Part shown: positions 1 through 64,000 of the stretch, in pieces
How the letters are laid out: each line of letters starts with the position of its first letter
Numbering within the stretch: position 1 is the first letter of the stretch
Assembly: GCF_024171815.1 (NCBI RefSeq)
Contig: NZ_JAMTCJ010000002.1
Coordinates: forward strand, 186,001 to 250,000
Source of the DNA: Williamsia maris
GTDB taxonomy: Bacteria; Actinomycetota; Actinomycetes; Mycobacteriales; Mycobacteriaceae
Direction: 5' to 3'
Length of the DNA: 64,000 bases
Notes under the pieces: model-generated
Seen by the model: only the letters and a program-made list of their open reading frames with translations
What the model was told of the DNA's origin: nothing
The model's database searches: none
Translations under genes and position numbers: made by a program

Positions 1-1229
1 TCATGACATCCCCGGCGCGAGGACTGCTGTATCCGGTCGTCGAAACCCTGGTCACGCTGCGACGCCGCGGTGCCGCGGTCCACGTCATCACCCTCGCCGA
101 CGAGGTCGTTCGTATGCAGGACCTCGGTTTCACCGCCTCCGCGCTGCCACCCGAACTCAACGACGCACACCCCGGGGACTGGAAAGGGGACGGCCGCCGA
201 TCCGTCGGCGCATTGACCGACGGACTCATCGACCGCGCCGAGGCCGAATTCCGACACCTCACCTCGACTGTGTCGACTTATCGGCCGGACATGATCCTCA
301 CGGACGTGAGCGCGACCGGCGCACAATGCGCCGCCGAGGCGTCCGGCCTGCCGTGGGCGATCTGGTGCCCGACGTTCCTCCCGCTGTTCAGCACCGACGG
401 ACCGCCCATCGGACTGGGGTTGCGCCCGGGGACGACCCGGGCGGCGCGGATGCGTGACGTCGGGCTGGCCCATGTGTCCCGGGCGATCTGGGAGTTCGCG
501 TTCAAGAAGAAATTCAACCGATGGCGTCTCACCCACGACCTGCCCGCGGTCGCCCACTGCGACGAGCCTCTCCGTCGGGCGCCGTTGATCATGAGTTTCT
601 GCGGGCCACCGCTGGAGAACCGGCACGGGGACTGGCCGGACACCGTCGAACTCGTCGGACCGTCCTCGTGGGCACCGCCGACCGAGCCCGACCCGGTCAT
701 CGATGCGATCACCGACCCCATCGCGTTGGTGACGTGTTCGACAGAACTGCAGGCCGACTCTGCGTTGGCGGGCACCGCGCTGGCGGCTCTGGAGGACAGC
801 GGACTGCATGCCGTGGTCACCACCGGCGCCCTCGACCCCGACACGTTCACCTCCACCGCGAACTCCACCGTGACCCGGTTCGTCCCGCACGAGCAGGTCC
901 TCGCCACGGCCTCGGTGGTCATCACCCACGGCGGCATGGGCATCACCCAGAAGGCGTTGGCTCGCGGAATCCCGCTGGTCATCGTGCCGTTCGGGCGAGA
1001 TCAACGCGATGTCGCGGTCCGGGTGCACGCGGGCGGATCGGGCGTTCGTCTCGACCCTCGGGACCTCACACCCGAAACGTTGCGGGCGGCGGTGTCCACC
1101 GCTCTGGGCCGGACCGAGGACGCCCGACGCGTCGCATCGATCGTGTCCGCCGAGGGCTCGGCCGTCCGCGCCGCGGACCACATCGAGCGGATACTGGCCG
1201 CCCGGCGGACCACCGGTGCCGTCGCCTAG
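1..1229 (+). CDS. UGT/MGT-type glycosyltransferase, 5' end cut off by the window
   Basis: This is a nucleotide-sugar-dependent glycosyltransferase of the GT-B (UDPGT-like, GT1) type. The visible 408 residues begin inside the first Rossmann strand: 'SPARGLLYPVVETL' normally sits about ten residues from the N-terminus, so the Met at base 3 is probably internal and the gene starts upstream of the window. The C-terminal donor-binding signature HGGMGI, followed by ARGIPLVIVPFGRDQ, lies near residues 305-335. The usual family members glycosylate small lipophilic acceptors or antibiotics. The acceptor here cannot be read from sequence. It ends 84 bases before the next gene on the same strand. Confidence 0.85.
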   Translation, partial: MTSPARGLLYPVVETLVTLRRRGAAVHVITLADEVVRMQDLGFTASALPPELNDAHPGDWKGDGRRSVGALTDGLIDRAEAEFRHLTSTVSTYRPDMILTDVSATGAQCAAEASGLPWAIWCPTFLPLFSTDGPPIGLGLRPGTTRAARMRDVGLAHVSRAIWEFAFKKKFNRWRLTHDLPAVAHCDEPLRRAPLIMSFCGPPLENRHGDWPDTVELVGPSSWAPPTEPDPVIDAITDPIALVTCSTELQADSALAGTALAALEDSGLHAVVTTGALDPDTFTSTANSTVTRFVPHEQVLATASVVITHGGMGITQKALARGIPLVIVPFGRDQRDVAVRVHAGGSGVRLDPRDLTPETLRAAVSTALGRTEDARRVASIVSAEGSAVRAADHIERILAARRTTGAVA

Positions 1230-1313
1230 AAAAGCCGTGGCCCACAAACGACATCTGCGGCCCGTGTCGCGTCGAATAAACTCCTAGGGAGAGATCGAGC
1301 GGAAGCGACACAC

Positions 1314-1904
1314 ATGCCCCAGCATCAGGAACCGAACAACCGACGGCTCGAGACCCGTCGTGTCACCGGGCGCCCGGTTGCGGCCACGAACCCCCTCGAA
1401 CGCAGTGTCGACATCACCGAACGTCGGCTGCAGAAGCTCGTCTTCATCCTCGCCATCTTCCTGCTGCCCGCGATCATCGCCCCCGGCGTCCTGATCTGGC
1501 AGACGCGTGACGACGCGCCCCGCATCGAGACCAGCACCGCCATCGCGACCACCACGGCCGGTGCGGCACCCATCGCCCCGATCACGTCGACCATCGGCGC
1601 CGACAACTCCAACAAGGTCGCCGCGCACTGGTCCTGGCAGGGCGGCGACAAGACCGGGGTCATCACGGTGCCGCCCGGGACCGACGCGGGCACCCGGCTC
1701 CCGATCACCGTCGACGCGCAGGGCAATCCGCGGCCGGCGGTCCCGATCCCCGCCGACGCCGGGGTGACCGCGGTGATGGTGGTCGTGGTCCTGCTCGGGG
1801 TGTTGATGGGAGCGGTCATCGCGACGATGACCTGGATCCGACGTCGCTACGACCACAAGCGCGACGTGCTCTGGGACGAGGCGCTGCACCGCTTCTTCTC
1901 CTGA
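1314..1904 (+). CDS. Rv1733c-like two-pass membrane protein
   Basis: The 196-residue protein resembles the mycobacterial Rv1733c family of small membrane proteins of unknown function. It has an Arg-rich N-terminus, a first membrane segment at about residues 41-62 (KLVFILAIFLLPAIIAPGVLIW), a roughly 85-residue loop predicted outside the cell and rich in Thr/Ala/Pro, and a second membrane segment at about 150-172. A short basic tail ends in RRYDHKRDVLWDEALHRFFS. There is a weak GGAAG ribosome site 9 nt before the ATG. The family assignment rests on topology and the conserved tail; function is unknown. Confidence 0.7.
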   Translation: MPQHQEPNNRRLETRRVTGRPVAATNPLERSVDITERRLQKLVFILAIFLLPAIIAPGVLIWQTRDDAPRIETSTAIATTTAGAAPIAPITSTIGADNSNKVAAHWSWQGGDKTGVITVPPGTDAGTRLPITVDAQGNPRPAVPIPADAGVTAVMVVVVLLGVLMGAVIATMTWIRRRYDHKRDVLWDEALHRFFS

Positions 1905-1920
1905 GCCGATCCGCCGGGGC

Positions 1921-3003
1921 TCACTCCTCGATGCGGTTGCCCTCGGAGTCCCAGTGCTCGGCGACCTTCTTGCTGGGTTGCACGCGCGGCGGTTCACCCG
2001 GCTGCTTCGGATAGTCCGGCGGCCAGTTCAGTTCGCCACCCGGCAACGACTCCCACAGCTCGAGCAACGGTTCGATCGAGTACGACTCCGCATCGATCTC
2101 GGCCCACGGATCCCCGTCGGCCACATAGTCCCGGATGGTCGTCAGGTTGAAGTCGCGGGCGTCGGTGATCTCGGCGAGCCGCGACCACGACACCGGCGTG
2201 CTCACCGGAGCCCCCGGCTGGGCGCGCAGGCTCCAGGCACTGGCGATCGTCCGGTCCCGCAGGTTCTGGTTGTAGTCCAGGAAGAGCCGCGTGCCGCGCT
2301 CCTCCTTCCACCACGCGGTGGTCACACCGTCGTCGCGGCGCTCGAGCTCGCGGCCCAGCCCGATGGCGGCGTGCCGGACCTCGTCGAACGTCCACCGCGG
2401 CTCGATGCGGACGTAGATGTGGATCCCGCGGTTGCCACTGGTCTTCGGGAAGCCGCGTAACCCCAACTCCTCCAACAACTCCTCGGCCACCGCGGCCACG
2501 CGTTGAGCGTCGGAGAACGATGTCCCCGGCTGTGGGTCGAGGTCGATGCGGAGCTCGTCGGGGTGATCGACATCCGAGCGACGGACCGGCCAGGGATGGA
2601 ACGTCAGGGCGCCCATCTGCGCGGCCCACACCAGCGACGCCGGCTCGGTGGGACACAGTTCGTCGGCCTTGCGACCGCTGGGGAACGCGATCGTCACGGT
2701 GTCGACGAAATCGGGCGCCCCCTTCGGCAGACGCTTCTGATAGAAACCGTCGCCCTCGCGGTCCTGCGGACCGGTGGCCAACCGCATGCCCTCGCGCCAC
2801 CCGTCGGGCCATCGCTCCATCGCGGTGGGGCGCTCGCCGACCGCCGACATCAGCACGTCGCCGACCGCCGCGAAGTACTCGCACACATCGAGTTTGGTGA
2901 TGTCCGGCGTCCGGTCGGTCGACGCGTAGACAACCCGGTCCGGGCTGGAGACACGCACCTCGCGGTCGCCGACGGCGACCATCGCCGCGGGGGTCTTGGC
3001 CAT
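1921..3003 (-). CDS. LigD-type primase-polymerase (Prim-PolC/PolD1-like)
   Basis: This stand-alone archaeo-eukaryotic primase-type polymerase is related to the polymerase domain of LigD and to mycobacterial PolD1 (Rv3730c). In those relatives it fills short gaps, preferring ribonucleotides, in excision repair. Visible motifs are the metal-binding RIDLDPQPG, the SGNRGIHIYV nucleotide-binding motif and the DYNQN segment. I chose the ATG at 3003 (MAKTPAAMVAVGD, 360 aa). It overlaps the upstream ligase stop as TGATG, which implies translational coupling. The open frame extends further upstream, but that part is ligase-antisense-like sequence without homology. The C-terminus (PPDYPKQPGEPPRVQPSKK) is typical of the family. 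Confidence 0.93.
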   Translation of the reverse strand: MAKTPAAMVAVGDREVRVSSPDRVVYASTDRTPDITKLDVCEYFAAVGDVLMSAVGERPTAMERWPDGWREGMRLATGPQDREGDGFYQKRLPKGAPDFVDTVTIAFPSGRKADELCPTEPASLVWAAQMGALTFHPWPVRRSDVDHPDELRIDLDPQPGTSFSDAQRVAAVAEELLEELGLRGFPKTSGNRGIHIYVRIEPRWTFDEVRHAAIGLGRELERRDDGVTTAWWKEERGTRLFLDYNQNLRDRTIASAWSLRAQPGAPVSTPVSWSRLAEITDARDFNLTTIRDYVADGDPWAEIDAESYSIEPLLELWESLPGGELNWPPDYPKQPGEPPRVQPSKKVAEHWDSEGNRIEE

Positions 3004-4049
3004 CAGTCGGCCCCTTCCAGGACGTCGTGCAGGTCGTAGGTCAGGGGGACCTCGAGCTGGTCGTAGCCGCAGCTCTCCGGGTCCCGGTCGGGCCGCCAGC
3101 GTTGGAACCGCACGGTGTGGCGGAAGCGGTCGCCCTCCATCTGGTCGTAGCCCACCTCGACGACGAGCTCCGGTCGGATCGGCACCCACTGGCCGGTTCC
3201 GGACGCATTCCATCGGTTGGGTTCGCCCTCGGCGAGCTTGTCCGGGTTCAGTCGCAGCGGCTCGAACTGCTGCTGCAGCTCGATGCGCTTGGCGTCGGTG
3301 AAGGCGCTCGACCCTCCGACGCTGTGCAGCTCACCGTCGCGGTAGAGACCCAGCAGCATCGACCCGAGCCCGGTGCCGCTCTTGTGGATTCGGTACCCGA
3401 TGACGACGCAGTCGGCCGTGCGCTTGTGCTTCACCTTGAGCATCTCGCGCTTGCCGGGGAGGTAGTGGCCGGCGATCCGTTTGCTCACGACCCCGTCGAG
3501 ACCGGCGCCCTCGAACGCGGAGAACCAGTCCACGGCGGTGGCCGGGTCGGTGGTCACGCGACTCACGCGCAGGCTGCCTGCCCCGGGGATGGCCTCGGTG
3601 AGCGCGTCGCGCCGGACGTCGAACCTCTCGCCGGTCAGGTCGCGGTCGCCGAGCGCGAGTGCATCGAAGCCGATGAACATCGCCGGTGTCTTCTCCGCCA
3701 GCATCTGCACCCGGGAATCGGCGGGGTGGATGCGTTGGCTCAGCGAGTCCCAGTCCAGACGCCGGACCCCGCCGATCAGTTTCTGGACCCCGATCTCGCC
3801 GTCGACGACCACGCGATCGGGCAGCTCCACGCGGGCCGCCTCGACGAGCTCGGGGAAGTAGCGGGCGAGGTCCTTGCCGCTGCGTGACCCGATGACCACT
3901 TCGTCGCCGTCACGAAAGATCAGGGCGCGGAATCCGTCCCACTTGGGTTCGTGCGAGAACACGGGTTGATCGCCGTCGAACTGGTCGGGTACCGAGGTCA
4001 CGGCCTTGGCCAGCATCGGCGACACCGGGGGGAGCACTGGGAGGTCCAC
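3003..4049 (-). CDS. ligC: ATP-dependent DNA ligase, LigC type
   Basis: ATP-dependent DNA ligase of 348 residues that seals nicks in repair. The adenylation motif EPKWDGFRA near residue 34 supplies the catalytic lysine. Further nucleotidyltransferase motifs are visible as SRSGKDLARYFPE, VVDGEIGV, FDALALG, GVVSKRI and LKVKHKRTADCVVIGY, followed by an OB-fold domain. Length and lack of extra domains match mycobacterial LigC (Rv3731), not the large LigD fusion. It starts at GTG 4049. It is the first gene of a two-gene unit with the polymerase, sharing the base T at 3003. The pair likely acts together in base-excision or gap repair. Confidence 0.93.
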   Translation of the reverse strand: MDLPVLPPVSPMLAKAVTSVPDQFDGDQPVFSHEPKWDGFRALIFRDGDEVVIGSRSGKDLARYFPELVEAARVELPDRVVVDGEIGVQKLIGGVRRLDWDSLSQRIHPADSRVQMLAEKTPAMFIGFDALALGDRDLTGERFDVRRDALTEAIPGAGSLRVSRVTTDPATAVDWFSAFEGAGLDGVVSKRIAGHYLPGKREMLKVKHKRTADCVVIGYRIHKSGTGLGSMLLGLYRDGELHSVGGSSAFTDAKRIELQQQFEPLRLNPDKLAEGEPNRWNASGTGQWVPIRPELVVEVGYDQMEGDRFRHTVRFQRWRPDRDPESCGYDQLEVPLTYDLHDVLEGAD

Positions 4050-4081
4050 ACCCCCATCGTTGCATCACCTCCCCCGTCGAG

Positions 4082-4135
4082 TGGGCGGATGTGGACGCCG
4101 ACTGGGCGGATGCGGACGTCGACTGGGCGGTGGCG
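4082..4135. repeat. 21-nt tandem array, two full units and part of a third
   Basis: The unit TGGGCGGATGtGGACGcCGAC starts at 4082, recurs at 4103 and begins again at 4124, so the period is exactly 21 nt. The copies differ at a few positions. The array lies between the divergent ligC and gluQ genes, and its end runs to within about 20 bases of the gluQ ATG. It resembles in period, but not in sequence, the other intergenic arrays of this window. Confidence 0.75.
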
Positions 4136-4152
4136 TCGATATCCTCGACACC

Positions 4153-5082
4153 ATGGCCGAGACGTCGAGCGACCCCGCGGGCGCCGGCCGTTACGCACCC
4201 TCGCCCTCGGGTGACCTGCACATCGGTAACCTCCGGACCGCGCTGCTGGCCTGGCTCTTCGCCCGCCACAGCGGTCGCCGCTTCCTCCTGCGGATCGAGG
4301 ATCTCGACGACCGCGCAAAGGCAGGCGTGGCCGAGGCCCAACTGCGTGACCTGCGGTCCATCGGCATCGACTGGGACGACGAGCCGATGCGGCAGTCCGA
4401 CCGCCGGACGGCACACGACGCTGCGATCGACACCCTCACCGCCGCCGGACGAACGTTCGAGTGTTTCTGCAGTCGCAAGGAGATCCAGGCCGCACCGACC
4501 GCACCGCACGCCCCACCCGGCGCCTACCCCGGGACGTGCCGCGATCTCGACGACGACGAGCGCATCCGACACCGCGCCGAGGGCCGCTCGCCTGCGATCC
4601 GACTGCGTTCGAACACATCGCGTTTCACCATCGTCGACGATCTGTGCGGCCGCTACACCGGCGTGGTCGACGACTTCGTGTTGCGACGTGGCGACGGCAC
4701 CGCCGCCTACAACCTCGCCGTGGTGGTCGACGACGGCGCGCAGGGCATCGACCAGGTGGTCCGGGCCGACGACCTGCTCTCCTCGACACCCCGCCAGGCC
4801 TACCTCGCGACGCTGCTCGGGCTGCCCGTCCCCGACCACACGCACGTCCCACTGGTGCTCAACCCCGCCGGACAGCGGCTCGCCAAGCGCGACGGCGCCG
4901 TCACCCTGGCCGATCTCGCGCTCGTCGGCGTCGACACCGCTCAGGTGTTGTCCCTCATGGCGAGGTCATTACTGATGGCAAAGAAGGACGAAAGCGTCAC
5001 CACGGCAACCCTTCTCGACAGATTTGACCCGACACGACTCCCGGACGGCCCGTGGATCCTCGATCCGCACGATCTCTGGTGA
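4153..5082 (+). CDS. gluQ: Glutamyl-Q tRNA(Asp) synthetase
   Basis: This class I aminoacyl-tRNA synthetase-like enzyme activates glutamate and attaches it to the queuosine base at position 34 of tRNA(Asp). It has the HIGH-type motif (RYAPSPSGDLHIGNLRTALLA), the zinc-site cysteines in CFCSRKEI and GTCRDL, and a KMSKS-like LAKRDGA. At 309 residues it lacks the anticodon-binding domain of true GluRS, which is diagnostic. I chose ATG 4153 because the catalytic motif follows directly; the frame is open upstream to 4006 without homology. A tRNA-guanine transglycosylase gene, which would create the acceptor base, lies about 0.9 kb downstream on the other strand. Confidence 0.93.
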   Translation: MAETSSDPAGAGRYAPSPSGDLHIGNLRTALLAWLFARHSGRRFLLRIEDLDDRAKAGVAEAQLRDLRSIGIDWDDEPMRQSDRRTAHDAAIDTLTAAGRTFECFCSRKEIQAAPTAPHAPPGAYPGTCRDLDDDERIRHRAEGRSPAIRLRSNTSRFTIVDDLCGRYTGVVDDFVLRRGDGTAAYNLAVVVDDGAQGIDQVVRADDLLSSTPRQAYLATLLGLPVPDHTHVPLVLNPAGQRLAKRDGAVTLADLALVGVDTAQVLSLMARSLLMAKKDESVTTATLLDRFDPTRLPDGPWILDPHDLW

Positions 5083-5092
5083 ATCGCGACGC

Positions 5093-5109
5093 CCTGACTT
5101 GCGGTCAGG
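5093..5109 (+). terminator. Weak hairpin after gluQ
   Basis: CCTGAC and GTCAGG (5093-5098 and 5104-5109) form a 6-bp stem with a 5-nt loop, 10 bases after the gluQ stop codon. There is no T-run, so this is only a possible terminator. Confidence 0.3.
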
Positions 5110-5207
5110 TCCCCACCAAACTCTCGAGATGCCGGTTACGTCTGACTTAGACTCGTGGAGCACCGCCCCGCCATCGGGTGGAGTCGGTCACGACGAGAGG
5201 ACCAGAC

Positions 5208-5909
5208 ATGAGCGGACCGCAATACCCCGGAACCGGGCCGGAGGGGCAGCAGCCCCAGTACGGCCAATCCGACCCGAACCAGCAGCCGCCGCAGTACGGC
5301 GCACCTGACCAGGGCAGCTACCCGCCGCCCGGGCAGTACCCGCCGCCTGCCGGCCAGTACCCACCGCCCGGGCAGTACGGCCAGCCCGGCGCCTACCCGC
5401 CGCCCCCGCCGGTCGGGCAGTCCGCCTACGACCAGGGCATCTACTCCACGGCCGGTCAGCCGGCCGGTGCCGGGATCCGTCTGGGTGCACGCATCATCGA
5501 CGGCCTGATCGTCGGTATCCCGGTCGCGATCGTCGAGGGCATCATCGGTGTCGCCGCGGGCAACATCGCCTACTATGTGGCGTCGGTCATCCTCAGCTTC
5601 GCGGCCATCGCGTACTTCACGTACTTCGAGTCCCGCAAGGGCGCGACCCTGGGCAAGCAGCTCCTCAAGCTGCGGACCGTCGGACCGGACGGCAACCTCC
5701 CCGCACAGGACATCGCGTTCAAGCGCAACATCTGGCTGCTGCTCTCGGTGCTGTCGTCGCTGCTCGGCTTCATCTTCTTCCTGCCGTTCCTGGTCGGGCT
5801 GGCCACCTTGGCGCTGCTCATCGCCATCGGCGTGACCATCAACAACGACCCCAACAAGCAGGGACTGCACGACAAGTTCGCGGGCGGCACCCGCGTCGTG
5901 AAGGTCTGA
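5208..5909 (+). CDS. RDD family membrane protein with Pro/Gln/Tyr-rich N-terminus
   Basis: Membrane protein of 233 residues. Residues 1-85 are low complexity, built on repeated YPPPGQYPPP and QPPQYG units. The RDD domain follows, with its namesake Arg and Asp in RLGARIIDGL (about 91-100), a membrane segment at about 97-115, a second at about 121-139, the ESRKGATLGKQLLKLRTVG loop, and a third at about 175-208. The conserved C-terminal QGLHDKFAGGTRVV is present. RDD proteins are poorly understood and some have been linked to ion transport. The start at ATG 5208 is preceded by GAGAGG at 5195-5200. The Pro-rich cytoplasmic tail is common in actinobacterial members. Confidence 0.88.
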   Translation: MSGPQYPGTGPEGQQPQYGQSDPNQQPPQYGAPDQGSYPPPGQYPPPAGQYPPPGQYGQPGAYPPPPPVGQSAYDQGIYSTAGQPAGAGIRLGARIIDGLIVGIPVAIVEGIIGVAAGNIAYYVASVILSFAAIAYFTYFESRKGATLGKQLLKLRTVGPDGNLPAQDIAFKRNIWLLLSVLSSLLGFIFFLPFLVGLATLALLIAIGVTINNDPNKQGLHDKFAGGTRVVKV

Positions 5910-5952
5910 TCACCACCGCACGACTCTGAGCCGGCGTTGCTACGCGGGCGGC

Positions 5953-7230
5953 CTACCGGCTGCCCGCGTAGTAGCGCGCCAGGAACCCGTCGCGGTACTC
6001 GGCGTAGGTCCCGTTCTCGATGGCCTGCCGGGCACGGTCGACCAGGGTGACGATGAAGTGTTCGTTGTGGATGGTGCACAACGTCGACGCCAACCCCTCC
6101 TTCGCCTTGAACAGGTGGTGGATGTACGCGCGGCTGTACTGCGTGGCGTAGTTGTCGAGCTCCGGGTCCAGGGAGCTGAAATCACTGCGGAAGCGTGCGT
6201 TGGTGACGTTGTAACGACCGTCGAACGAGTAGATCGCACCGTTGCGCGCCACTCGTGACGGCGAGACGCAGTCGAACGTGTCGATGCCGCTCTCGATCGC
6301 GGTGAAGATGTCGTCCGGCTCGCTGATCCCCAGCAGGTGTTTGGCTGTCTCGGTCGGCAGTTCGGAGTTGACCCAGCCGACGATGCGCCCGAGGTTCTCC
6401 TTCTCGAGTGCGCCACCGATCCCGTAGCCGCCGAAGCCGCGGCCGCCGGCGTCCTGATCGCGACGACTCGCCTCCATCAGATCCCGAGCCGCGAGCCGTC
6501 GCAGATCCTCGTACTGCGCCCCCTGGATCACACCCCACAGCGACTGCACCGGACGGTGGTTGCGCTCGGCGGTGAGCCGGTTGTGTTCGGCCAGGCACCG
6601 GATCGCCCAGAGCCGCGTGCGCTCCAGCGAATTGACCTGGTACGGACGGGTGTTCATCAACGTGGTGAGCTCGTCGAACGCGAAGATGATGTCGGCACCG
6701 AGCTGGTGCTGGATCTGCATCGACACCTCCGGGGTGAACCGGTGCGTCGTCCCGTCCAGGTGCGACTTGAACGTCACGCCGTCGTCGTCGACCCGCGCGA
6801 GCCGCTCCTTGCCCGGCGCGATGACATCGTCGTTCTCGGCGTCGCGCACCTCCATCGAGATGACCTTCTTGAACCCGACGCCCAGCGACATCACCTGGAA
6901 CCCGCCGCTGTCGGTGTAGGTCGGGCCGGGCCAGTTCATGAACCGACCGAGCCCACCGGCGGCGTCGATGATCGCCGGGCCCGGCTGCAGGTAGAGGTGA
7001 TAGGCGTTGGCCAACACCGCCTGGGCCCCCAGATCCGCAACCGCCTCGGGCAACACGGTCTTGACCGTCGCCTTGGTGCCCACCGGGATGAAGGCCGGGG
7101 TCGCGATGTCACCGTGCGGCGTGTGGATCACACCCGTCCGGCCGAGTGTCCCCTCCAGCGGGGTGCCGAACTCGAAACTGCGGTCGGGCGCGTGGTCGGT
7201 GTCGTCGGGCGTGGTCACGCCCGTGATCAT
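5953..7230 (-). CDS. tgt: tRNA-guanine(34) transglycosylase (queuine/preQ1 insertion), atypical zinc site
   Basis: TIM-barrel base-exchange enzyme that replaces G34 in GUN-anticodon tRNAs with a 7-deazaguanine on the queuosine pathway. The 425 residues carry YTDSGGFQVMSL (general base Asp107), GGYGIGGAL and DTFDCVSPSRVARNG (nucleophile region, Asp317). The usual zinc ligands CxCxxC just before YSRAYLHHL are missing: here the segment is PELDNYATQYSRAYIHHL (about 356-372). The histidine in TIHN (388) remains. Length and all other motifs fit TGT rather than an archaeosine or DNA-modifying homologue. GluQRS, which modifies queuosine, is about 0.9 kb away. No queuosine-precursor synthesis genes are in the window, so a salvaged base may be used. 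Confidence 0.9.
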   Translation of the reverse strand: MITGVTTPDDTDHAPDRSFEFGTPLEGTLGRTGVIHTPHGDIATPAFIPVGTKATVKTVLPEAVADLGAQAVLANAYHLYLQPGPAIIDAAGGLGRFMNWPGPTYTDSGGFQVMSLGVGFKKVISMEVRDAENDDVIAPGKERLARVDDDGVTFKSHLDGTTHRFTPEVSMQIQHQLGADIIFAFDELTTLMNTRPYQVNSLERTRLWAIRCLAEHNRLTAERNHRPVQSLWGVIQGAQYEDLRRLAARDLMEASRRDQDAGGRGFGGYGIGGALEKENLGRIVGWVNSELPTETAKHLLGISEPDDIFTAIESGIDTFDCVSPSRVARNGAIYSFDGRYNVTNARFRSDFSSLDPELDNYATQYSRAYIHHLFKAKEGLASTLCTIHNEHFIVTLVDRARQAIENGTYAEYRDGFLARYYAGSR

Positions 7231-7263
7231 CTCAGACGTCGGCGATGGCCAGACCGACGCGCG

Positions 7264-7746
7264 TCACCGCGGAGCGTCGCAGGAAGGCGCCGGTGCGTCC
7301 TCGAAGAACGGCTTGCCCTTGGGCAGCAGGTAGAGCACGTCGAGGACCACCGGGGTCTTCGTGAGATTGCGTCCGACGTGGGTGTTCTTCTCACCTTCGG
7401 GCTCGATGATCAACTGGCCCTGGCGGTAGACGACGGGCTTGCAGTCCGCACCCGGGTGGGTCAGCGTTCCCTGCTTGACGATCCCCACCAGCCGGCCGTC
7501 GTGGAAGTGCCATCCCGTGGTGCCGCCCGGCGCGATGGTGATCTCACGGACCGTCGCCTGTCCTGGTCCGGTGATGAACGGCAGCAGGCCGGCGGGGACG
7601 TCGGCCTGCGCGAGATTCACCGCGCTGATCCCCGAACTCGGTGTCGCACCCGCTGTTCCGGCCGGGAGGGCGACCGCGGCGAGCGCGCAGCCCATCGCGA
7701 CGATCGCCGTACGGGTCAACTGTCTCGTCACGCTCGCGGTGTCCAT
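7264..7746 (-). CDS. Secreted cupin-domain protein
   Basis: A 160-residue exported protein. Residues 1-35 form a signal peptide (Arg/Thr start, hydrophobic IVAMGCALAAVALPA, cleavage near AGA-TPS). The cupin core follows: TIAPGGTTGWHFHDG supplies two metal-binding histidines, then GTLTHPGADC, and IIEPEGEKNTHVGRN supplies the third histidine. Two cysteines in the mature part may form a disulfide. Such small extracytoplasmic cupins are common in actinobacteria, but their substrate is not known. It ends 33 bases from the tgt start and is separated from the upstream MMPL gene by a strong hairpin. Confidence 0.82.
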   Translation of the reverse strand: MDTASVTRQLTRTAIVAMGCALAAVALPAGTAGATPSSGISAVNLAQADVPAGLLPFITGPGQATVREITIAPGGTTGWHFHDGRLVGIVKQGTLTHPGADCKPVVYRQGQLIIEPEGEKNTHVGRNLTKTPVVLDVLYLLPKGKPFFEDAPAPSCDAPR

Positions 7747-7775
7747 GGCGGCAGATTAACCCTCGATACACAGAC

Positions 7776-7823
7776 AGCGACGACGATTGCGGCGATGAAA
7801 TATCGCTCGCAACCGTCGTCGCT
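7776..7823 (-). terminator. Long imperfect hairpin after the MMPL gene
   Basis: AGCGACGACG (7776-7785) pairs with CGTCGTCGCT (7814-7823). The inner parts TTGCG/CGCAA and GCGAT/ATCGC continue the stem around a short GAAAT loop. It sits 25 bases after the MMPL stop on the minus strand and before the cupin gene, so it probably ends MMPL transcription. Confidence 0.65.
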
Positions 7824-7848
7824 TCGTCAATCTCGCGCGAGGGTGGGA

Positions 7849-10203
7849 CTAGACCGAGACGGCCTCACGGTCCCGATCGTCACGCTTGTCCTTCTCGGCG
7901 AGGTACTCGCCCAGCTTCTCGCCCTCGACATCGACGTTCGGCAGGATCCGGTCCAGCCACTTCGGCAACCACCACGCCTTGTCGCCGAGCACGGCCAGCG
8001 CCGCCGGGATGACGATCATGCGGATCACGAAGGCGTCGAAGAAGACCGCCGCGGCGAGCGCGAAGCCCATCGACTTGATCAGCGAGTTGTCCTGCAGCAT
8101 GAACGCTGCGAACACCGAGATCATGATGGCCGCGGCCGCAGCCACCACCCGGGCGCTGTGCGAGAAGCCCTTCACGATGGCGTCTCGCGCCGACGCCCCG
8201 TGCACGTATTCCTCGCGCATTCGGGTCACCAGGAACACCTGGTAGTCCATCGCCAGCCCGAACACGATGCCGATCAGGAAGATCGGCAGGAAGCTGACGA
8301 TCGGCTGCGGGTTGCCCATCAGCCCGAGGTCGCCGTTCTGGAAGATCGCGACCGTCGCACCGAAGGTGGCCACGATGCTCAGCAGGAACCCGAGCGCCGC
8401 GGTGAGCGGGACCAGGACCGAGCGGAACACCAGCATCAGCAGGATGAACGCCAGGCCGACGACGATGGCCAGGTACGGGATCAGCGACTGCGAGAGTCGG
8501 TCAGACACATCACTTTCGATGGCGGTCTGACCGGTCACTCCGTAGGTCACCTTGTACTCATCGGTGATACCGCCCTCGGCCGAGCGCAGGTCCTTCACCA
8601 GCTGTTGCGTCTCCGAAGAGCTCGGGCCACTGTTGGGCAGGACCGACACCACGGCGGTGTCGCCGGCCTTGTTGATGTCCGCCGAGCTGATGAGGGCGTT
8701 CTTCACGTCCGGCAGCCGCTTGATGTCGTTCACGACCTTGTTGAACGTCGAGGTGCGATCGGCCGCAGCCACATTCGTGCCGTCGAGGACGACCACGAGC
8801 GGACCGTTCTGGCCGGCTCCGAAGCCCTCGGCCACCAGGTCGTAGGCCTTGCGCTGCGTCGTCGAGGGATCGCCGGTGCCGTCGTTGGGCAGGGCGAGCT
8901 TGAGGCCGACCATGGGTGCCGCGATCACGCCGAGCACCACGATCGCGAGAACCAATGCGATGGCAGGCCGGGCGACGATCTGCTTGACGAACCGCGTGCC
9001 GTTCGAGACCCGGGGCGTGGTGGCCTTCGCCGACTTCGGCGAGTCCGGTGCGTTCAGGAACGAGATGGACGCGCCGAATGCCTTGCTGCCGAACAGTCCC
9101 AGGACCGCGGGCAGCAGGGTCAGGGCCACGAGCACCGCCACCAGAACCGTGACCGCAGCGGCCAGACCCATTGCCGTGAGGAACGGGATGTTGACGATCG
9201 ACAGAGCCGACAGCGCGATGATGACCGTCAGGCCCGCGAACACCACCGCCGATCCCGCGGTACCCACGGCACGTCCGGCGGCATCAGCCCTGGACTTGGC
9301 CGTCAACAGCTCGTGTCGATAACGCGAGACGATGAACAACGCGTAGTCGATACCGACCGCGAGACCGATCATGGTCGCGAGGATCGGGGTCTCGGCGCTG
9401 AGCGTGAAGAACCCGGACGCCGCGGTGACGGCCAACAGACCGATACCGAGACCGATCAGGGCGGTGAGGATCGGCATGCCCCAGGCGATGAACGACCCGA
9501 ACGTGATGATCAGGACCACGATGGCGACGCCGACACCGATGAGCTCGGAGGTGGCACCGATCGCGGGCTGCGGCAGGGCCGTTCCGCTCATCTCGACGGT
9601 CAACCCGGCCTGCCGTGCCGCGTCGGCGACCGCGGTCTGCTGATCGTGCGCTTTCTGCGTGACCTTGTCGGCCTCGGTGACGTTGTACGACGCCCCCAAC
9701 TGCGCGACGGTGGCGTCGGGGTTGATCGGCGAACTCGCCGCCGCATCGGTGCGCGCCTCCTGTGCGGACTTGCCGAAGGTCTTCTGCTGGAAGTCGATGG
9801 CGGCCTGCGTCACCTCACCCGGCGCGTTCGGCGTACCGAAGGCCTCGGGGACGAACGGGTTGATGATGGTGTCCGGGGACTTGACGCCGTCGAAGGACTT
9901 CATCGAGGCGACCATCGTGTTGATGGCCGGCTGGTAGTCGAGCAGCGTCTTGCCCGCCGGCGCCTTGATGACGTACTTGAGGTTGATGTCCTCGGAGAAC
10001 TTCGGCTTCTCCGGGAACTTCTCGACAAGTGCATCCTGGGCCTTCTCCGACGGGATGCCGGGGATCGAGAAGCTCGAGCTGGTGGGCCCGGCCAGCGTCG
10101 ACGCCGCGACGCCCATGCCGACCAGGATCAGCAGCCAGATGCCGATCACCTTGAACCGGTTGGTGAACGCCCACCTACCGATTCGGTACAGATATGTGGC
10201 CAT
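7849..10203 (-). CDS. MMPL family RND-type transporter
   Basis: Inner-membrane exporter of 784 residues in the MmpL/hydrophobe-exporter branch of the RND superfamily, driven by the proton gradient. It starts MATYLYRIGRWAFTNRFKVIGIWLLI, has two large extracytoplasmic loops and two blocks of membrane helices. Each block carries the conserved proton-relay motif, GIDYALFIVSRYRHEL in the first half and AMDYQVFLVTRMREEY in the second. It is about 150-200 residues shorter than lipid-exporting MmpL3-type proteins and resembles actinobacterial MMPLs near TetR genes. The TetR gene lies 57 bases upstream on the same strand. The substrate cannot be read from sequence. Confidence 0.93.
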   Translation of the reverse strand: MATYLYRIGRWAFTNRFKVIGIWLLILVGMGVAASTLAGPTSSSFSIPGIPSEKAQDALVEKFPEKPKFSEDINLKYVIKAPAGKTLLDYQPAINTMVASMKSFDGVKSPDTIINPFVPEAFGTPNAPGEVTQAAIDFQQKTFGKSAQEARTDAAASSPINPDATVAQLGASYNVTEADKVTQKAHDQQTAVADAARQAGLTVEMSGTALPQPAIGATSELIGVGVAIVVLIITFGSFIAWGMPILTALIGLGIGLLAVTAASGFFTLSAETPILATMIGLAVGIDYALFIVSRYRHELLTAKSRADAAGRAVGTAGSAVVFAGLTVIIALSALSIVNIPFLTAMGLAAAVTVLVAVLVALTLLPAVLGLFGSKAFGASISFLNAPDSPKSAKATTPRVSNGTRFVKQIVARPAIALVLAIVVLGVIAAPMVGLKLALPNDGTGDPSTTQRKAYDLVAEGFGAGQNGPLVVVLDGTNVAAADRTSTFNKVVNDIKRLPDVKNALISSADINKAGDTAVVSVLPNSGPSSSETQQLVKDLRSAEGGITDEYKVTYGVTGQTAIESDVSDRLSQSLIPYLAIVVGLAFILLMLVFRSVLVPLTAALGFLLSIVATFGATVAIFQNGDLGLMGNPQPIVSFLPIFLIGIVFGLAMDYQVFLVTRMREEYVHGASARDAIVKGFSHSARVVAAAAAIMISVFAAFMLQDNSLIKSMGFALAAAVFFDAFVIRMIVIPAALAVLGDKAWWLPKWLDRILPNVDVEGEKLGEYLAEKDKRDDRDREAVSV

Positions 10204-10260
10204 GAGATTTCTTCCTGTTCGACGGCGTGAGCCGCGGGGGGACGACGAGCGAGGGGTCGA

Positions 10261-10878
10261 TCAGTTGGTGGGTAACGGAGTCCCGAGACCCGACCGGATC
10301 TGGTCGAAGGTGTGTTGGAGGGTGATGCGCAGCTCTGCGCGCGACGGCATGACATCGACGTGGCTCTCGAGTGCGACCCGCACTCCCACTGCGGCGCAAC
10401 CGAGTACGAGACGCGTGTACCCGACACCGGCCGAGTCGATGGACCGCTTGCGGCACAGCTCCTCGAATCGGGCGACCACGGCGTCTCCGTCGACGTCGTC
10501 GCCGTTCTTCTTCATCGCGACGCTGGGCTCGGTGTCCATCAGGGTCATCAGGTGGACGAGTTCCCGCGGGTCCTCGGCGCGGTCGCACACGACCTCGATG
10601 AACGCGGCGGCGGTGGAGTCCCAGAAGCTCTCGTCGGTGGGACGTGCCTCCAGGGCCGAGAAGATCGCGCTGATGACCTCGGCGAGATAGAAGCGCAGCG
10701 CTTCTTCCTTGCCCGCGAAGTAGTTGTGGAAGGTGCGCGCGGAGACGCCGACCTCGGCCGCGACGGCCTCCACCGACACGGTGTCGAAACCGTCGCGCGC
10801 CGACAGACGCAGCATTGCGACGGCAAGAGCTTGGCGGGTGGCCGCCTTCTTCGTCTCGCGCAGTCCGGCTGAGGTCAT
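10261..10878 (-). CDS. TetR-family repressor, upstream of the MMPL gene
   Basis: A 205-residue regulator. The N-terminal helix-turn-helix lies in ATRQALAVAMLRLSARDGFD and VEAVAAEVGVSARTFHNYF, followed by GKEEALRFYLAEV, as in multidrug-type TetR proteins. The C-terminal ligand domain is divergent. I chose ATG 10878 (MTSAGLRETKKAATRQ); an earlier in-frame start at 10905 would add nine residues without similarity. The MMPL transporter follows in the same direction after 57 bases, so this is likely an autoregulated repressor-pump operon. A 9-bp inverted repeat at 10921-10954 just upstream is the best operator candidate. Confidence 0.9.
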   Translation of the reverse strand: MTSAGLRETKKAATRQALAVAMLRLSARDGFDTVSVEAVAAEVGVSARTFHNYFAGKEEALRFYLAEVISAIFSALEARPTDESFWDSTAAAFIEVVCDRAEDPRELVHLMTLMDTEPSVAMKKNGDDVDGDAVVARFEELCRKRSIDSAGVGYTRLVLGCAAVGVRVALESHVDVMPSRAELRITLQHTFDQIRSGLGTPLPTN

Positions 10879-10920
10879 GACGCAACCGTAGAAGAACTTG
10901 CGCACGTCTGCAATTTTTCA

Positions 10921-10954
10921 GTCGAGTGAAGTTATATGAGACGCGTCACTCGAC
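10921..10954. promoter_or_regulatory. Inverted repeat, candidate TetR operator
   Basis: GTCGAGTGA (10921-10929) and TCACTCGAC (10946-10954) are perfect reverse complements separated by 16 bases. They lie between the divergent TetR gene (start 10878) and the lipoprotein gene (start 11017), where a shared operator would be expected. Confidence 0.5.
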
Positions 10955-11016
10955 GACCACGGTGTGGGCCCGCTCATGCGCGGGGTCTCGGATCCCCGTT
11001 CGATACGGTGGCAATC

Positions 11017-11541
11017 ATGCATCTGAGGCGAACCGGAACCCTGCTCTGCGCCGCGGCCGCACTGACCGTCGGACTCGGCGCGTGTGGCGACAGCGACTCG
11101 TCCACCGCCTCCGGCGCGAGTTCGTCGTCGGTCGCCGACACCACGGACGCGCCGGTGTCGTCGGCACCGGGGGTGCCCTCGTCGTCTGCGCCTGCGCTCG
11201 ACCCCGACGCCCCGACCACCACCGACCCCAACGCCGAGGCCGTTCCCGGCCCGCAGCTGCCGGCCGCGACCGCGGTGCCGCCGTCGAAGCAGGGGCCGAA
11301 CATCGTGGGGACCCGCTGCGACACGGCCAACGGACCCGAGGGCGCTCTGCGCGTGGTCGTCTTCCCCGGCGGGTCTGCCGGGTGCGGGGCCGTCATGCCC
11401 GTCGCGAAGAAGTACGGACCGATGATCTCGACCGGGCGGAACCAGACCGTCGACGGCTGGAACTGTGGCCCGTCGCAGACCGCCGGCGTGCTCGCCAAGT
11501 GCACCCGCGGGTCGGACTCGTTCGGACTCATCCCCCAGTAG
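11017..11541 (+). CDS. Small lipoprotein of unknown function
   Basis: The 174-residue protein begins MHLRRTGTLLCAAAALTVGLGAC, a lipoprotein signal peptide with lipobox LGAC, so it should be lipid-anchored outside the membrane. A Ser/Thr/Ala/Pro-rich linker (about 25-85) precedes a compact C-terminal domain containing several cysteines (TRCDTANG, SAGCGAV, WNCGPS, KCTRGSD). These probably pair as disulfides. I chose ATG 11017 because it gives a complete signal peptide; the frame is open back to 10936. It is divergent from the TetR/MMPL unit. I do not recognise the folded domain. Confidence 0.75.
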   Translation: MHLRRTGTLLCAAAALTVGLGACGDSDSSTASGASSSSVADTTDAPVSSAPGVPSSSAPALDPDAPTTTDPNAEAVPGPQLPAATAVPPSKQGPNIVGTRCDTANGPEGALRVVVFPGGSAGCGAVMPVAKKYGPMISTGRNQTVDGWNCGPSQTAGVLAKCTRGSDSFGLIPQ

Positions 11542-11559
11542 GGACTGATCGGTGGGGAG

Positions 11560-12948
11560 CTAACGGCCCGGTCGGCTCGGGGCCACCATCCCGGCGACGT
11601 CGTGGAGCGCCGACTCCAGCATTTCGACGTAACCGTCGTCGGCGCTTACCGCGTTCGGGGCGGTGAGCACACCCAGGGTGAGCGCCGAACCGATCCCGTA
11701 GAGACCGACGCCGATCCCCAGGGTTTCCGACAGGCAGGGGAACCCCGCCACCATCACCGCGGGCGAGCCCAGCAACTCCATGTCGCCGTCGCCGCAATTG
11801 ACGCTGGTGAACACGAGATTCGCGGCCACCTCGCCGGAATCGGCCTGCTGACGCCGACGCAGGACTCTACGCAGGATCGGCCACGGCACGGTCTCCACGA
11901 GTCGGAACTGTTTCACGATGTCGGGGATCGCGAGCCTACGGCGTTCGGCGGTGATCGATGACCGCACCGTCTGGGCGCGGGCCGCGAGGTCGTCGGCCCC
12001 ACCGCCCATCGACACCATCCCGGTCGCGAACCGGTTCGCGCCCCGCCAGTCGGCGTCGGGCCCGAACGCCACCGGCATCATGGCGGTCAGCGAGTCCGCG
12101 TTCTCCCCGCGGCCGCGCAACAGCTTCTCCGTGGCCAGCGACACCGCAGTCAACGCCAGCTGGGTGACGGTGTACTCCGACGACCCGGTGAAGTTCTCCG
12201 GCACCGGGATCACCGCGACCCGACGATCAGATTCCGCGCACCGGTTCACCGACAGCCGCGGGTGTGGGGTCGGTGCGACGACGTCGCCGCGTGCGACTAG
12301 TCCCGCGGCCCGTCGGCCGGCGCCGGTCACCGACACCAGCGCGGGGAGCAGGCGGATCAGTTTCGCGCCGGCCTGGCCGCAGGCGCGCAGCCAGAACGCG
12401 ATCCCGTGCGGCGTGACCGTGGACGCGTCGGCCGCGACATCGACGTCGGCCGGCCGAGGCGAGCGACCGAACAACGCGCGCAGCAGAGCGGCGCCACCGA
12501 GTCCGTCGGTGAGCACGTGACTGAATCGGACCAGTACGACCGTGCAGGTCCCGGTCGCATAGGGAACGCCGCGCACCCGCTCGGCCACGTGCAGCTGCCA
12601 CGGGGTGACGGTCGCGTCGACAGTCGACTCGAGCATCTCGGCGATGGCGCCGGTGCAGGACTCCCAGGTGGCGTCGGGCGCTCCGAGTCGGGTCACGCAG
12701 TCCTCGACCGACATCTCCTCGCGCACCCAGACGGGATAGTCGACGCCGGACGGGGATTCGACGAGTCGCTTGTTGAACGCCGGGATCGCGGCCGACCGGG
12801 TCTTGATGTGGGCGCACACCTCGTCCCACGACGGTGCGTGCTCGGGCACCGGGGCGTCGAAGGCGAACACGAAATACTGGTCGGTCGGCATCGCGTCAGT
12901 GGTTCCAAGCCAGAAAAGTGCGTCTTTAGGATCGACAAGACCGCGCAT
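11560..12948 (-). CDS. WS/DGAT-like acyltransferase with altered HHxxxDG motif
   Basis: The 462-residue protein is related to wax ester synthase/acyl-CoA:diacylglycerol acyltransferases, which make storage lipids from acyl-CoA. It opens with the family-like LVDPKDALFWLGTTDAMPTDQ. The catalytic HHxxxDG is replaced by SHVLTDG (Ser143-Gly149): the second His and the Asp remain. The C-terminal half (LVFTSVNCGDGDMELLGSPAVMVAG) matches the conserved NxxS-type region loosely. Relatives with a degenerate motif may be inactive or acylate other substrates. It is a single gene, ending 18 bases from the convergent lipoprotein gene. Confidence 0.75.
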   Translation of the reverse strand: MRGLVDPKDALFWLGTTDAMPTDQYFVFAFDAPVPEHAPSWDEVCAHIKTRSAAIPAFNKRLVESPSGVDYPVWVREEMSVEDCVTRLGAPDATWESCTGAIAEMLESTVDATVTPWQLHVAERVRGVPYATGTCTVVLVRFSHVLTDGLGGAALLRALFGRSPRPADVDVAADASTVTPHGIAFWLRACGQAGAKLIRLLPALVSVTGAGRRAAGLVARGDVVAPTPHPRLSVNRCAESDRRVAVIPVPENFTGSSEYTVTQLALTAVSLATEKLLRGRGENADSLTAMMPVAFGPDADWRGANRFATGMVSMGGGADDLAARAQTVRSSITAERRRLAIPDIVKQFRLVETVPWPILRRVLRRRQQADSGEVAANLVFTSVNCGDGDMELLGSPAVMVAGFPCLSETLGIGVGLYGIGSALTLGVLTAPNAVSADDGYVEMLESALHDVAGMVAPSRPGR

Positions 12949-13015
12949 CGCTCAACCATACGAGTCGTTCGCATCGGTTGCGACGGACTCCGCGTTCTCC
13001 CCCGGAAACGACACA

Positions 13016-13045
13016 TCCCCCACCTGCTCGGGAGCAGATGGGGGA
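13016..13045 (-). terminator. Hairpin after tRNA-Ser(CGA)
   Basis: TCCCCCA and TGGGGGA, plus CTGCTC and GAGCAG, form a 13-bp stem interrupted by one C-A mismatch, with a 2-nt tip. It starts only a few bases after the tRNA 3' CCA on the minus strand, where a tRNA terminator is expected. Confidence 0.7.
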
Positions 13046-13048
13046 TTG

Positions 13049-13139
13049 TGGCGGTGGCGGGGGGATTCGAACCCCCGGTACGGGGTAACCGCACACAACA
13101 TTTCGAGTGTTGCACCTTCGGCCGCTCGGACACGCCACC
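13049..13139 (-). tRNA. tRNA-Ser(CGA)
   Basis: On the minus strand the acceptor stem GGTGGCG/CGCCACC closes the gene, with discriminator G and an encoded CCA (13049-13051). The anticodon loop CTCGAAA sits between CAACA and TGTTG and gives anticodon CGA. There is a long serine-type variable arm and a T-loop GGTTCGAATCC. Confidence 0.95.
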
Positions 13140-13206
13140 GCCGAAGACATTACCGCAGGGCCGGTTGACCCCTAAATCGTCTGGTCACAGACCTGCGGAG
13201 GAGTCA

Positions 13207-13416
13207 TCAGTGTCCGGTGAGCTTGTCCTTGACGTCGTCGATCTTGCCCTTGACTGCATCGGCGGCGTCGGTCAGCTTCTGCTTGGTCTCGGCCGACGCC
13301 TGGTCGCCCTTGCCCTCGGCCTTGAGGTCGTCGTTGTCGGTGGCGCTGCCGGCTGCTTCCTTGCCGCGTCCCTTGAGCTCTTCGGCCTTGTTCTTCGCGT
13401 CGTCTGCGATACCCAT
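13207..13416 (-). CDS. CsbD-like small stress protein
   Basis: This 69-residue, highly charged protein matches the CsbD family. It begins MGIADDAKNKAEELKGRGKE and contains the DLKAEGKGDQASAETKQKL and DVKDKLTGH segments expected of it. CsbD proteins accumulate under general stress in several bacteria, but their molecular role is unknown. The composition (many Lys, Asp, Ala, no Cys) suggests a soluble helical protein. A good AAGGAG ribosome site lies at 13425-13430, 8 nt before ATG 13416. It is a single gene between tRNA-Ser(CGA) and tadA, with about 180 bases of upstream sequence that could hold a stress promoter; I could not identify boxes with confidence. Confidence 0.9.
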   Translation of the reverse strand: MGIADDAKNKAEELKGRGKEAAGSATDNDDLKAEGKGDQASAETKQKLTDAADAVKGKIDDVKDKLTGH

Positions 13417-13440
13417 TGGCGCAACTCCTTGAATTCGAAG

Positions 13441-13460
13441 GGCCCGACGATCGCCGGGCC
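13441..13460 (-). other. Small hairpin upstream of the csbD-like gene
   Basis: GGCCCG (13441-13446) and CGGGCC (13455-13460) can form a 6-bp stem, 25 bases upstream of the csbD-like start codon. It could be the end of the tadA transcript or part of a 5' leader. Nothing else is visible in the 13417-13595 gap. Confidence 0.3.
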
Positions 13461-13595
13461 GTTCTTCTCGAGTGCTCTTCGGCGGTCTTTTCCACCACGG
13501 CGCTCGGGGTGACGACTGCCACCCGCCATCAACCGTGCCACACGGTGTGCGGACTCGGCCACCATGTGATCACCGTGATCGGTCGGGCGGTCCGC

Positions 13596-14063
13596 TCAGG
13601 CTCGGTCGGTACGGCGTTCGACGAAGAACGCCCGCACCATCTCGGCGCACTGCTCCTCCAGGACCCCACCGATCACCTCGGGCCGATGGGTCAGCCGCCG
13701 ATCCCGGACGACGTCCCAGAGGGATCCGACGGCTCCGGTCTTGGGTTCCCAGGCGCCGAAGACCAGACGGCCGATCCGGGACATGGTGATCGCGCCGGCG
13801 CACATCACGCACGGCTCGAGGGTGACGACGAGCGTGCAGTCCTCCAGACGCCAACCGTCCCCGTGGCGGGCGGCCGCCGCGCGCAGCGCGAGGACCTCGG
13901 CGTGCGCGGTGGGGTCGCCGTCACGCTCGCGGGTGTTGCCGCTGCGCGCGAGTTCGACACCGTGCGGATCGAGGACGACGGCACCGACCGGGACGTCCTG
14001 CGGGCCGGACAGTTTCGCGGCCTCGAGGGCCAGGAGCATCAGGTCGGGATCGGTGTGCGCCAT
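13596..14063 (-). CDS. tadA: tRNA-specific adenosine deaminase
   Basis: Zinc-dependent deaminase that converts A34 to inosine in tRNA-Arg(ACG), needed to read CGC and CGA codons. The 155 residues show the HAE proton-shuttle motif (54-56), the PCVMC zinc motif with cysteines 85 and 88, and the conserved AGAI and VFGAWEPKTGAVGSLWDV region. Length fits TadA. It starts at ATG 14063, 19 bases after the stop of its partner gene, so the two are probably co-transcribed. The expected substrate tRNA-Arg(ACG) is encoded in this window at 37557-37629. Confidence 0.95.
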   Translation of the reverse strand: MAHTDPDLMLLALEAAKLSGPQDVPVGAVVLDPHGVELARSGNTRERDGDPTAHAEVLALRAAAARHGDGWRLEDCTLVVTLEPCVMCAGAITMSRIGRLVFGAWEPKTGAVGSLWDVVRDRRLTHRPEVIGGVLEEQCAEMVRAFFVERRTDRA

Positions 14064-14082
14064 CGGTGACCGGTTCGGTCGG

Positions 14083-14592
14083 TCAGTGCCCGAGGGTGTC
14101 CAGCACGCGCGACAGTTCGTCGGCGAAACCCAGACGGGCGGCGATCATGCCGATCTGTTCGTCGGCGTAGAGGTCGGTGTCACCGACGATCACGCTCATC
14201 ACCGGTTCGGGCAACCCGAGATCGGCCAGCAGACCGAGGTCGCCCTCCTCCCACGGCTCGACGTCGTCGAGGTCGTCGGAATCGATGTCGGGGACGTCGA
14301 TGTGCATGGCGTCGAGGACGTCGGCGGCGATGTCGTAGTCGATGCTCGCGGTCGCATCCGACAGCAGCAGACGCGATCCCGACGGGGCTGGACGGATGAC
14401 CACGAAGAACTCGTCATCGATGTCGAGGAGACCGAACACCGCTCCGGCGCTGCGCATCTCCCTCAGCAGGTTCTCGGCGTCCTCTAGGCTCGACAGGGAC
14501 TTGTTGTCCATCGCCGTGACGGTCCACTTGCCCTCTTCGCGGACCACAGCAACGGCAAAACCATCCAGCTCGTCCGAACTCGCAGCAGCCAT
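14083..14592 (-). CDS. TadA-associated protein
   Basis: This acidic 169-residue protein matches the actinobacterial family called tRNA adenosine deaminase-associated protein, known for sitting directly upstream of tadA. It contains FAVAVVREEGKW, an alpha/beta N-terminal half and a very acidic central stretch (VPDIDSDDLDDVEPWEEGD), ending in RLGFADELSRVLDTLGH. No catalytic residues are recognisable. The partnership with TadA is inferred from gene order only, both here and as I recall for Rv3753c. The ATG at 14592 faces the divergent tyrA gene across 135 bases. Confidence 0.85.
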   Translation of the reverse strand: MAAASSDELDGFAVAVVREEGKWTVTAMDNKSLSSLEDAENLLREMRSAGAVFGLLDIDDEFFVVIRPAPSGSRLLLSDATASIDYDIAADVLDAMHIDVPDIDSDDLDDVEPWEEGDLGLLADLGLPEPVMSVIVGDTDLYADEQIGMIAARLGFADELSRVLDTLGH

Positions 14593-14727
14593 GTCCGTAC
14601 CGTAGTCGCACCGCTGGAGTTATCCCAAGTCATCAGCGCCTCATCCGGAATCGAAAAGGGCCTGTGAGCTGGGGCTGCGCGAGCCGCCGCGTTCGGGCGG
14701 CGGCGTCGATGTGCCACTGTAGGAGCC

Positions 14728-15702
14728 ATGTCTGCCAACGACAGCATCTGCGTACTCGGACTCGGTCTGATCGGGGGGTCGCTGCTGCGCGCGGCCACCG
14801 CGGCCGGACGTGTCGGTTTCGGCTACAACCGGTCGCTTGCGACCGTCGACGAGGCACGCGCCGCCGGGTTCGACGCCGACGGCGATCTCGACGCGGTCCT
14901 CGCCCGCGCGGCGGCACAGGACGCGCTGATCGTGATCGCGACACCGGTCACCGCACTCGACCCGATCCTCGACGCGATCGTCCGCTGCGCGCCGAACTGC
15001 GCACTGACCGATGTCATCAGCGTCAAAGCCGTTGTGGCACAGGCGGTGGCTGCGCACGGTCTGTCTACTCGCTACGTCGGTGGACATCCGATGGCCGGGA
15101 CCGCCGAGTCGGGCTGGGCGGCGACCGATCCGGCACTGTTCACCGGGGCGACCTGGGTGGTCGGCACCGACGACGGCGTGGACCCGCATGTGTGGCAGTC
15201 GGTCTCGGCTCTGGCCGGCGACGTCGGCGCGGTCGTGGTGCCGGTCGCGACCGACGACCACGACCGGGCGGTTGCCGCCATCTCGCATCTGCCGCACCTC
15301 ACGGCGGCGGTGACCGCGGCCGTCGGCGGAGGCGAAGGTGCGCTCGCGCTACGACTGGCCGCGGGGAGTTTCCGCGACGGCACCCGGGTCGCGGGGACCG
15401 CGGTTCCGTTGCAGCGGGCGATGCTCGAGGCGAATGCGCCGGCGTTGTTGATCACGCTCAGCGAGACCATCGATCGGCTCACCCGCGCGCGGGACGACCT
15501 GCGCAATCACGGGTCGGTGCAGGTCGTCGCCGACAACGGACATCGGGCACGGCTGCGCTACGAGGAGATGGCGGGCGACGAACCCGACCCGATCGTCGAG
15601 GTCGAGATCGGCGCTCCGGGATGGACCGGCGATCTACGACATCAGGCGCATCTCGGCCGGGTGTGGCGCGGCGTTCAGACGCGGTCGGCGAGCCCCGAGT
15701 AG
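14728..15702 (+). CDS. tyrA: Prephenate dehydrogenase
   Basis: NAD(P)-dependent oxidative decarboxylase of the tyrosine pathway, turning prephenate into 4-hydroxyphenylpyruvate. The N-terminal Rossmann motif is GLGLIGGSLLRA. TPVTALDPILD and the HPMAGTAESGW motif, with the catalytic His, follow. The helical dimer domain fills residues 170-300. At 324 aa it is a stand-alone TyrA without chorismate mutase or ACT domain. Its last 28 bases overlap the convergent glycolipid-binding-like gene. The order tadA-partner-tyrA matches mycobacteria. Confidence 0.93.
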   Translation: MSANDSICVLGLGLIGGSLLRAATAAGRVGFGYNRSLATVDEARAAGFDADGDLDAVLARAAAQDALIVIATPVTALDPILDAIVRCAPNCALTDVISVKAVVAQAVAAHGLSTRYVGGHPMAGTAESGWAATDPALFTGATWVVGTDDGVDPHVWQSVSALAGDVGAVVVPVATDDHDRAVAAISHLPHLTAAVTAAVGGGEGALALRLAAGSFRDGTRVAGTAVPLQRAMLEANAPALLITLSETIDRLTRARDDLRNHGSVQVVADNGHRARLRYEEMAGDEPDPIVEVEIGAPGWTGDLRHQAHLGRVWRGVQTRSASPE

Positions 15703-16337
15703 TCCTGCACGAATCCGGTCGAGTCGACGGTGATGGTGGCGCCGTTCGAGACCGGCGACACGACGGTGATGGCGTCCGCGGTGGCGGTGTAGTGCACCGT
15801 CGCGGCGGTGACGGTCGCCTCGGGGAGATAGAGGTAGACCACCGGCACCTCGACCTCGCCGGGTTCGCGGTGCAGGTTGTGCCTGCGGATGGGCAACGCG
15901 TTGAACAGCGGGCTCAGCGCCAGGTCGACGTCTTCGGCCCCGTCGAAATCGCCGCGCTCCATTCCCTGCGGCGTCTGCACCAACCAGGTGTTCTCGCCGT
16001 CGCGGGTGATCGAGATCTGCGTCTCGCCACTCGCCCGGATGAGGTGCACCGCGAGCCGGCGCGTGATGCCGGCGTCGTTGGTGAGCAGGTCGTAGGTGGC
16101 GCTGAACGCCTCGTGCTCGTCGGTCGCGGCGCCGATGATCTGGCCGTACACCTTGATCCGGTCGCCGGTGACCTGCACACGTGCCTGCTCGAGGCGCGTC
16201 TTGTTCGCCCCCCGCCACGTGAAGATGGACTTGAAGTCATCGGAGGAGCCGGCGGCGTCGCTCGCGGTCGGGGCTGACCGAGCCGAGCCGCCGGCGGGGA
16301 CGGAACCGCCGGCTGGGGAAACCTGAGAAGAACTCAC
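15675..16337 (-). CDS. Putative glycolipid-binding family protein (DUF1089-like)
   Basis: A 220-residue protein of the putative glycolipid-binding family (PF06475-like). After a flexible Ser/Gly/Ala-rich N-terminus (1-33) comes a beta-rich domain with FTWRGANKTRLEQARV, a TYDLLTNDAGITRRLAVHL segment and the characteristic DVDLALSPLFNALPIRRHNL. No signal peptide or membrane segment is seen, so it is probably cytoplasmic. The family name comes from structure; biochemistry is largely unknown. A similar gene sits between tyrA and proZ in M. tuberculosis, as I remember it. The 3' end overlaps tyrA by 28 bases on the other strand. Confidence 0.75.
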   Translation of the reverse strand: MSSSQVSPAGGSVPAGGSARSAPTASDAAGSSDDFKSIFTWRGANKTRLEQARVQVTGDRIKVYGQIIGAATDEHEAFSATYDLLTNDAGITRRLAVHLIRASGETQISITRDGENTWLVQTPQGMERGDFDGAEDVDLALSPLFNALPIRRHNLHREPGEVEVPVVYLYLPEATVTAATVHYTATADAITVVSPVSNGATITVDSTGFVQDYSGLADRV

Positions 16338-16395
16338 GCCCCTACGGTAGGCGACTGCCGGACATATCGACCAACCGTCCGCAGAACCCGTCGGA

Positions 16396-17097
16396 TCAGC
16401 CGCGGACCAGCGTGGGTGCGGGCCGAAGACGCCCTGTTCCCGGCATCGACAGCCACACCAACCCGGCGAGCAGCGAATCCAGGACGAGGGCGAGAATCGT
16501 GACCAGCAGCGACCCCGCGATCATCGGCGGGTAGTCGTAGGTGGCGAGGCCGTCGAAGATCGGGCGACCGAGTCCACCGAGTCCGGCATACGCGGCGATC
16601 GCGGCGGTGGCGACGATCTGCAGGGTCGCATTGCGCAGGCCGCCGAGGATCAGTGGCAATGCGTTGGGCAGTTCCACCCGCAGCAACACCTGTAGTTCGC
16701 TGAGTCCCATCGCGCGCGACGCGTCGACCACGATCCGGTCGACGTTGGCGACGCCCGAGTAGGCGCCGGCCAGCATCGGTGGGATGCCCAGCAGGATCAG
16801 CGCGATCATCGTCGGGGTCAGGCCCAGGCCCATCCACAGGATGAACAGCAGCAGGAGTCCGAGTGTGGGCAGCGATCGCATCACGTTGACCAGCCCGACC
16901 ACCACCACCTCGCCCTTGCCGGTGTGGCCCACCAGTAGGCCGAGCGGCACCGCGATGACGGCGGCGATGGCCACCGCGATCACGGTGTACTCCAGGTGCT
17001 GGCCGATCAGCAGCCCCAGTCCGTCGACGTCGGCGGTGCCCGACCAGTTCGAACCGGTCGTCAGGTAGGAGACGGTGTCGGAGAGGATTCCGCTCAT
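16396..17097 (-). CDS. proZ: Glycine betaine/choline-type ABC importer permease
   Basis: Membrane subunit (233 aa) of an osmoprotectant importer of the OpuC/ProU type. It has about five to six membrane helices and the EAA-type coupling loop DASRAMGLSELQVLLRVELPNALP that contacts the ATPase. I chose ATG 17097 because it overlaps the stop of the upstream permease as ATGA. The frame is open much further upstream, but only as antisense of proW and proV. It is the last gene of the proX-proV-proW-proZ operon. Substrate specificity (betaine, proline, carnitine or choline) cannot be assigned from the permease. Confidence 0.9.
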   Translation of the reverse strand: MSGILSDTVSYLTTGSNWSGTADVDGLGLLIGQHLEYTVIAVAIAAVIAVPLGLLVGHTGKGEVVVVGLVNVMRSLPTLGLLLLFILWMGLGLTPTMIALILLGIPPMLAGAYSGVANVDRIVVDASRAMGLSELQVLLRVELPNALPLILGGLRNATLQIVATAAIAAYAGLGGLGRPIFDGLATYDYPPMIAGSLLVTILALVLDSLLAGLVWLSMPGTGRLRPAPTLVRG

Positions 17098-17813
17098 GCC
17101 GTGGCCCCCTCGGCGGCCATGCCGGTGGTCTGCGGTGTCGTCGCCGGGACCGCGCGGCGGCGCAGTCGTCGAGTCGGACGCGATGCCCGCGACCACGGGG
17201 TCAGCACACGTCCGATCGCCACCAGGATCACGTCGATCACCAGGGCGAGGACGACCGTGGTGACGATACCCGCGATGATCTCCCCGGTGTAGTTGCGGCT
17301 GTATCCCTCGGTGAAGAGCTTGCCCAGTCCGCCGAACCCGATCACCGACCCGACCGACACCATCGAGATGTTCGTGACGGACACGACCCGGATCGATGCG
17401 ATGAGTACTGGGATCGCCAGCGGTAGTTGCACTTTGACAACGCGTTCCCACGGTTTGTAGCCGACCGCCTCGGCGGCGTCGAGGGAGGCGGCCGGGACCG
17501 CATCGAGTGCCTCGGGGATGGACCGGACCAGCAGCGCGGTCGCGTACAACGCCAGCGCCACGATGACGTTGATGTCGGAGAGGATGCGGGTGTTGATCAG
17601 CGACGGCAGGACGATGAACAGCGCGATCGACGGGATGGTGAACACCACCGATCCGACGACGACCGCGATCCGGCGGGCCACCGACGACCGGTGCACCGCG
17701 AGACCGAGCGGGATCGCGATGACCAACGCGACGACGATCGGGATGAGCGAGAGCTTGAGGTGCTCGAGCAGCAGGCTCCAGACCTTGTCGAAGTGGGTGA
17801 ACAGGTAGGTCAT
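17094..17813 (-). CDS. proW: Glycine betaine/choline-type ABC importer permease
   Basis: Second membrane subunit (239 aa) of the same importer. It starts MTYLFTHFDKVWSLLLEHLKLSLIPIVVAL and carries the EAA loop DAAEAVGYKPWERVVKVQLPLAIP followed by GFGGLGKLFTEG. The C-terminus is basic (RPTRRLRRRAV). It is linked by 4-base ATGA overlaps to both neighbours: the ATPase stop at 17810-17812 overlaps its start, and its own stop overlaps the proZ start. This implies tightly coupled translation of the three subunits. It pairs with ProZ to form the channel. Confidence 0.9.
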   Translation of the reverse strand: MTYLFTHFDKVWSLLLEHLKLSLIPIVVALVIAIPLGLAVHRSSVARRIAVVVGSVVFTIPSIALFIVLPSLINTRILSDINVIVALALYATALLVRSIPEALDAVPAASLDAAEAVGYKPWERVVKVQLPLAIPVLIASIRVVSVTNISMVSVGSVIGFGGLGKLFTEGYSRNYTGEIIAGIVTTVVLALVIDVILVAIGRVLTPWSRASRPTRRLRRRAVPATTPQTTGMAAEGATA

Positions 17814-18916
17814 CGCGCCGACTTCCGTTCGCGCTCGATGACTCCGAGGACGTCGGCCGCGCGGACCCCGCCGGTGACCGTGCCGCCGGAATCCACGACC
17901 ACGCCCAGACCCGACGGCGACGACAGCGCGGCGTCGAGCGCCTGACGCAGGGTGCCGCCCTCGACGAACAGCGACCCACCCGCCGAACAACTGTCGTAGA
18001 TCCCGGCACCGCCGGCGTGCGCGCGGACCCCGTCGGCATCCACCCATCCGAACGGTCGCCCGTCGACGAGGACCAGGCGCCATTCGTCCGGGCCGAGATC
18101 GAGGGCGTCGATACCGGACTCGGTGATCGGCGTCAGCGGGTCGAGGACGATGTCGCTGCCGGAGCTGAACTGCAGCAGCCGGTATCCGCGGTCACGGCCG
18201 ACGAAACCGGATACGAAATCGTCTGCGGGAGCAGCCAACAGGCGCTCGGGGGTGTCGAACTGGTGCAGTCGGCCACCGGATCCGAAGATCGCGATCCGGT
18301 CGGCGAGCTTGACCGCCTCGTCGATGTCGTGGGTGACGAACACGATGGTCTTGCGCAATTCGCCCTGCAGACGCAGCATCTCGTTCTGCAGGTCCTCGCG
18401 AACCACCGGGTCGACCGCACTGAACGGCTCGTCCATCAGCAGGATCGCCGGGTCGGCGGCCAGGGCTCGTGCGACCCCCACCCGCTGTTGCTGCCCGCCG
18501 GACAGCTGAGCCGGGAAACGGTTGGCCAGGCCGGGGTCGAGTCCCACGCGTTCCAGCAGCCCGATGGCGTCGTTGCGGGCCTGCTTGCGTGAGACACCCT
18601 GCAGCACCGGTACCGTCGCGACGTTGTCGACGATCCGCTGGTGCGGCATCAACCCGGCGTTCTGGATCACGTACCCGATGCCACGACGCAGCGTCACCGG
18701 GTTCACCGTGGACACGTCGTTCCCGCCGACACTGACCGTGCCGCTGGTGGGCTCGATCATCCGGTTGATCATTCGCATCGACGTCGTCTTGCCGCAGCCC
18801 GACGGTCCGACGAACGCGGTGAACGACCCCTCTTCGATCGTGAGATCGAGGGTGTCGACGGCGGTGGTGCCGTCCGGGTAGGTCTTCGTCACCGAATCGA
18901 ACGTGATCATGGACAT
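17810..18916 (-). CDS. proV: Glycine betaine-type ABC importer ATPase with CBS-like C-terminus
   Basis: ATP-binding subunit of the importer. Walker A is GPSGCGKTT, the signature is LSGGQQQRVGVARAL, Walker B is ILLMDEPF, and the H-loop is FVTHDIDEAVKLAD. After about residue 240 there is a C-terminal region with two CBS-like segments, as in OpuCA/OpuAA, where such domains sense ionic strength. I chose ATG 18916 (MSMITFDSV), with GGAG 9 nt upstream; ATG 18910 is also possible. The substrate-binding lipoprotein gene ends 31 bases upstream. Confidence 0.92.
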   Translation of the reverse strand: MSMITFDSVTKTYPDGTTAVDTLDLTIEEGSFTAFVGPSGCGKTTSMRMINRMIEPTSGTVSVGGNDVSTVNPVTLRRGIGYVIQNAGLMPHQRIVDNVATVPVLQGVSRKQARNDAIGLLERVGLDPGLANRFPAQLSGGQQQRVGVARALAADPAILLMDEPFSAVDPVVREDLQNEMLRLQGELRKTIVFVTHDIDEAVKLADRIAIFGSGGRLHQFDTPERLLAAPADDFVSGFVGRDRGYRLLQFSSGSDIVLDPLTPITESGIDALDLGPDEWRLVLVDGRPFGWVDADGVRAHAGGAGIYDSCSAGGSLFVEGGTLRQALDAALSSPSGLGVVVDSGGTVTGGVRAADVLGVIERERKSAR

Positions 18917-18947
18917 CCTTGTCTTCTCCGACGGCGCTGGGCCGACG

Positions 18948-19985
18948 TCAGGCGAACGACCTGTCGAGGTTCTCTTTGGCAACCCACTCCGAGGCGGCCT
19001 GCTCCACCTCGAGTTTGCGGGGACCGGACACCGCGTAGTTGAGATCGCGCAGCTCCTCCACCGTCATCTTCGACGACACGGCGTCGATCACCTTCGACAC
19101 CTTCGGCGTCGCCTTTGATTTCGCGATGAGCGGCACGATGTTGTTGGCCGGGAAGTTGTTCTTCGGGTCCTCGAGGACCACCAGGTTCTCGGTCGCAATG
19201 GCCGGGGTCGTGGTGTAGATGTCGGCCGCGGTCACCCGTCCGCTGGTCAACTCGTTGATCGTGGCCTGCCCGCCGCTGTCGTTGTTGGGTTTGAAATCGA
19301 CTCGCAGGCCATAGTTCTTCTCGAGCCCGGGAACACCGACCGAGCGCGTCGCGAACTCGCTGTTCGCCATGAAGCTCACGGTCTGCCTCTTCGAGAGTTC
19401 TGCCAGGTCGGCGATCGACTTCAGCCCGTACCGCTTCGCGGTCTCCGACGTCACGGTCACGCTGTCGGCGTCCGACCCGGGTGCGGGGGTCAGTACCGCC
19501 AGATCGTCGCCGAGCACCTCGGGGAAGGCTTTCGTGATCTCGGGAAGGCTCGTGACGGAGGAGAGTTGTTCGGCGCGTTGCGCACTGATCGTCGGGGTGT
19601 TCGCGGCCAGGTATTGCAGCAGGTTGCCTGCGAAGTCGGGGACGAGGTCGATGTCGCCGGCACGCAGCGCGGGGATGTAGCGCTCGCGGGTCCCGGAGTT
19701 GAGCTGATCGGTCACCACGAAGCCGTTGGCCTCGAGTGCATCGATGTAGATCTGGCCGATGATCTGCGCTTCGAGCACCCCGCCGGAGCCCACACTGATG
19801 TGGTTCGGATCGGTGTCGCGGGATCCGGCACGGTTGAGAGGATCGAAGCACGCGGTGGCCAGTGCCGCCACGAGGACCAGCACCACCACCATGACCGCGT
19901 GCCGGAGGTGCGATCGGTTCAGAGATGTCCCCACCCCACCATGAAACACGACTGCACCTGCCCGCGCGCGGGGATCGGGCGTCAT
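18948..19985 (-). CDS. proX: Osmoprotectant-binding lipoprotein
   Basis: Substrate-binding component (345 aa) of the ABC importer, OpuAC family. The signal peptide ends in lipobox LATAC (Cys at about residue 46), so the protein is anchored outside the membrane. The mature part starts with ISVGSGGVLEAQIIGQIYIDALEANGF, typical of OpuAC, and contains GDIDLVPDFAGN and a hinge region with SGRVTAADIYTT. I chose ATG 19985, which overlaps the upstream methyltransferase stop as ATGA; this leaves a long N-terminal region before the hydrophobic stretch, and a later start cannot be excluded. Confidence 0.9.
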   Translation of the reverse strand: MTPDPRARAGAVVFHGGVGTSLNRSHLRHAVMVVVLVLVAALATACFDPLNRAGSRDTDPNHISVGSGGVLEAQIIGQIYIDALEANGFVVTDQLNSGTRERYIPALRAGDIDLVPDFAGNLLQYLAANTPTISAQRAEQLSSVTSLPEITKAFPEVLGDDLAVLTPAPGSDADSVTVTSETAKRYGLKSIADLAELSKRQTVSFMANSEFATRSVGVPGLEKNYGLRVDFKPNNDSGGQATINELTSGRVTAADIYTTTPAIATENLVVLEDPKNNFPANNIVPLIAKSKATPKVSKVIDAVSSKMTVEELRDLNYAVSGPRKLEVEQAASEWVAKENLDRSFA

Positions 19986-20764
19986 TGTCGTCGGGCGGTC
20001 ACGATCACGTAGGGCGACTCGAACGCGACCCGGCCGTCACTGCCGACGTGCCGCGTCAACGCCACCTCGAACGCCGACATCAACCGGTCGTGCTGCATCT
20101 CGTTGATCTGGTGCAGCACGTTGACGTGCATCGGGGACTCATCGGAGATGAACGTCAGCGCCGACTCGAGGGACTCGAATTCCCATGTGTGGGTGCGGGT
20201 GACGACGTCGACGTCCTGGAAGTCGTCGGCGAGGCGGGCGTGGATCGTGTCGTGTTCGCCCCACTGGTCCGGCGACGGCCCGGTCTGCGCGGGTCGGCCG
20301 AGGACCGACACGATCGGGTCGTAGAACGGGTTGTGGGTGGCGCGCACCCACGCCGAGAAGCCGAGGACGCCGCCCGGCCGCAGCAGCCGGGCCAGTTCGG
20401 CGAGCTGTCGGTCGGGGTCGACGAAGATGATCCCCATGTTCGACACGACGCCGTCGAACGAGTCGGTGTCCAGGCCGGTGTCGGAGGCGTCCGCGGTGAT
20501 CCATGCGATGTCGGCGCCGGCGTCGCGCGCCTTGCCCTCGGCGATGGAGACGAGCTCGCCCGTCAGATCGACACCGGTCACGTGCGCGCCGCGTTCGTGC
20601 GCGGCCAGCGCTGCACTTCCGGTGCCGCACGCGAGATCGACGACATCGGCACCCTCGAGTGGACTCACGTCGTCGGTGCGGGACACCACCTCGCCCGCTA
20701 TCGCGGCGATACGTTCCGCAACCGCCTCGTACCGACCACGCGACCACTCCATCGGAGACGACAT
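19982..20764 (-). CDS. SAM-dependent methyltransferase, upstream of the importer operon
   Basis: Class I methyltransferase of 260 residues. The SAM-binding motif is VVDLACGTGSAALA, the acidic residue after strand 2 is in VTGVDLTGEL, and the motif IV region is FDGVVSNMGIIF. LLRPGGVLGFSAWV is the post-motif strand. This arrangement resembles UbiE/Methyltransf_11 small-molecule enzymes. Its stop codon overlaps the proX start by four bases, so it may be the first gene of the osmoprotectant operon. One idea is that it methylates an amine solute, but nothing in the sequence proves that. Confidence 0.85.
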   Translation of the reverse strand: MSSPMEWSRGRYEAVAERIAAIAGEVVSRTDDVSPLEGADVVDLACGTGSAALAAHERGAHVTGVDLTGELVSIAEGKARDAGADIAWITADASDTGLDTDSFDGVVSNMGIIFVDPDRQLAELARLLRPGGVLGFSAWVRATHNPFYDPIVSVLGRPAQTGPSPDQWGEHDTIHARLADDFQDVDVVTRTHTWEFESLESALTFISDESPMHVNVLHQINEMQHDRLMSAFEVALTRHVGSDGRVAFESPYVIVTARRQ

Positions 20765-20804
20765 GCCGTCACACTATCGGGTGCCCGTACGGCGGCGTCG
20801 GCGG

Positions 20805-21467
20805 TCAGGCCCGACCGAACCAGGCCCGCCAACGGCGGGCGCCGGGGATGTCGGCGCGCTCGATCTGCTCGATCGACGTCGTGGTGAGTCCTCCGGCCGC
20901 GAAGGAATCGACCTCCGCACGGGTCAGCGGCCAGGGCGGGCCGTCGATCTCGACTCCGTCGGCGCGCACGCCGGAGATGACGAGGAGCCGGCCGCCCGGT
21001 GCGACGGTGGCAGCGACCGCTGCGATCGCGTCGTCGCGGACCGAGGGCGGCATCGACTGCACTGTGATGGACTCGACGACGAGGTCGAAGGCATTGTGCC
21101 ACCGGCTCGGCAGATCCAGCAGATCAGCGACCACGTAGTCGACTGCGGATTCCGGGAACCGGGCGCGAGCGCCGTCGACACCGGTGGGCGACACGTCGAA
21201 CGCGGTCGTCCGGTAACCCAGCGACGCAATGTGTTCGGCGTCGCGGCCGAGTCCGCTCCCGACCACCAGCGCCGATCGTCCGGCCGCCGCGCCCGCGTCG
21301 GCGAGCGCGTCGACGATCATCGGGTTGGCCTCCGGCGCGTCCCAGGGCACCACGGCGTGACCGCCCGCGGCCTCGAGGTAGAGATCCTCGAACCACCCGG
21401 TCACGTCACCGCGGGCGAGGGATCGGGCCGCGAGGCGGCTGGCATCGGCGTCGTGGGGTCGGCTCAC
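20805..21467 (-). CDS. SAM-dependent methyltransferase coupled to the histidine kinase
   Basis: A 220-residue class I methyltransferase of the thiopurine-methyltransferase-like or generic type. It shows ALVVGSGLGRDAEHIASLG (SAM motif), AFDVSP, VVADLLDLP and FDLVVESITVQSMPP. The start is GTG 21467, chosen because it overlaps the kinase stop as GTGA and because similarity begins there; upstream open frame is antisense kinase. It is the third gene after the receiver-oxidoreductase fusion and the kinase. Its N-terminal GWFEDLYLEAAGGHAVVPWD matches small-molecule methyltransferases that act on reactive thiols or halides in some relatives. Confidence 0.85.
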   Translation of the reverse strand: MSRPHDADASRLAARSLARGDVTGWFEDLYLEAAGGHAVVPWDAPEANPMIVDALADAGAAAGRSALVVGSGLGRDAEHIASLGYRTTAFDVSPTGVDGARARFPESAVDYVVADLLDLPSRWHNAFDLVVESITVQSMPPSVRDDAIAAVAATVAPGGRLLVISGVRADGVEIDGPPWPLTRAEVDSFAAGGLTTTSIEQIERADIPGARRWRAWFGRA

Positions 21468-22927
21468 CCGGCGATGGTATCGGTCGTCTCGGCGACCGGG
21501 GCCTCCTCCACGCGGGGCTCGATGGGGATGCGGACCTGAAAGACCGTCTGTCCCGGTTGCGAATCCACCCGCAGACTCCCGCGGTGCTTCTTCACGACGA
21601 TCCGCCACGAGATGTCGAGACCGAGCCCGGTCCCCTGCCCCACCGGCTTGGTGGTGAAGAAGGGCTCGAAGATGCGGGTGCGGATGTCCTCGGGGATCCC
21701 CGGCCCGGTGTCGCCCACCTCGATGAGTGCCTGTTCGCCGTCGCGGCGGGTGCGAATCGTCAGTGTCCCGACACCCTCCATCGACGCGACGGCATTGTCG
21801 ATGAGGTTGGTCCAGACCTGGTTCAGCTCGGCGGCGTACATCGGGATGGCGGGCAGCGACTGGTCGTATTCCTTGACGACCGTGATGGATCCACCGATCT
21901 TGCGACCGAGCATCACCAACGTGCTGTCCAGCAGCTCCCGCAGGTCGGCTCGCTGATACGGCGCGCGATCCATCTGGGAGTACTGCTTGGCCGCGTCGAC
22001 CAGGGTGGACACCCGCGTGGTGGAGTCGGCGATCTCGTTCATCAGCAGCTCGGTCTCGATGGTGTAGTTCAACCACCGGATGGCGCTCTCGAGGATCTCG
22101 TCGTTGTCGACGCCTGCGCTCACCTTGTTCAGCCAGCCGACGTCGATTCCCGCCTGCACGAACGACGGCGCAAGATCCCATCCGCCGCTGATCTGCCGCT
22201 CGTCGAACCACTCGCCGAGCTCGTCCTCGCGGTCGGCCGCCTCCATCGGGGTGAGGGTGGGCGCTTTCGCGACCAGCTCGGCCGCCTCCTCCTGCAGACG
22301 GATCAGGGTGGCGATGGTGTCGTGGTCGTAGACACCCGACGCGATGACCCCCAGCTTGCGTCGCATGTGCGACACCCGGTCCCGCAGCGACGACGTGGCC
22401 CGGACCGCCGCGGCGGCCGGGTTGTTCAGCTCGTGGGTGAGTCCAGCCGACAGGGAGCCGAGCGCGAGCAGGCGCTCACGCTGGTCGACGATCTGTCGCG
22501 AGTTCTGGTTGCCGAAGAACAGCCCCTCGAGCAGGTGCACCGCCATCGGGAACCAGTCGCGGACGAGGGTTCCGAAGACGTCGGCGTCGAGGACGAAGAA
22601 CCGCGACGGGACCAGCACCCGCGCGGATGCGGGGTAGGTCTGCGAGGCGCGGTCACCCAGATAGGCCTGCCAGGCACCGGAGTACACGCCGCTCTGCGTC
22701 GTGCGGCTGATCTCGATGTCCTCGCCGCCGGACAGCTTGCTCATGATCATCTCGCCCTCGATGAGGACGTAGAAGCACGTCGCCGGTTCTCCCTCGGCGT
22801 AGACCGGCCCCGGTTCGATCCACTCGACGTGACCGTTCTCGCAGAGCGTCTGGAGCTGGTCGTCACGGAGTTTCTCGAACAGGAAGAGCGTCCTGAGTTC
22901 GTCCGGGCTGCACGTCGTTCGTGTCAT
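21464..22927 (-). CDS. Sensor histidine kinase with N-terminal cyclic-nucleotide-binding-like domain
   Basis: Cytoplasmic kinase of 487 residues with no membrane segments. Residues about 10-130 form a cNMP-binding-type domain (GPVYAEGEPATCFYVLIEGEMIM). A dimerisation region follows with the phosphoacceptor His165 in LSAGLTHELNNP. Then comes a roughly 140-residue helical insert and an ATPase domain (NQVWTNLIDNAV, DTGPGIP, GQGTGLGLDIS). It is the middle gene of an operon, 37 bases after the receiver-oxidoreductase gene and overlapping the methyltransferase. The receiver domain of that fusion is the obvious phosphorylation partner. The ligand could be cAMP or a redox-related effector; neither is shown by sequence. 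Confidence 0.92.
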   Translation of the reverse strand: MTRTTCSPDELRTLFLFEKLRDDQLQTLCENGHVEWIEPGPVYAEGEPATCFYVLIEGEMIMSKLSGGEDIEISRTTQSGVYSGAWQAYLGDRASQTYPASARVLVPSRFFVLDADVFGTLVRDWFPMAVHLLEGLFFGNQNSRQIVDQRERLLALGSLSAGLTHELNNPAAAAVRATSSLRDRVSHMRRKLGVIASGVYDHDTIATLIRLQEEAAELVAKAPTLTPMEAADREDELGEWFDERQISGGWDLAPSFVQAGIDVGWLNKVSAGVDNDEILESAIRWLNYTIETELLMNEIADSTTRVSTLVDAAKQYSQMDRAPYQRADLRELLDSTLVMLGRKIGGSITVVKEYDQSLPAIPMYAAELNQVWTNLIDNAVASMEGVGTLTIRTRRDGEQALIEVGDTGPGIPEDIRTRIFEPFFTTKPVGQGTGLGLDISWRIVVKKHRGSLRVDSQPGQTVFQVRIPIEPRVEEAPVAETTDTIAG

Positions 22928-22964
22928 GATCGTCTGATTTCTGTTGTCCCAGTGCGGGTATCGT

Positions 22965-24638
22965 TCACAGCTGTCCCAGGTAGCGATGTACGAGCATCAC
23001 GGCCATCGCTCCCTCACCGACCGCGGACGCGACGCGTTTGGCCGACTGCGAGCGGACGTCGCCCGCGGCGTACACCCCCGGAACGCTGGTCTCGAGGTGG
23101 TGCGGCGCGCGGTCCAACGGCCAGGTGGCGTGCGCCTTCTCGTCCTCGACGAGATCGGGGCCGGACAGGATGAACCCGTGATCGTCGCGGGCGACGAGAC
23201 CATCGAGCCAGTCGGTGCGGGGTGCGGCGCCGATGAACAGGAACAGGAATCCCGCGTCGACCGTCTCGACCTCACCGGTGGCGTTGTTGCGCAACCGGAT
23301 CGACTCGAGATGGTCGGATCCGGCGACCCCGACGACCTCGCTGCAGGTCCGGACGTGCACGCCGGGGGTCTGGTCGATCTGCGCGATCAGATAGTGCGAC
23401 ATCGACGCGGTCAGCGACGGTGCGCGCACCACGATGGTCACCGACTTCGCGCCACGCGCCAGGTACAGCGCGGCCTGGCCCGCCGAGTTCGCACCGCCGA
23501 CGATGTAGACGTCCTGGTCGGCGCATCGGGCCGCTTCGGTCACCGCCGAGCCGTAATACACACCCCGACCGGTCAATTCGTCGAGCCCCTCGGCGGCGAG
23601 GCTGCGGTAGGCGACACCCGTCGCCAGGATCACCGTGTGCGCATGGATCCGGGTGTCGTCGGCGAAGCGCACGCTGCGCGCGGATCCGTTGCACTCCAGA
23701 GCGATGACGTCGCGGGTGGTGATCAGCTCGGCGCCGAACCGGGTGGCCTGGCGGCGGGCTCGGTCGGCCAGCTGAGATCCACTCACGCCGTCGGGGAATC
23801 CGAGGTAGTTCTCGATGCGGGAGCTCTGCCCGGCCTGACCGCCGGCGGCGGTGCGTTCGACGAGCACGGTCCGAAGTCCTTCGGACGCACCGTAGAGCGC
23901 GGCGCCGAGGCCGGCCGGGCCACCACCCACGACCACCAGGTCGTAGAAATCGCCGGACGGATCGGTGCGCAACCCCAGGTGCTGGGCGAGTTCGGTGTCG
24001 GTCGGCTCGACCAGGACGGTCCCGTCGGCACAGATCACCACGGGAAGCGAGCGGTCGTCGATGTCGGCGGCGGCCAGCAGGCGACGTCCCTCCGACTCGT
24101 CGGACATGTACCAGGTGTAGGCCAACTGGTTGCGCGCGAGGAACTCTCGCACCGCCGACGACCGCGGCGACCATCGGTGTCCGACAACCCGCGTCTCGTC
24201 GACCGGGCGGCGATCGGACGCGGCCCATGCCTCGAGCAGCGAGTCCACCACCGGGTAGAGCTTCTCCTCCGGTGGATCCCACGGCTTGAGCAGGTAGTGG
24301 TCGAGATCGACGAGGTTGATGGCGTCGATGGCGGCACCGGTGTCGGCGTAGGCGGTCAGCAGGACGCGCCGCGCCATCGGGTAGAGGTCCATCGCCTGCT
24401 CGAGGAACTCGATGCCACTCATGCCGGGCATGCGGTAGTCGGCGAGGATCAGCGCGACCGCGCCACCGCGCAGCTTGAGCTCGCGCAGCGCCTCGAGGGC
24501 CGCGTCGCCGGACTCGGCTCGGACGATGCGATAGCGCTCGCCGTAGCGACGTCGCAGATCGCGGGCAACCGCCCGTGACACCGACGGATCGTCGTCGACG
24601 GTCAGCAGTGCGGGCTTGCCGGGAACGGGTTGGGACAC
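22965..24638 (-). CDS. Receiver domain / glutaredoxin-like / thioredoxin-reductase-like fusion lacking redox cysteines
   Basis: A 557-residue fusion. Residues 1-130 are a response-regulator receiver (DDD 15-17, phosphoacceptor Asp67 in LILADYRMPGMSG, Lys118 in LLKPW). Residues about 148-225 look glutaredoxin-like, but the CPYC position reads SPRS. Residues about 232-557 are a TrxR-type FAD/NAD(P)H oxidoreductase (VVVGGGPAGLGAA, VILATGVAYR, IVGGANSAGQAALYLA, GVYAAGDVR), but the CATC site reads YGSAVTEA. I chose GTG 24638, preceded by GAGAGG 6 nt upstream. It leads the operon with the kinase and methyltransferase. It may act as a flavin-based redox switch controlled by phosphorylation; that is inference. 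Confidence 0.9.
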   Translation of the reverse strand: MSQPVPGKPALLTVDDDPSVSRAVARDLRRRYGERYRIVRAESGDAALEALRELKLRGGAVALILADYRMPGMSGIEFLEQAMDLYPMARRVLLTAYADTGAAIDAINLVDLDHYLLKPWDPPEEKLYPVVDSLLEAWAASDRRPVDETRVVGHRWSPRSSAVREFLARNQLAYTWYMSDESEGRRLLAAADIDDRSLPVVICADGTVLVEPTDTELAQHLGLRTDPSGDFYDLVVVGGGPAGLGAALYGASEGLRTVLVERTAAGGQAGQSSRIENYLGFPDGVSGSQLADRARRQATRFGAELITTRDVIALECNGSARSVRFADDTRIHAHTVILATGVAYRSLAAEGLDELTGRGVYYGSAVTEAARCADQDVYIVGGANSAGQAALYLARGAKSVTIVVRAPSLTASMSHYLIAQIDQTPGVHVRTCSEVVGVAGSDHLESIRLRNNATGEVETVDAGFLFLFIGAAPRTDWLDGLVARDDHGFILSGPDLVEDEKAHATWPLDRAPHHLETSVPGVYAAGDVRSQSAKRVASAVGEGAMAVMLVHRYLGQL

Positions 24639-24794
24639 GAAGAGCCTCTCATCGCGCAGGTGAACCTGGTCCAGTATGGACTCGCCGCACCGCACGCGCG
24701 CGCCGATTCTGGCCCGTCACCTGCGACTTCGCGCAGGGCGAACAGTGTCCGGACGCACACGTCGCACATCCCCGACCCGTGCCACGATGGACTG

Positions 24795-25568
24795 ATGACC
24801 GTCGCGCCCGACCCCGCAGCCCGGCCGGACGCCGCTCCCGACGCCCTCGCCGGTTATCCCGTCACCCCGGAGACGTTGCCGCGTCCGGTCGTCTTCGACC
24901 AGACGTGGGGCGACCTGACCTTCGTCCACTGGCCGGTGGACCCCGAGTCGGTGGCACACCTGTTCCCGGAGGGGACCCGACCGGACGTCTTCGCCGACGG
25001 CATGACCTACGTGGCGCTGGTGCCGTTCGCGATGAGTGGCATCGGGCTGGGACCGTCGCGGCCGGTTCCGTACCTGGGGACGTTCCTCGAGACGAACATC
25101 CGCCTCTACTCGGTCGACGACGCGGGCAGGCACGGCGTGCTGTTCCGGTCGCTGGAGACCGAACGACTGGCCGTGGTCCCGATGACCCGTATCGGACTCG
25201 GCATCCCCTACACCTGGGCGAAGATGCGGTTGACCCGCGACAGCGACCTCATCACCTATGACAGCGTCCGACGCTGGCCCAACCGCGGCCTGCGCAGCCG
25301 GGTGACGGTGCGCATCGGCGACCCGGTCGACCCGACCCCCTTGGAGGTCTGGTTGACGGCGCGCTGGGGTGCGCACACCCGCAAGGCCGGCCGGACGTGG
25401 TGGGTGCCCAACGAACACGACCCGTGGCCGCTGCACGCCGCCGAGGTGGTCGAACTGCGCGACGACCTGCTCGAGGCGAGCGGTGTCGAACCGGCCGGGG
25501 AGCGTCTACGCGCCCTGTTCTCGCCGGGCGTCCGCACGCGTTTCGGGCGGCCGTCCGTACTCCGATGA
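24795..25568 (+). CDS. DUF2071/YqjF family protein
   Basis: The 257-residue protein matches the DUF2071 (YqjF) family of uncharacterised soluble proteins. It has the family start FDQTWGDLTFVHWPVDPESVAHLFPEGTRPD, the MSGIGLGPSRPVPYLGTFLETNIRLY strand pair and YTWAKM. The C-terminal part (LEVWLTARWGAHTR, PWPLHAAEVVELRDDLLEASG) is also typical. I chose ATG 24795; the frame is open upstream to 24630 without similarity. It is divergent from the receiver-oxidoreductase operon across 156 bases. No function is known for the family. Confidence 0.88.
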   Translation: MTVAPDPAARPDAAPDALAGYPVTPETLPRPVVFDQTWGDLTFVHWPVDPESVAHLFPEGTRPDVFADGMTYVALVPFAMSGIGLGPSRPVPYLGTFLETNIRLYSVDDAGRHGVLFRSLETERLAVVPMTRIGLGIPYTWAKMRLTRDSDLITYDSVRRWPNRGLRSRVTVRIGDPVDPTPLEVWLTARWGAHTRKAGRTWWVPNEHDPWPLHAAEVVELRDDLLEASGVEPAGERLRALFSPGVRTRFGRPSVLR

Positions 25569-25612
25569 TGTGCGGTTTCGGCGATAAGGAGTCCAGGTCG
25601 GCGTCGCCGGAA

Positions 25613-26533
25613 CTACACACTTCCGGGCTCGGCATGGCGGATGGCGATGTCGACGAGGTCGCGTGCGGGACCGCGCAGACCACGGTCGCGATCCCACACC
25701 GCACGTAGACGCCGCGGCATCGTGATGCCGTCGATCGGCACCGCGACGAGCGTGCCACGACGCAGGTCGTCGGCCACCGACATCGACGACAGGACCGCCG
25801 GGCTGTCGGAGCTGAGCATGGCCGCCCGCACCGCCGACACCGACGTGAGTTCGAGCATGGGTTCGGCCGGTTCGTAACCCGCAGCGGCGAGGGACTCGGT
25901 GAAGACCACCCGTGTCCCGGACCCGGGCTCGCGTTGCACCAGCGCCGTCCGGGCGAGTTCAGCCGCGGTGACGCTCGCCCGCTGCGCCCACGGATGCCCC
26001 TGCGGCACAACCAGGATGAGCTCATCGGTCGCGACCGCACGCTCCTGAAGGTTGGGGAGGTCGCCGGATCCCTCGACGAAACCGACGTCACACGAGCCGT
26101 CGACGACGCGGGTGATCACGTCGGCGCTGTTCATCGGGCGGACCCGGATCTTCACGTCGGGGCTCGCGCGACGCAGCGCCACCACCCATTCCGGGACGAG
26201 GTACTCGGCGATGGTCATCGACGCCGCGACGGTCAGCTCCGCGTTGCGATGTCCGAGAAGCGAATCGACGCCGACCGAGAGACGCTCGGCCCGTTCGAGC
26301 ACCGCGCCCGCCCACTCGAGGATCAGGACACCCTCCGCGGTGGGCTCGACACCGGACGGGGATCGCCGGAACACCGCGATCCCGATCTCCCGTTCGGCGC
26401 TGTGGACACGAGCGCTCACCGCCTGCTGGCTCATGCCGAGCGCGCGTCCGGCGGCGCTCATGCTGCCGGCCACCGCGACCGCGACAAGGGCGTCGAGGGT
26501 GGCGAGTTCGGGGACGTGCGCGGGTACGGCCAT
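25613..26533 (-). CDS. LysR-family regulator, divergent from the TehA-type exporter
   Basis: A 306-residue transcription factor. The winged helix-turn-helix spans residues 8-70 (LDALVAVAVAGSMSAAGRALGMSQQAVSARVHS), and a periplasmic-binding-like effector domain follows (ELTVAASMTIAEYLVPEWV). I chose ATG 26533 (MAVPAHVPELATLDALVAVA); upstream in-frame sequence shows no similarity. It faces a TehA/SLAC1-type transporter gene across 105 bases, the classic layout for LysR control of a divergent target. A TTGT-N10-ACAA dyad in that gap is the likely binding site. The effector is unknown; sulfite or sulfur status is a guess from the transporter family. Confidence 0.92.
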   Translation of the reverse strand: MAVPAHVPELATLDALVAVAVAGSMSAAGRALGMSQQAVSARVHSAEREIGIAVFRRSPSGVEPTAEGVLILEWAGAVLERAERLSVGVDSLLGHRNAELTVAASMTIAEYLVPEWVVALRRASPDVKIRVRPMNSADVITRVVDGSCDVGFVEGSGDLPNLQERAVATDELILVVPQGHPWAQRASVTAAELARTALVQREPGSGTRVVFTESLAAAGYEPAEPMLELTSVSAVRAAMLSSDSPAVLSSMSVADDLRRGTLVAVPIDGITMPRRLRAVWDRDRGLRGPARDLVDIAIRHAEPGSV

Positions 26534-26566
26534 CACCGCCGACGCTACAGCCGACACCGAGTGGGT

Positions 26567-26592
26567 ACAACCGTTGTTTGTGTCTCCACAAC
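26567..26592. promoter_or_regulatory. Candidate LysR binding site
   Basis: GTTGT (26573-26577) and ACAAC (26588-26592) form a dyad with a 10-base spacer, close to the TN11A LysR box. A further ACAAC at 26567-26571 overlaps as a second half-site. It lies between the divergent LysR and transporter starts. Confidence 0.5.
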
Positions 26593-26638
26593 ATCGAGGC
26601 ATCTACCAGCGGAATCCCGATCCGACGACAGTGAGGAC

Positions 26639-27763
26639 ATGACCACGACAGCGCCGCCCAGCTCGATGTCCATCGAGTCCGTCGACGGCACCCGGTGGGC
26701 CCGTCTCGCACACATCCAGCCCAACTGGTTCACCACCGTGATGGGCACCGGCATAGTCGCGACCGCCGCAGCAACCCTGCCGGCGCACGTGACGGGGCTG
26801 CACACCGTCGCGACGGTCGTCTGGATCCTTGCATCGGTCGCTCTGCTCCTGGTGAGCAGCGCGTTCGCGGCCCACTGGGTACTGCACCGGGACAACGCTC
26901 GCGGCTACCTGAACCACACCGTGGTCTCGCACTTCTACGGCGCGCCCGCGATGGCCGCCCTCACAGTCGGCGCAGGCACCCTCCTCTTCGGCAAGGACCT
27001 GATCGGTCTGGATGCCGCCGTCTGGATCGATGCGGCGCTCTGGACGATCGGAACCGTCATCGGCGTCGTGGCCGTCGGATTCGTGGCCGTTCGCCTGCTG
27101 ACACGCGCCGATCGGGGCGGTGAGGCCCTTCCCGCACGGATGATGTCGGTGGTGGCACCCATGGTGTCCGCATCCACCGGCGCTCTGTTGGTGCCCCACA
27201 TCGCCGGCGCCGACATGCGAACCGCCTTCCTGATGCTCTGCTACGCGATGTTCCTGCTGAGCTTCGTGTTCGGCACTGTCACAGCGTTCTTCGTCTACCG
27301 ACGAATGATCCGCGTGGGCCTGCCCGCCCGCGCCGCGGTTCCCACCGTGTGGATCCCGCTCGGGATGATCGGCCAGTCGATCACCGCAGCAATCACTCTC
27401 GGTACCGCGAGCAGGGGTGAGTTCACCGGATCACACGCATCCGTTGCCACCGATCTGCACACCGCGGGCGTCGCCTACGGGATCTTCGTCGGCATGCTCG
27501 GGGTCGTCGCATTCATCGTGTCGGCCACCGTCACCGCTCGGGCGGCACACTCCGGTCTGCCGTTCTCGCTGACCTGGTGGAGCTTCACCTTCCCCGTCGG
27601 CACCTGCGTCACCGGTGCGACCGCGCTCGGCACCGCCACCGGGGTCGGCGAGATCCACACCACCGCCGTGGTGCTCTACGTCCTGCTGTTCACCGCCTGG
27701 GCGGTCGTCGCGGCCCGCACGGTGGGTGCAGTCCGAAGCGGCGTGCTTCCCGCCGCGGCCTGA
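26639..27763 (+). CDS. TehA/SLAC1-family transporter (sulfite exporter or C4-dicarboxylate type)
   Basis: Integral membrane protein of 374 residues with about ten helices. It opens with HIQPNWFTTVMGTGIVATAA, the hallmark first helix of the voltage-dependent anion channel/TDT family that includes TehA, SSU1 sulfite pumps and malate permeases. HFYGAPAMAALTVG and WIPLGMIGQSITAAI are further family signatures. In related actinobacteria such genes lie near LysR regulators, as here. The start is ATG 26639, overlapping the end of a GTGAGGAC stretch. The transported anion (sulfite, tellurite-related or dicarboxylate) cannot be decided from sequence. Confidence 0.9.
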   Translation: MTTTAPPSSMSIESVDGTRWARLAHIQPNWFTTVMGTGIVATAAATLPAHVTGLHTVATVVWILASVALLLVSSAFAAHWVLHRDNARGYLNHTVVSHFYGAPAMAALTVGAGTLLFGKDLIGLDAAVWIDAALWTIGTVIGVVAVGFVAVRLLTRADRGGEALPARMMSVVAPMVSASTGALLVPHIAGADMRTAFLMLCYAMFLLSFVFGTVTAFFVYRRMIRVGLPARAAVPTVWIPLGMIGQSITAAITLGTASRGEFTGSHASVATDLHTAGVAYGIFVGMLGVVAFIVSATVTARAAHSGLPFSLTWWSFTFPVGTCVTGATALGTATGVGEIHTTAVVLYVLLFTAWAVVAARTVGAVRSGVLPAAA

Positions 27764-27775
27764 CGACGAGCCAGG

Positions 27776-28570
27776 TCAGGGAACGATGGAGTCGACGTAT
27801 CCGCCGTCCACCCGCACCGCGGCACCGGTGGTGGCCGAGGCGAACGGCGAGCTCAGATAGACGACGAGGTTCGCGATCTCCTCCGGTTCGATCAGCCTCT
27901 GCAGCAACGACTGTGGTCGGTGCTTGCGCATGAACTCGCGCTGCGCCTCGTCCCACGGGAGATCCTTGTCGACCAGTTGATAGACGAAGTCCTCGACGCC
28001 ACCGGTGTGCGTCGGGCCGGCGATCACCGAGTTCACCGTGACGCCGGTGCCCGCAGCTTCCTTCGCGTAGCCCCGCGACACCGCCAGCAGCGCGGTCTTC
28101 GACATCCCGTAGTGGATCATCTCCTCGGGGATGACCAGCGCCGAGTCACTGGCGATGTTGGCGATCCGACCGTCGCGCCGCTCCATCATCCCGGGGAGGT
28201 ACAGACGGATGAGTCGGGCCGCGGACAGGACGTTGATCTCGAAGTAGCGGCGCCACTCGTCGTCGGTGATCTCCAGGGCCGGTGTGGCCCCGAAGATCCC
28301 GAGGTTGTTCACCAGGATGTCGACTCCGGGCAGCTGCTCGAACAACGCGTCGGCCGCGTCGGCGTCGCCGAGATCGGCGGGCGCCGCGATCAGTTCGGCG
28401 TCGGGGAGCTCGTCCCGCAGAGTGGCGATGGCCGAGTCGACCGAGTCGCCGCTGCGACCGTTGATCGCCACCCGCGCGCCGGCACGAGCGAGACCGGCGG
28501 CGATGGCCGCTCCGATGCCCTGTGTGGAGCCGGTGACCAGCGCGGTGCGCCCGGACAGATCGATGTGCAT
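27776..28570 (-). CDS. Short-chain dehydrogenase/reductase
   Basis: Classical SDR of 264 residues. The cofactor motif is TGSTQGIGAAIAAGLARAGA, with NGRS at the end of strand 2 suggesting NADP. The structural motif is NNLG. The catalytic triad is visible as Ser in ASDSALVI and Tyr-x-x-x-Lys in YGMSKTALL. The C-terminus LSSPFASATTGAAVRVDGGYVDSIVP is typical of fabG-like enzymes. I chose ATG 28570, with AGGAGA at a good distance. The gene ends 12 bases from the convergent transporter. The substrate is unknown. Confidence 0.92.
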   Translation of the reverse strand: MHIDLSGRTALVTGSTQGIGAAIAAGLARAGARVAINGRSGDSVDSAIATLRDELPDAELIAAPADLGDADAADALFEQLPGVDILVNNLGIFGATPALEITDDEWRRYFEINVLSAARLIRLYLPGMMERRDGRIANIASDSALVIPEEMIHYGMSKTALLAVSRGYAKEAAGTGVTVNSVIAGPTHTGGVEDFVYQLVDKDLPWDEAQREFMRKHRPQSLLQRLIEPEEIANLVVYLSSPFASATTGAAVRVDGGYVDSIVP

Positions 28571-28682
28571 CGCGTTCTCCTGGGATCGACGACGCCGGGA
28601 GACATGCCGGCAGACCCACCCTAGGCGGGCAGTTCTCCGCTTACCCCTGCACCCGGCGGCCGGTTCGCCTACTTTGCGAAGC

Positions 28683-29711
28683 ATGCGCCTTCGCCGGGTT
28701 GTCACGTCCTGCCTGGCCGCCGTCGTCGTGACCGGATCACTCGGTGCGTGCGGCGGCTCCGACACGAACAACGGCGCGGACTCCGCGACGGCATCGTCGG
28801 GCGCGGTGTTCGAGGGCACGTACGCGATGTTCCGGACCACCTCCTCGGTGAATCGGGAACCTCCGACCGGCGCGGACGCCAAGCCGGCGACCTCGACCTG
28901 GGTGGTGCAGTCGCGGTGTGACGACGGGACGTGTGTCGCGGTCGCGCGGTCGACAGCGCCGAACGCCTCCTCCGGCCTCGACCTCGACCGTATGGAGTTC
29001 GTATTCGGCAACGGTTCCTGGTCGCGGGTCGCGGTACCGCCGGAGCGCACGTGCGTCCTGCCCGGTACGACCGCACCGGTCGACGAGCCGTGGGTGGCCA
29101 TGGACAGCACGACGGTGACGCCGCGCTCGGGGTCACCGTCCGGCGGCGCCCCCGCCACCCTGTCCGGTCCGACGAGCTCGATCCAGGGCGGTTCGTGTTC
29201 CCGCGTGAGCGAGGGCACCGTCACGCTCACCCGCAAGGGCGATCTGCCCGCGGGCACGCCGGACCTCGACGCCGTCTCGGTCCCCGACGCCGCGACCACA
29301 GCGGGAAACGGGTTCCGTGGGTCCTATCGACAGAGCACCACGGTCGTGTCGTGGGATCCGCCGTCGCTGATCTCGCGCCCCACGACGCAGACGACCGACA
29401 TCTCGGCCACGTCCACCTGCACACGCGACGGCAAGCAGTGCGTCGTGGTGATGCTCGACAAACCGTCCACACCCGGCCAGACGGTCGTCGCGTACACCGA
29501 CAACGGGTTCACCCAGACCGCCACGCTGCCGGAGCGGCAGTGTCCGGGCAGGCCCGATCGATACCGCCCCACCGTCACGTCTCGAACGACGGTCCCCGAG
29601 GATGCGTCATCGCCGATCGCGAGGATGGACAGCGAGTCCACACTCACCTGGTCGGGAGCGTGCGCCGGCACTGTCCGGTTTGCCTCGACACTCACCCGCA
29701 CCGGCGATTGA
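28683..29711 (+). CDS. Lipoprotein with two similar beta-rich halves, unknown function
   Basis: The 342-residue protein starts MRLRRVVTSCLAAVVVTGSLGAC, a lipoprotein signal with lipobox LGAC. The mature part seems to contain two similar halves: each has a GTY- or GSY-type opening, a Ser/Thr-rich strand, a cysteine pair around SRCDDGTCV or STCTRDGKQCV, and an ending GTVTLTR or GTVRFASTLTR. This suggests an internal duplication of a disulfide-stabilised domain, common in mycobacterial and gordonial surface lipoproteins. I do not recognise a named domain. ATG 28683 gives a complete signal; the gene is divergent from the SDR. Confidence 0.8.
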   Translation: MRLRRVVTSCLAAVVVTGSLGACGGSDTNNGADSATASSGAVFEGTYAMFRTTSSVNREPPTGADAKPATSTWVVQSRCDDGTCVAVARSTAPNASSGLDLDRMEFVFGNGSWSRVAVPPERTCVLPGTTAPVDEPWVAMDSTTVTPRSGSPSGGAPATLSGPTSSIQGGSCSRVSEGTVTLTRKGDLPAGTPDLDAVSVPDAATTAGNGFRGSYRQSTTVVSWDPPSLISRPTTQTTDISATSTCTRDGKQCVVVMLDKPSTPGQTVVAYTDNGFTQTATLPERQCPGRPDRYRPTVTSRTTVPEDASSPIARMDSESTLTWSGACAGTVRFASTLTRTGD

Positions 29712-29809
29712 GGCGCGGGACGCCTGACCCGGCCGGAATATTCGGCTTGCTCACGATGCTGTGGAGAAGCGACACCAGATGACGTCGTCGAACCACAGGA
29801 GCAGGGCAT

Positions 29810-30475
29810 ATGAAGATCGGAATCATCGGAGCAGGTTTCATCGGCGGATCGCTGACGCGGCGCCTGACGGCCGTGGGGCACGAGGTCGCGGTCGCCAACT
29901 CGCGTGACCCCGAGACGCTGGCCGACCTCGCATCGGAGACCGGCGCGACGGCGGTCTGGGCCAAGGACGCGGCCGCCGACGCCGACCTCGTCATCCTCAC
30001 AATCCCCCAGAAGAACGTCCCCGACCTCGCCGACGACCTGTTCGCGGCACGCAAGCCGGGCGCCCCGATCATCGAGACGAACAACTACTACCCGCAGCAG
30101 CGGGACGGCCTCATCGCCGCGATCGAGGACGGGCAGCCCGAGAGCGCCTGGGTCTCCGAGCACATCGGCGCACCGGTCATCAAGGTGTTCAACGGGATCT
30201 ACTGGAAGCACCTGCTGGAGAAGGGTGTCGACGCCGGCACCGACGGCCGGATCGCACTGCCCATCGCCGGTGACGACGTGGACCACAAGAAGATCGTCTC
30301 CGACCTCGTCGATCAGATCGGTTTCGATCCCGTCGACGCCGGGTCGATCACCGATTCATGGCGTCAGCAGCCCGGTACGCCCGTCTACGGCAAGGACTAC
30401 AACGCCGATAAGGTTCGCGCGGCTCTCGCCGAGGCGAGCAACGAGCGCACCGACGAGTGGCGCGCGAAGCCCTGA
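29810..30475 (+). CDS. NADPH-F420 reductase-like / NAD(P)-binding oxidoreductase
   Basis: A 221-residue Rossmann-fold protein of the NADP oxidoreductase, coenzyme F420-dependent superfamily. The dinucleotide motif is KIGIIGAGFIGGSLTRRLTAVGH, with VANSRDPETL after strand 2, where Asn-Ser-Arg suits NADP(H). ILTIPQKNVPDL and IETNNYYPQQRDG follow, and KVFNGIYWKHLLEKG is conserved in the family. Relatives reduce F420 with NADPH or act on small carbonyl substrates. Cofactor F420 is widespread in this order, but no F420 genes are in the window. The ATG follows AGGAGCAGGGCAT. Confidence 0.82.
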   Translation: MKIGIIGAGFIGGSLTRRLTAVGHEVAVANSRDPETLADLASETGATAVWAKDAAADADLVILTIPQKNVPDLADDLFAARKPGAPIIETNNYYPQQRDGLIAAIEDGQPESAWVSEHIGAPVIKVFNGIYWKHLLEKGVDAGTDGRIALPIAGDDVDHKKIVSDLVDQIGFDPVDAGSITDSWRQQPGTPVYGKDYNADKVRAALAEASNERTDEWRAKP

Positions 30476-30484
30476 CCAGGGAGT

Positions 30485-31153
30485 TCATCGGGACGACCAC
30501 CCGCTGTCGTCCCATCCGTCGTCGTCGCCGGCGATGACACGATCGGCGCGCGTGGCCGTCGCCGAGACCAGATCGGCGTTGTGTTGATCGACCTCGGCGA
30601 CCCACGCGCGGGCGTCGTCGGGTGCTTTGCCGAACTCGACGTGCCGCGCGACGAGGCGGTCGGTTCGAGTTCGATCGTCGGTCGTCACGAACCACACGGA
30701 ATCCATCCGGGCGCGCGCCGCACGCCACTCCGGTTCGTCGAGGAGCAGATAGTTGCCCTCGGTGATCACGAGTCGGGCGGTCGGCGGCACCACCAGCGCC
30801 GCGGCCAGCGGCTGTTCGAGTTCGCGCTCGAATCCCGGTGCGTAGAGCGGTGTCTCGGTCTCCTGGCGCGCGCGGGTCAGCAGCGCGGTGTAGCCGGCGG
30901 CGTCGAACGTATCCGGCGCGCCTTTGCGGTCGAGGGTGCCCAGCCGCCGGAGCTGAGCATCGCCCAGGTGGAAGCCGTCCATCGGGACGTGGGCCACCCA
31001 GCCCGGCCCCCGCAGTTCGTCGATGCGGGCGACGAGCGCCTCGACCAGGGTCGTCTTGCCGGCGCCGGGTGCACCCGCGACACCGAGGATCGCGCGTCGG
31101 TGGGTCCCGACCGTCGCGATGGCGTCACGGGCGAGCCGGTCGGCGGAATACAT
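30485..31153 (-). CDS. Nucleoside/pantothenate kinase-like P-loop kinase
   Basis: The 222-residue P-loop phosphotransferase is related to uridine kinase, CoaA and fructose transport-associated kinases. Walker A is GVAGAPGAGKTTLVEAL, the substrate region is HVPMDGFHLGDAQLRRLGTLDRKGAPDTFDA, and EGNYLLLDEPEWRAARARMDSVWFV matches the family's lid-proximal strand. This PMDGFHL/EGNYLLL pattern is the signature of the YggC/FrcK-like nucleoside kinase group. The substrate is unknown. It ends 9 bases from the convergent NAD(P)-binding gene and is divergent from the ATP-grasp gene by 105 bases. No partner genes are evident. Confidence 0.85.
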   Translation of the reverse strand: MYSADRLARDAIATVGTHRRAILGVAGAPGAGKTTLVEALVARIDELRGPGWVAHVPMDGFHLGDAQLRRLGTLDRKGAPDTFDAAGYTALLTRARQETETPLYAPGFERELEQPLAAALVVPPTARLVITEGNYLLLDEPEWRAARARMDSVWFVTTDDRTRTDRLVARHVEFGKAPDDARAWVAEVDQHNADLVSATATRADRVIAGDDDGWDDSGWSSR

Positions 31154-31258
31154 GAACCGAGTTATACCTGCGGTCGGGTGGGCCCCGGGCCGACAAAACG
31201 CCTTCTGTACCGTTGAAAACGATCATCTCCGACCGTTCGACGCGAAGGAAGGATCTTT

Positions 31259-32500
31259 ATGTCGCAGCCCACAAAGCTGCCGAAGAACCCGGACAAGGGC
31301 TACGTCGCCCTGCTGGGTTGGAGTCTCGCCGCGGTGGAAGCCCTCGAGAACTTCGATCGCCGATACCTCGTCGTCGCCCCCGAATGGGCCGAGGAGTACT
31401 GCACCGCGAACGACATCCCGTTCCTGCCGTGGAACTTCGAACGGCTCAACGACCGTTCGTTGGAGATCGCGGAGACGTTGCGCGACAAGGGCGTCGATGT
31501 CGCGATCCCGCTGTACGAGGAAACCGTCGAGTGGGCGGGCGCCATCAACTCGGTACTGCTGGACAACCCGCGGTTGTTCGGACAGGCGATGTTGTTGCGC
31601 GACAAGGCCTTGATGAAGCGGCGCGCCCAGCTGGGCGGCATCCGCGTCGGCATCTTCGAGGAGGCGCACGACCGCGAGGACGTCATCCGGTTCCTGCGGC
31701 GCGTCAACCAGACGCTGCTCAAGCTCGACGGCGATCCGAACGACCCGATCCACCTCAAGGCGTTCGACAAGGCCGGCTGCCTCGGGCACCGCGTCATCCG
31801 CACCCCCGACGAGGTCGACTCCATCCCGGAGGAAGAGTTCCCGGTGCTGATGGAGTCACATCTCGACGGCTGGGAGTTCGCCGTCGAGGCGTGGATCCAC
31901 AACGGAAAGATCAAGTTCCTCAACATCTCCGAGTACGTGACGCTCGGGTACTCGGTGTTCGTCCCGGCGACGCCGGAACTGGAGAAGTACCGTCCGGCGA
32001 TCACCGAGCAGATCGAGAAGCTCATCAAGACCTTCGACATCGAGTTCGGTTTCGTGCATCCCGAGTACTTCGTCACCAGCGACGGCGAGATGTACTTCGG
32101 TGAGGTGGCGTACCGGCCGCCGGGCTTCAAGGTGTTCGAACTCCTCGAGCGCGCCTACGGCTTCAACGCCTACCAGGGGCTCGCGCTGGCCTTCGACCCG
32201 AAGACCACCGAAGAGGAGATCGACGCGTTCTTCCCGCGCGAGGTCGTCGACGCCGCCGGTGTCGCAGGGTGTTTCGGTGTCTACCCGCGTCGCCGCGTGG
32301 TCAGCAACCTCGAGATCCCCGAGGTCACCCTCGACGACGACTACTACGAGACCAACGACCTCGCCCCGCCGCTGGAGGAGACCGTGACCAAGCGGACCGC
32401 CTTCGGGACGCACTGGGGTCTGTTGTACTTCTTCGGTGAGGACCCGTATCGGATGCGGGACCTGCTCAAACAACAGGAAGAACTGGACTTCTACGTGTGA
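31259..32500 (+). CDS. ATP-grasp ligase, overlapped with a papain-like partner
   Basis: ATP-grasp enzyme of 413 residues, a fold that activates a carboxylate as acyl-phosphate and joins it to an amine or thiol. The pre-ATP-grasp domain is GYVALLGWSLAAVEALENFDRRYLVV; ATP-binding strands lie around HLKAFDKAGCLGHRV and FPVLMESHLDGWEFAVEAWI. The metal-binding segment is EMYFGEVAYRPPG instead of the common EVNPRxGG. AAGGAAGG lies upstream of ATG 31259. The TGA stop overlaps the GTG start of the next gene by four bases. It resembles carnosine-synthase or peptide-ligase-like ATP-grasp proteins more than biotin carboxylases. The substrate is unknown. Confidence 0.88.
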   Translation: MSQPTKLPKNPDKGYVALLGWSLAAVEALENFDRRYLVVAPEWAEEYCTANDIPFLPWNFERLNDRSLEIAETLRDKGVDVAIPLYEETVEWAGAINSVLLDNPRLFGQAMLLRDKALMKRRAQLGGIRVGIFEEAHDREDVIRFLRRVNQTLLKLDGDPNDPIHLKAFDKAGCLGHRVIRTPDEVDSIPEEEFPVLMESHLDGWEFAVEAWIHNGKIKFLNISEYVTLGYSVFVPATPELEKYRPAITEQIEKLIKTFDIEFGFVHPEYFVTSDGEMYFGEVAYRPPGFKVFELLERAYGFNAYQGLALAFDPKTTEEEIDAFFPREVVDAAGVAGCFGVYPRRRVVSNLEIPEVTLDDDYYETNDLAPPLEETVTKRTAFGTHWGLLYFFGEDPYRMRDLLKQQEELDFYV

Positions 32501-34584
32501 AGCAGGAACTCGGGAACGACCTGACCGGACCGACGCAGACGATGGATGCCTCCTCGACAGAGGGGGATCCCACGCCTGCGCAGGATCCGGCTCTCACGTC
32601 GCGGCTCGCGCAGCTCGACCATGCGACCGCCGCACTGCGTGACGCGCCGAGCTTCACCAAGAACTCCAAGGTGCGGCGCGTTCTCGACTCCCTGCACCGT
32701 GTGCTGGCACAGAAGGGCGGGTGCGCGGCGATCCGGGAACGCGCGGCCGAACTCGACGGTGCCGGGTTGTTCGAGGGCACCGACTGGTCGCAGCCCGACA
32801 TCCTCGTCCCGGGCTTCGTCGGGCCGAGCCTGCGCAGCGGCCAGAACGACACCGTCGTGCTCGAGGCGACCAGCGAACTGCGGTTGGTGGCCATCGCCGC
32901 CGGCGAGTTCACCCACCCGTCGATCTCCGCGGACGACGCGCGGCGGTTCCTGTCGCAGGTTCTCGCGATGAACCTCGAGGTGTTGTTCACGCCGCCGTCG
33001 GAGTCCGAGCGGGTTCGTCTGGGCCGCACGGCGTATCTGATCCGCGACCTGTTCGCGTACGTGGCCGAGCAGATCGGTTACGACAGCGTCCTCGACGAAC
33101 TCGTCGAGGAGATCTGGCGCATCCTGCGGCAGCGCCCGATCCAGGTCGAGCAGGTGACCTCGATGGTCACCCGCATCGCGATCTACCGCGACGACCCGAG
33201 CGTCGATCTGGGCAACTCCGGTCAGGGCCTCGACCGCCTGATCACCGCCCTGTTCGGGACCACCGACTCCTGTCGCGAGGACCCCGGCGTGGACGTCTAC
33301 CGGTCACGCCTGGAGAACATGGACGCCGGTGCCCTGCAGTTCGAGGCCGGTGGCTTCGCGCGCGCGATGCACGATACCGGGCTGGTCTCGCCGTACCACG
33401 CGACGCTGGTGCGGTTCCTCGTGGAGAACAACTCCTACGGGCTGCCCGAGGCCCTCGGTTTGTCCGAGACCGGCCGGATCTCGTTGCAGCGCTATCCCGA
33501 GCTGGTCCACCGCCTCGTTCTCGAGGCCGTGCATCCCGAGACCGCGCAGTGCCTCTACGGGCTCGCACTGCTGCTCGACCGCGGCATCCTGCACCAGCCG
33601 CCGATCGTGCCGTCGCTGTGGCGTCAGATCGCACTGAAGCTCTCCCCCGCCGTCCGCGAGCGGATGACGTTGGCGTTCGGGCCCTCCCCCGACCCCGCGT
33701 CCCGGCTGCTCGGCGGGCTGCTGTCCATGCTCGGTCAGCCGCTGGGCGTCGGACAGGGTGACAACCCGACCTGCCAGTCGGCGCGGGCGTTGTCGATGTG
33801 GGCCTACAACGACCCGGACTACCTGCTGCAGATGGTGGTCTGGGCGGCGCGCGACGACGAGATCGTCATGCACTTCGAGGGTCAGCCGTTGTCGTCGACC
33901 GACAGTGTCGGCGGTGTCGCGACCAGCGACCCCATCGACCTCGACCCGGTGTCGCTGCTGCTGGTCCCGCACCTCGACCGGATCTACGCCGAGATGGTCC
34001 GGCGGTGTGCCGGACGGCCGGGTGATCCGCATCGCTGGGTCAACCCCGAGTTCCACGGCTGGTGGGCCGCACGCGAATTCCACATCGACGTCGATGTGGA
34101 GACCGGCAACCTGATCGATCTCGACGATTTCCTACGACAGTTCCACGCGTCGTACCACCCGGCGTACAACGGGGATCAGCCGTTGATCCACCCGCAGCCC
34201 GCCGGTGTCGCCGTGACCGACAGCGCAGCCCGCTACGTCGGCTGGCACGCGATCACGATCCTGCGCGTCGCCGCCGACCCCGACGGCGTGATGCGGGTCT
34301 ACTTCTTCAACCCCAACAACGACAGTGGCCAGGACTGGGGCGACGGCGTCGTCGTCGGCACCGCGGGCAACGGCGAACGGGCCGGCGAGGGATCGCTGCC
34401 GTTCGACCAGTTCGCGTCGCGGCTCTACATCTTCCACGCCGACCCGCTGGAGAACGGCGAGCCCGAGAACGTGCCCGCCGAGGACATCGACCGCATCATC
34501 GGGTTCATCGAACGTAGTTGGGGCGCCGACCGGATGCCCGCGGACACCGTCACCGCCGAGGGGTCAGGGGACTCGAACCCCTGA
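32497..34584 (+). CDS. Large unknown protein with papain-like Cys-His-Asn arrangement
   Basis: I do not recognise this 695-residue protein as a named family. Residues 1-400 are mostly helical, with no signal peptide or membrane segment. The C-terminal part has Cys426 in NPTCQSARALSMW, His584 in VGWHAITILRV and Asn605 in VYFFNPNNDSGQDWG, in the order and spacing of papain-fold proteases and transferases, whose last motif is NSWGxxWG. A Gln420-Gly-Asp-Asn precedes the Cys. It starts at GTG 32497, inside the stop of the ATP-grasp gene. The pair could make and cleave, or ligate and transfer, one amide product. The last residues are encoded by a perfect hairpin. Confidence 0.8.
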   Translation: MKQELGNDLTGPTQTMDASSTEGDPTPAQDPALTSRLAQLDHATAALRDAPSFTKNSKVRRVLDSLHRVLAQKGGCAAIRERAAELDGAGLFEGTDWSQPDILVPGFVGPSLRSGQNDTVVLEATSELRLVAIAAGEFTHPSISADDARRFLSQVLAMNLEVLFTPPSESERVRLGRTAYLIRDLFAYVAEQIGYDSVLDELVEEIWRILRQRPIQVEQVTSMVTRIAIYRDDPSVDLGNSGQGLDRLITALFGTTDSCREDPGVDVYRSRLENMDAGALQFEAGGFARAMHDTGLVSPYHATLVRFLVENNSYGLPEALGLSETGRISLQRYPELVHRLVLEAVHPETAQCLYGLALLLDRGILHQPPIVPSLWRQIALKLSPAVRERMTLAFGPSPDPASRLLGGLLSMLGQPLGVGQGDNPTCQSARALSMWAYNDPDYLLQMVVWAARDDEIVMHFEGQPLSSTDSVGGVATSDPIDLDPVSLLLVPHLDRIYAEMVRRCAGRPGDPHRWVNPEFHGWWAAREFHIDVDVETGNLIDLDDFLRQFHASYHPAYNGDQPLIHPQPAGVAVTDSAARYVGWHAITILRVAADPDGVMRVYFFNPNNDSGQDWGDGVVVGTAGNGERAGEGSLPFDQFASRLYIFHADPLENGEPENVPAEDIDRIIGFIERSWGADRMPADTVTAEGSGDSNP

Positions 34585-34588
34585 CCCC
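34560..34588 (+). terminator. Perfect 11-bp hairpin spanning the stop codon
   Basis: GGGGTCAGGGG (34560-34570) and CCCCTGACCCC (34578-34588) form a perfect stem with a 7-nt loop over the end of the 695-residue gene. Read on the minus strand, the tip contains GGTTCGAGTCC, which is a tRNA T-arm consensus, although no tRNA is present here. Confidence 0.65.
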
Positions 34589-34591
34589 GCC

Positions 34592-34672
34592 CCGCCAGGT
34601 GGGCACGTACGGCCACCAGGTGGGCACAAAAGCCCGCCAGTTGGGCACGTACCGCCGCCAGTTGGGCAGTGA
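34592..34672. repeat. Four-copy 21-nt array, family GGGCACGTA
   Basis: The 18-base units begin at 34592, 34613, 34634 and 34655, an exact 21-nt period. The best copy is CCGCCAGTTGGGCACGTA; the others differ by one to four bases. All units point the same way. The array fills the gap between the 695-residue gene and the aldo/keto reductase gene. The same unit occurs as an inverted array at 45648-45806. Confidence 0.9.
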
Positions 34673-34696
34673 CGGCGGGGCAGGCATGCTGGTGAC

Positions 34697-35626
34697 ATGA
34701 AGTTTGTCGAGATGGACTCCGTCACCGCACCCGCCTCGTCCGTGATCCTCGGCCTCATGCGGATCGAGCCGCTCGACGACGAACAGATCCGGACCCTCGT
34801 CGGGACCGCGATGGATTCCGGCGTCACCGTCTTCGATCACGCCGACATCTACGGCAGCGAACGGCACGCCTGCGAGCGGAGATTCGGCGCTGCGGTGTCG
34901 TTCACGGCGTCGCAGCGCGAGCGGGTGATGCTGCAGAGCAAGGTCGGTATCCGCGACGGGTTCTACGACTTCTCCACCCGGCACATCCTCGACACGGTCG
35001 ACGAGTCGTTGGACGCGCTGCGCACCGACCACCTGGACCTGTTGCTGCTGCACCGCCCGGACACGTTGGTCGAGCCGGCCGAGGTCGCCGCCGCCTTCGA
35101 CGCGTTGCAGTCGGCGGGCAAGGTGCGTGCGTTCGGCGTCTCCAATCACACCCCCGGGCAGATCGAGCTGCTCAAGACCGCGGTGACGCAGCCGCTGGTG
35201 GCGAATCAGGTGCAGCTGAGCATCACCCATGCACCTCTCGTCGCCGCGGGTGTGGCGGCGAACATCGGCGGCCTCGACCAGTCCGTGAGCCGCGACAACG
35301 GGCTCCTGGACTACTCGCGTGTTCACGGGATGACGCTGCAGGCGTGGTCACCGTTCCAGAAGGGCACCTCCGACGGCGTCTTCTTCGGCGACCGCGAGAA
35401 CTATGCGGAACTCAACGACGTGCTCGACGAGCTCGCGTCCGAGTACGGCTTCACCCCGACGGGCATCGCGACGGCCTGGATCACGCGGCACCCCGCCGGA
35501 ATCCAGGTGGTGCTCGGCACGACGAACCCTTCTCGCGTGGCCGATGCCGCCGCCGGCTCGGACGTGGATCTCACCCGCGAGCAGTGGTACCGGATCTTCC
35601 GCGCCGCCGGGCACACGCTGCCCTGA
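34697..35626 (+). CDS. Aldo/keto reductase, YdhF-like
   Basis: NADPH-dependent TIM-barrel oxidoreductase of 309 residues. The catalytic tetrad is visible: Asp and Tyr in FDHADIYG, Lys in LQSKVGI and His in LLLHRPD. The cofactor-binding C-terminal part is QVVLGTTNPSRVADA. LDALRTDHLDLLLLHRPD and KVRAFGVSN are further family hallmarks. Length and the ERHACERRFGAAV segment point to the YdhF-type branch rather than ion-channel beta subunits. The physiological carbonyl substrate is unknown. The start at ATG 34697 directly follows the repeat array. The gene stops 7 bases before the convergent TetR gene. Confidence 0.92.
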   Translation: MKFVEMDSVTAPASSVILGLMRIEPLDDEQIRTLVGTAMDSGVTVFDHADIYGSERHACERRFGAAVSFTASQRERVMLQSKVGIRDGFYDFSTRHILDTVDESLDALRTDHLDLLLLHRPDTLVEPAEVAAAFDALQSAGKVRAFGVSNHTPGQIELLKTAVTQPLVANQVQLSITHAPLVAAGVAANIGGLDQSVSRDNGLLDYSRVHGMTLQAWSPFQKGTSDGVFFGDRENYAELNDVLDELASEYGFTPTGIATAWITRHPAGIQVVLGTTNPSRVADAAAGSDVDLTREQWYRIFRAAGHTLP

Positions 35627-35632
35627 CCCGGT

Positions 35633-36202
35633 TCAGCGCACCGGAGCAACAGCAGCGGCGATGACGAGTTCGGCCGCCGCGTCGACACGGGTGCGCTGCG
35701 CGGTCACCAGCCCGTCCTGGCACAGTCCACGCAGCCCGGAGACCACCAGCGTGGCGCGGACTCTCGCATCGGCACGCGGATGCCCGAGTGCGACCAACGC
35801 CGCGGCGATCGGGCCCAGCATCACCTCTACCGTCATGCGCGCGTACTGCTGGTAGGTGTCGGGGTCGGTGCTGGCCAGGCTCAGCACCTGCAGCATCATC
35901 TTGACGCTGCGGCGCTGCTCGCCCCGGGTGATCGCACGCCACAGCGTTCTCCCTGCGGCGACGAACTCCTCCTCGGTGGTGACATCGGCGAAGATCTCGC
36001 CGGCGTCGGGTCGGGCCGCGTCCAACGCCTGCGACAGCAGGCCGCCGCGATCGCCGAAGTAGTACAACAGCATTCGCTTGCTCGTGCCCAACGCCTCGGC
36101 CATCGGCGCCAACGACAGGTCGCTGACACCGTTGTCCTCCAGATAGCCCACCACCGCGCGGAGGAGTTCGGCGCGCTTGTCCAGATCGGGCATTCGAGGC
36201 AT
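35633..36202 (-). CDS. TetR-family repressor of the divergent monooxygenase gene
   Basis: Regulator of 189 residues. The helix-turn-helix is LRAVVGYLEDNGVSDLSLAPMAEALGTSKRMLLYYFGDRGGLL, and the ligand domain is poorly conserved. I chose ATG 36202; ATG 36193 is also possible. An FAD-dependent monooxygenase gene is divergent, and two near-perfect palindromes with the core CGATCGG lie between the two starts. This is the standard arrangement for a repressor controlling itself and an inducible catabolic enzyme. The inducer is probably the monooxygenase's aromatic substrate or product; that is inference from layout. Confidence 0.92.
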   Translation of the reverse strand: MPRMPDLDKRAELLRAVVGYLEDNGVSDLSLAPMAEALGTSKRMLLYYFGDRGGLLSQALDAARPDAGEIFADVTTEEEFVAAGRTLWRAITRGEQRRSVKMMLQVLSLASTDPDTYQQYARMTVEVMLGPIAAALVALGHPRADARVRATLVVSGLRGLCQDGLVTAQRTRVDAAAELVIAAAVAPVR

Positions 36203-36211
36203 TGCTTGAAT

Positions 36212-36225
36212 GTATCGATCGGTAC
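36212..36225. promoter_or_regulatory. TetR operator palindrome 1
   Basis: GTATCGATCGGTAC is a 14-base palindrome with one mismatched pair (T-G at positions 4 and 11). It begins 9 bases upstream of the TetR start and shares the CGATCGG core with the second site at 36241. Confidence 0.7.
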
Positions 36226-36240
36226 GCCTACGGTCAATGG

Positions 36241-36256
36241 TGTGCCGATCGGTACA
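36241..36256. promoter_or_regulatory. TetR operator palindrome 2
   Basis: TGTGCCGATCGGTACA is a 16-base palindrome with one mismatched pair. Its centre is 30 bases from the first site, about three helical turns, and 35 bases from the monooxygenase GTG start. Two repressor dimers could bind on the same face. Confidence 0.7.
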
Positions 36257-36283
36257 GATATGCATCCAGGAGGAGGTCGGATC

Positions 36284-37471
36284 GTGAATCGGGATCGAAC
36301 ACTCCGCGTGGCGGTCGTGGGAGCCGGCATCGGAGGACTGAGCGCCGCCATCGCGCTGCGTGCCGAAGGGATCGACGCCGTCGTCTACGAGCAGGCATCA
36401 GAGCTCACGGCGTTGGGCGCCGGGGTCTCCATCGCCACCAACGGCTCTCGGATCCTGACCCGACTCGGGCTCGGGGAGCAGCTCCGCGCGGTCGCAGGCA
36501 GGTTCACGCAGTATGCGTTCCGCACCTGGCAGGGCGATCCGATCGCCGGCGAGCCGTCCGAGTTGTCCTTCGGCGATCCCGCGCACACCCTGTTCCTGCA
36601 TCGCGGCGAGTTCCAACAGGTGCTCTCCGACGCACTCCCGACCGATGCGCTTCGGCTGGGCCACAAGGTCGTCGCAGTCACCGAACACGACAGCGGCGTG
36701 ACGGTGGAGTTCGCCGACGGCAGCATCGTCGAGGCCGATCTGGTGATCGGCGCCGACGGTATCCACTCCCGGCTGCAGGGGCTGGTGGGCACGCCTGCAG
36801 AGCCGGTCAGTGAGGGCGTCATGGCCTACCGGGGACTCATCCCCACCGAGCGTGTCGAGCACATCGTCGACATGAGCATGTGCGCGATGTGGCTCGGACC
36901 GCAGCGCAGCTTCCTGGCCTACCCCGTCTCGGCCGGCTCGCTGCTGAACGTGGTGGCCTTCGCGCCGACCAACCTCGACGTCGTCGAGTCGTGGACGGCC
37001 CCCGGCGACGTCGACGAACTCGCCGCCTCCTACGCCGGGTGGGATCAGCGGGTCCTCGACATCATCGCCACGATGGACACCACGTTCCGCTGGGGCATCT
37101 ACGACCGCGAGCCCCTCGACCGGTGGTCGACCGATCGCGTCGCACTCCTGGGCGACTCCGCGCACGCGGTGACGCCGCATCTGGGTCAGGGCGCGAATCA
37201 GGCCATCGAGGACGCCGCCACGCTCGCCGTGGTCCTGCGCGATTGCGCCGCAGACGACATCCCGGCGCGGTTGCGGGTCTATGAGGGTCTGCGCCGCGAC
37301 CGCACCACACTGGTCCGCGACAGCGCCCGTGAGGCGGGTCGTACCTACCGCTCCACCGAACTCTCGGCCCTCGATCAGGCCGAGCGGATCGGCGCGATCG
37401 TGGCCGGCATCGACATCAACACCCACGACGCCGAACGTGTCGCCGAGCGGGCGATGGCCGCCGCGCCGTAG
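36284..37471 (+). CDS. FAD-dependent monooxygenase (salicylate/hydroxybenzoate hydroxylase-like)
   Basis: Group A flavoprotein monooxygenase of 395 residues. The FAD-binding GxGxxG motif is VAVVGAGIGGLSAAIALRA, followed by the DG motif in VIGADGIHSRLQ and the second FAD motif VALLGDSAHAVTPHLGQGANQAIEDA. These enzymes hydroxylate aromatic or quinone-like substrates using NAD(P)H and O2. I chose GTG 36284 because a strong AGGAGGAGG lies 8 nt upstream; the ATG at 36260 precedes that site. It is controlled, by layout, by the divergent TetR gene. The actual substrate cannot be assigned. Confidence 0.9.
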   Translation: MNRDRTLRVAVVGAGIGGLSAAIALRAEGIDAVVYEQASELTALGAGVSIATNGSRILTRLGLGEQLRAVAGRFTQYAFRTWQGDPIAGEPSELSFGDPAHTLFLHRGEFQQVLSDALPTDALRLGHKVVAVTEHDSGVTVEFADGSIVEADLVIGADGIHSRLQGLVGTPAEPVSEGVMAYRGLIPTERVEHIVDMSMCAMWLGPQRSFLAYPVSAGSLLNVVAFAPTNLDVVESWTAPGDVDELAASYAGWDQRVLDIIATMDTTFRWGIYDREPLDRWSTDRVALLGDSAHAVTPHLGQGANQAIEDAATLAVVLRDCAADDIPARLRVYEGLRRDRTTLVRDSAREAGRTYRSTELSALDQAERIGAIVAGIDINTHDAERVAERAMAAAP

Positions 37472-37523
37472 CCATCGTCGAACGAACGCGCGTCTGCCGT
37501 TCTGACGCAGCCGTACAACAGAG

Positions 37524-37551
37524 AAGTCCCGCCGCAGATGCGGCGGGACTT
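37524..37551. terminator. Bidirectional 12-bp hairpin terminator
   Basis: AAGTCCCGCCGC (37524-37535) and GCGGCGGGACTT (37540-37551) are perfect complements around an AGAT loop. It lies between the monooxygenase gene (+) and tRNA-Arg (-), and should stop both transcripts. Confidence 0.85.
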
Positions 37552-37556
37552 CGTTG

Positions 37557-37629
37557 TGCGCCCGAAGGGATTCGAACCCCTAACCTCCTGATCCGTAGTC
37601 AGGTGCTCTATCCGTTGAGCTACGGGCGC
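37557..37629 (-). tRNA. tRNA-Arg(ACG)
   Basis: The minus strand gives acceptor GCGCCCG/CGGGCGC, discriminator A, D-arm AGCTCAACGGATAGAGCA, anticodon loop CTACGGA between CCTGA and TCAGG (anticodon ACG), and T-loop GGTTCGAATCC. No CCA is encoded. Its A34 is the expected substrate of TadA (13596-14063). Confidence 0.95.
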
Positions 37630-37667
37630 GTGGTCGTGCGTGTTCAGTTGTACGGCCGCTGGTGCCG

Positions 37668-37759
37668 TGGCGGAGGCGAGAGGATTTGAACCTCCGGTCC
37701 CGTTTTAGCGGGACAATTCATTAGCAGTGAATCCCATTCGGCCGCTCTGGCACGCCTCC
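37668..37759 (-). tRNA. tRNA-Ser(GCT)
   Basis: Acceptor GGAGGCG/CGCCTCC with discriminator G and encoded CCA (37668-37670). The anticodon loop CTGCTAA between ATTCA and TGAAT gives anticodon GCT. The long variable arm GTCCCGCTAAAACGGGAC is serine-type. Confidence 0.95.
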
Positions 37760-37861
37760 AGCGGAGTCCTTACGAACTGCCGAGAGCAAAGGTTACACAG
37801 CGTGCGTCGCACGGAGCAAACCGGTTGGTAACCCGCAGGACACCCGCCTAGATTTGACGGT

Positions 37862-38944
37862 GTGACACCGCGCATCCGACCCGATCTGGCCACCCTCCCC
37901 GCCTATGTTCCCGGCAAGACGTTTCCGGGCGCGGTGAAGCTGGCGAGCAACGAGGTCACCTTCGGTCCCCTGCCCAGCGTCGCCGCCGCGATCGCCGACG
38001 CCGCGGCCGGCCTCAACCGCTACCCCGACAACGCCATGGTGGCGCTCACCGAGGCGTTGGCCAAGCGACTCGGCGTCACCCCGGACAACATCCAGACCGG
38101 CTGCGGGTCGGTGAGTCTGTGTCAGAACCTGATCGCGATCACCAGCGCGCCCGGTGACGAGGTCCTGTTCGGATGGCGGTCGTTCGAGACCTACCCGCTC
38201 GCGACCCGCGTGGTGGGTGCGACGCCGGTCCAGATCCCGTTGACCGGCGACCACACCTACGACCTGCCCGCGATGGCCGACGCGATCACCGAGCGGACGC
38301 GCCTGATCTTCGTCTGCAACCCGAACAACCCCACCGGGACCGTCGTCGACGCCGACGACCTCATCGCGTTCCTCGACCGCGTGCCGCCCGAGGTCGTCGT
38401 CGCCCTCGACGAGGCCTACATCGAGTACCTGCGCCCGTCGGCCGAGCAGCGCTACGACGCGATCGAACTGCATCGCCGCTACCGGAACCTCGTCGTGCTG
38501 CGGACGTTCTCCAAGGCCTATGGGCTGGCCGGTCTGCGGGTCGGGTACGCGATCGCCGACCCGACCGTCATCGAGGCCCTGCGCAAGGTCCACGTCCCCT
38601 TCAGCGTCAACACCCTCGCCCAAGCCGCCGCGGTCGCATGTCTCGCCGCCGACGCGGAGCTGCTCGCGCGGACCGAGGCGATCGTGGCCGAACGCGCCCG
38701 GGTCTCCGCCCGCCTGACCGAGCTGGGCTACCGGGTGCCGGAATCGCAGGCCAACTTCGTGTGGATCGACCTCGGGGCCGATGCCCTCGACTTCGCCGCC
38801 GCGGGGATCGAGCACAAGGTGGTCATCCGACCGTTCGCAGGCGACGGTGTCCGCGTGACGGTCACCGAGCCCGCCGAGAACGACGTCTTCCTCGCGTTCG
38901 CCGAGCGCTGGGTCTCCGATGTGAAGGCGGGCGGGCATCGCTGA
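37862..38944 (+). CDS. hisC2: HisC-like aromatic amino acid / histidinol-phosphate aminotransferase
   Basis: PLP-dependent fold-type I aminotransferase of 360 residues. NPNNPTG (153-159), DEAY (183-186) and the Schiff-base Lys218 in RTFSKAYGLAGLRVGYA are all present. It matches mycobacterial Rv3772 (HisC2/Pat), which in that genus acts mainly as an aromatic amino acid aminotransferase. That role pairs logically with tyrA in the same window. It starts at GTG 37862, directly after tRNA-Ser(GCT). A true histidinol-phosphate role would be expected for a copy inside a his operon, which this is not. Confidence 0.88.
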   Translation: MTPRIRPDLATLPAYVPGKTFPGAVKLASNEVTFGPLPSVAAAIADAAAGLNRYPDNAMVALTEALAKRLGVTPDNIQTGCGSVSLCQNLIAITSAPGDEVLFGWRSFETYPLATRVVGATPVQIPLTGDHTYDLPAMADAITERTRLIFVCNPNNPTGTVVDADDLIAFLDRVPPEVVVALDEAYIEYLRPSAEQRYDAIELHRRYRNLVVLRTFSKAYGLAGLRVGYAIADPTVIEALRKVHVPFSVNTLAQAAAVACLAADAELLARTEAIVAERARVSARLTELGYRVPESQANFVWIDLGADALDFAAAGIEHKVVIRPFAGDGVRVTVTEPAENDVFLAFAERWVSDVKAGGHR

Positions 38945-38987
38945 GGCGATGGGTTTCAGCGAGTGCGCCCGCACCCGGGGATGCAAC

Positions 38988-39206
38988 ATGTTCCCGCACT
39001 ACATGGAGGTCGCGGGGTGGCTTGCCCTGGCCGCGGTCGTGCTCGCCTGGGTCGCCATGGCCGCCTTCGTCACGATCGACCTGATGACGCGTTCGACCGC
39101 GTCGACCAGAACCCGGTGGCGCGCCGTCGCGATCATCTGGCTGCTGCCGGTCGTCGGGGTCATCGCGTACCTCGTGGCCACCCGACGCTCACGCCGCCGG
39201 GCCTGA
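38988..39206 (+). CDS. Small PLDNc-type two-helix membrane protein
   Basis: The 72-residue protein has two membrane helices: GWLALAAVVLAWVAMAAFV (about 8-26) and RAVAIIWLLPVVGVIAYLVA (about 46-65). The second helix carries the W-LPVVG-IAYL pattern of the PLDNc (phospholipase D N-terminal-like) small-protein family. The tail is basic (RRSRRRA). I chose ATG 38988 with GGGG 8 nt upstream; ATG 38949 or 39003 are alternatives. It follows hisC2 by 43 bases. Function unknown. Confidence 0.7.
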   Translation: MFPHYMEVAGWLALAAVVLAWVAMAAFVTIDLMTRSTASTRTRWRAVAIIWLLPVVGVIAYLVATRRSRRRA

Positions 39207-39210
39207 GGCC

Positions 39211-40158
39211 TCACTCCGAGGCGTCGACGACGACCACGATCTTGCCCGACACCGCACCCTGCGCCGCCCGGGTGTGGACGTCGGCCAACTCGGTCAGCGA
39301 AACCCGTTCGGCGACATCCACGGTCAGCTCACCGCGGTCGACGCGGGCAGCGAGTTCGGCCAACTGCTCTTCGTCGCTGCGCACGTAGAGGTCGATGCCC
39401 CGGACGCCTCGATCCGCATCCGACGGTGCCGGCATCCAGACCGTCGTGTTGACCACGACGCCACCCTCTCCGACGAGCTCGGCCAGGGCAGCGAACCGGT
39501 CGGGATCGATCGACGCGAGGTTGAGCAGGACGTCGACCGGTTGCGTCACCGCGTCGACCACATCGGTGGTGGTGTGGTCGACGATCTCGTCAGGACCGGC
39601 CGCCTCGACGCGCGCCCGGCTCTTCGGACCGGCGGTCGCGATGACGTGGGCACCCGCCGATTTCGCCAGCTGCACCGCGTAGCCACCCACCGCGCCACCG
39701 GCGCCGTTGATCAGGATCCGTTGTCCCGACTGCAGATCCGCGTGGTCGAAGAGCGCCTGCCAGGCGGTGAGCCCGACAACCGGCAGGGCAGCGGCGTCGG
39801 CGAGTGGGATCGTCGTGGGCGCCGACGCGAGGATCTCAGCCGGCGCGAGGACGAACTCTGCGGCCGCACCGTCGTCGACGAACGGTAGGAACCCGACGAC
39901 ATGGTCACCGACCGCGAGGTCGTCGACCCCGTCGCCGAGGGCATCGACCGTCCCCGCGACATCCACGCCCGGGATGTGGGGAAGCGCCAGGGGCATCGGG
40001 TCCTGCATGAACCCGGCGCGGATGTTGCCGTCGACGCTGTTGAAGGCGGTACCGGCGACCCGGATCCGGACCTGACCGGCACCCGGTTCCGGCCGCTCGA
40101 CCTCCTCCTCGCGAAGCACCTCGGGACCGCCGTACTCGTGGAATCGCACTGCTCTCAT
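39211..40158 (-). CDS. NADP-dependent zinc-free alcohol dehydrogenase/quinone oxidoreductase
   Basis: MDR-family reductase of 315 residues. It starts MRAVRFHEYGGPEVLREEEV, has HIPGVDVAGTVDALGDGVDDLAVGDHVVG in the substrate domain and the Rossmann motif INGAGGAVGGYAVQLAKSAGA. No zinc-binding cysteines are present, so it is a quinone reductase-like (QOR) type. I chose ATG 40158, with AGGAGAGG upstream. A MarR gene is divergent, with two strong palindromes between them, so expression is probably derepressed by an electrophile or aromatic compound. Confidence 0.92.
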   Translation of the reverse strand: MRAVRFHEYGGPEVLREEEVERPEPGAGQVRIRVAGTAFNSVDGNIRAGFMQDPMPLALPHIPGVDVAGTVDALGDGVDDLAVGDHVVGFLPFVDDGAAAEFVLAPAEILASAPTTIPLADAAALPVVGLTAWQALFDHADLQSGQRILINGAGGAVGGYAVQLAKSAGAHVIATAGPKSRARVEAAGPDEIVDHTTTDVVDAVTQPVDVLLNLASIDPDRFAALAELVGEGGVVVNTTVWMPAPSDADRGVRGIDLYVRSDEEQLAELAARVDRGELTVDVAERVSLTELADVHTRAAQGAVSGKIVVVVDASE

Positions 40159-40180
40159 CGTCGTACCTCTCCTGAGTCCA

Positions 40181-40204
40181 ATGTACTTCGAGTTCGAAGC
40201 ACAT
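40181..40204. promoter_or_regulatory. MarR operator palindrome 1
   Basis: A 24-base dyad reading ATGT-A-CTTCGA-GT-TCGAAG-C-ACAT: the arms ATGT/ACAT and CTTCGA/TCGAAG are perfect, with one A/C mismatch pair. It begins 23 bases upstream of the quinone-oxidoreductase-like start. Confidence 0.8.
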
Positions 40205-40224
40205 TGCCGAACGTAGCAGTGCTT

Positions 40225-40252
40225 CACATTCGAAGCAAGTGCTTCGAATGTG
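40225..40252. promoter_or_regulatory. MarR operator palindrome 2
   Basis: CACATTCGAAGCA (40225-40237) and TGCTTCGAATGTG (40240-40252) are perfect 13-base inverted repeats with a 2-base spacer. The site is 22 bases before the MarR start codon. It shares the TTCGAAGCACAT-like half-site with palindrome 1, whose centre lies about 46 bases away. Confidence 0.85.
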
Positions 40253-40274
40253 AATCACTGGATAGAGTTGCGGT

Positions 40275-40763
40275 ATGACCGATGCACACCAGCCCCTCGA
40301 CGCGGCGCAGTTGAACGCCTACTTCGCCCTCATGGATGTCGCCGGACTACTCCGGCACGCGGTCGAGCAGCAGCTGCGGGAGGCCGGCGACCTGAGCTAC
40401 GTGCAGTTCCAACTGCTGGCGCGACTCGGCCTGGACTCACCGACCGGCAGCGAACGCATGACCGACCTCGCCGACGGCGTCGTCTACAGCCGCAGCGGCT
40501 TGACCTATCAGGCCGGTCTGCTCGAGAAGGCGGGACTCATCACCCGCGCACCGTCGGTGGACGACGAGCGCGGTGTCACGGTCTCCGTCACCGATGCGGG
40601 GCGGGCGGTGCTGGCAACGGTGCTGCCCGGCCACACAGATGTCGTCCGCAAGCAGCTCTTCGCGACCCTGTCCCGCGAGGACGCCGGGGTGCTCGCGGAC
40701 CTGCTGTCGCCCGTACGCGAGCACATGCGTTCCGCACCGCCCCGATCCGCCCGGCGACGCTGA
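40275..40763 (+). CDS. MarR-family regulator
   Basis: A 162-residue winged-helix regulator. The recognition region is SERMTDLADGVVYSRSGLTYQAGLLEKAGLITR, and the wing is PSVDDERGVTVSVTDAGR. The C-terminus is basic. It is divergent from an NADP-dependent quinone-oxidoreductase-like gene, with two palindromes carrying TTCGAAGCAC half-sites in the 116-base gap. It should repress both genes and respond to a small aromatic or oxidising molecule. The next gene, an esterase, is convergent and only 5 bases away. Confidence 0.92.
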   Translation: MTDAHQPLDAAQLNAYFALMDVAGLLRHAVEQQLREAGDLSYVQFQLLARLGLDSPTGSERMTDLADGVVYSRSGLTYQAGLLEKAGLITRAPSVDDERGVTVSVTDAGRAVLATVLPGHTDVVRKQLFATLSREDAGVLADLLSPVREHMRSAPPRSARRR

Positions 40764-40767
40764 CCTG

Positions 40768-41814
40768 CTACAGACCCCGGGAGATCGTCGGCCACAGCAG
40801 CGGCAGGTCGCGGGACCAGTAGGCCCAGCTGTGGGTGCCGATGAGCGGGAAGCTGACGTCGGCGGCGACACCGTTGGCGCGCAGCGTGAGCGCGAACTCC
40901 AGCGAGCAGCGGTAGGCACCCGACTCCAGTCCGGACGCGGCCAGGAGCGTGGCCGGGCGCGACATCCCCGGGTCGAGCGGCGTCGTGAAGTCCAACGGCC
41001 CGATGGCGCCGGAGCCGGCGGAGATGTAGAGGTTCTTGCCGCGGAGCTTGTCGAGATGCAGGCTCGGGTCGTGCGCGGCCCAGTCGGGGCCGCCGACCCG
41101 TCCCCACATGTTGTCTGCGTCGCCGCCCTCCTTCGCCACGGTCGCCCGCACGTAGGCCTCGTTGAGCAGACCGCTGACCGGCGGGCAGCCGCTGAGCGAG
41201 GCCGCGCCGGTGTAGAGGTTCGGGTGGCGGAACGTCAGCGCCAACGCGGCCTGGCCGCCCATCGACAGTCCGACGATCGCGTTGCGGCCGTTGCCGTTGT
41301 AGGTGCTGTCGATCAGCGGTGGCAACTCCTCGGTGAGGAACGTCTCCCACTGCGGCATCCCGACCTTGGGATCCCTCTTCTGCCAGTTGGTGTAGAACGA
41401 CCCGGCCCCGCCCGACGGCAGGACGACGTTGACGTTCTTGTCGGTGAAGAACTTCGCGGCGTTGCCCTTGGTGAGCCAGTCGCTGACCTGACCGGTCGCG
41501 CCCGCGCCGTCGAGCATGTAGACCGTCGACCGGCTCACGTTCGTGTCGCGGGGCAGCAGCACCGAGACCGTGACCTTGCCGCGCATGGCCGGCGAATCGA
41601 CCGTGACGTCGAGGTGCCTGCTGTTGACCTTCACGACCTTGTCGAGCTTCGCGACCGCGGGCGGCGCGGGGGCAGCCGTGGCCTGGGGGGCGACGGTGAC
41701 AGCCGAGGCGACGATCCCGATCGCGAGCAAGGACGGGATCACCCGTCGACGAGCGGATCGGCGACGCGACCGCGTGACGAAGCCGGGGCGAGCTCTCACA
41801 CGAGAGTTCAGCAT
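40768..41814 (-). CDS. Secreted antigen-85-type esterase/mycolyltransferase
   Basis: The 348-residue alpha/beta hydrolase resembles antigen 85/FbpA-type proteins, which transfer mycolic acids to trehalose and arabinogalactan in the cell envelope. A signal peptide follows a very basic N-terminus (hydrophobic VIPSLLAIGIVASAVTVAPQA, cleavage after ATAA). Nucleophile Ser lies in GLSMGG, the acid is probably Glu in LESGAYRCS, and His is in GTHSWAYW. YMLDGAGATG and LPSGGAGSFYTNW match the family's oxyanion and substrate-loop regions. As in many gordonial copies the chain is shorter than long mycolyltransferases. A plain esterase role cannot be excluded. Confidence 0.88.
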   Translation of the reverse strand: MLNSRVRARPGFVTRSRRRSARRRVIPSLLAIGIVASAVTVAPQATAAPAPPAVAKLDKVVKVNSRHLDVTVDSPAMRGKVTVSVLLPRDTNVSRSTVYMLDGAGATGQVSDWLTKGNAAKFFTDKNVNVVLPSGGAGSFYTNWQKRDPKVGMPQWETFLTEELPPLIDSTYNGNGRNAIVGLSMGGQAALALTFRHPNLYTGAASLSGCPPVSGLLNEAYVRATVAKEGGDADNMWGRVGGPDWAAHDPSLHLDKLRGKNLYISAGSGAIGPLDFTTPLDPGMSRPATLLAASGLESGAYRCSLEFALTLRANGVAADVSFPLIGTHSWAYWSRDLPLLWPTISRGL

Positions 41815-41958
41815 GTCTAAATACCCCCAGCATTCAGCAAACTTTGCGGACTCTGTCCAGAGTACCGAGACGCGGCGACCGAACCCCCGACCAAATCAGG
41901 CAACGTGAGCCTCGGCTGCGTAACGATTGAGCCACCGACGAGCAACGGAGAACCCCGC

Positions 41959-42390
41959 GTGACCACCGATGACGGCTTTGCGTTCAGTGCCCATGTCCCC
42001 GTCCGCTGGTCGGACATGGACGCCTTCGGGCACATCAACCACGCCCGGATGGTCACCCTGATGGAGGAAGCGCGGATCCAGTGGCTGCTCAGCGCGGGCG
42101 AGGAGTACCAGCCCCTGATCACCAGCGCGATGATCGTCAACGTCGCCATCCGCTACCAGGCGCAGCTGCGCCACTCCGACACCCCGTTGCACGTCGGGAT
42201 GTGGGTCAGCGCGTTCCGGTCGGTCGACTTCACCATCTCCTACGAGATCCGCGGCGCGCAGGCACCCGCCGACTCGAAGCCGGCCTGCGTCGCGACCACA
42301 CAGATGGCCGTCGTCGACATCGAGAAGCACACCCTGCGCCGCCTCTCCCCCGACGAGAAGGCCCATCTCGCCGCCTGGTCACGCAGCTGA
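41959..42390 (+). CDS. Hotdog-fold acyl-CoA thioesterase
   Basis: Thioesterase of 143 residues in the 4-hydroxybenzoyl-CoA/YbgC-like hotdog family. The signature VPVRWSDMDAFGHINHARMVTLMEEARIQWL contains the catalytic Asp and the HINH motif. IVNVAIRYQAQLRHSDTPLHVGMW is the second half. I chose GTG 41959, with GGAG 8 nt upstream and the usual family length; the frame is open from 41905. It probably hydrolyses acyl-CoA thioesters in the cytoplasm. It is followed, convergently, by an SDR gene 13 bases away. Confidence 0.9.
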   Translation: MTTDDGFAFSAHVPVRWSDMDAFGHINHARMVTLMEEARIQWLLSAGEEYQPLITSAMIVNVAIRYQAQLRHSDTPLHVGMWVSAFRSVDFTISYEIRGAQAPADSKPACVATTQMAVVDIEKHTLRRLSPDEKAHLAAWSRS

Positions 42391-42403
42391 GCGGACTTGT
42401 CCG

Positions 42404-43174
42404 TCACAGTCGCGTGGCGTTGATCCCGCCGTCGACGTAGAGGGTGATGCCGTGGATCTTCGACGCCTCGTCGGAGACCAGGAACAGCACGCCGTCGGCG
42501 ATGTCCTGCGGATCGACGACCGTGCCCGCGGGCGTGGACGCGGTCATGGCGTCGAGGATCGGGCGTGCACTCTCGTTACCGGGTGTCAACGTGACGCCGG
42601 GCGCGACCGAGTTCACCCGGACCCCGCTCGGCCCGAATTCCGCGGCCCAGCTCCGGGTCAGCTGCTCGTCGGCCGCCTTGGTCGCGGTGTACATGGCGGC
42701 GAACGGGCTGCCCACCGCGGCCATCCACGATCCGATGGTGACGATCGCGCCCATGCCCCGCTGCGCCATCACAGGGGCGAGTTCGCCGACGAGCACGTGG
42801 GGTGCGCGGACGTTCACCGCCAGCATCGCGTCGAGGTCGGAGTCGGCCAGATCCACGGTCGCGGTGGCCGGGTAGATGCCGGCGCTGTTGACGAGGATGT
42901 CGACGGACCCGCCGAGTTCCGAGGCCGCGGCGGCGGCGAACGACCGGATGTCGGTGTAGCTGCCGGCGAGGTCCACCGGCACGAACGCCGCCGTACCGCC
43001 GGTCTCACGGATCCGGGCGACTACGGCGTGCCCGCGGTCGGGGTCGCGGCCGCTGACGACGACGCTCGCGCCGTGGGCGGCGAGGGTGACGGCGATGGCC
43101 TCGCCGATCCCACTGGTCGATCCGGTGACGACGGCCGTTCGGCCGGCGAGTCTCTGTGTGCTGGAAGTTGTCAT
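42404..43174 (-). CDS. Short-chain dehydrogenase/reductase
   Basis: Classical SDR of 256 residues. TGSTSGIGEAIAVTLAAHGA is the cofactor motif, VSGRDPDRG suggests NADP preference, NSAG is the structural motif, and the catalytic residues are Ser in GSWMAAVG and Tyr/Lys in YTATKAADE. The C-terminus KIHGITLYVDGGINATRL is typical. It is divergent from an XRE-MmyB regulator gene, with a repeated TGTCATGACC between them. This gene pair layout is common for XRE-MmyB regulators controlling a neighbouring reductase. The substrate is unknown. Confidence 0.92.
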   Translation of the reverse strand: MTTSSTQRLAGRTAVVTGSTSGIGEAIAVTLAAHGASVVVSGRDPDRGHAVVARIRETGGTAAFVPVDLAGSYTDIRSFAAAAASELGGSVDILVNSAGIYPATATVDLADSDLDAMLAVNVRAPHVLVGELAPVMAQRGMGAIVTIGSWMAAVGSPFAAMYTATKAADEQLTRSWAAEFGPSGVRVNSVAPGVTLTPGNESARPILDAMTASTPAGTVVDPQDIADGVLFLVSDEASKIHGITLYVDGGINATRL

Positions 43175-43238
43175 GACCTTTGTCTATGCGGGTCGTCGAT
43201 CGGCAACCAGGAGAGGATCAACCTAGGTCTGTCATGAC
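43169..43238. promoter_or_regulatory. Direct repeat TGTCATGACC, candidate XRE operator
   Basis: TGTCATGACC occurs at 43169-43178, covering the SDR start codon, and again at 43229-43238. Each holds the palindrome GTCATGAC. They lie between the divergent SDR and XRE-family genes and could be the regulator's binding sites. Confidence 0.4.
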
Positions 43239-43274
43239 CAGGCTTGTGGTCGGCGACGCGGCTAGCCTGGCGTC

Positions 43275-44108
43275 ATGGGTCAGGACCGCACCGCGCTGAG
43301 CGCTTTTCTGCGGGATCGACGTGACCGCCTCACGCCCGCGTCGGTGGGGTTGACGGAATACGGGCGACGTCGGGTGCCGGGTCTGCGTCGCGAGGAGTTG
43401 GCCCAGCTCGCCGGCGTCAGTCCCGACTACTACAGCAAGCTCGAGCAGGGTCGGCAGGCGAACGTCTCGCCGGAGGTACTGAGAGCTCTTGCTCGGGCGT
43501 TGCGGCTCGACGCGGTCGAATCCGCGTACCTGTACGATCTCGCCGCGCCGTCGACGGCACCGGATCCGGTTGCGCAGGCGCCTGATCCGGGGTTGCTGCA
43601 GGTGATGCAGGCGCTCGACCACGTCCCCGTCATCCTCCTCGGACGGGCGGGCGAGATCCTTGCCAGCAACGCCCTCATCCGCGCGGTGCTGAGTCTGCCC
43701 ATGGAGACCGGGGCGTCGCTGCACCACTATCTGTTCCGCGATCCGATCGCGCGGGAGCGGATCGTGAACTGGTCGCAGTTCGCGTCGGCTGCGGTGGCCG
43801 GATTACGTCGTGATGCCGCCCGCCGACCGCATGATCCGGTACTGGCCGCGCTGATCGAGGAACTGCGCGTGTCCGAACCGCAGTTCGCGCAGTGGTGGGA
43901 CGACCACGAGGTCCTGGAGTTCGAGCGCACGATCAAGGTCATCCAGCACCCGTCGGCGGGGACGATGCAGTTCGGCATCGAGTTCCTCTGCACCCCCGGC
44001 AATCCCGACCAGAGCCTCATCGTCTACACCGTGGAGCCCGATTCGACGACGGCCCGGGTGCTGCCGATCCTCGCGAGCTGGGATCCGGATTCGACCATCT
44101 CGGTCTGA
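43275..44108 (+). CDS. XRE-family regulator with MmyB-like ligand domain
   Basis: The 277-residue regulator has an N-terminal helix-turn-helix (about 8-85: SAFLRDRRDRL, VPGLRREELAQLAGVSPDYYSKLEQGR, SPEVLRALARALRLD) followed by an MmyB-like ligand-binding domain (PVILLGRAGEILASNALIRAVL, LFRDPIARERIVNW, WWDDHEV). In this family the C-terminal domain is thought to bind a fatty-acid-like ligand. It is divergent from an SDR gene, its likely target. ATG 43275 gives the standard family start. Confidence 0.92.
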   Translation: MGQDRTALSAFLRDRRDRLTPASVGLTEYGRRRVPGLRREELAQLAGVSPDYYSKLEQGRQANVSPEVLRALARALRLDAVESAYLYDLAAPSTAPDPVAQAPDPGLLQVMQALDHVPVILLGRAGEILASNALIRAVLSLPMETGASLHHYLFRDPIARERIVNWSQFASAAVAGLRRDAARRPHDPVLAALIEELRVSEPQFAQWWDDHEVLEFERTIKVIQHPSAGTMQFGIEFLCTPGNPDQSLIVYTVEPDSTTARVLPILASWDPDSTISV

Positions 44109-44234
44109 TCCCACGGTCGGCCCGACTGGCCATCTCGGACGAACCCGTCAAACGACCGTCGGGATTGCCCGACCCCGACTACTGTCAGCAAACTCTCAGC
44201 CGCACAGCGTCTTTGACGATGCACACTGGTCCTC

Positions 44235-45647
44235 GTGCCTCCGATGTCACAGCCCGCGGGCTGGTCTCAACACCAGGGTGTGTCGTTGTTGGACGGGTGG
44301 TTCCCGCTCACCGTGCAGATCGTCGCCGTGGTGTTGCTCGTCGTCGCGATCGGATGGCGGACGCGGCGCTGGCGCCTGATCTGGCTGCCTGCGTCGGTTG
44401 CCGTCGCCGTCATCGGCGCGTTCCTCGTGCACCTCTACTTCGACTCGCAGGGACTGGCCACCGATCCCGCGCCGCGCAGCCTGTGGATCTGGGTCGGCGT
44501 GACCGCGGGCGCGCTGGGGGTGGTCGTGTTCGGCTGGCGCAGCGCCCGGTGGTGGCGACGAGGGGTCGCCATCGCAGTTGTACCGATCGCGTTGCTGGCC
44601 ACCGGGATCGTGCTCAACCAGTGGGTCGGTTACTTCCCGACTGTGTCGGCCGCATGGGGTGAGATCACCTCGGGCCCACTGCCCGACCAGGTGTCGGCCG
44701 ACCATCTCGCATCGATGCGGAACACCACCCGGACGACCGGCGCCCTGGTGTCGGTGACGACCCCGGACACCTCGAGTCACTTCGCCCATCGCACCGAGTA
44801 CGTCTATCTGCCGCCGACGTGGTTCGCCGGTGCCACCCCGCCGAGGCTGCCGGTCGTGATGATGATCGCCGGCGAGTTCAACACCCCGGCCGACTGGATC
44901 CGCACCGGCGACGCCATCCACACCGTCGACTCCTACGCTGCCGCCCATCACGGCTCGGCACCGGTGATGGTCTTCGTCGACGCGGGCGGGTCGTTCAACA
45001 ACGACACCGAATGCGTCAACGGGTCGCGCGGCAACGTCGCCGATCACCTGACCGACGAGGTCCGCCCGTACGTGATCTCGCATTTCCACACGTCGTCGGC
45101 CGCGGCGAACTGGGGCATCGTCGGGTGGTCGATGGGCGGCACGTGCTCGGTCGACCTCACCGTCATGCACCCCGACCTGTTCTCGAGCTACGTCGACATC
45201 GCCGGCGACGCCGCACCCACGGCGGGTACCACCGCGCAGACCCTGTCGCGCCTGTACGGCGGGAACGCCGCCACGGCAGCGTCGTTCGATCCGGCCACCG
45301 TCATGCATAAACACGGCCCATACCAGGGGATCTCGGCCTGGTACGACGACACCGGCGGCAATCCGCAGGGCAGTCGTCGTCCCGGCGGCGCGGGTGGCGG
45401 TGGAGGCGGCCACCGCTGGAAGCATTCGGCGCAGAGCAGTGGCACCGGTCTCGGTGGTCGCGGCGAAGGACCCGACACCGACGATCAGGGTCAGGCGGCG
45501 CAGACGCTGTGCGCGGAGAACAAGACCGTCGGCATCGCCTGCCAGATACACACCCAGCCGGGTAAGCACTCGTGGCAGTTCGCGACGTCGGCGTTGTCGG
45601 TGTCGCTGCCGTGGTTGGCCTCGACCATCAGGGTCCCCGGTGCCTGA
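44235..45647 (+). CDS. Membrane-anchored antigen-85-like esterase with Gly-rich insert
   Basis: The 470-residue protein has four predicted N-terminal membrane helices (about 22-40, 47-68, 82-100 and 110-130), then an extracytoplasmic alpha/beta hydrolase domain. The nucleophile Ser is in GWSMGG, the oxyanion region is MMIAGEFNTPADW, and His is in GKHSWQFA. TECVNGSRGNVADHL resembles the D-x-N-region of esterase-D/antigen-85 relatives. A low-complexity Gly/Arg-rich insert (about 376-418) precedes the last part. Such multipass esterases occur near envelope genes in mycolic-acid bacteria. It probably starts at GTG 44235 or ATG 44244. It ends at the inverted repeat array. Confidence 0.82.
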   Translation: MPPMSQPAGWSQHQGVSLLDGWFPLTVQIVAVVLLVVAIGWRTRRWRLIWLPASVAVAVIGAFLVHLYFDSQGLATDPAPRSLWIWVGVTAGALGVVVFGWRSARWWRRGVAIAVVPIALLATGIVLNQWVGYFPTVSAAWGEITSGPLPDQVSADHLASMRNTTRTTGALVSVTTPDTSSHFAHRTEYVYLPPTWFAGATPPRLPVVMMIAGEFNTPADWIRTGDAIHTVDSYAAAHHGSAPVMVFVDAGGSFNNDTECVNGSRGNVADHLTDEVRPYVISHFHTSSAAANWGIVGWSMGGTCSVDLTVMHPDLFSSYVDIAGDAAPTAGTTAQTLSRLYGGNAATAASFDPATVMHKHGPYQGISAWYDDTGGNPQGSRRPGGAGGGGGGHRWKHSAQSSGTGLGGRGEGPDTDDQGQAAQTLCAENKTVGIACQIHTQPGKHSWQFATSALSVSLPWLASTIRVPGA

Positions 45648-45806
45648 CCGCCAGTTGGGCACGTAATCACCGCGGTTGGGCACGTAGCGACGCCGGTTGG
45701 GCACGTAATTGGATCCACTGGGCACACGATGTCGACCGCACGCGGAATGGTGCCCAGACAACGAGGTTTGGTGCCCAACTGCGGCAGTTACGTGCCCAAC
45801 TGGCGG
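45648..45806. repeat. Inverted 21-nt array, family GGGCACGTA
   Basis: Forward TTGGGC cores occur at 45655, 45676 and 45697, and a CTGGGC variant at 45718. The same core occurs inverted as GCCCA at 45752, 45773 and 45794. Every step within a set is 21 nt. The outermost 19 bases, CCGCCAGTTGGGCACGTAA (45648-45666), are perfectly complementary to 45788-45806. The array sits between convergent genes, starting 1 base after one stop and ending 1 base before the other. Confidence 0.92.
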
Positions 45807-45807
45807 G

Positions 45808-47052
45808 TTATTCGGGGAGGCGTCGACTGCGCAGGGTGGCGTCGCCGGTGGACAGGCGGGCGATGTTGCCCTGCAGAACATCCCGGTAGATCCGCAACTG
45901 GTCCTCACCGGCACGGACCTGCTCGGTGAGCCGCTTGGTGTTGTCGGCGGAGATCTCCCGCTCGCCCGACCGCGCGACCAACCGGTCGATGCGGTCGTCG
46001 ATCGTTGCCGTGTGGGCGAATTCGGCGATGACCCGGAGTTCGATGGCGGCCGACTCGACCACCTCGGCCACCGACGCCAACGCGGCCACCCGGTCGATCA
46101 GTTCGGTCCACACCGGACGGAGCGAACTCTCCCGGCTCGCGATGTGGTCACTGAGGTCGGCGTCGAAACCGGCAGCGCGACGGCTGTTGTCGAGATCGAC
46201 GCGGATGGTCCGCAACGCGATCACGTCGGCAGCGATGTCGGCGAGTTCGGCGTTGAGGTCGACGGCGGTGCGTTGGATGTCGAAGTGGTCGGAATGCCAT
46301 GCGGGACAACGCACGATCCGGTCGTAGAACGATCCCGCGGCGAACAGGATGGTCTCATACCCGTCGACGAACTTCGCGTCGCCGTTGGGAGACGGCGCCT
46401 CGAGGTCACCGAGGATCTCGCTGACCCACCGGTTCCCCTTGTCGAGCCCTGCCTTCGTGGCCGCGGCACCGACCGCACCCGCGACGCGGTCGATGGCCGC
46501 GCTGCCGGCGCGGCGGACGTATCCGCCGGAGTTGACGTTGGGCGTCGGCGTGTAGGTCAGCCCGACGAACAGGCGCTCGCGGTCGATCAACTCGAGGTGC
46601 ACGCCCTCGCGGCGCTCACGTCGGATACCGCGGATGCTGGTGGCGAAGATCCCCTTGCCGGTGATCACGTTCTTCCGGGCGTCGTCGAGCCGCCGGGTCA
46701 TGGTGTTGCGGCGGGAGCGGATGACCGGGGACACCATCGACGGCAACATCGGGTTCGCGAGCTGCGCCTCGATCGCCCCGATGCTGCGCTGGAGCCGTCG
46801 GAGTCCGCCGAATCCCCCGGGACCGCTGATCGACGTCGATGTCGGGACGGGCAGCCCCGCCGACATCCGGCGGATCACGATCTGACGGGCCGCAGCCGAC
46901 AGGTGCCCGGTCGCGATGACCACCGCGGCGTCGTCGGACAGTTCCGGTTGCACGCCCGGGATCACCGACTTCTCGCACCACCGACCGATTTCGGACGGCG
47001 TCATGGGGTCGGGCAGTCGCGCTCCGGGGTGGGGGAAACCGGGGTCGGTCAT
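45808..47052 (-). CDS. Unknown 414-residue protein of the murF operon
   Basis: I do not recognise this protein. It has 414 residues, no signal peptide and no clear membrane helix. The N-terminal 50 residues include SEIGRWCEKSVIPGVQPELSDDAAVV. The middle holds basic stretches (RSRRNTMTRRLDDARKN, RGIRRERREGV) and a Gly/Ala-rich segment, and the C-terminal 200 residues are strongly helical, possibly coiled coil (ELADIAADVIALRTIRVDLD, TKRLTEQVRAGEDQLRIYRDVLQ). The start at ATG 47052 overlaps the acyltransferase stop as ATGA, so it is the third gene of a murF-acyltransferase-unknown unit. A longer open frame continues upstream only as antisense-like sequence. Confidence 0.7.
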   Translation of the reverse strand: MTDPGFPHPGARLPDPMTPSEIGRWCEKSVIPGVQPELSDDAAVVIATGHLSAAARQIVIRRMSAGLPVPTSTSISGPGGFGGLRRLQRSIGAIEAQLANPMLPSMVSPVIRSRRNTMTRRLDDARKNVITGKGIFATSIRGIRRERREGVHLELIDRERLFVGLTYTPTPNVNSGGYVRRAGSAAIDRVAGAVGAAATKAGLDKGNRWVSEILGDLEAPSPNGDAKFVDGYETILFAAGSFYDRIVRCPAWHSDHFDIQRTAVDLNAELADIAADVIALRTIRVDLDNSRRAAGFDADLSDHIASRESSLRPVWTELIDRVAALASVAEVVESAAIELRVIAEFAHTATIDDRIDRLVARSGEREISADNTKRLTEQVRAGEDQLRIYRDVLQGNIARLSTGDATLRSRRLPE

Positions 47053-48218
47053 GGGATCGATGGTACGGATTCGGGTTTCGGAGCGGTGGTCCGCGGACGC
47101 CAGAACACCGCGGTCAGACGGTGCAGCAGCCACGCCACGGGGATGCTCAGCACACTGGTGACGATGAGCACGCCGACCATCGACCCGGTGAAGATCGTGT
47201 ACCCGAGCAGGTCCATCACCAGTTCGACGACCATCAGGTGGACGAGGAAGAACTCGTAGGAGATCTCGCCGAGCCAGACCATCGGACGCGATCCCATCAG
47301 TCGGTCCCACCAGGATCCGGCCGGTCCGAGCACCAGCGGTGCGATCAGCCCCAGCGCCACCACCAGGTAGAGCAGCAGCTTGATGACGGTGGCCGAACCC
47401 GACAGCGGCGTGATCGTCGGCTCCCCCGCGATCGAGGTGCAGCTGACCTGGAACGCCAGCACGGCGATCAGCACCGACAGCAACGGGTTGATGCGCAGCC
47501 GCGTCTGCGCGAGCGCGGCCAGCAGCATGCCGCCGACGAACCAGGTGAGGAACGCCGGGGGCCACAACCGTGCGGTCGGGTCGAGCCCGTCGCCGGTGTG
47601 GGTGACGATCGCCCACAGCGGCGACACCGAGCCCAGGACCACCAGCGAGATGACGACGAGGTCCAGCCGCCACCGACCGCGACACACCGCGCTGACGATG
47701 AGCCATCCCGCGATGGGCAGCACCACGTAGAAGCCGACCTCGGCCGCGAGACTCCACATCTGGGTGAGCCCCGAGTGCAGGTGGCCGTACCCGTAGATCT
47801 GCGTCAACGTCAGGTTGCGCAGCAGCCCCGACCACCCCTGCCCCAGGTCGGAGGTGTCGGTGCGCCACCACGCGAAGATCGCGTAGACCGCGAGCACCGT
47901 CACCCAGTAGGCGGGCAGGATACGTCGCGCCCGGTGCTCGGCGTATCGCCGCACCGACGGGCGGCGGGTGCCTGCGGCCAACGACGCCATCCACGGTTTG
48001 AACAGCAGGTACCCCGACAGGACGAAGAAGATCGCGACCCCGATCTCCAGGCGGGCGAAGAATCGGCCCGCGAGATCGTCGGTGTAGTTGCCCGTCCAGA
48101 ACGCGGCGTGCGTCGCGCACACCAGAAAGGCTGCGAGCGTTCGGATCCCGGTCAGCGAGTCGACGCGTCCGGTCGGTCGGCCCGGGGTGGGGGCCGGCCG
48201 ACTGTCCTCGATGTTCAG
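47049..48218 (-). CDS. Acyltransferase-3 family membrane protein, probable CTG start
   Basis: Multi-pass membrane O-acyltransferase (OafA/AT3 family) that moves acetyl, succinyl or similar groups onto extracellular glycans or lipids. The family start DSLTGIRTLAAFLVCATHAAF, then FFVLSGYLLFKPW and YAEHRARRILPAYWVTVL, are visible. The only ATG, GTG or TTG near the 5' end is GTG 48122, which cuts off the first helix. The conserved N-terminus needs a start upstream, and none exists in frame. CTG 48216-48218, which overlaps the murF stop as CTGA, would give 389 residues. It lies between murF and the unknown gene, with 4-base overlaps at both ends. Confidence 0.8.
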   Translation of the reverse strand: MNIEDSRPAPTPGRPTGRVDSLTGIRTLAAFLVCATHAAFWTGNYTDDLAGRFFARLEIGVAIFFVLSGYLLFKPWMASLAAGTRRPSVRRYAEHRARRILPAYWVTVLAVYAIFAWWRTDTSDLGQGWSGLLRNLTLTQIYGYGHLHSGLTQMWSLAAEVGFYVVLPIAGWLIVSAVCRGRWRLDLVVISLVVLGSVSPLWAIVTHTGDGLDPTARLWPPAFLTWFVGGMLLAALAQTRLRINPLLSVLIAVLAFQVSCTSIAGEPTITPLSGSATVIKLLLYLVVALGLIAPLVLGPAGSWWDRLMGSRPMVWLGEISYEFFLVHLMVVELVMDLLGYTIFTGSMVGVLIVTSVLSIPVAWLLHRLTAVFWRPRTTAPKPESVPSIP

Positions 48219-49543
48219 GAGGCGCCCGGTGCGGCGAGCAATGCGACCGCGACCCGTTCGAGTGCCGCGACCCGACTGCCCTTGACGAGAACGGCATCCC
48301 CGGCGCGCAGGTCGCTCAGCGCCGCGACCGCGGAGTCGATGTCGGGGACGTGGGTGACCGACGTCCCGTAATCGGCTGCGTCGACAGCGATCACGTCCAC
48401 ACCGAGTGCTGCGGCACGTTCACTGATGGCGAGGTGTTCGGCGCGGGCGGTGTCACCGAGTTCGGCCATCACCCCGAGCACCGCGACCCGACGCCGGTCC
48501 GACAACCCGACCAGCGCGTCGAGCGCCGCGTTCATCGACGTGGGGTTGGCGTTGTACGAGTCGTTGAGCACCGCGACACCGGAGTCGGTGCGCGACAACT
48601 CCATCCGTAGACCGGAGATGGCCGCACCGGACAGCCCCTCGGCGATCTTGTCGAGGTCGATGCCGACGCCACCGGCCACCGCGGTCGCGGCCAGCGCGTT
48701 CGACACCTGATGGCGGCCGCGCGCGGCCATCGACACCTCGATCGACCCCCACGGGGTGTGCAGGGTGAACGTCGGGCGGAGTTCGGAATCCAACCGGATG
48801 TCGGTGGCGTGGACGTCGGCGGGCGTGGTCAGGCCGTAGCCGATGACCCGTGCGGAGGTGCGTGACGCCATCGCCGCGACGGCTTCCTGGTCGACGTTGA
48901 GAACGGCCAGTCCGTCGGCGGGCAACGACTCGACGAGTTCGCCCTTGGCCTGCGCGACCGCGGCGATGCTGCCGAACAACTCCAGGTGGACCCCGTCGAC
49001 CCGGGTGACGACGCCGATGGTCGGGTGGGCGATGTCGCAGAGGGTCGCGATGTGTCCGACCCCGCGTGCACCCATCTCCACGACGACCGCCTCGGTGCCG
49101 TCGGGTGCGCCGAACAGCGTCAGCGGCAGACCGAGCTCGTTGTTGAACGACCGCTCGTTGGCCGCGGTCCGCAGCTGCGTCGAGAGCACCTGGGCGAGGA
49201 GGTCTTTGGTCGACGTCTTGCCCACCGAGCCGGTGACCCCGATGACCGGGCCGGTCAGCCGCGCCCGCGCCGCCCGTCCGAGATCGGCGAGGGCCGACGA
49301 GGTGTCGGCCACCTGGATCGACGACGCGCCCGCGTCGACCGCACGGTCGGTCAGGAACGCCGACGCGCCTGCGTTCACCGCCGTGTCGATGAAGTCGTGG
49401 CCGTCGCGTTCGGCGACGATCGGGACGAACAGTTGTCCTGCCGCCACGGTCCGCGAGTCGATGCTCGCGCCGTCGACGGTGACATCGGGGCCGGTGAGAC
49501 GGCCGCCAGTCGCTTCCGCCACCTCGCTCGCTGAGAAATGCAC
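48215..49543 (-). CDS. murF: UDP-N-acetylmuramoyl-tripeptide-D-Ala-D-Ala ligase
   Basis: Mur ligase of 442 residues that adds D-Ala-D-Ala to the peptidoglycan precursor using ATP. The N-terminal domain has DSRTVAAGQLFVPIVAERDGHDFI, the P-loop is GVTGSVGKTST (102-112), then ERSFNNELGLPLTL, EMGARGVGHI and the C-terminal NDSYNANPTSMNAALDAL and MAELGD motifs, all MurF hallmarks. It is outside a dcw cluster: no other mur or fts gene is nearby. Ddl, which makes its dipeptide substrate, is directly divergent 54 bases away. Whether this is the only murF or a second copy cannot be judged from the window. Confidence 0.93.
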   Translation of the reverse strand: MHFSASEVAEATGGRLTGPDVTVDGASIDSRTVAAGQLFVPIVAERDGHDFIDTAVNAGASAFLTDRAVDAGASSIQVADTSSALADLGRAARARLTGPVIGVTGSVGKTSTKDLLAQVLSTQLRTAANERSFNNELGLPLTLFGAPDGTEAVVVEMGARGVGHIATLCDIAHPTIGVVTRVDGVHLELFGSIAAVAQAKGELVESLPADGLAVLNVDQEAVAAMASRTSARVIGYGLTTPADVHATDIRLDSELRPTFTLHTPWGSIEVSMAARGRHQVSNALAATAVAGGVGIDLDKIAEGLSGAAISGLRMELSRTDSGVAVLNDSYNANPTSMNAALDALVGLSDRRRVAVLGVMAELGDTARAEHLAISERAAALGVDVIAVDAADYGTSVTHVPDIDSAVAALSDLRAGDAVLVKGSRVAALERVAVALLAAPGAS

Positions 49544-49597
49544 CCACCGAAACTACTCCCTCGCCAAGCGACGGACGGGGTCCGTAGGGTGTGGTCC

Positions 49598-50713
49598 ATG
49601 CTGATTCCCGCCCCCGAGAGCGGTTCATCTGCCGGCGAGCCCCTGGGCCGACACCGTCTCGTGGTCCTGTTCGGCGGCGTCTCCGCTGAACACGACGTCT
49701 CCTGCGTCTCCGCCGCACACGTGTTGGCCGCCGCCGACCGCGGCCGATACGACCTCGTCCCGATCGGTATCACCCACGACGGGCAGTGGGTCCGCAACGA
49801 CGACGCCATCGCCGCACTCGCCGGCTCGCACGCCCTTCCCTCCTCGCTGAGCACGACGGGCACCGAGGTCGAGGCACTGAACCTGCTCCGCGACGCGGAC
49901 TCCGACGCTCCGATCGTGGTGCTGCCGCTACTGCACGGGCCACACGGTGAGGACGGCACGGTCCAGGGGATGTTGGAACTCGCAGGCATCCCGTACGTCG
50001 GCAGCGGAGTGCTCGGCTCCGCGCTCTGCATGGACAAGGCGATGGCGAAGGTCGCGACCGCGCAGGCGGGTATCCCGCAGTGCCGCTGGCTGGAGTACCG
50101 CGACGGCATCGGCACCCGCTCCGACATCGTCGACCGGGTACTGGCCGAACTGGGCCTGCCGGTCTTCGTCAAGCCCGCGAACCTCGGATCGTCGGTCGGT
50201 ATCTCGAAGGCGCACGACGCCGACGAACTGGTCGCCGCCATCGACCTCGCCCTGACCTTCGACGAGGTCATCGTCATCGAGGAGGGGGTCGTCGGCCGGG
50301 AGATCGAGGTGGCGGTGCTGGGCAACGAGGTCCCCGAGACGTCGCTGCCCGGCGAGATCCTGCCCGGCGCAGAGTTCTACGACTACGAGGACAAATACCT
50401 CAACGGAACTGCGGCACTGTCGATCCCGGCGAAGCTGACCGACGACGCGATCGCCGAGGTCCGCGAACTCGCCGCCCGCGCGTTCACCGCCCTGCGGTGC
50501 TCGGGCATGGCGCGCGTCGACTTCTTCTACGAGGAGGACGGCCGCGGCTGGCTGCTCAACGAGGTGAACACCATTCCCGGCTTCACCCCGTCGTCGATGT
50601 ACCCGAAGATGTGGGAGGCCACCGGCCTCGAGTACACCGACCTGATCGATCGCCTCGTCGGGCTGGCCGTCGAACGACACCGTCGACGCTCGGGGTTCTC
50701 CACCCACCGGTGA
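49598..50713 (+). CDS. ddl: D-alanine-D-alanine ligase
   Basis: ATP-grasp ligase of 371 residues that makes D-Ala-D-Ala for peptidoglycan. The first domain is LVVLFGGVSAEHDVSCVSA; HGPHGEDG (113-120), PVFVKPANLGSSVGI, YDYEDKY (261-267) and NEVNTIPGFT (321-330) are all standard. The Tyr of YDYEDKY in the omega loop indicates a D-Ala acceptor; D-lactate-specific Van ligases differ there. I chose ATG 49598; the frame is open to 49538 upstream. It is divergent from murF, so the two consecutive pathway steps share one 54-base promoter region. In mycobacteria ddl is usually next to gpsA instead. Confidence 0.93.
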   Translation: MLIPAPESGSSAGEPLGRHRLVVLFGGVSAEHDVSCVSAAHVLAAADRGRYDLVPIGITHDGQWVRNDDAIAALAGSHALPSSLSTTGTEVEALNLLRDADSDAPIVVLPLLHGPHGEDGTVQGMLELAGIPYVGSGVLGSALCMDKAMAKVATAQAGIPQCRWLEYRDGIGTRSDIVDRVLAELGLPVFVKPANLGSSVGISKAHDADELVAAIDLALTFDEVIVIEEGVVGREIEVAVLGNEVPETSLPGEILPGAEFYDYEDKYLNGTAALSIPAKLTDDAIAEVRELAARAFTALRCSGMARVDFFYEEDGRGWLLNEVNTIPGFTPSSMYPKMWEATGLEYTDLIDRLVGLAVERHRRRSGFSTHR

Positions 50714-50743
50714 ACCCGGGCCCCGCGGTGGCACGATGAGGTC

Positions 50744-51796
50744 GTGAGCAACCAGGCCGTGCGCGGCCAGATCTGGCACAAGGGCGAACCGGTCGACGGT
50801 TTCGAACTGGAAAAGGTGTCGGACTGCATCGACGACCCGGACCGCCTCGTCTGGGCTGATCTGATCAACCCGACGCACGACACGATGACCCGGCTCGCCG
50901 AAGAACTCAGCCTCAACAAGTGGGCGGTCGAGGACGCGCTGGCCGCCTCCGAGCGGGTCAAGGCCACCGCCTACGCCAAGCACACGTTCGTCACGGTCTA
51001 CGCAGTCGCGTTCGATGCACCCACGGCGACGACCGGGGACGAGGCCGTCGACGCCGCCGCGGCCCGGATCCGGTTCGAGCGGATCTCGTTGTTCATCGTG
51101 CACAACGCACTGATCACGGTGCGTCTCACCGAGGGCGGCGGTGACAGGGGCGACAGCGAGTACAGCGACGTCTTCGACATGGACGAGGTGTTGCGCCGGT
51201 GGGATGAGATCGGCGGGCAGGACTACGGCGTGGGCGCGCTCCTGCACGGTCTGCTCGACGTGGTCGTCGACGGGCACTTCGACACCGTCCAGCAGCTCGA
51301 TGACGCCATCGAGGATCTCGAGGAGTTGCTGTTCGACGAGAAGGTCGCCTCGCGGGCCCTGCAGCGTCGCACCTACTCGCTGCGCAAGAACCTCGTCGCG
51401 CTGCGCCGCGTGGTGCTCCCGATGCGCGAGGTCGTGTCGCTGATCCAGCGCAAGCGCCACGAGCTCGGCCACGGTGACACCCTCGAGCCCGAGTTCACCG
51501 ACCTCTACGACCACGTCCTGCGGGTCACCGAGTGGACCGAATCACTCCGCGACATGGTGACCACGGTGTTCGAGACGAACCTGTCGCTGCAGGATGCCCG
51601 CCTCAACACCGTGATGAAACAGCTCACGGCATGGGCCGCGATCATCGCCGTCCCCACCGCGATCACCGGCTTCTACGGCCAGAACGTCCCGTTCCCCGGT
51701 TTCGAACACACCGGCGGGTTCATCACCAGCGTGTCGTTGCTGGTGGTGTCGATGACGGTGCTCTACGTGCTGTTCAAGCGGCGGGATTGGCTGTAG
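50744..51796 (+). CDS. CorA-like divalent cation transporter with GQN motif
   Basis: The 350-residue protein belongs to the CorA/MIT family of metal channels. A large acidic cytoplasmic domain (1-285) precedes two C-terminal helices: AAIIAVPTAITGFYG and FITSVSLLVVSMTVLYVLF. The signature motif that forms the pore mouth is YGQN (312-314) instead of the YGMN of magnesium channels. Variation at this Met occurs in other CorA-like subgroups, so the transported ion is uncertain. It starts at GTG 50744, 30 bases after ddl, and may be co-transcribed with it. The C-terminal KRRDWL is typical. Confidence 0.88.
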   Translation: MSNQAVRGQIWHKGEPVDGFELEKVSDCIDDPDRLVWADLINPTHDTMTRLAEELSLNKWAVEDALAASERVKATAYAKHTFVTVYAVAFDAPTATTGDEAVDAAAARIRFERISLFIVHNALITVRLTEGGGDRGDSEYSDVFDMDEVLRRWDEIGGQDYGVGALLHGLLDVVVDGHFDTVQQLDDAIEDLEELLFDEKVASRALQRRTYSLRKNLVALRRVVLPMREVVSLIQRKRHELGHGDTLEPEFTDLYDHVLRVTEWTESLRDMVTTVFETNLSLQDARLNTVMKQLTAWAAIIAVPTAITGFYGQNVPFPGFEHTGGFITSVSLLVVSMTVLYVLFKRRDWL

Positions 51797-51881
51797 TCGC
51801 CTGTCGACGCGGTTGTTCCCGAGTCGGCACGAGCCACATCTCACACTGAATCCCCATGTCACGCGCCGTACGGTGGGGGAT

Positions 51882-53042
51882 ATGCGAATTCTGGTCACAG
51901 GCGCCACCGGCTACGTGGGGTCACGTCTGGTCACCGAACTTCTGTCCGCGGGGCACGAGGTGATCGCCGCGTCGCGCAAGCCCGACGGGCTCGCCGCGTT
52001 CGGGTGGTACGACGACGTCGTGCCCGTCGCCCTCGACGCCTCTGACCGCACCGCCGCGGCCACCGCGTTCGGCGCTATCGGACACGTCGACGTCGTCTAC
52101 TACCTGGTACACGGGATCGGCGAGTCCGACTTCCGGCACAAGGACAACGCCGCCGCGCGCAACGTCGCCGAGGCGGCCAAGGACGCGGGCGTCTCCCGCA
52201 TCGTCTACCTCGGCGGATTCGTCCCCGAGGGTGAGAAGCTCTCCGAGCACCTCGCCAGCCGCGCGGAGGTCGCCGAGTACCTCGAGGTCGACGGTGGGCC
52301 CGAACTCGTCTGGCTGCGTGCCGCGGTCGTCGTCGGCGCCGGGTCGACCTCGTTCGAGCTGGTTCGGTACCTGTCCGACCGACTACCGGTCATCCCGCTC
52401 CCGCACTGGGCCGACAACAAGATGGACCCGATCTCCGTGCGCGACGTCGTCTACTACCTCGTCGCCGCAGCAGATGCGGACAAGCTGCCGGCCGGGGCCT
52501 ACGACGTGGCAGGCGCGAACAAGGCCAGCTACCGCGAACTGCTGTTCACCTACCTCTCCGCAGCGCGACGTCGTCGCATCCCGTTGCCGCTCCGTGGCCT
52601 CGGTACCGGGCTCGCGTCGCTGGTCAGCGGACGGTTGGTGCCCGTGCCGACCGAGCTCACCGGGGACCTGGTCGCGTCGTTGGACTATCCGATGTTCGCG
52701 TCGGAGGACCGCATCCGATCGATCGTCCCCGACCCGCCCGGCGGCCTGCTCACCGTGCGCCAAGCTGTCGAGGCGTCGTTGCACGCCGGACCGGCGCTGC
52801 CGGTCAACAAGCTCGAAGACATCCACCACCTCGCCGACTCCGACCCCGAGTGGGCCGGCGGCGACTGGCTGCGGATCCGACGCGTCGGGTCGAGCGTCAT
52901 CACCGCACGCGGATGGAACGAGTTCGAGCGCCTCGGCGCCGGCCTCGTGCTGTCGGTCGGTCCCGCCGCGGGGGCCGTGCGCACCGGCGTCGACTTCGCG
53001 GTGTCACGTGCCAACAAGATCGCGCCACACATCGGACGGTGA
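51882..53042 (+). CDS. NAD(P)-binding SDR-like protein (NmrA/epimerase type)
   Basis: The 386-residue protein has an extended-SDR/NmrA-like Rossmann domain at the N-terminus (MRILVTGATGYVGSRLVTELLSAGHEV, ASRKPDGL, VYYLVHGI, VYLGGF). WLRAAVVVGAGSTSFELVRYL and the downstream DPISVRDVVYYL fit this group, in which an atypical active site is common. The C-terminal roughly 100 residues contain no recognised motif. The lack of YxxxK near the active site suggests it may be a regulator or reductase with unusual chemistry. It starts at ATG 51882 and is 4 bases upstream of a CPBP protease gene, so the two are likely co-transcribed. Confidence 0.85.
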   Translation: MRILVTGATGYVGSRLVTELLSAGHEVIAASRKPDGLAAFGWYDDVVPVALDASDRTAAATAFGAIGHVDVVYYLVHGIGESDFRHKDNAAARNVAEAAKDAGVSRIVYLGGFVPEGEKLSEHLASRAEVAEYLEVDGGPELVWLRAAVVVGAGSTSFELVRYLSDRLPVIPLPHWADNKMDPISVRDVVYYLVAAADADKLPAGAYDVAGANKASYRELLFTYLSAARRRRIPLPLRGLGTGLASLVSGRLVPVPTELTGDLVASLDYPMFASEDRIRSIVPDPPGGLLTVRQAVEASLHAGPALPVNKLEDIHHLADSDPEWAGGDWLRIRRVGSSVITARGWNEFERLGAGLVLSVGPAAGAVRTGVDFAVSRANKIAPHIGR

Positions 53043-53046
53043 GACC

Positions 53047-53769
53047 ATGACCACGATGACAACCAGGGCAACCGAGGGTTGGGACCAGCTGCGTACCGCG
53101 CTGCTCGACCGTCGGCCTACGAATCCCGACGAGGCACGTTCGGTGGTGCGACGCCGCCGGATCGTGGTGATCGTCTTCCTCGTGTTCGGCGCGGTGCTGC
53201 TCGCACTGTCGCTGTCGGCGAAACCGGGCGACTCGATCTTCTACGTCTACACACTGGCACTCGCCGGTGTCTGGGTCGTGGGCGCGGCGCTGTCACGACC
53301 GCTGCACCTCGGGCGGGTCACCTGGCGCGGACACCGACGCCGACCGGTGCTCACCGGACTCGGCGTGGGTGTCGGTCTCGGCTTGTTCTTCGTGGTCGGC
53401 GGGCTCGTGGTCCGCGAGATCCCCCCGATCCGCGACCTGATCGCCGGCGTCTTCGAGTACGCGACGGCAGGCAATCTCGCGCTCGTGGTGGCCATCGCGC
53501 TGGTCAACGGCATCGCCGAGGAGCTGTTCTTCCGTGGCGCGTTGTACTCGGCGCTGGGCAAGTACTACCCGGTGGTCTACTCGACGATCATCTACATCGT
53601 CGTCACCCTGGCCAGCGGGAACCCGATGCTCGGCTTCGCGGCGATCCTGCTCGGACTCGTGTGTGCGCTGGAGCGTCGCGCGACCGGCGGCGTCCTCGCG
53701 CCCATGCTGACGCACGTCGCCTGGACCGCGATCATTTTGCTGGCGCTGCCGCCACTGTTCGGCGTCTGA
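53047..53769 (+). CDS. CPBP family intramembrane metalloprotease (first copy)
   Basis: Membrane protein of 240 residues of the CPBP/Abi (CAAX protease-like) family. Motif 1 is EELFFRG (Glu-Glu-x-x-x-Arg), motif 2 is a histidine-containing segment with less conservation (YSTIIYIVV), and the C-terminal motif is PMLTHVAW, with its His. About six to seven helices are predicted, with a large cytoplasmic N-terminal loop. Such proteins are linked to processing of prenylated or bacteriocin peptides, but most are uncharacterised. It starts 4 bases after the NAD-binding gene and is directly followed by a phased palindromic repeat. Confidence 0.85.
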   Translation: MTTMTTRATEGWDQLRTALLDRRPTNPDEARSVVRRRRIVVIVFLVFGAVLLALSLSAKPGDSIFYVYTLALAGVWVVGAALSRPLHLGRVTWRGHRRRPVLTGLGVGVGLGLFFVVGGLVVREIPPIRDLIAGVFEYATAGNLALVVAIALVNGIAEELFFRGALYSALGKYYPVVYSTIIYIVVTLASGNPMLGFAAILLGLVCALERRATGGVLAPMLTHVAWTAIILLALPPLFGV

Positions 53770-53787
53770 TCCCGTCCACCCCGTCGC

Positions 53788-53853
53788 TCCCGCGACACCG
53801 TTCGACTCCCGCGACCGAGATCCCTGTCGCGCGAGTCGATTCACGTCGCGGGA
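53788..53853. repeat. 19-nt phased inverted element, family TCCCGCGAC (copy 1)
   Basis: TCCCGCGAC starts at 53788 and 53807, and its inverted form GTCGCG(C/G)GA starts at 53826 and 53845: four units at exact 19-nt steps, two direct and two inverted. CGACTCCCGCGAC (53803-53815) pairs with GTCGCGCGAGTCG (53826-53838) apart from one mismatch. The element follows the CPBP gene and precedes tRNA-Ser(TGA), which is on the other strand. It may be a bidirectional terminator. Confidence 0.88.
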
Positions 53854-53865
53854 ACGGCGAGGACA

Positions 53866-53953
53866 TGGCGGAAGTGGAGGGATTTGAACCCCCGGTGGTT
53901 TCACCCACGCTCGCTTTCAAGGCGAGTGCATTCGGCCGCTCTGCCACACTTCC
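53866..53953 (-). tRNA. tRNA-Ser(TGA)
   Basis: Acceptor GGAAGTG/CACTTCC, discriminator G and encoded CCA (53866-53868). The anticodon loop CTTGAAA between CTCGC and GCGAG gives anticodon TGA. Long serine-type variable arm; T-loop GGTTCAAATCC. Confidence 0.95.
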
Positions 53954-53961
53954 CAGCGGGA

Positions 53962-54477
53962 TCAGCGTACGTCAGGCCCGTCGATGGTGTTTCGGACCGT
54001 GGTGAGGATGCGGGTCATCTCGACCACCTGCTCCGAAGTCAGATGATCGAACATGTATCGACGCACAAGGCGCACATGATCTTTCGCGGCCTCGTGCAGC
54101 CGTTCGCGGCCGAGGTCGCTGATACGGACCAACCGGTTGCGGGCGTCGTTGATGTCCGGGAGACGCTCGACGTCACCGCGCTCGACGAGCCGCGACACCT
54201 GCCTCGACACCGTGCTGCGCGAGGCCAGTCCGCCGCGCGAGAGGTCCGACATCCGCAGGGTGTCGTTCTCCGAGAGGATCACCAGGATCCGGTACTCCTC
54301 GAAGCTGAGGCCGGCGTCGGCGTTGAGCGCGCGGTCGAGAGCTCCGATGAGTTCGTGCGAGCCGTCGACGAACGATCGCCACGCCGCCTGCTCGGTGTCG
54401 GAGAGCCAGTCCGCGACCGACTTGTCCGATACCGAGGAATCCTCCACGGAGCCGACAGGCTGACCGTTCACACTCAC
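53962..54477 (-). CDS. MarR-family regulator
   Basis: Winged-helix regulator of 171 residues. LSFEEYRILVILSENDTLRMSDLSRGGLASRSTVSRQVSRLVERGDVER is the DNA-binding core and INDARNRLVRISDLGRERL the wing. A TTG at 54480 would add one residue; GTG 54477, preceded by GGGAG, is more likely. It is divergent from a quinone-oxidoreductase gene across about 180 bases, with a clean GTGGAC/GTCCAC dyad in the gap. It follows tRNA-Ser(TGA) on the same strand. The likely role is repression of itself and the reductase; the effector is unknown. Confidence 0.9.
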   Translation of the reverse strand: MSVNGQPVGSVEDSSVSDKSVADWLSDTEQAAWRSFVDGSHELIGALDRALNADAGLSFEEYRILVILSENDTLRMSDLSRGGLASRSTVSRQVSRLVERGDVERLPDINDARNRLVRISDLGRERLHEAAKDHVRLVRRYMFDHLTSEQVVEMTRILTTVRNTIDGPDVR

Positions 54478-54532
54478 CAATGATCTCCCTGCACTCCCCG
54501 ACCGGCCCGAATCCGGCGTCTCGAAAGCCTAC

Positions 54533-54548
54533 GTGGACAAGCGTCCAC
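54533..54548. promoter_or_regulatory. Candidate MarR operator
   Basis: GTGGAC (54533-54538) and GTCCAC (54543-54548) are perfect complements with a 4-base AAGC spacer. The 16-base site is 56 bases upstream of the MarR start and about 113 bases upstream of the quinone oxidoreductase start. Confidence 0.55.
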
Positions 54549-54660
54549 TCCGCAGTCGTGCGAACGACCGAATGAACACGTTGTGCTCGTCACATCGCTC
54601 GTCGCGACCCTTACGTTTCGCCCACTGGGCGACGCGGGTAGAGATGAACGGGTGACTTCC

Positions 54661-55638
54661 ATGCGCATCATCAGCATCCAGGGATCGGGTTCGTCGGCCA
54701 CGCTCGAGTCAGATCACGCCGATCGCCCCGAGCCGAAATCGGGCGAGGTACTCATCGCGGTGACCGCGGCCGGCGTCAACCGCGCCGACCTCATGCAACG
54801 TCAGGGCCTCTACCCGCCGCCGCCCGGCGCCAGCGAGATCCTCGGCATGGAGGTGTCGGGGACGATCGCCGAACTGGGTGACGGTGTCGACGGGTTCTCC
54901 GTCGGCGACGAGGTCTGTGCACTGCTCGCGGGAGGCGGATACGCGGAGTACGTCGCCACCCCCGCCGGTCAGGTCCTGCCCAAGCCGACGGGGGTCGACC
55001 TCGTCGAGGCGGCCGGGCTCCCCGAGGTCGCGGCGACGGTCTACTCGAACCTGTTCATGGCGGCCGATCTCCAGCCCGACGAACTGGTGCTGCTGCACGG
55101 CGGGGCAAGCGGTATCGGTACCCACGCCATCCAGCTCACGCACGCGCTCGGCGCACGGATCGCGGTGACCGCGGGCTCGAAGCGCAAGCTCGACTTCTGC
55201 GCCGAACTCGGAGCCACCACGACCATCAATTACAACGACCAGGACTTCGTCGACGTGGTCGGGGAACTGGGCGGTGCCGACGTCATCCTCGACATCATGG
55301 GAGCGAAGTACCTCGACCGCAACGTGTCCGCGCTCGCCGACAGCGGACGTCTGGTCATCATCGGTATGCAGGGCGGCGCCAGCGCGGAGCTCAACATCGG
55401 AGCGCTGCTGAAGAAACGCGGCTCGGTGGCCGCCACCAACCTCCGGGGACGCCCCGTCGACGGGCCCATCGGGAAGTCCGCGGTCATCGCCGGGGTCCGG
55501 GACCACACCTGGCCGCTCGTCGAGGCCGGTCGCGTGCGGCCGATCATCGACCGCACCTACCCGCTCGATCAGGCTCGCCAGGCGCATCAGCATCTCGAGG
55601 ACAGCGCGGCGATCGGCAAGGTTCTGCTGACGCTCTGA
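54661..55638 (+). CDS. NAD(P)H:quinone oxidoreductase (MDR family)
   Basis: Zeta-crystallin/PIG3-like reductase of 325 residues. The substrate domain has VTAAGVNRADLMQRQGLYPPPPGASEILGMEVSG, a PIG3-type signature, and the Rossmann motif is LLHGGASGIGTHAIQLTHALGA, with AGSKRKLDFCAELGA after strand 2. No catalytic zinc ligands are seen. Its position next to the desulfurase-like gene matches Rv3777-Rv3778c as I recall. I chose ATG 54661; GTG 54652 is an alternative. A MarR gene is divergent. It probably reduces quinones or enones, possibly in redox stress; the substrate is not known. Confidence 0.92.
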   Translation: MRIISIQGSGSSATLESDHADRPEPKSGEVLIAVTAAGVNRADLMQRQGLYPPPPGASEILGMEVSGTIAELGDGVDGFSVGDEVCALLAGGGYAEYVATPAGQVLPKPTGVDLVEAAGLPEVAATVYSNLFMAADLQPDELVLLHGGASGIGTHAIQLTHALGARIAVTAGSKRKLDFCAELGATTTINYNDQDFVDVVGELGGADVILDIMGAKYLDRNVSALADSGRLVIIGMQGGASAELNIGALLKKRGSVAATNLRGRPVDGPIGKSAVIAGVRDHTWPLVEAGRVRPIIDRTYPLDQARQAHQHLEDSAAIGKVLLTL

Positions 55639-55652
55639 TCAGGCGCGGTTCT

Positions 55653-55710
55653 GGCACGCTCGGCGGGTCATTTCGGCACGCTCGGCGGGTCGTTACGGCA
55701 CGGTCGGCGG
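55653..55710. repeat. 22-nt tandem array, family GGCACGCTCGGCGGGTC
   Basis: GGCACGCTCGGCGGGTC begins at 55653 and 55675, and a GGCACGGTCGGCGG variant at 55697: an exact 22-nt period. All copies point the same way. The array fills the gap between the convergent quinone oxidoreductase and desulfurase-like genes. It shares the GGCACG core with the 21-nt family elsewhere in the window. Confidence 0.82.
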
Positions 55711-56907
55711 TCAGCCGAGGGAACCCAGGCAGCGCACGAGCTGGTCGACCTCATAGGGCGTGGAGTACTGGCCGAGGCCGATGGTGACCGCTCCACCGAC
55801 GTCGTTGACCCCGATCCCGGTCAACGCGCGGTTGGAGACGTCGGCCAGCGCGCAGATGCCGTTGTCGGCGAGTCGTCGCACCACCTTGTCGGCAGTCACC
55901 CCGGCGACGGTGAAGCTGACCGTCGGGACGCGCGAGTCCGCGGTGCCCAGGACCCGGACGGTGTTGAGCTGGTCGAGAGAGTTGATCAGATAGGCCAGCA
56001 GGCGCTGCAGGTAGTGCGACAGGCTGGTCATCGACGTCACCAGGCGCTCGCGACGGGTGCCCTCGGCGGCCTCGTCGAGGGAGGCGAGGTGTTCGACCGA
56101 CGCCACCAACCCGGCGAGCATGGCGTACTGATGTCCCTCGACCTCGAGGCGTTCGGGACCCTCGGCGTTCGGGGACAGGCTGACCGGGCGGACCCGGCTG
56201 AGATAGTCGGGATCGCGGAAGACCAGCGCGGCCGTCTGCGGCCCGCCCCAGCGTTCGGCGGAGACCACCATGACGTCGGCCTGCAGTTCGTCGATGTCGA
56301 GCGACATGTAGGGCGCCGCGTTGGTCGCGTCGACCACCAACAGGCCGTCGACCGCGTGGATCACCTCGGCGACCGCGCGTACGTCGGTGACGGTTCCCAG
56401 GGTCGACGACGCCAGGGTCATCGCCACGACGCTGGTCGCATCGACGACGAGGTCGCTGTACTGCCACGGCGGCAACGCGCCGTTCTCGATGTCCACCTCG
56501 GCCCAGACGACCTTGCCGCCGTAGCGGTCGGCAGCCCGTAACCACGGAACGAGGTTGGCCTCGTCGTCGAGACGACTGACCACCACCTGCGACCCCAGCC
56601 AGACGCGGGTGTTGAGGGCTTCGGCGAGAATGTTCAGGAGCAGCCCGCGACTCGGTCCGAGAACGACGCCACGGGGGTCGCCACCGACCAGATCGGCGAC
56701 CGCGAGACGGGCCGCGTCTACGATCGCACGCGACTGACGCGCTGCGGGGTAGACGCCGCCGGGGGCCGACACGAGCGCCCGGAACGCCTTGGACACCGTG
56801 GAGGCGACGGAGTCGGGGATCTGCATCCCGACCTGCGGATCGAGGTGAATCCAGCCGTCGCCGAGTGACGGAAACAATCCGCGCACCCGGGCAACGTCGT
56901 AGGTCAT
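55711..56907 (-). CDS. Cysteine-desulfurase-like protein without the PLP lysine
   Basis: Fold-type I PLP-enzyme homologue of 398 residues, apparently the counterpart of mycobacterial Rv3778c. The cofactor-contacting Asp is present in VVDATNAAPYMSLDID (about 193), but the expected S-x-H-K Schiff-base segment reads VSAERWGGPQTAALVF, so Arg219 replaces the lysine. The C-terminal small domain (VSFTVAGVTADKVVRRL) is normal. It may be a pseudoenzyme or use PLP without a covalent link. I chose ATG 56907; GTG 56916 is possible. It is the gene between the quinone oxidoreductase and Bpa. Confidence 0.85.
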   Translation of the reverse strand: MTYDVARVRGLFPSLGDGWIHLDPQVGMQIPDSVASTVSKAFRALVSAPGGVYPAARQSRAIVDAARLAVADLVGGDPRGVVLGPSRGLLLNILAEALNTRVWLGSQVVVSRLDDEANLVPWLRAADRYGGKVVWAEVDIENGALPPWQYSDLVVDATSVVAMTLASSTLGTVTDVRAVAEVIHAVDGLLVVDATNAAPYMSLDIDELQADVMVVSAERWGGPQTAALVFRDPDYLSRVRPVSLSPNAEGPERLEVEGHQYAMLAGLVASVEHLASLDEAAEGTRRERLVTSMTSLSHYLQRLLAYLINSLDQLNTVRVLGTADSRVPTVSFTVAGVTADKVVRRLADNGICALADVSNRALTGIGVNDVGGAVTIGLGQYSTPYEVDQLVRCLGSLG

Positions 56908-57039
56908 GGCAGACACGATAGACGGTCAGGTGAGGTGAGCCATACCCCCTCGTCAGGACGGCTCACGAGATGGGTACTGAACACATCTGTCCCTGGTCAC
57001 CGGGTGTGGGCGGCCAGCCAGTCGGACGAATGTCGCACA

Positions 57040-57618
57040 ATGGAACCCATGACATCGGGAGCATTCGGATCCGCAGCCGACCACGACTCGACCGGAGGCG
57101 CCGGCCTGCCCGGGACCGGCTCCGGCGACGACGGCATCGTCGTCATGGGGCCCACAGGATCGTCGGACGCCGAGGGCGACAAGTCGGGCGGTCTCAGCGA
57201 CATGGTGGAGCAGCCGGCGAAGGTCATGCGTATCGGCACCATGATCAAGCAGCTGTTGGAAGAGGTGCGGGCCGCTCCTCTCGACGACGCCAGCCGAAAC
57301 CGGCTCAAGGAGATCCACCAGTCGTCGATCCGCGAGCTCGAGGGCGGTCTCGCGCCGGAGCTGCGCGAGGAGCTCGAGCGGCTGGCGCTGCCGTTCACCG
57401 ACGACTCCACCCCGTCCGATGCGGAGCTGCGTATCGCCCAGGCCCAGCTCGTCGGATGGCTGGAGGGCCTCTTCCACGGCATCCAGACCGCGCTGTTCGC
57501 CCAGCAGATGGCGGCGCGGTCGCAACTCGAGCAGATGCGCCAGGGGGCGTTGCCGCCGTCGGCCGGCGGTTCGGCGGGCTCCGGGCACGGGGTCCCCGGC
57601 ACCGGTCAGTACCTCTGA
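57040..57618 (+). CDS. bpa: Bacterial proteasome activator Bpa/PafE
   Basis: The 192-residue protein forms ATP-independent rings that open the 20S proteasome gate in mycobacteria. After a disordered acidic N-terminus (1-55) comes the conserved helical bundle with VEQPAKVMRIGTMIKQLLEE, APELREELERLALPF and QAQLVGWLEGLFHGIQTALF. The C-terminus GQYL (189-192) is the proteasome-docking motif. It closely matches Rv3780 as I recall. ATG 57040 or 57049 could be the start; neither has a strong ribosome site. The galactan export genes follow after 49 bases. The proteasome genes themselves are not in the window. Confidence 0.95.
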   Translation: MEPMTSGAFGSAADHDSTGGAGLPGTGSGDDGIVVMGPTGSSDAEGDKSGGLSDMVEQPAKVMRIGTMIKQLLEEVRAAPLDDASRNRLKEIHQSSIRELEGGLAPELREELERLALPFTDDSTPSDAELRIAQAQLVGWLEGLFHGIQTALFAQQMAARSQLEQMRQGALPPSAGGSAGSGHGVPGTGQYL

Positions 57619-57667
57619 CCTGCCGCGTGACCCGGTCGGACGCGCACGGCCGGTAGGCTCAACCACC

Positions 57668-58531
57668 GTGTCCACCGTTCTGCATGATGACGACGTCGCA
57701 CCGCTGCGACCGCAAGCCTCGGACTCGCGGACGCTGCGACGAGCCCTGACCGATCTGCGTGTCGGCTTCGCCCAGCGTGAGCTGTGGGCGCTGCTCGGTT
57801 GGCAGGACATCAAGCAGCGCTACCGTCGCTCGCTGCTCGGTCCGCTGTGGATCACCGTCGCAACCGGTGTCACCGCCGTTGCGATGGGCCTGCTCTACGG
57901 CGAATTGTTCGGCATCGACATCAAGACATTCCTGCCGCACGTCACCCTCGGACTGATCTTCTGGAACTTCATCTCCCAGTCCATCCTCGAGGGGTCGGTG
58001 GTGTTCTCCAGCAACGAGGGCCTGCTCAAGCAGATCCCGTCGCCGTTGAGCGTGCACGTCTACCGGCTCGTGTGGCGGCAGTCGATCATCTTCGCGCACA
58101 ACATCGTCATCTACGCCGTGGTCATGGCGGTCTTCCCGCAGCCGGTGAACTGGACGATCCTGTTGATCATCCCGGCGCTGTTCCTGTTCGCGCTCAACGC
58201 GATCTGGGTGACCATCGTCTTCGGCATCCTCTCGACGCGCTTCCGCGACATCGGCCAGCTGTTGGCGACCGTGGTCCAGCTGGTGTTCTTCATGACGCCG
58301 ATCATCTGGACCACGGACAACCTCGGTCAGAACGCCCAGAACTCGAGCCGCCTCAAGCTCGTCGAGCTGAATCCGATGTTCCACTACCTCGAGATCTCCC
58401 GCGGCCCACTTGTCGGCGAGCACGTGCAGGCCTACCACTGGTTCATCGTGATCGGCTGCACCGCGCTCGGCTGGCTCGCCGCGTTGGCCGTCCTGCGCAA
58501 CTTCCGGGCCCGCGTGGCCTACTGGGTCTGA
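57668..58531 (+). CDS. wzm: ABC-2 polysaccharide exporter permease, galactan export
   Basis: Membrane subunit of 287 residues, like RfbD/Wzm (Rv3783). About six helices, with ELWALLGWQDIKQRYRRSLLGPLWITV as the conserved amphipathic start and STRFRDIGQLLATVVQLVFFMTPIIW as the family signature. In mycobacteria this transporter moves lipid-linked galactan across the inner membrane for arabinogalactan. It starts at GTG 57668. The ATPase follows after 13 bases and glfT1 6 bases later, so all three form one transcription unit. In M. tuberculosis the permease is at the other end of the trio, as I recall. Confidence 0.92.
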   Translation: MSTVLHDDDVAPLRPQASDSRTLRRALTDLRVGFAQRELWALLGWQDIKQRYRRSLLGPLWITVATGVTAVAMGLLYGELFGIDIKTFLPHVTLGLIFWNFISQSILEGSVVFSSNEGLLKQIPSPLSVHVYRLVWRQSIIFAHNIVIYAVVMAVFPQPVNWTILLIIPALFLFALNAIWVTIVFGILSTRFRDIGQLLATVVQLVFFMTPIIWTTDNLGQNAQNSSRLKLVELNPMFHYLEISRGPLVGEHVQAYHWFIVIGCTALGWLAALAVLRNFRARVAYWV

Positions 58532-58544
58532 GAGGTCACCCGTA

Positions 58545-59408
58545 ATGAGCACAGTTCGGTTGGACACCTGGGACGCCGGAGTCGACTTCCCCATCTTCGA
58601 CGCCAAGACCCGCTCGTTCAAGAAGTCGGTCCTCGGTCGGGCCGGCGGCGTCATCGGATCCAACGAGTCCAATGTCGTGGTCGTCGAGGCGCTGAAGAAC
58701 ATCAACCTGCATCTGTCGCACGGCGATCGGATCGGGCTCGTCGGCCACAACGGCGCCGGCAAGTCGACGTTGCTCCGGCTGCTGTCGGGCATCTACGAAC
58801 CGACCCGCGGCGCCTGCAAGATTCAGGGCCGGGTGGCGCCCGTGTTCGACCTCGGCGTCGGCATGGACCCGGAGATCTCTGGTTACGAGAACATCATCAT
58901 CCGCGGCATGTTCCTCGGCATGAGCCGCCGCGAGATGCTCAAGAAGACCGATGAGATCGCGGAGTTCACCGAGCTCGGCGACTACCTCAAGATGCCGCTG
59001 CGCACCTACTCCACCGGTATGCGCGTACGCGTGTCGCTGGGCGTGGTCACCAGCATCGACCCCGAGATCCTCATCCTCGACGAGGGCATCGGCGCGGTCG
59101 ACGCCGACTTCATGCGCAAGGCCCGCATCCGACTGCAGGACCTGGTCAAACGCTCGGGAATCCTGGTGTTCGCCAGCCACTCCAACGAGTTCCTCGCCCA
59201 GCTGTGCGACCGCGCGCTGTGGATCGATCACGGCCAGATCCGGATGGACGGCGGCATCGAAGAAGTCGTCGGCGCCTACGAGGGCCCCGACGCCGCCCGC
59301 CACGTCCGCGAGGTCCTCGCCGAGGTCGATCGGGATGACAAGGCGCGCGCCGGCGCTGCCGACACGGCAGCGGCACCCGATCCCGACAACGCCGCGCAGA
59401 ACGGCTGA
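58545..59408 (+). CDS. wzt: ABC exporter ATPase, galactan export
   Basis: ATP-binding subunit of 287 residues, like RfbE/Wzt (Rv3781). Walker A is GHNGAGKST (67-75), the ABC signature is the variant YSTGMRVRVSLG, Walker B is ILILDEGIGAVD and the H-loop FASHSNEF. This pattern is the TagH/Wzt polysaccharide subgroup. The N-terminal 45 residues include the family's DAKTRSFKKSVLG insertion. The C-terminus ends after an Ala-rich acidic tail, with no carbohydrate-binding domain, so substrate recognition probably does not rely on a modified glycan end. Confidence 0.93.
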   Translation: MSTVRLDTWDAGVDFPIFDAKTRSFKKSVLGRAGGVIGSNESNVVVVEALKNINLHLSHGDRIGLVGHNGAGKSTLLRLLSGIYEPTRGACKIQGRVAPVFDLGVGMDPEISGYENIIIRGMFLGMSRREMLKKTDEIAEFTELGDYLKMPLRTYSTGMRVRVSLGVVTSIDPEILILDEGIGAVDADFMRKARIRLQDLVKRSGILVFASHSNEFLAQLCDRALWIDHGQIRMDGGIEEVVGAYEGPDAARHVREVLAEVDRDDKARAGAADTAAAPDPDNAAQNG

Positions 59409-59414
59409 CGCAGC

Positions 59415-60317
59415 GTGACCGATCGGGTCATCGCGGTGGTGGTCACCTACCGCCGCGCCGAACTCCTCGCCCAGTCGTTGGCCGTGCTGACCGCACAGAG
59501 CCGACCGATCGATCACCTCGTGGTCATCGACAACGGCAGCCAGACCGAGGTCGCCGATCTGGTTGCACAGCAAGCTCTCCCGACCACCTACATCCCCTCG
59601 GCCCACAACCTGGGCGGCGCGGGCGGATTCGCCCTCGGGATGCTGCACGCCCTGGCGCTCGGCGCCGACTGGGTGTGGTGCGCCGACGACGACGGACGCC
59701 CTGAGGGCCCGGAGGTCCTGGCGACGCTGCTGCGGTGCGCGACCGAGGGCGGCTACGACGAGCTGTCGCCGGTGGTCTGCAACATCGACGACCCCGACAC
59801 CCTTGCGTTCCCGCTACGGCGCGGAGTCGTGTGGCGGCGCAAGCGATCCGAGCTCTTCGTCGACAGCAGCGAGACCGAGGAGGTCCTCGACGGGATCGCC
59901 TCGCTGATGAACGGGGCGCTGTTCTCGGCGCGTGCGATCGACGCGGTCGGCGTCCCGGATCTGCGTCTGTTCGTCCGCGGCGACGAGGTGGAGATGCATC
60001 GTCGGCTCGCCCGCTCGGGGATGCGCTTCGGCACCTGCCTGATCACCGCGTACCTGCATCCGGACGGCACCGCCGAGTTCCATCCGATCCTCGGTGGACG
60101 CATGCACACGCAGTACCCCGACGACACGACCAAGCGCTACTTCACCTACCGCAACCGGGGGTACCTGCTGCACCAGCCCGGTCTGCGCAAGCTGATCCCG
60201 CAGGAGTGGGCGCGATTCGGGTGGTACTTCCTCATCCACCGCCGCGACGTGGCCGGCTTCCGCGAGTGGATCCGCCTGCGCGGTGAGGGGCGACGCGAGC
60301 ACTTCAAGCGGCCCTGA
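59415..60317 (+). CDS. glfT1: Galactofuranosyltransferase GlfT1
   Basis: GT2-type glycosyltransferase of 300 residues, like Rv3782, which adds the first galactofuranose residues to the decaprenyl-linked linker of arabinogalactan. The donor-binding strand is IAVVVTYRRAELLAQSL, the metal-binding triad is in WCADDDGRP, and HNLGGAGGF is the substrate loop. SLMNGALFSARAI and FVRGDEVEMHRRL are further motifs; the latter contains the probable catalytic Asp/Glu. Its start, GTG 59415, follows the ATPase stop by 6 bases. The whole export-assembly trio supports a mycolic-acid-type cell wall. Confidence 0.93.
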   Translation: MTDRVIAVVVTYRRAELLAQSLAVLTAQSRPIDHLVVIDNGSQTEVADLVAQQALPTTYIPSAHNLGGAGGFALGMLHALALGADWVWCADDDGRPEGPEVLATLLRCATEGGYDELSPVVCNIDDPDTLAFPLRRGVVWRRKRSELFVDSSETEEVLDGIASLMNGALFSARAIDAVGVPDLRLFVRGDEVEMHRRLARSGMRFGTCLITAYLHPDGTAEFHPILGGRMHTQYPDDTTKRYFTYRNRGYLLHQPGLRKLIPQEWARFGWYFLIHRRDVAGFREWIRLRGEGRREHFKRP

Positions 60318-60320
60318 GCA

Positions 60321-61055
60321 TCACCGGGCGCTGTCGGACCGACCACTCCCCCGCTTGTTCGACGGGTGGTCGATGTCGATGAGCCGTCGGGCCAGTTCGA
60401 CCAGCTTGGTGTTGCTCGTCTGCGAGATCTGTTTGAGCATGTCGAACGCCTGGTCGGCGTCGACGGTGTAACGCTCCATCAGGATCCCCTTGGCCTGCCC
60501 GATGTCGTCCCGGGAGGCCAGGGCCTCCTCGAACTGGTGCGACCAGGTGCGGCTGTGCAGCGCCAGTGCGGTGTTCGCCGCGAACACACTGCCCACCCTC
60601 TGCGCCTCGGTGTCGAAGGCCTGCGCGCTGTCGGCGTGCAGATTGAACGCGCTCATGCTGGTCGCGTCACGGTGCAGCTGGAACGAGAGGCTCGACCGGA
60701 CCGGCGTCTGGGCGACGACGTCCTCGATGAACAGCGGCCATCGCTCGTCGGTCGTGTAGTCGCCGATCAGCACTGGGTGCTGCTCCCACGCCGCGTCGAG
60801 ACACGGGCCGATGTCGTGCTTGGACTGCAACTCGTCGAGGCGCGCGGCCACCGCGTCGGTGGGCGCGATCGTCATGACCTCGCCGTGCTCGACCACGGTG
60901 ATGCACGCATGACTCGCTGCGGGTATCGCCGACACCGCACCCTCGGTGAGCGAGGTCAGCAGCGTCTCGACGTCCTCGTCCGACACATCTGTGTTCTGCA
61001 GTTCGGCCACCTGCGCTGCCAGGGCCCTGAACAATTCGTTGCCGCGTTCGACCAC
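60321..61055 (-). CDS. GAF-ANTAR RNA-binding antiterminator
   Basis: A 244-residue regulator. Residues about 20-160 are a GAF sensor domain (ACITVVEHGEVMTIAPTDAVAARLDELQ, GPCLDAAWEQHPVLIGDY). Residues about 170-225 are the ANTAR RNA-binding domain: EALASRDDIGQAKGILMERYTVDADQAFDMLKQISQTSNTKLVELARRL, including the typical IGQAKGILM and the conserved Ala/Leu positions. ANTAR proteins bind dual-hexaloop RNA hairpins to stop termination; no such RNA is evident nearby. It ends 4 bases from the convergent glfT1 gene. The target and ligand are unknown. Confidence 0.93.
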   Translation of the reverse strand: MVERGNELFRALAAQVAELQNTDVSDEDVETLLTSLTEGAVSAIPAASHACITVVEHGEVMTIAPTDAVAARLDELQSKHDIGPCLDAAWEQHPVLIGDYTTDERWPLFIEDVVAQTPVRSSLSFQLHRDATSMSAFNLHADSAQAFDTEAQRVGSVFAANTALALHSRTWSHQFEEALASRDDIGQAKGILMERYTVDADQAFDMLKQISQTSNTKLVELARRLIDIDHPSNKRGSGRSDSAR

Positions 61056-61199
61056 GGTCCCACGCTCCTACTCGTCCGGATTCCGCAGCAATTTTACAGC
61101 GACTGCGCACGGCCGGTCGACGTTCTCCTGACAGCACTCACCGCTGGTGGCCCACGGTTTCGTTGAAGGTACCGGTATGTTTTCCATACCGTCGCCGCC

Positions 61200-61862
61200 A
61201 TGACAACCACTGGTTCCACCTCGCTCGCGGGCACTCGCACCCGCCGATTCGACGCGCTCCGACACCTCCTGGATCACCCGATGATCGTGCTGGTGGCGCT
61301 CATTGCCATCGTGGCGTCGGCCTGCAGCTCGGACCCCGCCACCCCACCGGACCCGCAGTCGCTGATCGACCGTGCGCCCGGACTCGTCCGACCCGCGTCG
61401 GTGCATGTCGCCTCGACCGACACCGACCGCGATCGAGCCACCGTTCATATCGCACAGCAGCTCTACACGTTCTGGAACACCGGCGACCCCGCACGTCTCG
61501 ACGCGGCGGTGGGTCCCGAGTTCCGCGACAACACCCTGCCCAGCGGACGGCCGCAGGGACCCTCGGGACCGGTCGCCGCGTCCTCGACGTTTCGGGCGGC
61601 CATCCCGGACCTGACGTGCGAGTTGGCCGACCTCTACGTGACCGGCGACACCTTCACCGCGCGACTGGTGTTCGCCGGATCCTTCACCGGGACCTACAAC
61701 GGCGTGCGGGGCGCCGGGCAGCCGATCCGGTTCGGCGCCATCGACATCCAGCATGTGGGTGCCGGGGGAAAGATCGTCGAGGACTGGCACCTCGAGGACA
61801 ACCTGACGTTCCTGCAGCAGGCCGGGCTGGTGACCGTCGCCTCTGCACCCTCGCGCAACTAG
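61200..61862 (+). CDS. SnoaL-like (NTF2-fold) lipoprotein
   Basis: The 220-residue protein has a basic start, a hydrophobic segment MIVLVALIAIVASAC and lipobox VASAC (Cys at about 42), so it is a lipid-anchored surface protein with a short cytoplasmic lead. The mature part has a SnoaL/NTF2-like ester-cyclase-type domain (about 75-210): AQQLYTFWNTGDPARLDAAVGPEFRDN, FRAAIPDLTCELADLYVTGDTFTARLVFAGSFTG and GKIVEDWHLEDNLTFLQQAG. These are typical of the family. Ligand or reaction unknown. The CPBP protease gene follows after 34 bases in the same direction. Confidence 0.85.
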   Translation: MTTTGSTSLAGTRTRRFDALRHLLDHPMIVLVALIAIVASACSSDPATPPDPQSLIDRAPGLVRPASVHVASTDTDRDRATVHIAQQLYTFWNTGDPARLDAAVGPEFRDNTLPSGRPQGPSGPVAASSTFRAAIPDLTCELADLYVTGDTFTARLVFAGSFTGTYNGVRGAGQPIRFGAIDIQHVGAGGKIVEDWHLEDNLTFLQQAGLVTVASAPSRN

Positions 61863-61896
61863 CGGTGGACACCCGGCGAGCCGTACGTTCGCTGCC

Positions 61897-62694
61897 ATGA
61901 CAGACGTTGCGGCGACCCACCGACGCAGACGACTCGGGTTCCTGGGATTCGTCGCGATCGTGGCGGTGTACCTGGCGCTCATCCAGGTGGGTGGTCTGCT
62001 GATACAGCATGTGAGCGGGGAGGATTCGACCACCACCACACGCGGGGTCGTGTTCACGATGGCCGTCCCGCTGGGCGCGGCGTTGGTGTTCACCGGTGTC
62101 GTCATCGCCGCCCTGGGGTGGTGGCGACCGGTCCTGCGCGACGAACGACCGACGAGTCGGTGGGTGTGGGTGGTGCCTGCGCTGTTCGTGGTGGCCATCC
62201 TGGTCGGCATCGACTATTCCGCGCTGGCCGAGAAGGGCCTCGGTTTCGTCCTGCTACTCCTGCTCGTCACCCAGTTCGTCGGATGGGGCGAGGAGGGGAT
62301 GTTCCGCGGCGTCGGCGTGACCGTCCTCCGGGACCGTGGGCTGACCGAGGGGAAGGTCGCACTGTGGTCGAGCGTCATTTTCGGTGCGGTGCACCTGTCG
62401 AACGCAATCGGCCACGGCGCGAGCGCGATCCCCCAGGCCATCGCGGTGAGTCTGGCCGGCTACTTCTTCTACCTCATCCGACGGGTGTCGCGGGGGAATG
62501 CCCTGAACTCGATCATCCACGGACTCTTCGACTTCTCGATCCTGTCCGGTACGTCGATCCTCGTCGACCAGGACAGCTATCCGGGATCGCTGGCGCCGAT
62601 CCTGCTTTATCCCGTCCTCGGGCTCGCCCTGTTCTTCGCCCGCCGACGCATCGAACCACCGGCTGGGCCGACTTCCTCTCCTCCCGCGACATGA
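61897..62694 (+). CDS. CPBP family intramembrane metalloprotease (second copy)
   Basis: Membrane protein of 265 residues, CPBP/Abi type. The motifs are all present: EEGMFRGVG (Glu-Glu-x-x-x-Arg), FGAVHLSNA with its His, and NSIIHGLFDF. Eight helices are predicted. It is better conserved than the first copy (53047-53769). The two share the property of being followed directly by the same 19-nt phased inverted element. The last bases of the gene lie inside that element, so its first unit encodes the SSPPAT C-terminus. The substrate is unknown. Confidence 0.9.
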   Translation: MTDVAATHRRRRLGFLGFVAIVAVYLALIQVGGLLIQHVSGEDSTTTTRGVVFTMAVPLGAALVFTGVVIAALGWWRPVLRDERPTSRWVWVVPALFVVAILVGIDYSALAEKGLGFVLLLLLVTQFVGWGEEGMFRGVGVTVLRDRGLTEGKVALWSSVIFGAVHLSNAIGHGASAIPQAIAVSLAGYFFYLIRRVSRGNALNSIIHGLFDFSILSGTSILVDQDSYPGSLAPILLYPVLGLALFFARRRIEPPAGPTSSPPAT

Positions 62695-62747
62695 TTCGAC
62701 TCCCGCGACAGTGATCTCCGTCGCGGGAGTCGATCTGTGTCGTGGGA
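62682..62747. repeat. 19-nt phased inverted element, family TCCCGCGAC (copy 2)
   Basis: TCCCGCGAC starts at 62682 and 62701, and inverted units start at 62720 (GTCGCGGGA) and 62739 (GTCGTGGGA), again exactly 19 nt apart. CGACTCCCGCGAC (62697-62709) is perfectly complementary to 62720-62732. The first unit is coding (end of the CPBP gene). It lies between convergent genes. Same architecture as 53788-53853. Confidence 0.9.
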
Positions 62748-62752
62748 ACGAC

Positions 62753-63337
62753 CTAGGCGACCTCGGCGAGCTCCTCGACGGCCACGCGGTCCGACGGCGC
62801 CATGTGGGCCGCCCGCACTCGGGACACGTAGATGCGGGTGAACAGGATCGGCGTCATGAAGCAGGTCGCCGACGCGGCGACCGTCATCCACCCCGCCTGG
62901 TTCATCAGGACGACGGTCAGCACGGCCGAGACGGTGAACGCACTCGCCCACGCCGCGGTGATCACCACGTTCAGGCGCCGGAACGCCGCGGAGTCCGCCA
63001 CCTCGGAAGAGACCTGCCTACGCGCGATCCCCATGGTGAAGGGCGTGCCGATCGCGATGCTCGCCCAGGCCACCACCGCCAGCCAGGCGATCGACATCGT
63101 CCCGCAGTACGCGGCGATGGCGGCGTGCGGTTGCGCGAACGCGATCGGGGTGAGGACCGCGAAGAAGGCGATCGACCCGACGGCCAGGATCTGGGTGTCC
63201 CACGACGCCCCCGCACGTCGGTCGGCGATGAGCATCGCCACGGCCAGTACCGCGGCGCCCACCGCGCCCCACTGCCACCCGAAGTGGGACAGGGTGATGA
63301 ATCCGATGAACGGGAGAAACCCTCGTAGGTACGACAT
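62753..63337 (-). CDS. Six-helix membrane protein of unknown function
   Basis: Integral membrane protein of 194 residues with six predicted helices: about 5-20, 22-40, 50-68, 80-105, 125-150 and 155-172. It has polar residues such as GIARRQVSSEVADSAAF in the central loop. The start ATG 63337 follows GAAGGGAATCGAG. I do not recognise a named family. It is separated from the upstream sucrase/ferredoxin-like gene by about 147 bases with a hairpin, and ends 6 bases from the phased inverted element. Its composition suggests a small transporter-like or intermembrane protein, without evidence. Confidence 0.7.
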   Translation of the reverse strand: MSYLRGFLPFIGFITLSHFGWQWGAVGAAVLAVAMLIADRRAGASWDTQILAVGSIAFFAVLTPIAFAQPHAAIAAYCGTMSIAWLAVVAWASIAIGTPFTMGIARRQVSSEVADSAAFRRLNVVITAAWASAFTVSAVLTVVLMNQAGWMTVAASATCFMTPILFTRIYVSRVRAAHMAPSDRVAVEELAEVA

Positions 63338-63432
63338 CTCGATTCCCTTCTCGACGGGGACGTCCTTCGACGACCGATGGTTCCACTGTAGGAATCGCGC
63401 GCGGAGATGTCGTGGTCCCACGGGTGGAGTCC

Positions 63433-63454
63433 GGGTGGAGATGGCCGTCCACCC
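63433..63454 (-). terminator. Hairpin after the sucrase/ferredoxin-like gene
   Basis: GGGTGGA (63433-63439) and TCCACCC (63448-63454) form a 7-bp stem with an 8-nt loop. It starts 31 bases beyond the stop of the gene at the window edge, on the minus strand. Confidence 0.5.
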
Positions 63455-63484
63455 ACGGGCAGCCCGGTCCGGCGCCGAGACAGG

Positions 63485-64000
63485 TCAGGCCTGGTCGGCG
63501 AACTCCAGTGACTCCAGTTCGAACCGGCGGACGCTGCCGGGGATGCGTGCGTCGCATGTCGAGAGCAGGGGCGCGGACATGACGACTCGGAGCGAGACAG
63601 TGCACTGCGGGCCCTCCGCCACGGCCAGAACCACCCGCACACGGTCACCTGACTCCTCGACACCGAGCGTGGTGAACGCCTCGATGCGATCGTCACCCGT
63701 GGCTTCCCGGAGGTAGTGCTCGGCGGCCTGGACGGCATGCGAGACGCAAGTCCGTCCACGCAGGAACCTCTCGTCGACCCTGCCGTCGGCGTACCGGGTC
63801 AACAGATCGACGGGGTCGGCGGTGTCGATTCGTCCGTAGCTGAGCCCCTCGGGGAGCACCACCATCGTCGCAGCGAACCGGTCGCCGCCGAGATGTGAAC
63901 ACTCCCAGGTGTTCTCGGGATCGTGGGCCGTGAGGGCGGCGGCGGCACCCCGACCACGCACCGCGCAGCACCGGTCGTGTTTGCCGTGGGCGCAGACCGC
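63485..64000 (-). CDS. Sucrase/ferredoxin-like protein (thioredoxin-fold [2Fe-2S] family), 5' end outside the window
   Basis: Only the C-terminal about 171 residues are visible. The frame continues beyond 64000, where AVCAHGKHDRCCAVRGRG is read; this is the conserved VCTHGKRDxCC segment of the sucrase/ferredoxin-like family, so GTG 63961 is not the start. CSHLGGDRFAATMVVLPEGLSYGRI follows, then an alpha/beta tail. The family has a thioredoxin-like ferredoxin fold and probably binds [2Fe-2S]. The function in bacteria is unknown; a link to sulfur or redox metabolism is inferred from the fold. The stop is at 63485. Confidence 0.85.
   Translation of the reverse strand, partial: AVCAHGKHDRCCAVRGRGAAAALTAHDPENTWECSHLGGDRFAATMVVLPEGLSYGRIDTADPVDLLTRYADGRVDERFLRGRTCVSHAVQAAEHYLREATGDDRIEAFTTLGVEESGDRVRVVLAVAEGPQCTVSLRVVMSAPLLSTCDARIPGSVRRFELESLEFADQA

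Follow-up and report, generated by a model that had tools for sequence, protein, structure and literature searches.

Two adjacent genes of Williamsia maris, gene A, which encodes an ATP-grasp amide/peptide ligase-like protein, and gene B, whose protein family has no model in either Pfam or NCBIfam, are paired and co-inherited in the samples that we surveyed, and every pair-bearing genome tested in three samples also carries the ectoine synthase gene ectC. We tentatively propose that the two genes constitute a complete enzyme module in themselves, one that aids ectoine-producing bacteria under osmotic or related stress, a reading that we consider quite possible, if short of probable.

The gene pair and its overlap

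The pair lies in a genome of 4.93 Mb, within the 64,000-nucleotide stretch of DNA that was analysed (the window), and has the following features.

31259..32500, + strand: gene A, 413 aa, ATG start; ATP-grasp amide/peptide ligase-like protein
32497..34584, + strand: gene B, 695 aa, GTG start; no Pfam or NCBIfam model for its family
32497..32500, + strand: GTGA overlap of the B start codon and the A stop codon, 4 nt
32581..33735, + strand: B residues 29-413, helical N-terminal region in the model; no recognised family
33655..34446, + strand: B residues 387-650, predicted papain/calpain-like catalytic domain (Q420, C426, H584, N605)
33772..33774, + strand: Cys426 codon, predicted nucleophile; QGDNPTCQ motif, Gln420 six residues earlier; 137/137 rows
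34246..34248, + strand: His584 codon, predicted base; GWHAI motif, within strand 580-593; 137/137 rows
34309..34311, + strand: Asn605 codon, predicted orienting residue; YFFNPN motif, right after strand 599-604; 137/137 rows

The GTGA that opens B consists of the last base of the final GTG codon of A and the TGA stop of A, and the lengths of the two reading frames, their coordinates and the 4-nt overlap are as a preliminary description of this DNA had given them. That description also called the two genes translationally fused, which holds at the window locus but not as a general rule: the 4-nt overlap occurs in just 25 of 110 loci (12 in the sample of the window's family, the window's own genome included, 10 in Rhodococcus, 2 in Williamsia and 1 in Gordonia) and is therefore a local feature. 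All ten Rhodococcus-labelled loci have it, and outside the overlapping loci A and B are mostly separated by a gap of about 6-190 nt, the start codons for both counts having been set mechanically. The ratio dN/dS was low for each gene (0.05-0.10 for A and 0.10-0.16 for B, in five pairwise comparisons each), and both look like real genes.

Three neighbouring proteins in the window, namely a small P-loop kinase-like protein encoded on the opposite strand, an NADP oxidoreductase and an aldo/keto reductase, were scanned against Pfam, and no link of any of them to A/B was apparent. The earlier statement that genes for a donor, a carrier or a transporter are missing nearby was compared with these three neighbours. 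The kinase-like gene (30485-31153, - strand) is divergent to A, and the Pfam matches shown for it are all below cut-off.

Co-inheritance and gene order

In an even set of 151 genomes of the window's family (the family sample), B was found in 37, a close A in the same 37, and neither gene in the remaining 114; A also has three additional matches, weak stretches at 34-35% identity, of which one is a second match in a pair-bearing genome. Gene order was read at 110 loci, made up of 30 from the family sample and the best 80 of at least 577 relatives, with some genomes in both sets, and at every one of them A is the gene immediately upstream of B, in the same orientation (the end of the contig truncates A at L080). 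A gammaproteobacterial class sample has 8 B-positive genomes and a sample of one order has 10, one genome being common to both, and in each of these genomes A adjoins a B gene at least once. On contig 16 of the gammaproteobacterial genome G706 the two genes are convergent and still adjacent, and in G795 (locus L147) the order is B, an HDAC-like gene, A, ectC; that A and B are still neighbours after rearrangement argues for a functional tie between them. The preliminary description had looked to a genome-neighbourhood survey for conserved co-occurrence of the two genes, and the pair proved to be both conserved and co-inherited. Chance pairing is ruled out by this co-inheritance together with purifying selection.

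G706 also holds a second B copy (L145, 7899-9890), 52% identical and near TRAP transporter genes; no A lies within the 16 kb read around it, and the linked A/B pair is elsewhere in the genome.

No other neighbour is widely shared. Across flanks of up to 6 kb at 82 loci (ORFs of at least 90 residues), an ORF family spans at most 6 genus labels (8 loci), and the largest of the 41 neighbour families listed occurs at 11 loci; a secondary-metabolite cluster was set aside on this ground. Ten neighbours of gammaproteobacterial loci, searched against Pfam, include GGDEF proteins, MFS, LysE, NnrU, glutathione peroxidase, an integrase and others, with no theme. A histone-deacetylase-type (HDAC) amidohydrolase gene stands beside the pair at two of the loci L001-L151, both gammaproteobacterial: L144 (5485-6582, - strand), in the order A-B-HDAC, and L147 (2327-3562, + strand), in the order given above. 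This enzyme is possibly a third component of the A/B module. At L143 a betaine-type transporter, identified by eye, is beside B.

Distribution and spread

The occurrence of A/B is patchy in both Actinomycetota and Gammaproteobacteria. B is present in 4 of 396 genomes of the phylum sample, the window's own genome included (A was found in the other three), in 8 of 274 genomes of the gammaproteobacterial class sample and in 10 of 63 genomes of the one order. One scan of bacterial genomes returned at least 577 stretches related to B (595 pattern matches), and the closest named relative among the matches listed, 97% identical, is from a Williamsia MAG (L031).

The Oceanimonas pair (L106) has an A that is 90% identical to those of Saccharopolyspora and Amycolatopsis and a B whose nearest counterpart, at 75% identity, is that of Nocardia, yet it is located beside lysS in surroundings that, judged by eye, consist of ordinary Oceanimonas genes. 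Actinobacterial-like genes in an ordinary Oceanimonas neighbourhood suggest horizontal transfer, and A/B have probably moved in this way between phyla.

Among 72,556 plasmid records the pair occurs in one, from Halomonas. The record is a 1.8-Mb plasmid of Halomonas sp. PA16-9 (L118), on which B (14971-17055) has a frameshift close to its end and A is an intact reading frame. The Oceanimonas and Halomonas copies are insertions into host surroundings that have nothing in common. Viral carriage was rejected: no relative turned up in 50,697 phage records, and a pair of short peptide patterns matched viral contigs 56 times, in no case a relative. An anti-phage defence system was likewise dismissed, with PADLOC models matching neither of the two proteins.

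Protein A resembles ATP-grasp amino acid ligases

Against Pfam ATP-grasp_4 protein A scores 25.5 bits (E = 1.2e-5), narrowly missing the curated cut-off of 27 bits. A profile search gave weak matches (E = 0.002-0.004) to the L-amino acid ligases of known structure 3vot (BL00235) and 4wd3, its nearest solved relatives, but these matches span only about 115 residues and leave the N-terminal 190 residues of A uncovered. E269, E282 and R286 of A (HPEYF...GEVAYR) are invariant in all 11 aligned rows (76-93% identity) and align with the E, E and R of both structures, in the HxE...E...R region that we take to be a metal site. Given that ATP-grasp enzymes form an acyl phosphate first and the amide afterwards, a ligase chemistry of this kind may be deduced for A from its family membership.

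Protein B has a predicted papain/calpain-like domain

B has no match in Pfam, and its sole NCBIfam match, to the SE1561-family, has an E of 0.059 that is under the cut-off, an identity that we do not believe; the best match among PDB sequences has an E of 0.17. None of 24 scanned B members matches a papain-like Pfam family, what matches there are being scattered over single members (best of any kind, E = 0.012).

Gln420, Cys426, His584 and Asn605 are all invariant in 137 of 137 alignment rows, and the order Gln-Cys-His-Asn is that of clan CA. The preliminary description had pointed to the cysteine, histidine and asparagine in papain order and to the string NPNNDSGQDWG, all of which are present in B, and the conservation of the three residues among homologues supports it; it had missed Gln420, whose spacing to Cys426 is that of Gln19 to Cys25 in what we take to be the papain numbering. 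In the model of B, helix 426-438 starts at Cys426, and strands 580-593 and 599-604 hold or adjoin His584 and Asn605, which is the clan CA layout, with Cys at a helix start and His and Asn on or by later strands. A fold search with this model placed calpain cores at ranks 1-15, and the calpain protease core (peptidase family C2) is the best structural match of residues 387-650. A papain/calpain fold is thus moderately supported for the modelled C-terminal part of B. The likeness to papain proposed earlier stands in so far as this part resembles the papain-fold calpain cores, but calpain is the closer likeness, and the His-Ala and Asn-Pro at the predicted catalytic residues are presumably calpain motifs. 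B nevertheless differs from calpain in that neither it nor any of the 24 scanned members has a Peptidase_C2 sequence match, and in an N-terminal region that is unlike that of calpain. In the fold search the helical part of B gave scattered helical rows alone; no recognised family covers residues 29-413, in agreement with the preliminary description, which had recognised none for about the first 400 residues. A first model of B, built from 15 sequences (pLDDT 63.6), was left out of the fold conclusions.

Ectoine synthase in pair-bearing genomes

The position of ectC right after A at the divergent locus L147 prompted a test for ectoine synthase with PF06339, over the family cut-off, in the genomes of the three samples; two genomes from the phylum sample (G427 and G501), the Halomonas record and most named loci fall outside it. 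Since ectC was the only ectoine gene searched, pair-bearers are presumed to be ectoine producers. With all genomes of each sample as background, ectC was present in 37 of 37 B-positive genomes against 130 of 151 in the family sample, 8 of 8 against 39 of 274 in the gammaproteobacterial class sample and 10 of 10 against 33 of 63 in the one order, that is, in all 54 distinct pair-bearing genomes (54 rather than 55 because G695 is in two samples). Hypergeometric P values for a random draw are 1.6e-3, 8.7e-8 and 7e-4, respectively, with kinship inflating their apparent significance. A weak B match in the gammaproteobacterial genome G653 (E = 6.4e-4, 69 residues) was left out of the count as not credible; this genome has no EctC match, and if it were counted the figure would be 8 of 9. 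The gammaproteobacterial result carries most weight of the three, and B in these pair-bearers is mostly 42-75% identical between genomes, G693 and G804 being near-identical close kin. The window's genus is represented by eight sampled genomes, and the only one of them without ectC (G018) is without A and B as well.

Close linkage is not constant, an ectC homologue being near A/B at two loci (L147 and L051) among L001-L151 and the window. In L051, from Saccharopolyspora soli, it is at 2421-3191 (- strand), about 2 kb upstream of A. Upstream of this ectC there is apparently just the C-terminal part of ectB, as judged by eye; possibly, an ectoine cluster next to the pair has decayed or been rearranged at this locus.

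That ectC accompanies the pair in every pair-bearing genome of the three samples points to osmoadaptation or a common habitat, and away from a secondary-metabolite cluster.

Proposed function and its alternatives

In the module that we tentatively favor, A would activate a carboxylate as an acyl phosphate and couple it with an amine to yield a small peptide or amide. Papain-type enzymes form a thioester that is then hydrolysed or transferred, and B might similarly take the acyl group as a thioester through the predicted Cys426/His584/Asn605 set, with Gln420 in the oxyanion hole, and then transfer it to a second amine or trim the amide. The large helical N-terminal part of B, about 400 residues, probably binds the substrate or A. 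The transfer or trimming activity, the substrate and the stress role are all putative, and protection from osmotic stress by the product is suggested by genome co-occurrence and the two linkage cases. A more specific form of this proposal, speculative and rather unlikely to be right in full, is that A and B make a hitherto undescribed compatible solute to supplement ectoine, an amino-acid amide or dipeptide-type compound like the neutral glutamine derivatives, and that they do so as a two-gene cassette spread between Actinomycetota and salt-tolerant Gammaproteobacteria in which B is a calpain-like enzyme turned acyl transferase. Two neutral glutamine-derived osmolytes have been reviewed, and their synthesising enzymes were called unexplored there in 2005 (PMC1224877); we cite this as context for the compatible-solute reading and not as evidence for it.

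Habitat alone could account for the ectoine link if the pair had a general role in soil and saline bacteria, such as the turnover of amides or polyamine conjugates, apart from osmoadaptation. The high prevalence of ectC across the family (130 of 151), which makes the actinobacterial overlap weak evidence, and the rarity of close ectC linkage are both in keeping with this, but it sits poorly with the gammaproteobacteria, where ectC is uncommon overall (39 of 274) and yet present in all eight pair-bearers, whose B proteins are mostly far apart, and we give it a small but real chance.

Regulation, rather than metabolite synthesis, would be the outcome if A attached a small tag or a single amino acid to one of the cell's proteins, in the manner of RimK, and B were the dedicated protease that removes the tag or matures the target. 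From what is known of the families, ATP-grasp and papain-fold pairs are compatible with such conjugation and deconjugation; the calpain-like domains nearest to B in fold act on proteins, and its helical part could bind one. Such a cycle is unlikely, if still worth entertaining, given that the flanks hold no widely shared third gene that could serve as a tag (ORFs of at least 90 residues), that the nearest solved relatives of A ligate free amino acids, and that ectC in all 54 genomes would be left unexplained. We think it quite improbable that the pair serves a specialised-metabolite route of ligation and transfer resembling that of butirosin BtrJ/BtrH, with acyl donor and acceptor from elsewhere. 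The same activities, an ATP-grasp enzyme and a papain-like acyltransferase, are paired there, and the HDAC-like gene in two gammaproteobacterial genomes would fit, but no cluster partner recurs widely, A is about 76-99% identical across two phyla, unlike most metabolite clusters, and the 24 scanned B members lack any papain-like Pfam match.

If the module that we propose is real, its product is possibly a new stress metabolite, and the strict pairing of B with A, together with ectC in every tested pair-bearer, gives two orphan genes a place in a hypothesis on how cells deal with salt and desiccation, one that can be tested. B is of interest in itself, as a family that has escaped both Pfam and NCBIfam despite its many relatives, its invariant papain-type residues and a large helical region that no known family covers.

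Comparison with known systems

The pair shares its phyletic range with the ectoine pathway EctABC in the three samples and has ectC as a neighbour at two loci, but neither A nor B matches an ectoine enzyme family, and 93 of the 130 ectC-bearing family genomes lack the two genes. Since so many ectC-bearing genomes are without it, the pair would be accessory to ectoine synthesis and outside of it.

No description of the pair was found among the database models searched or in the titles and abstract openings of the open-access papers searched, a body of text that does not take in the survey of amidoligases that Iyer and colleagues published in 2009, where an earlier mention would be likeliest. 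The family of the pair and its connection with ectoine synthase appear to be new; the general idea of a ligase with a papain-type enzyme is ordinary. Glutathionylspermidine synthetase/amidase combines an ATP-grasp amide ligase and a papain-superfamily cysteine amidase (CHAP) in one polypeptide. This coupling is the one seen in A/B, which differ from it in being two genes with no fusion, in the calpain-like domain and some 400 extra helical residues of B, and in having no Pfam match to a GSP-type synthetase or a CHAP amidase. Butirosin BtrJ provides ATP-grasp activation. Its partner BtrH is described as having a papain-like fold (PMC2922099). Activation and papain-like acyl transfer are thus paired in butirosin as we propose for A and B, but no antibiotic cluster was seen in the flanks of A/B and B has no Pfam match to BtrH. 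As ATP-grasp and papain-type pairs are known in principle, the chemistry of A and B would be a variant of theirs and not a new kind.
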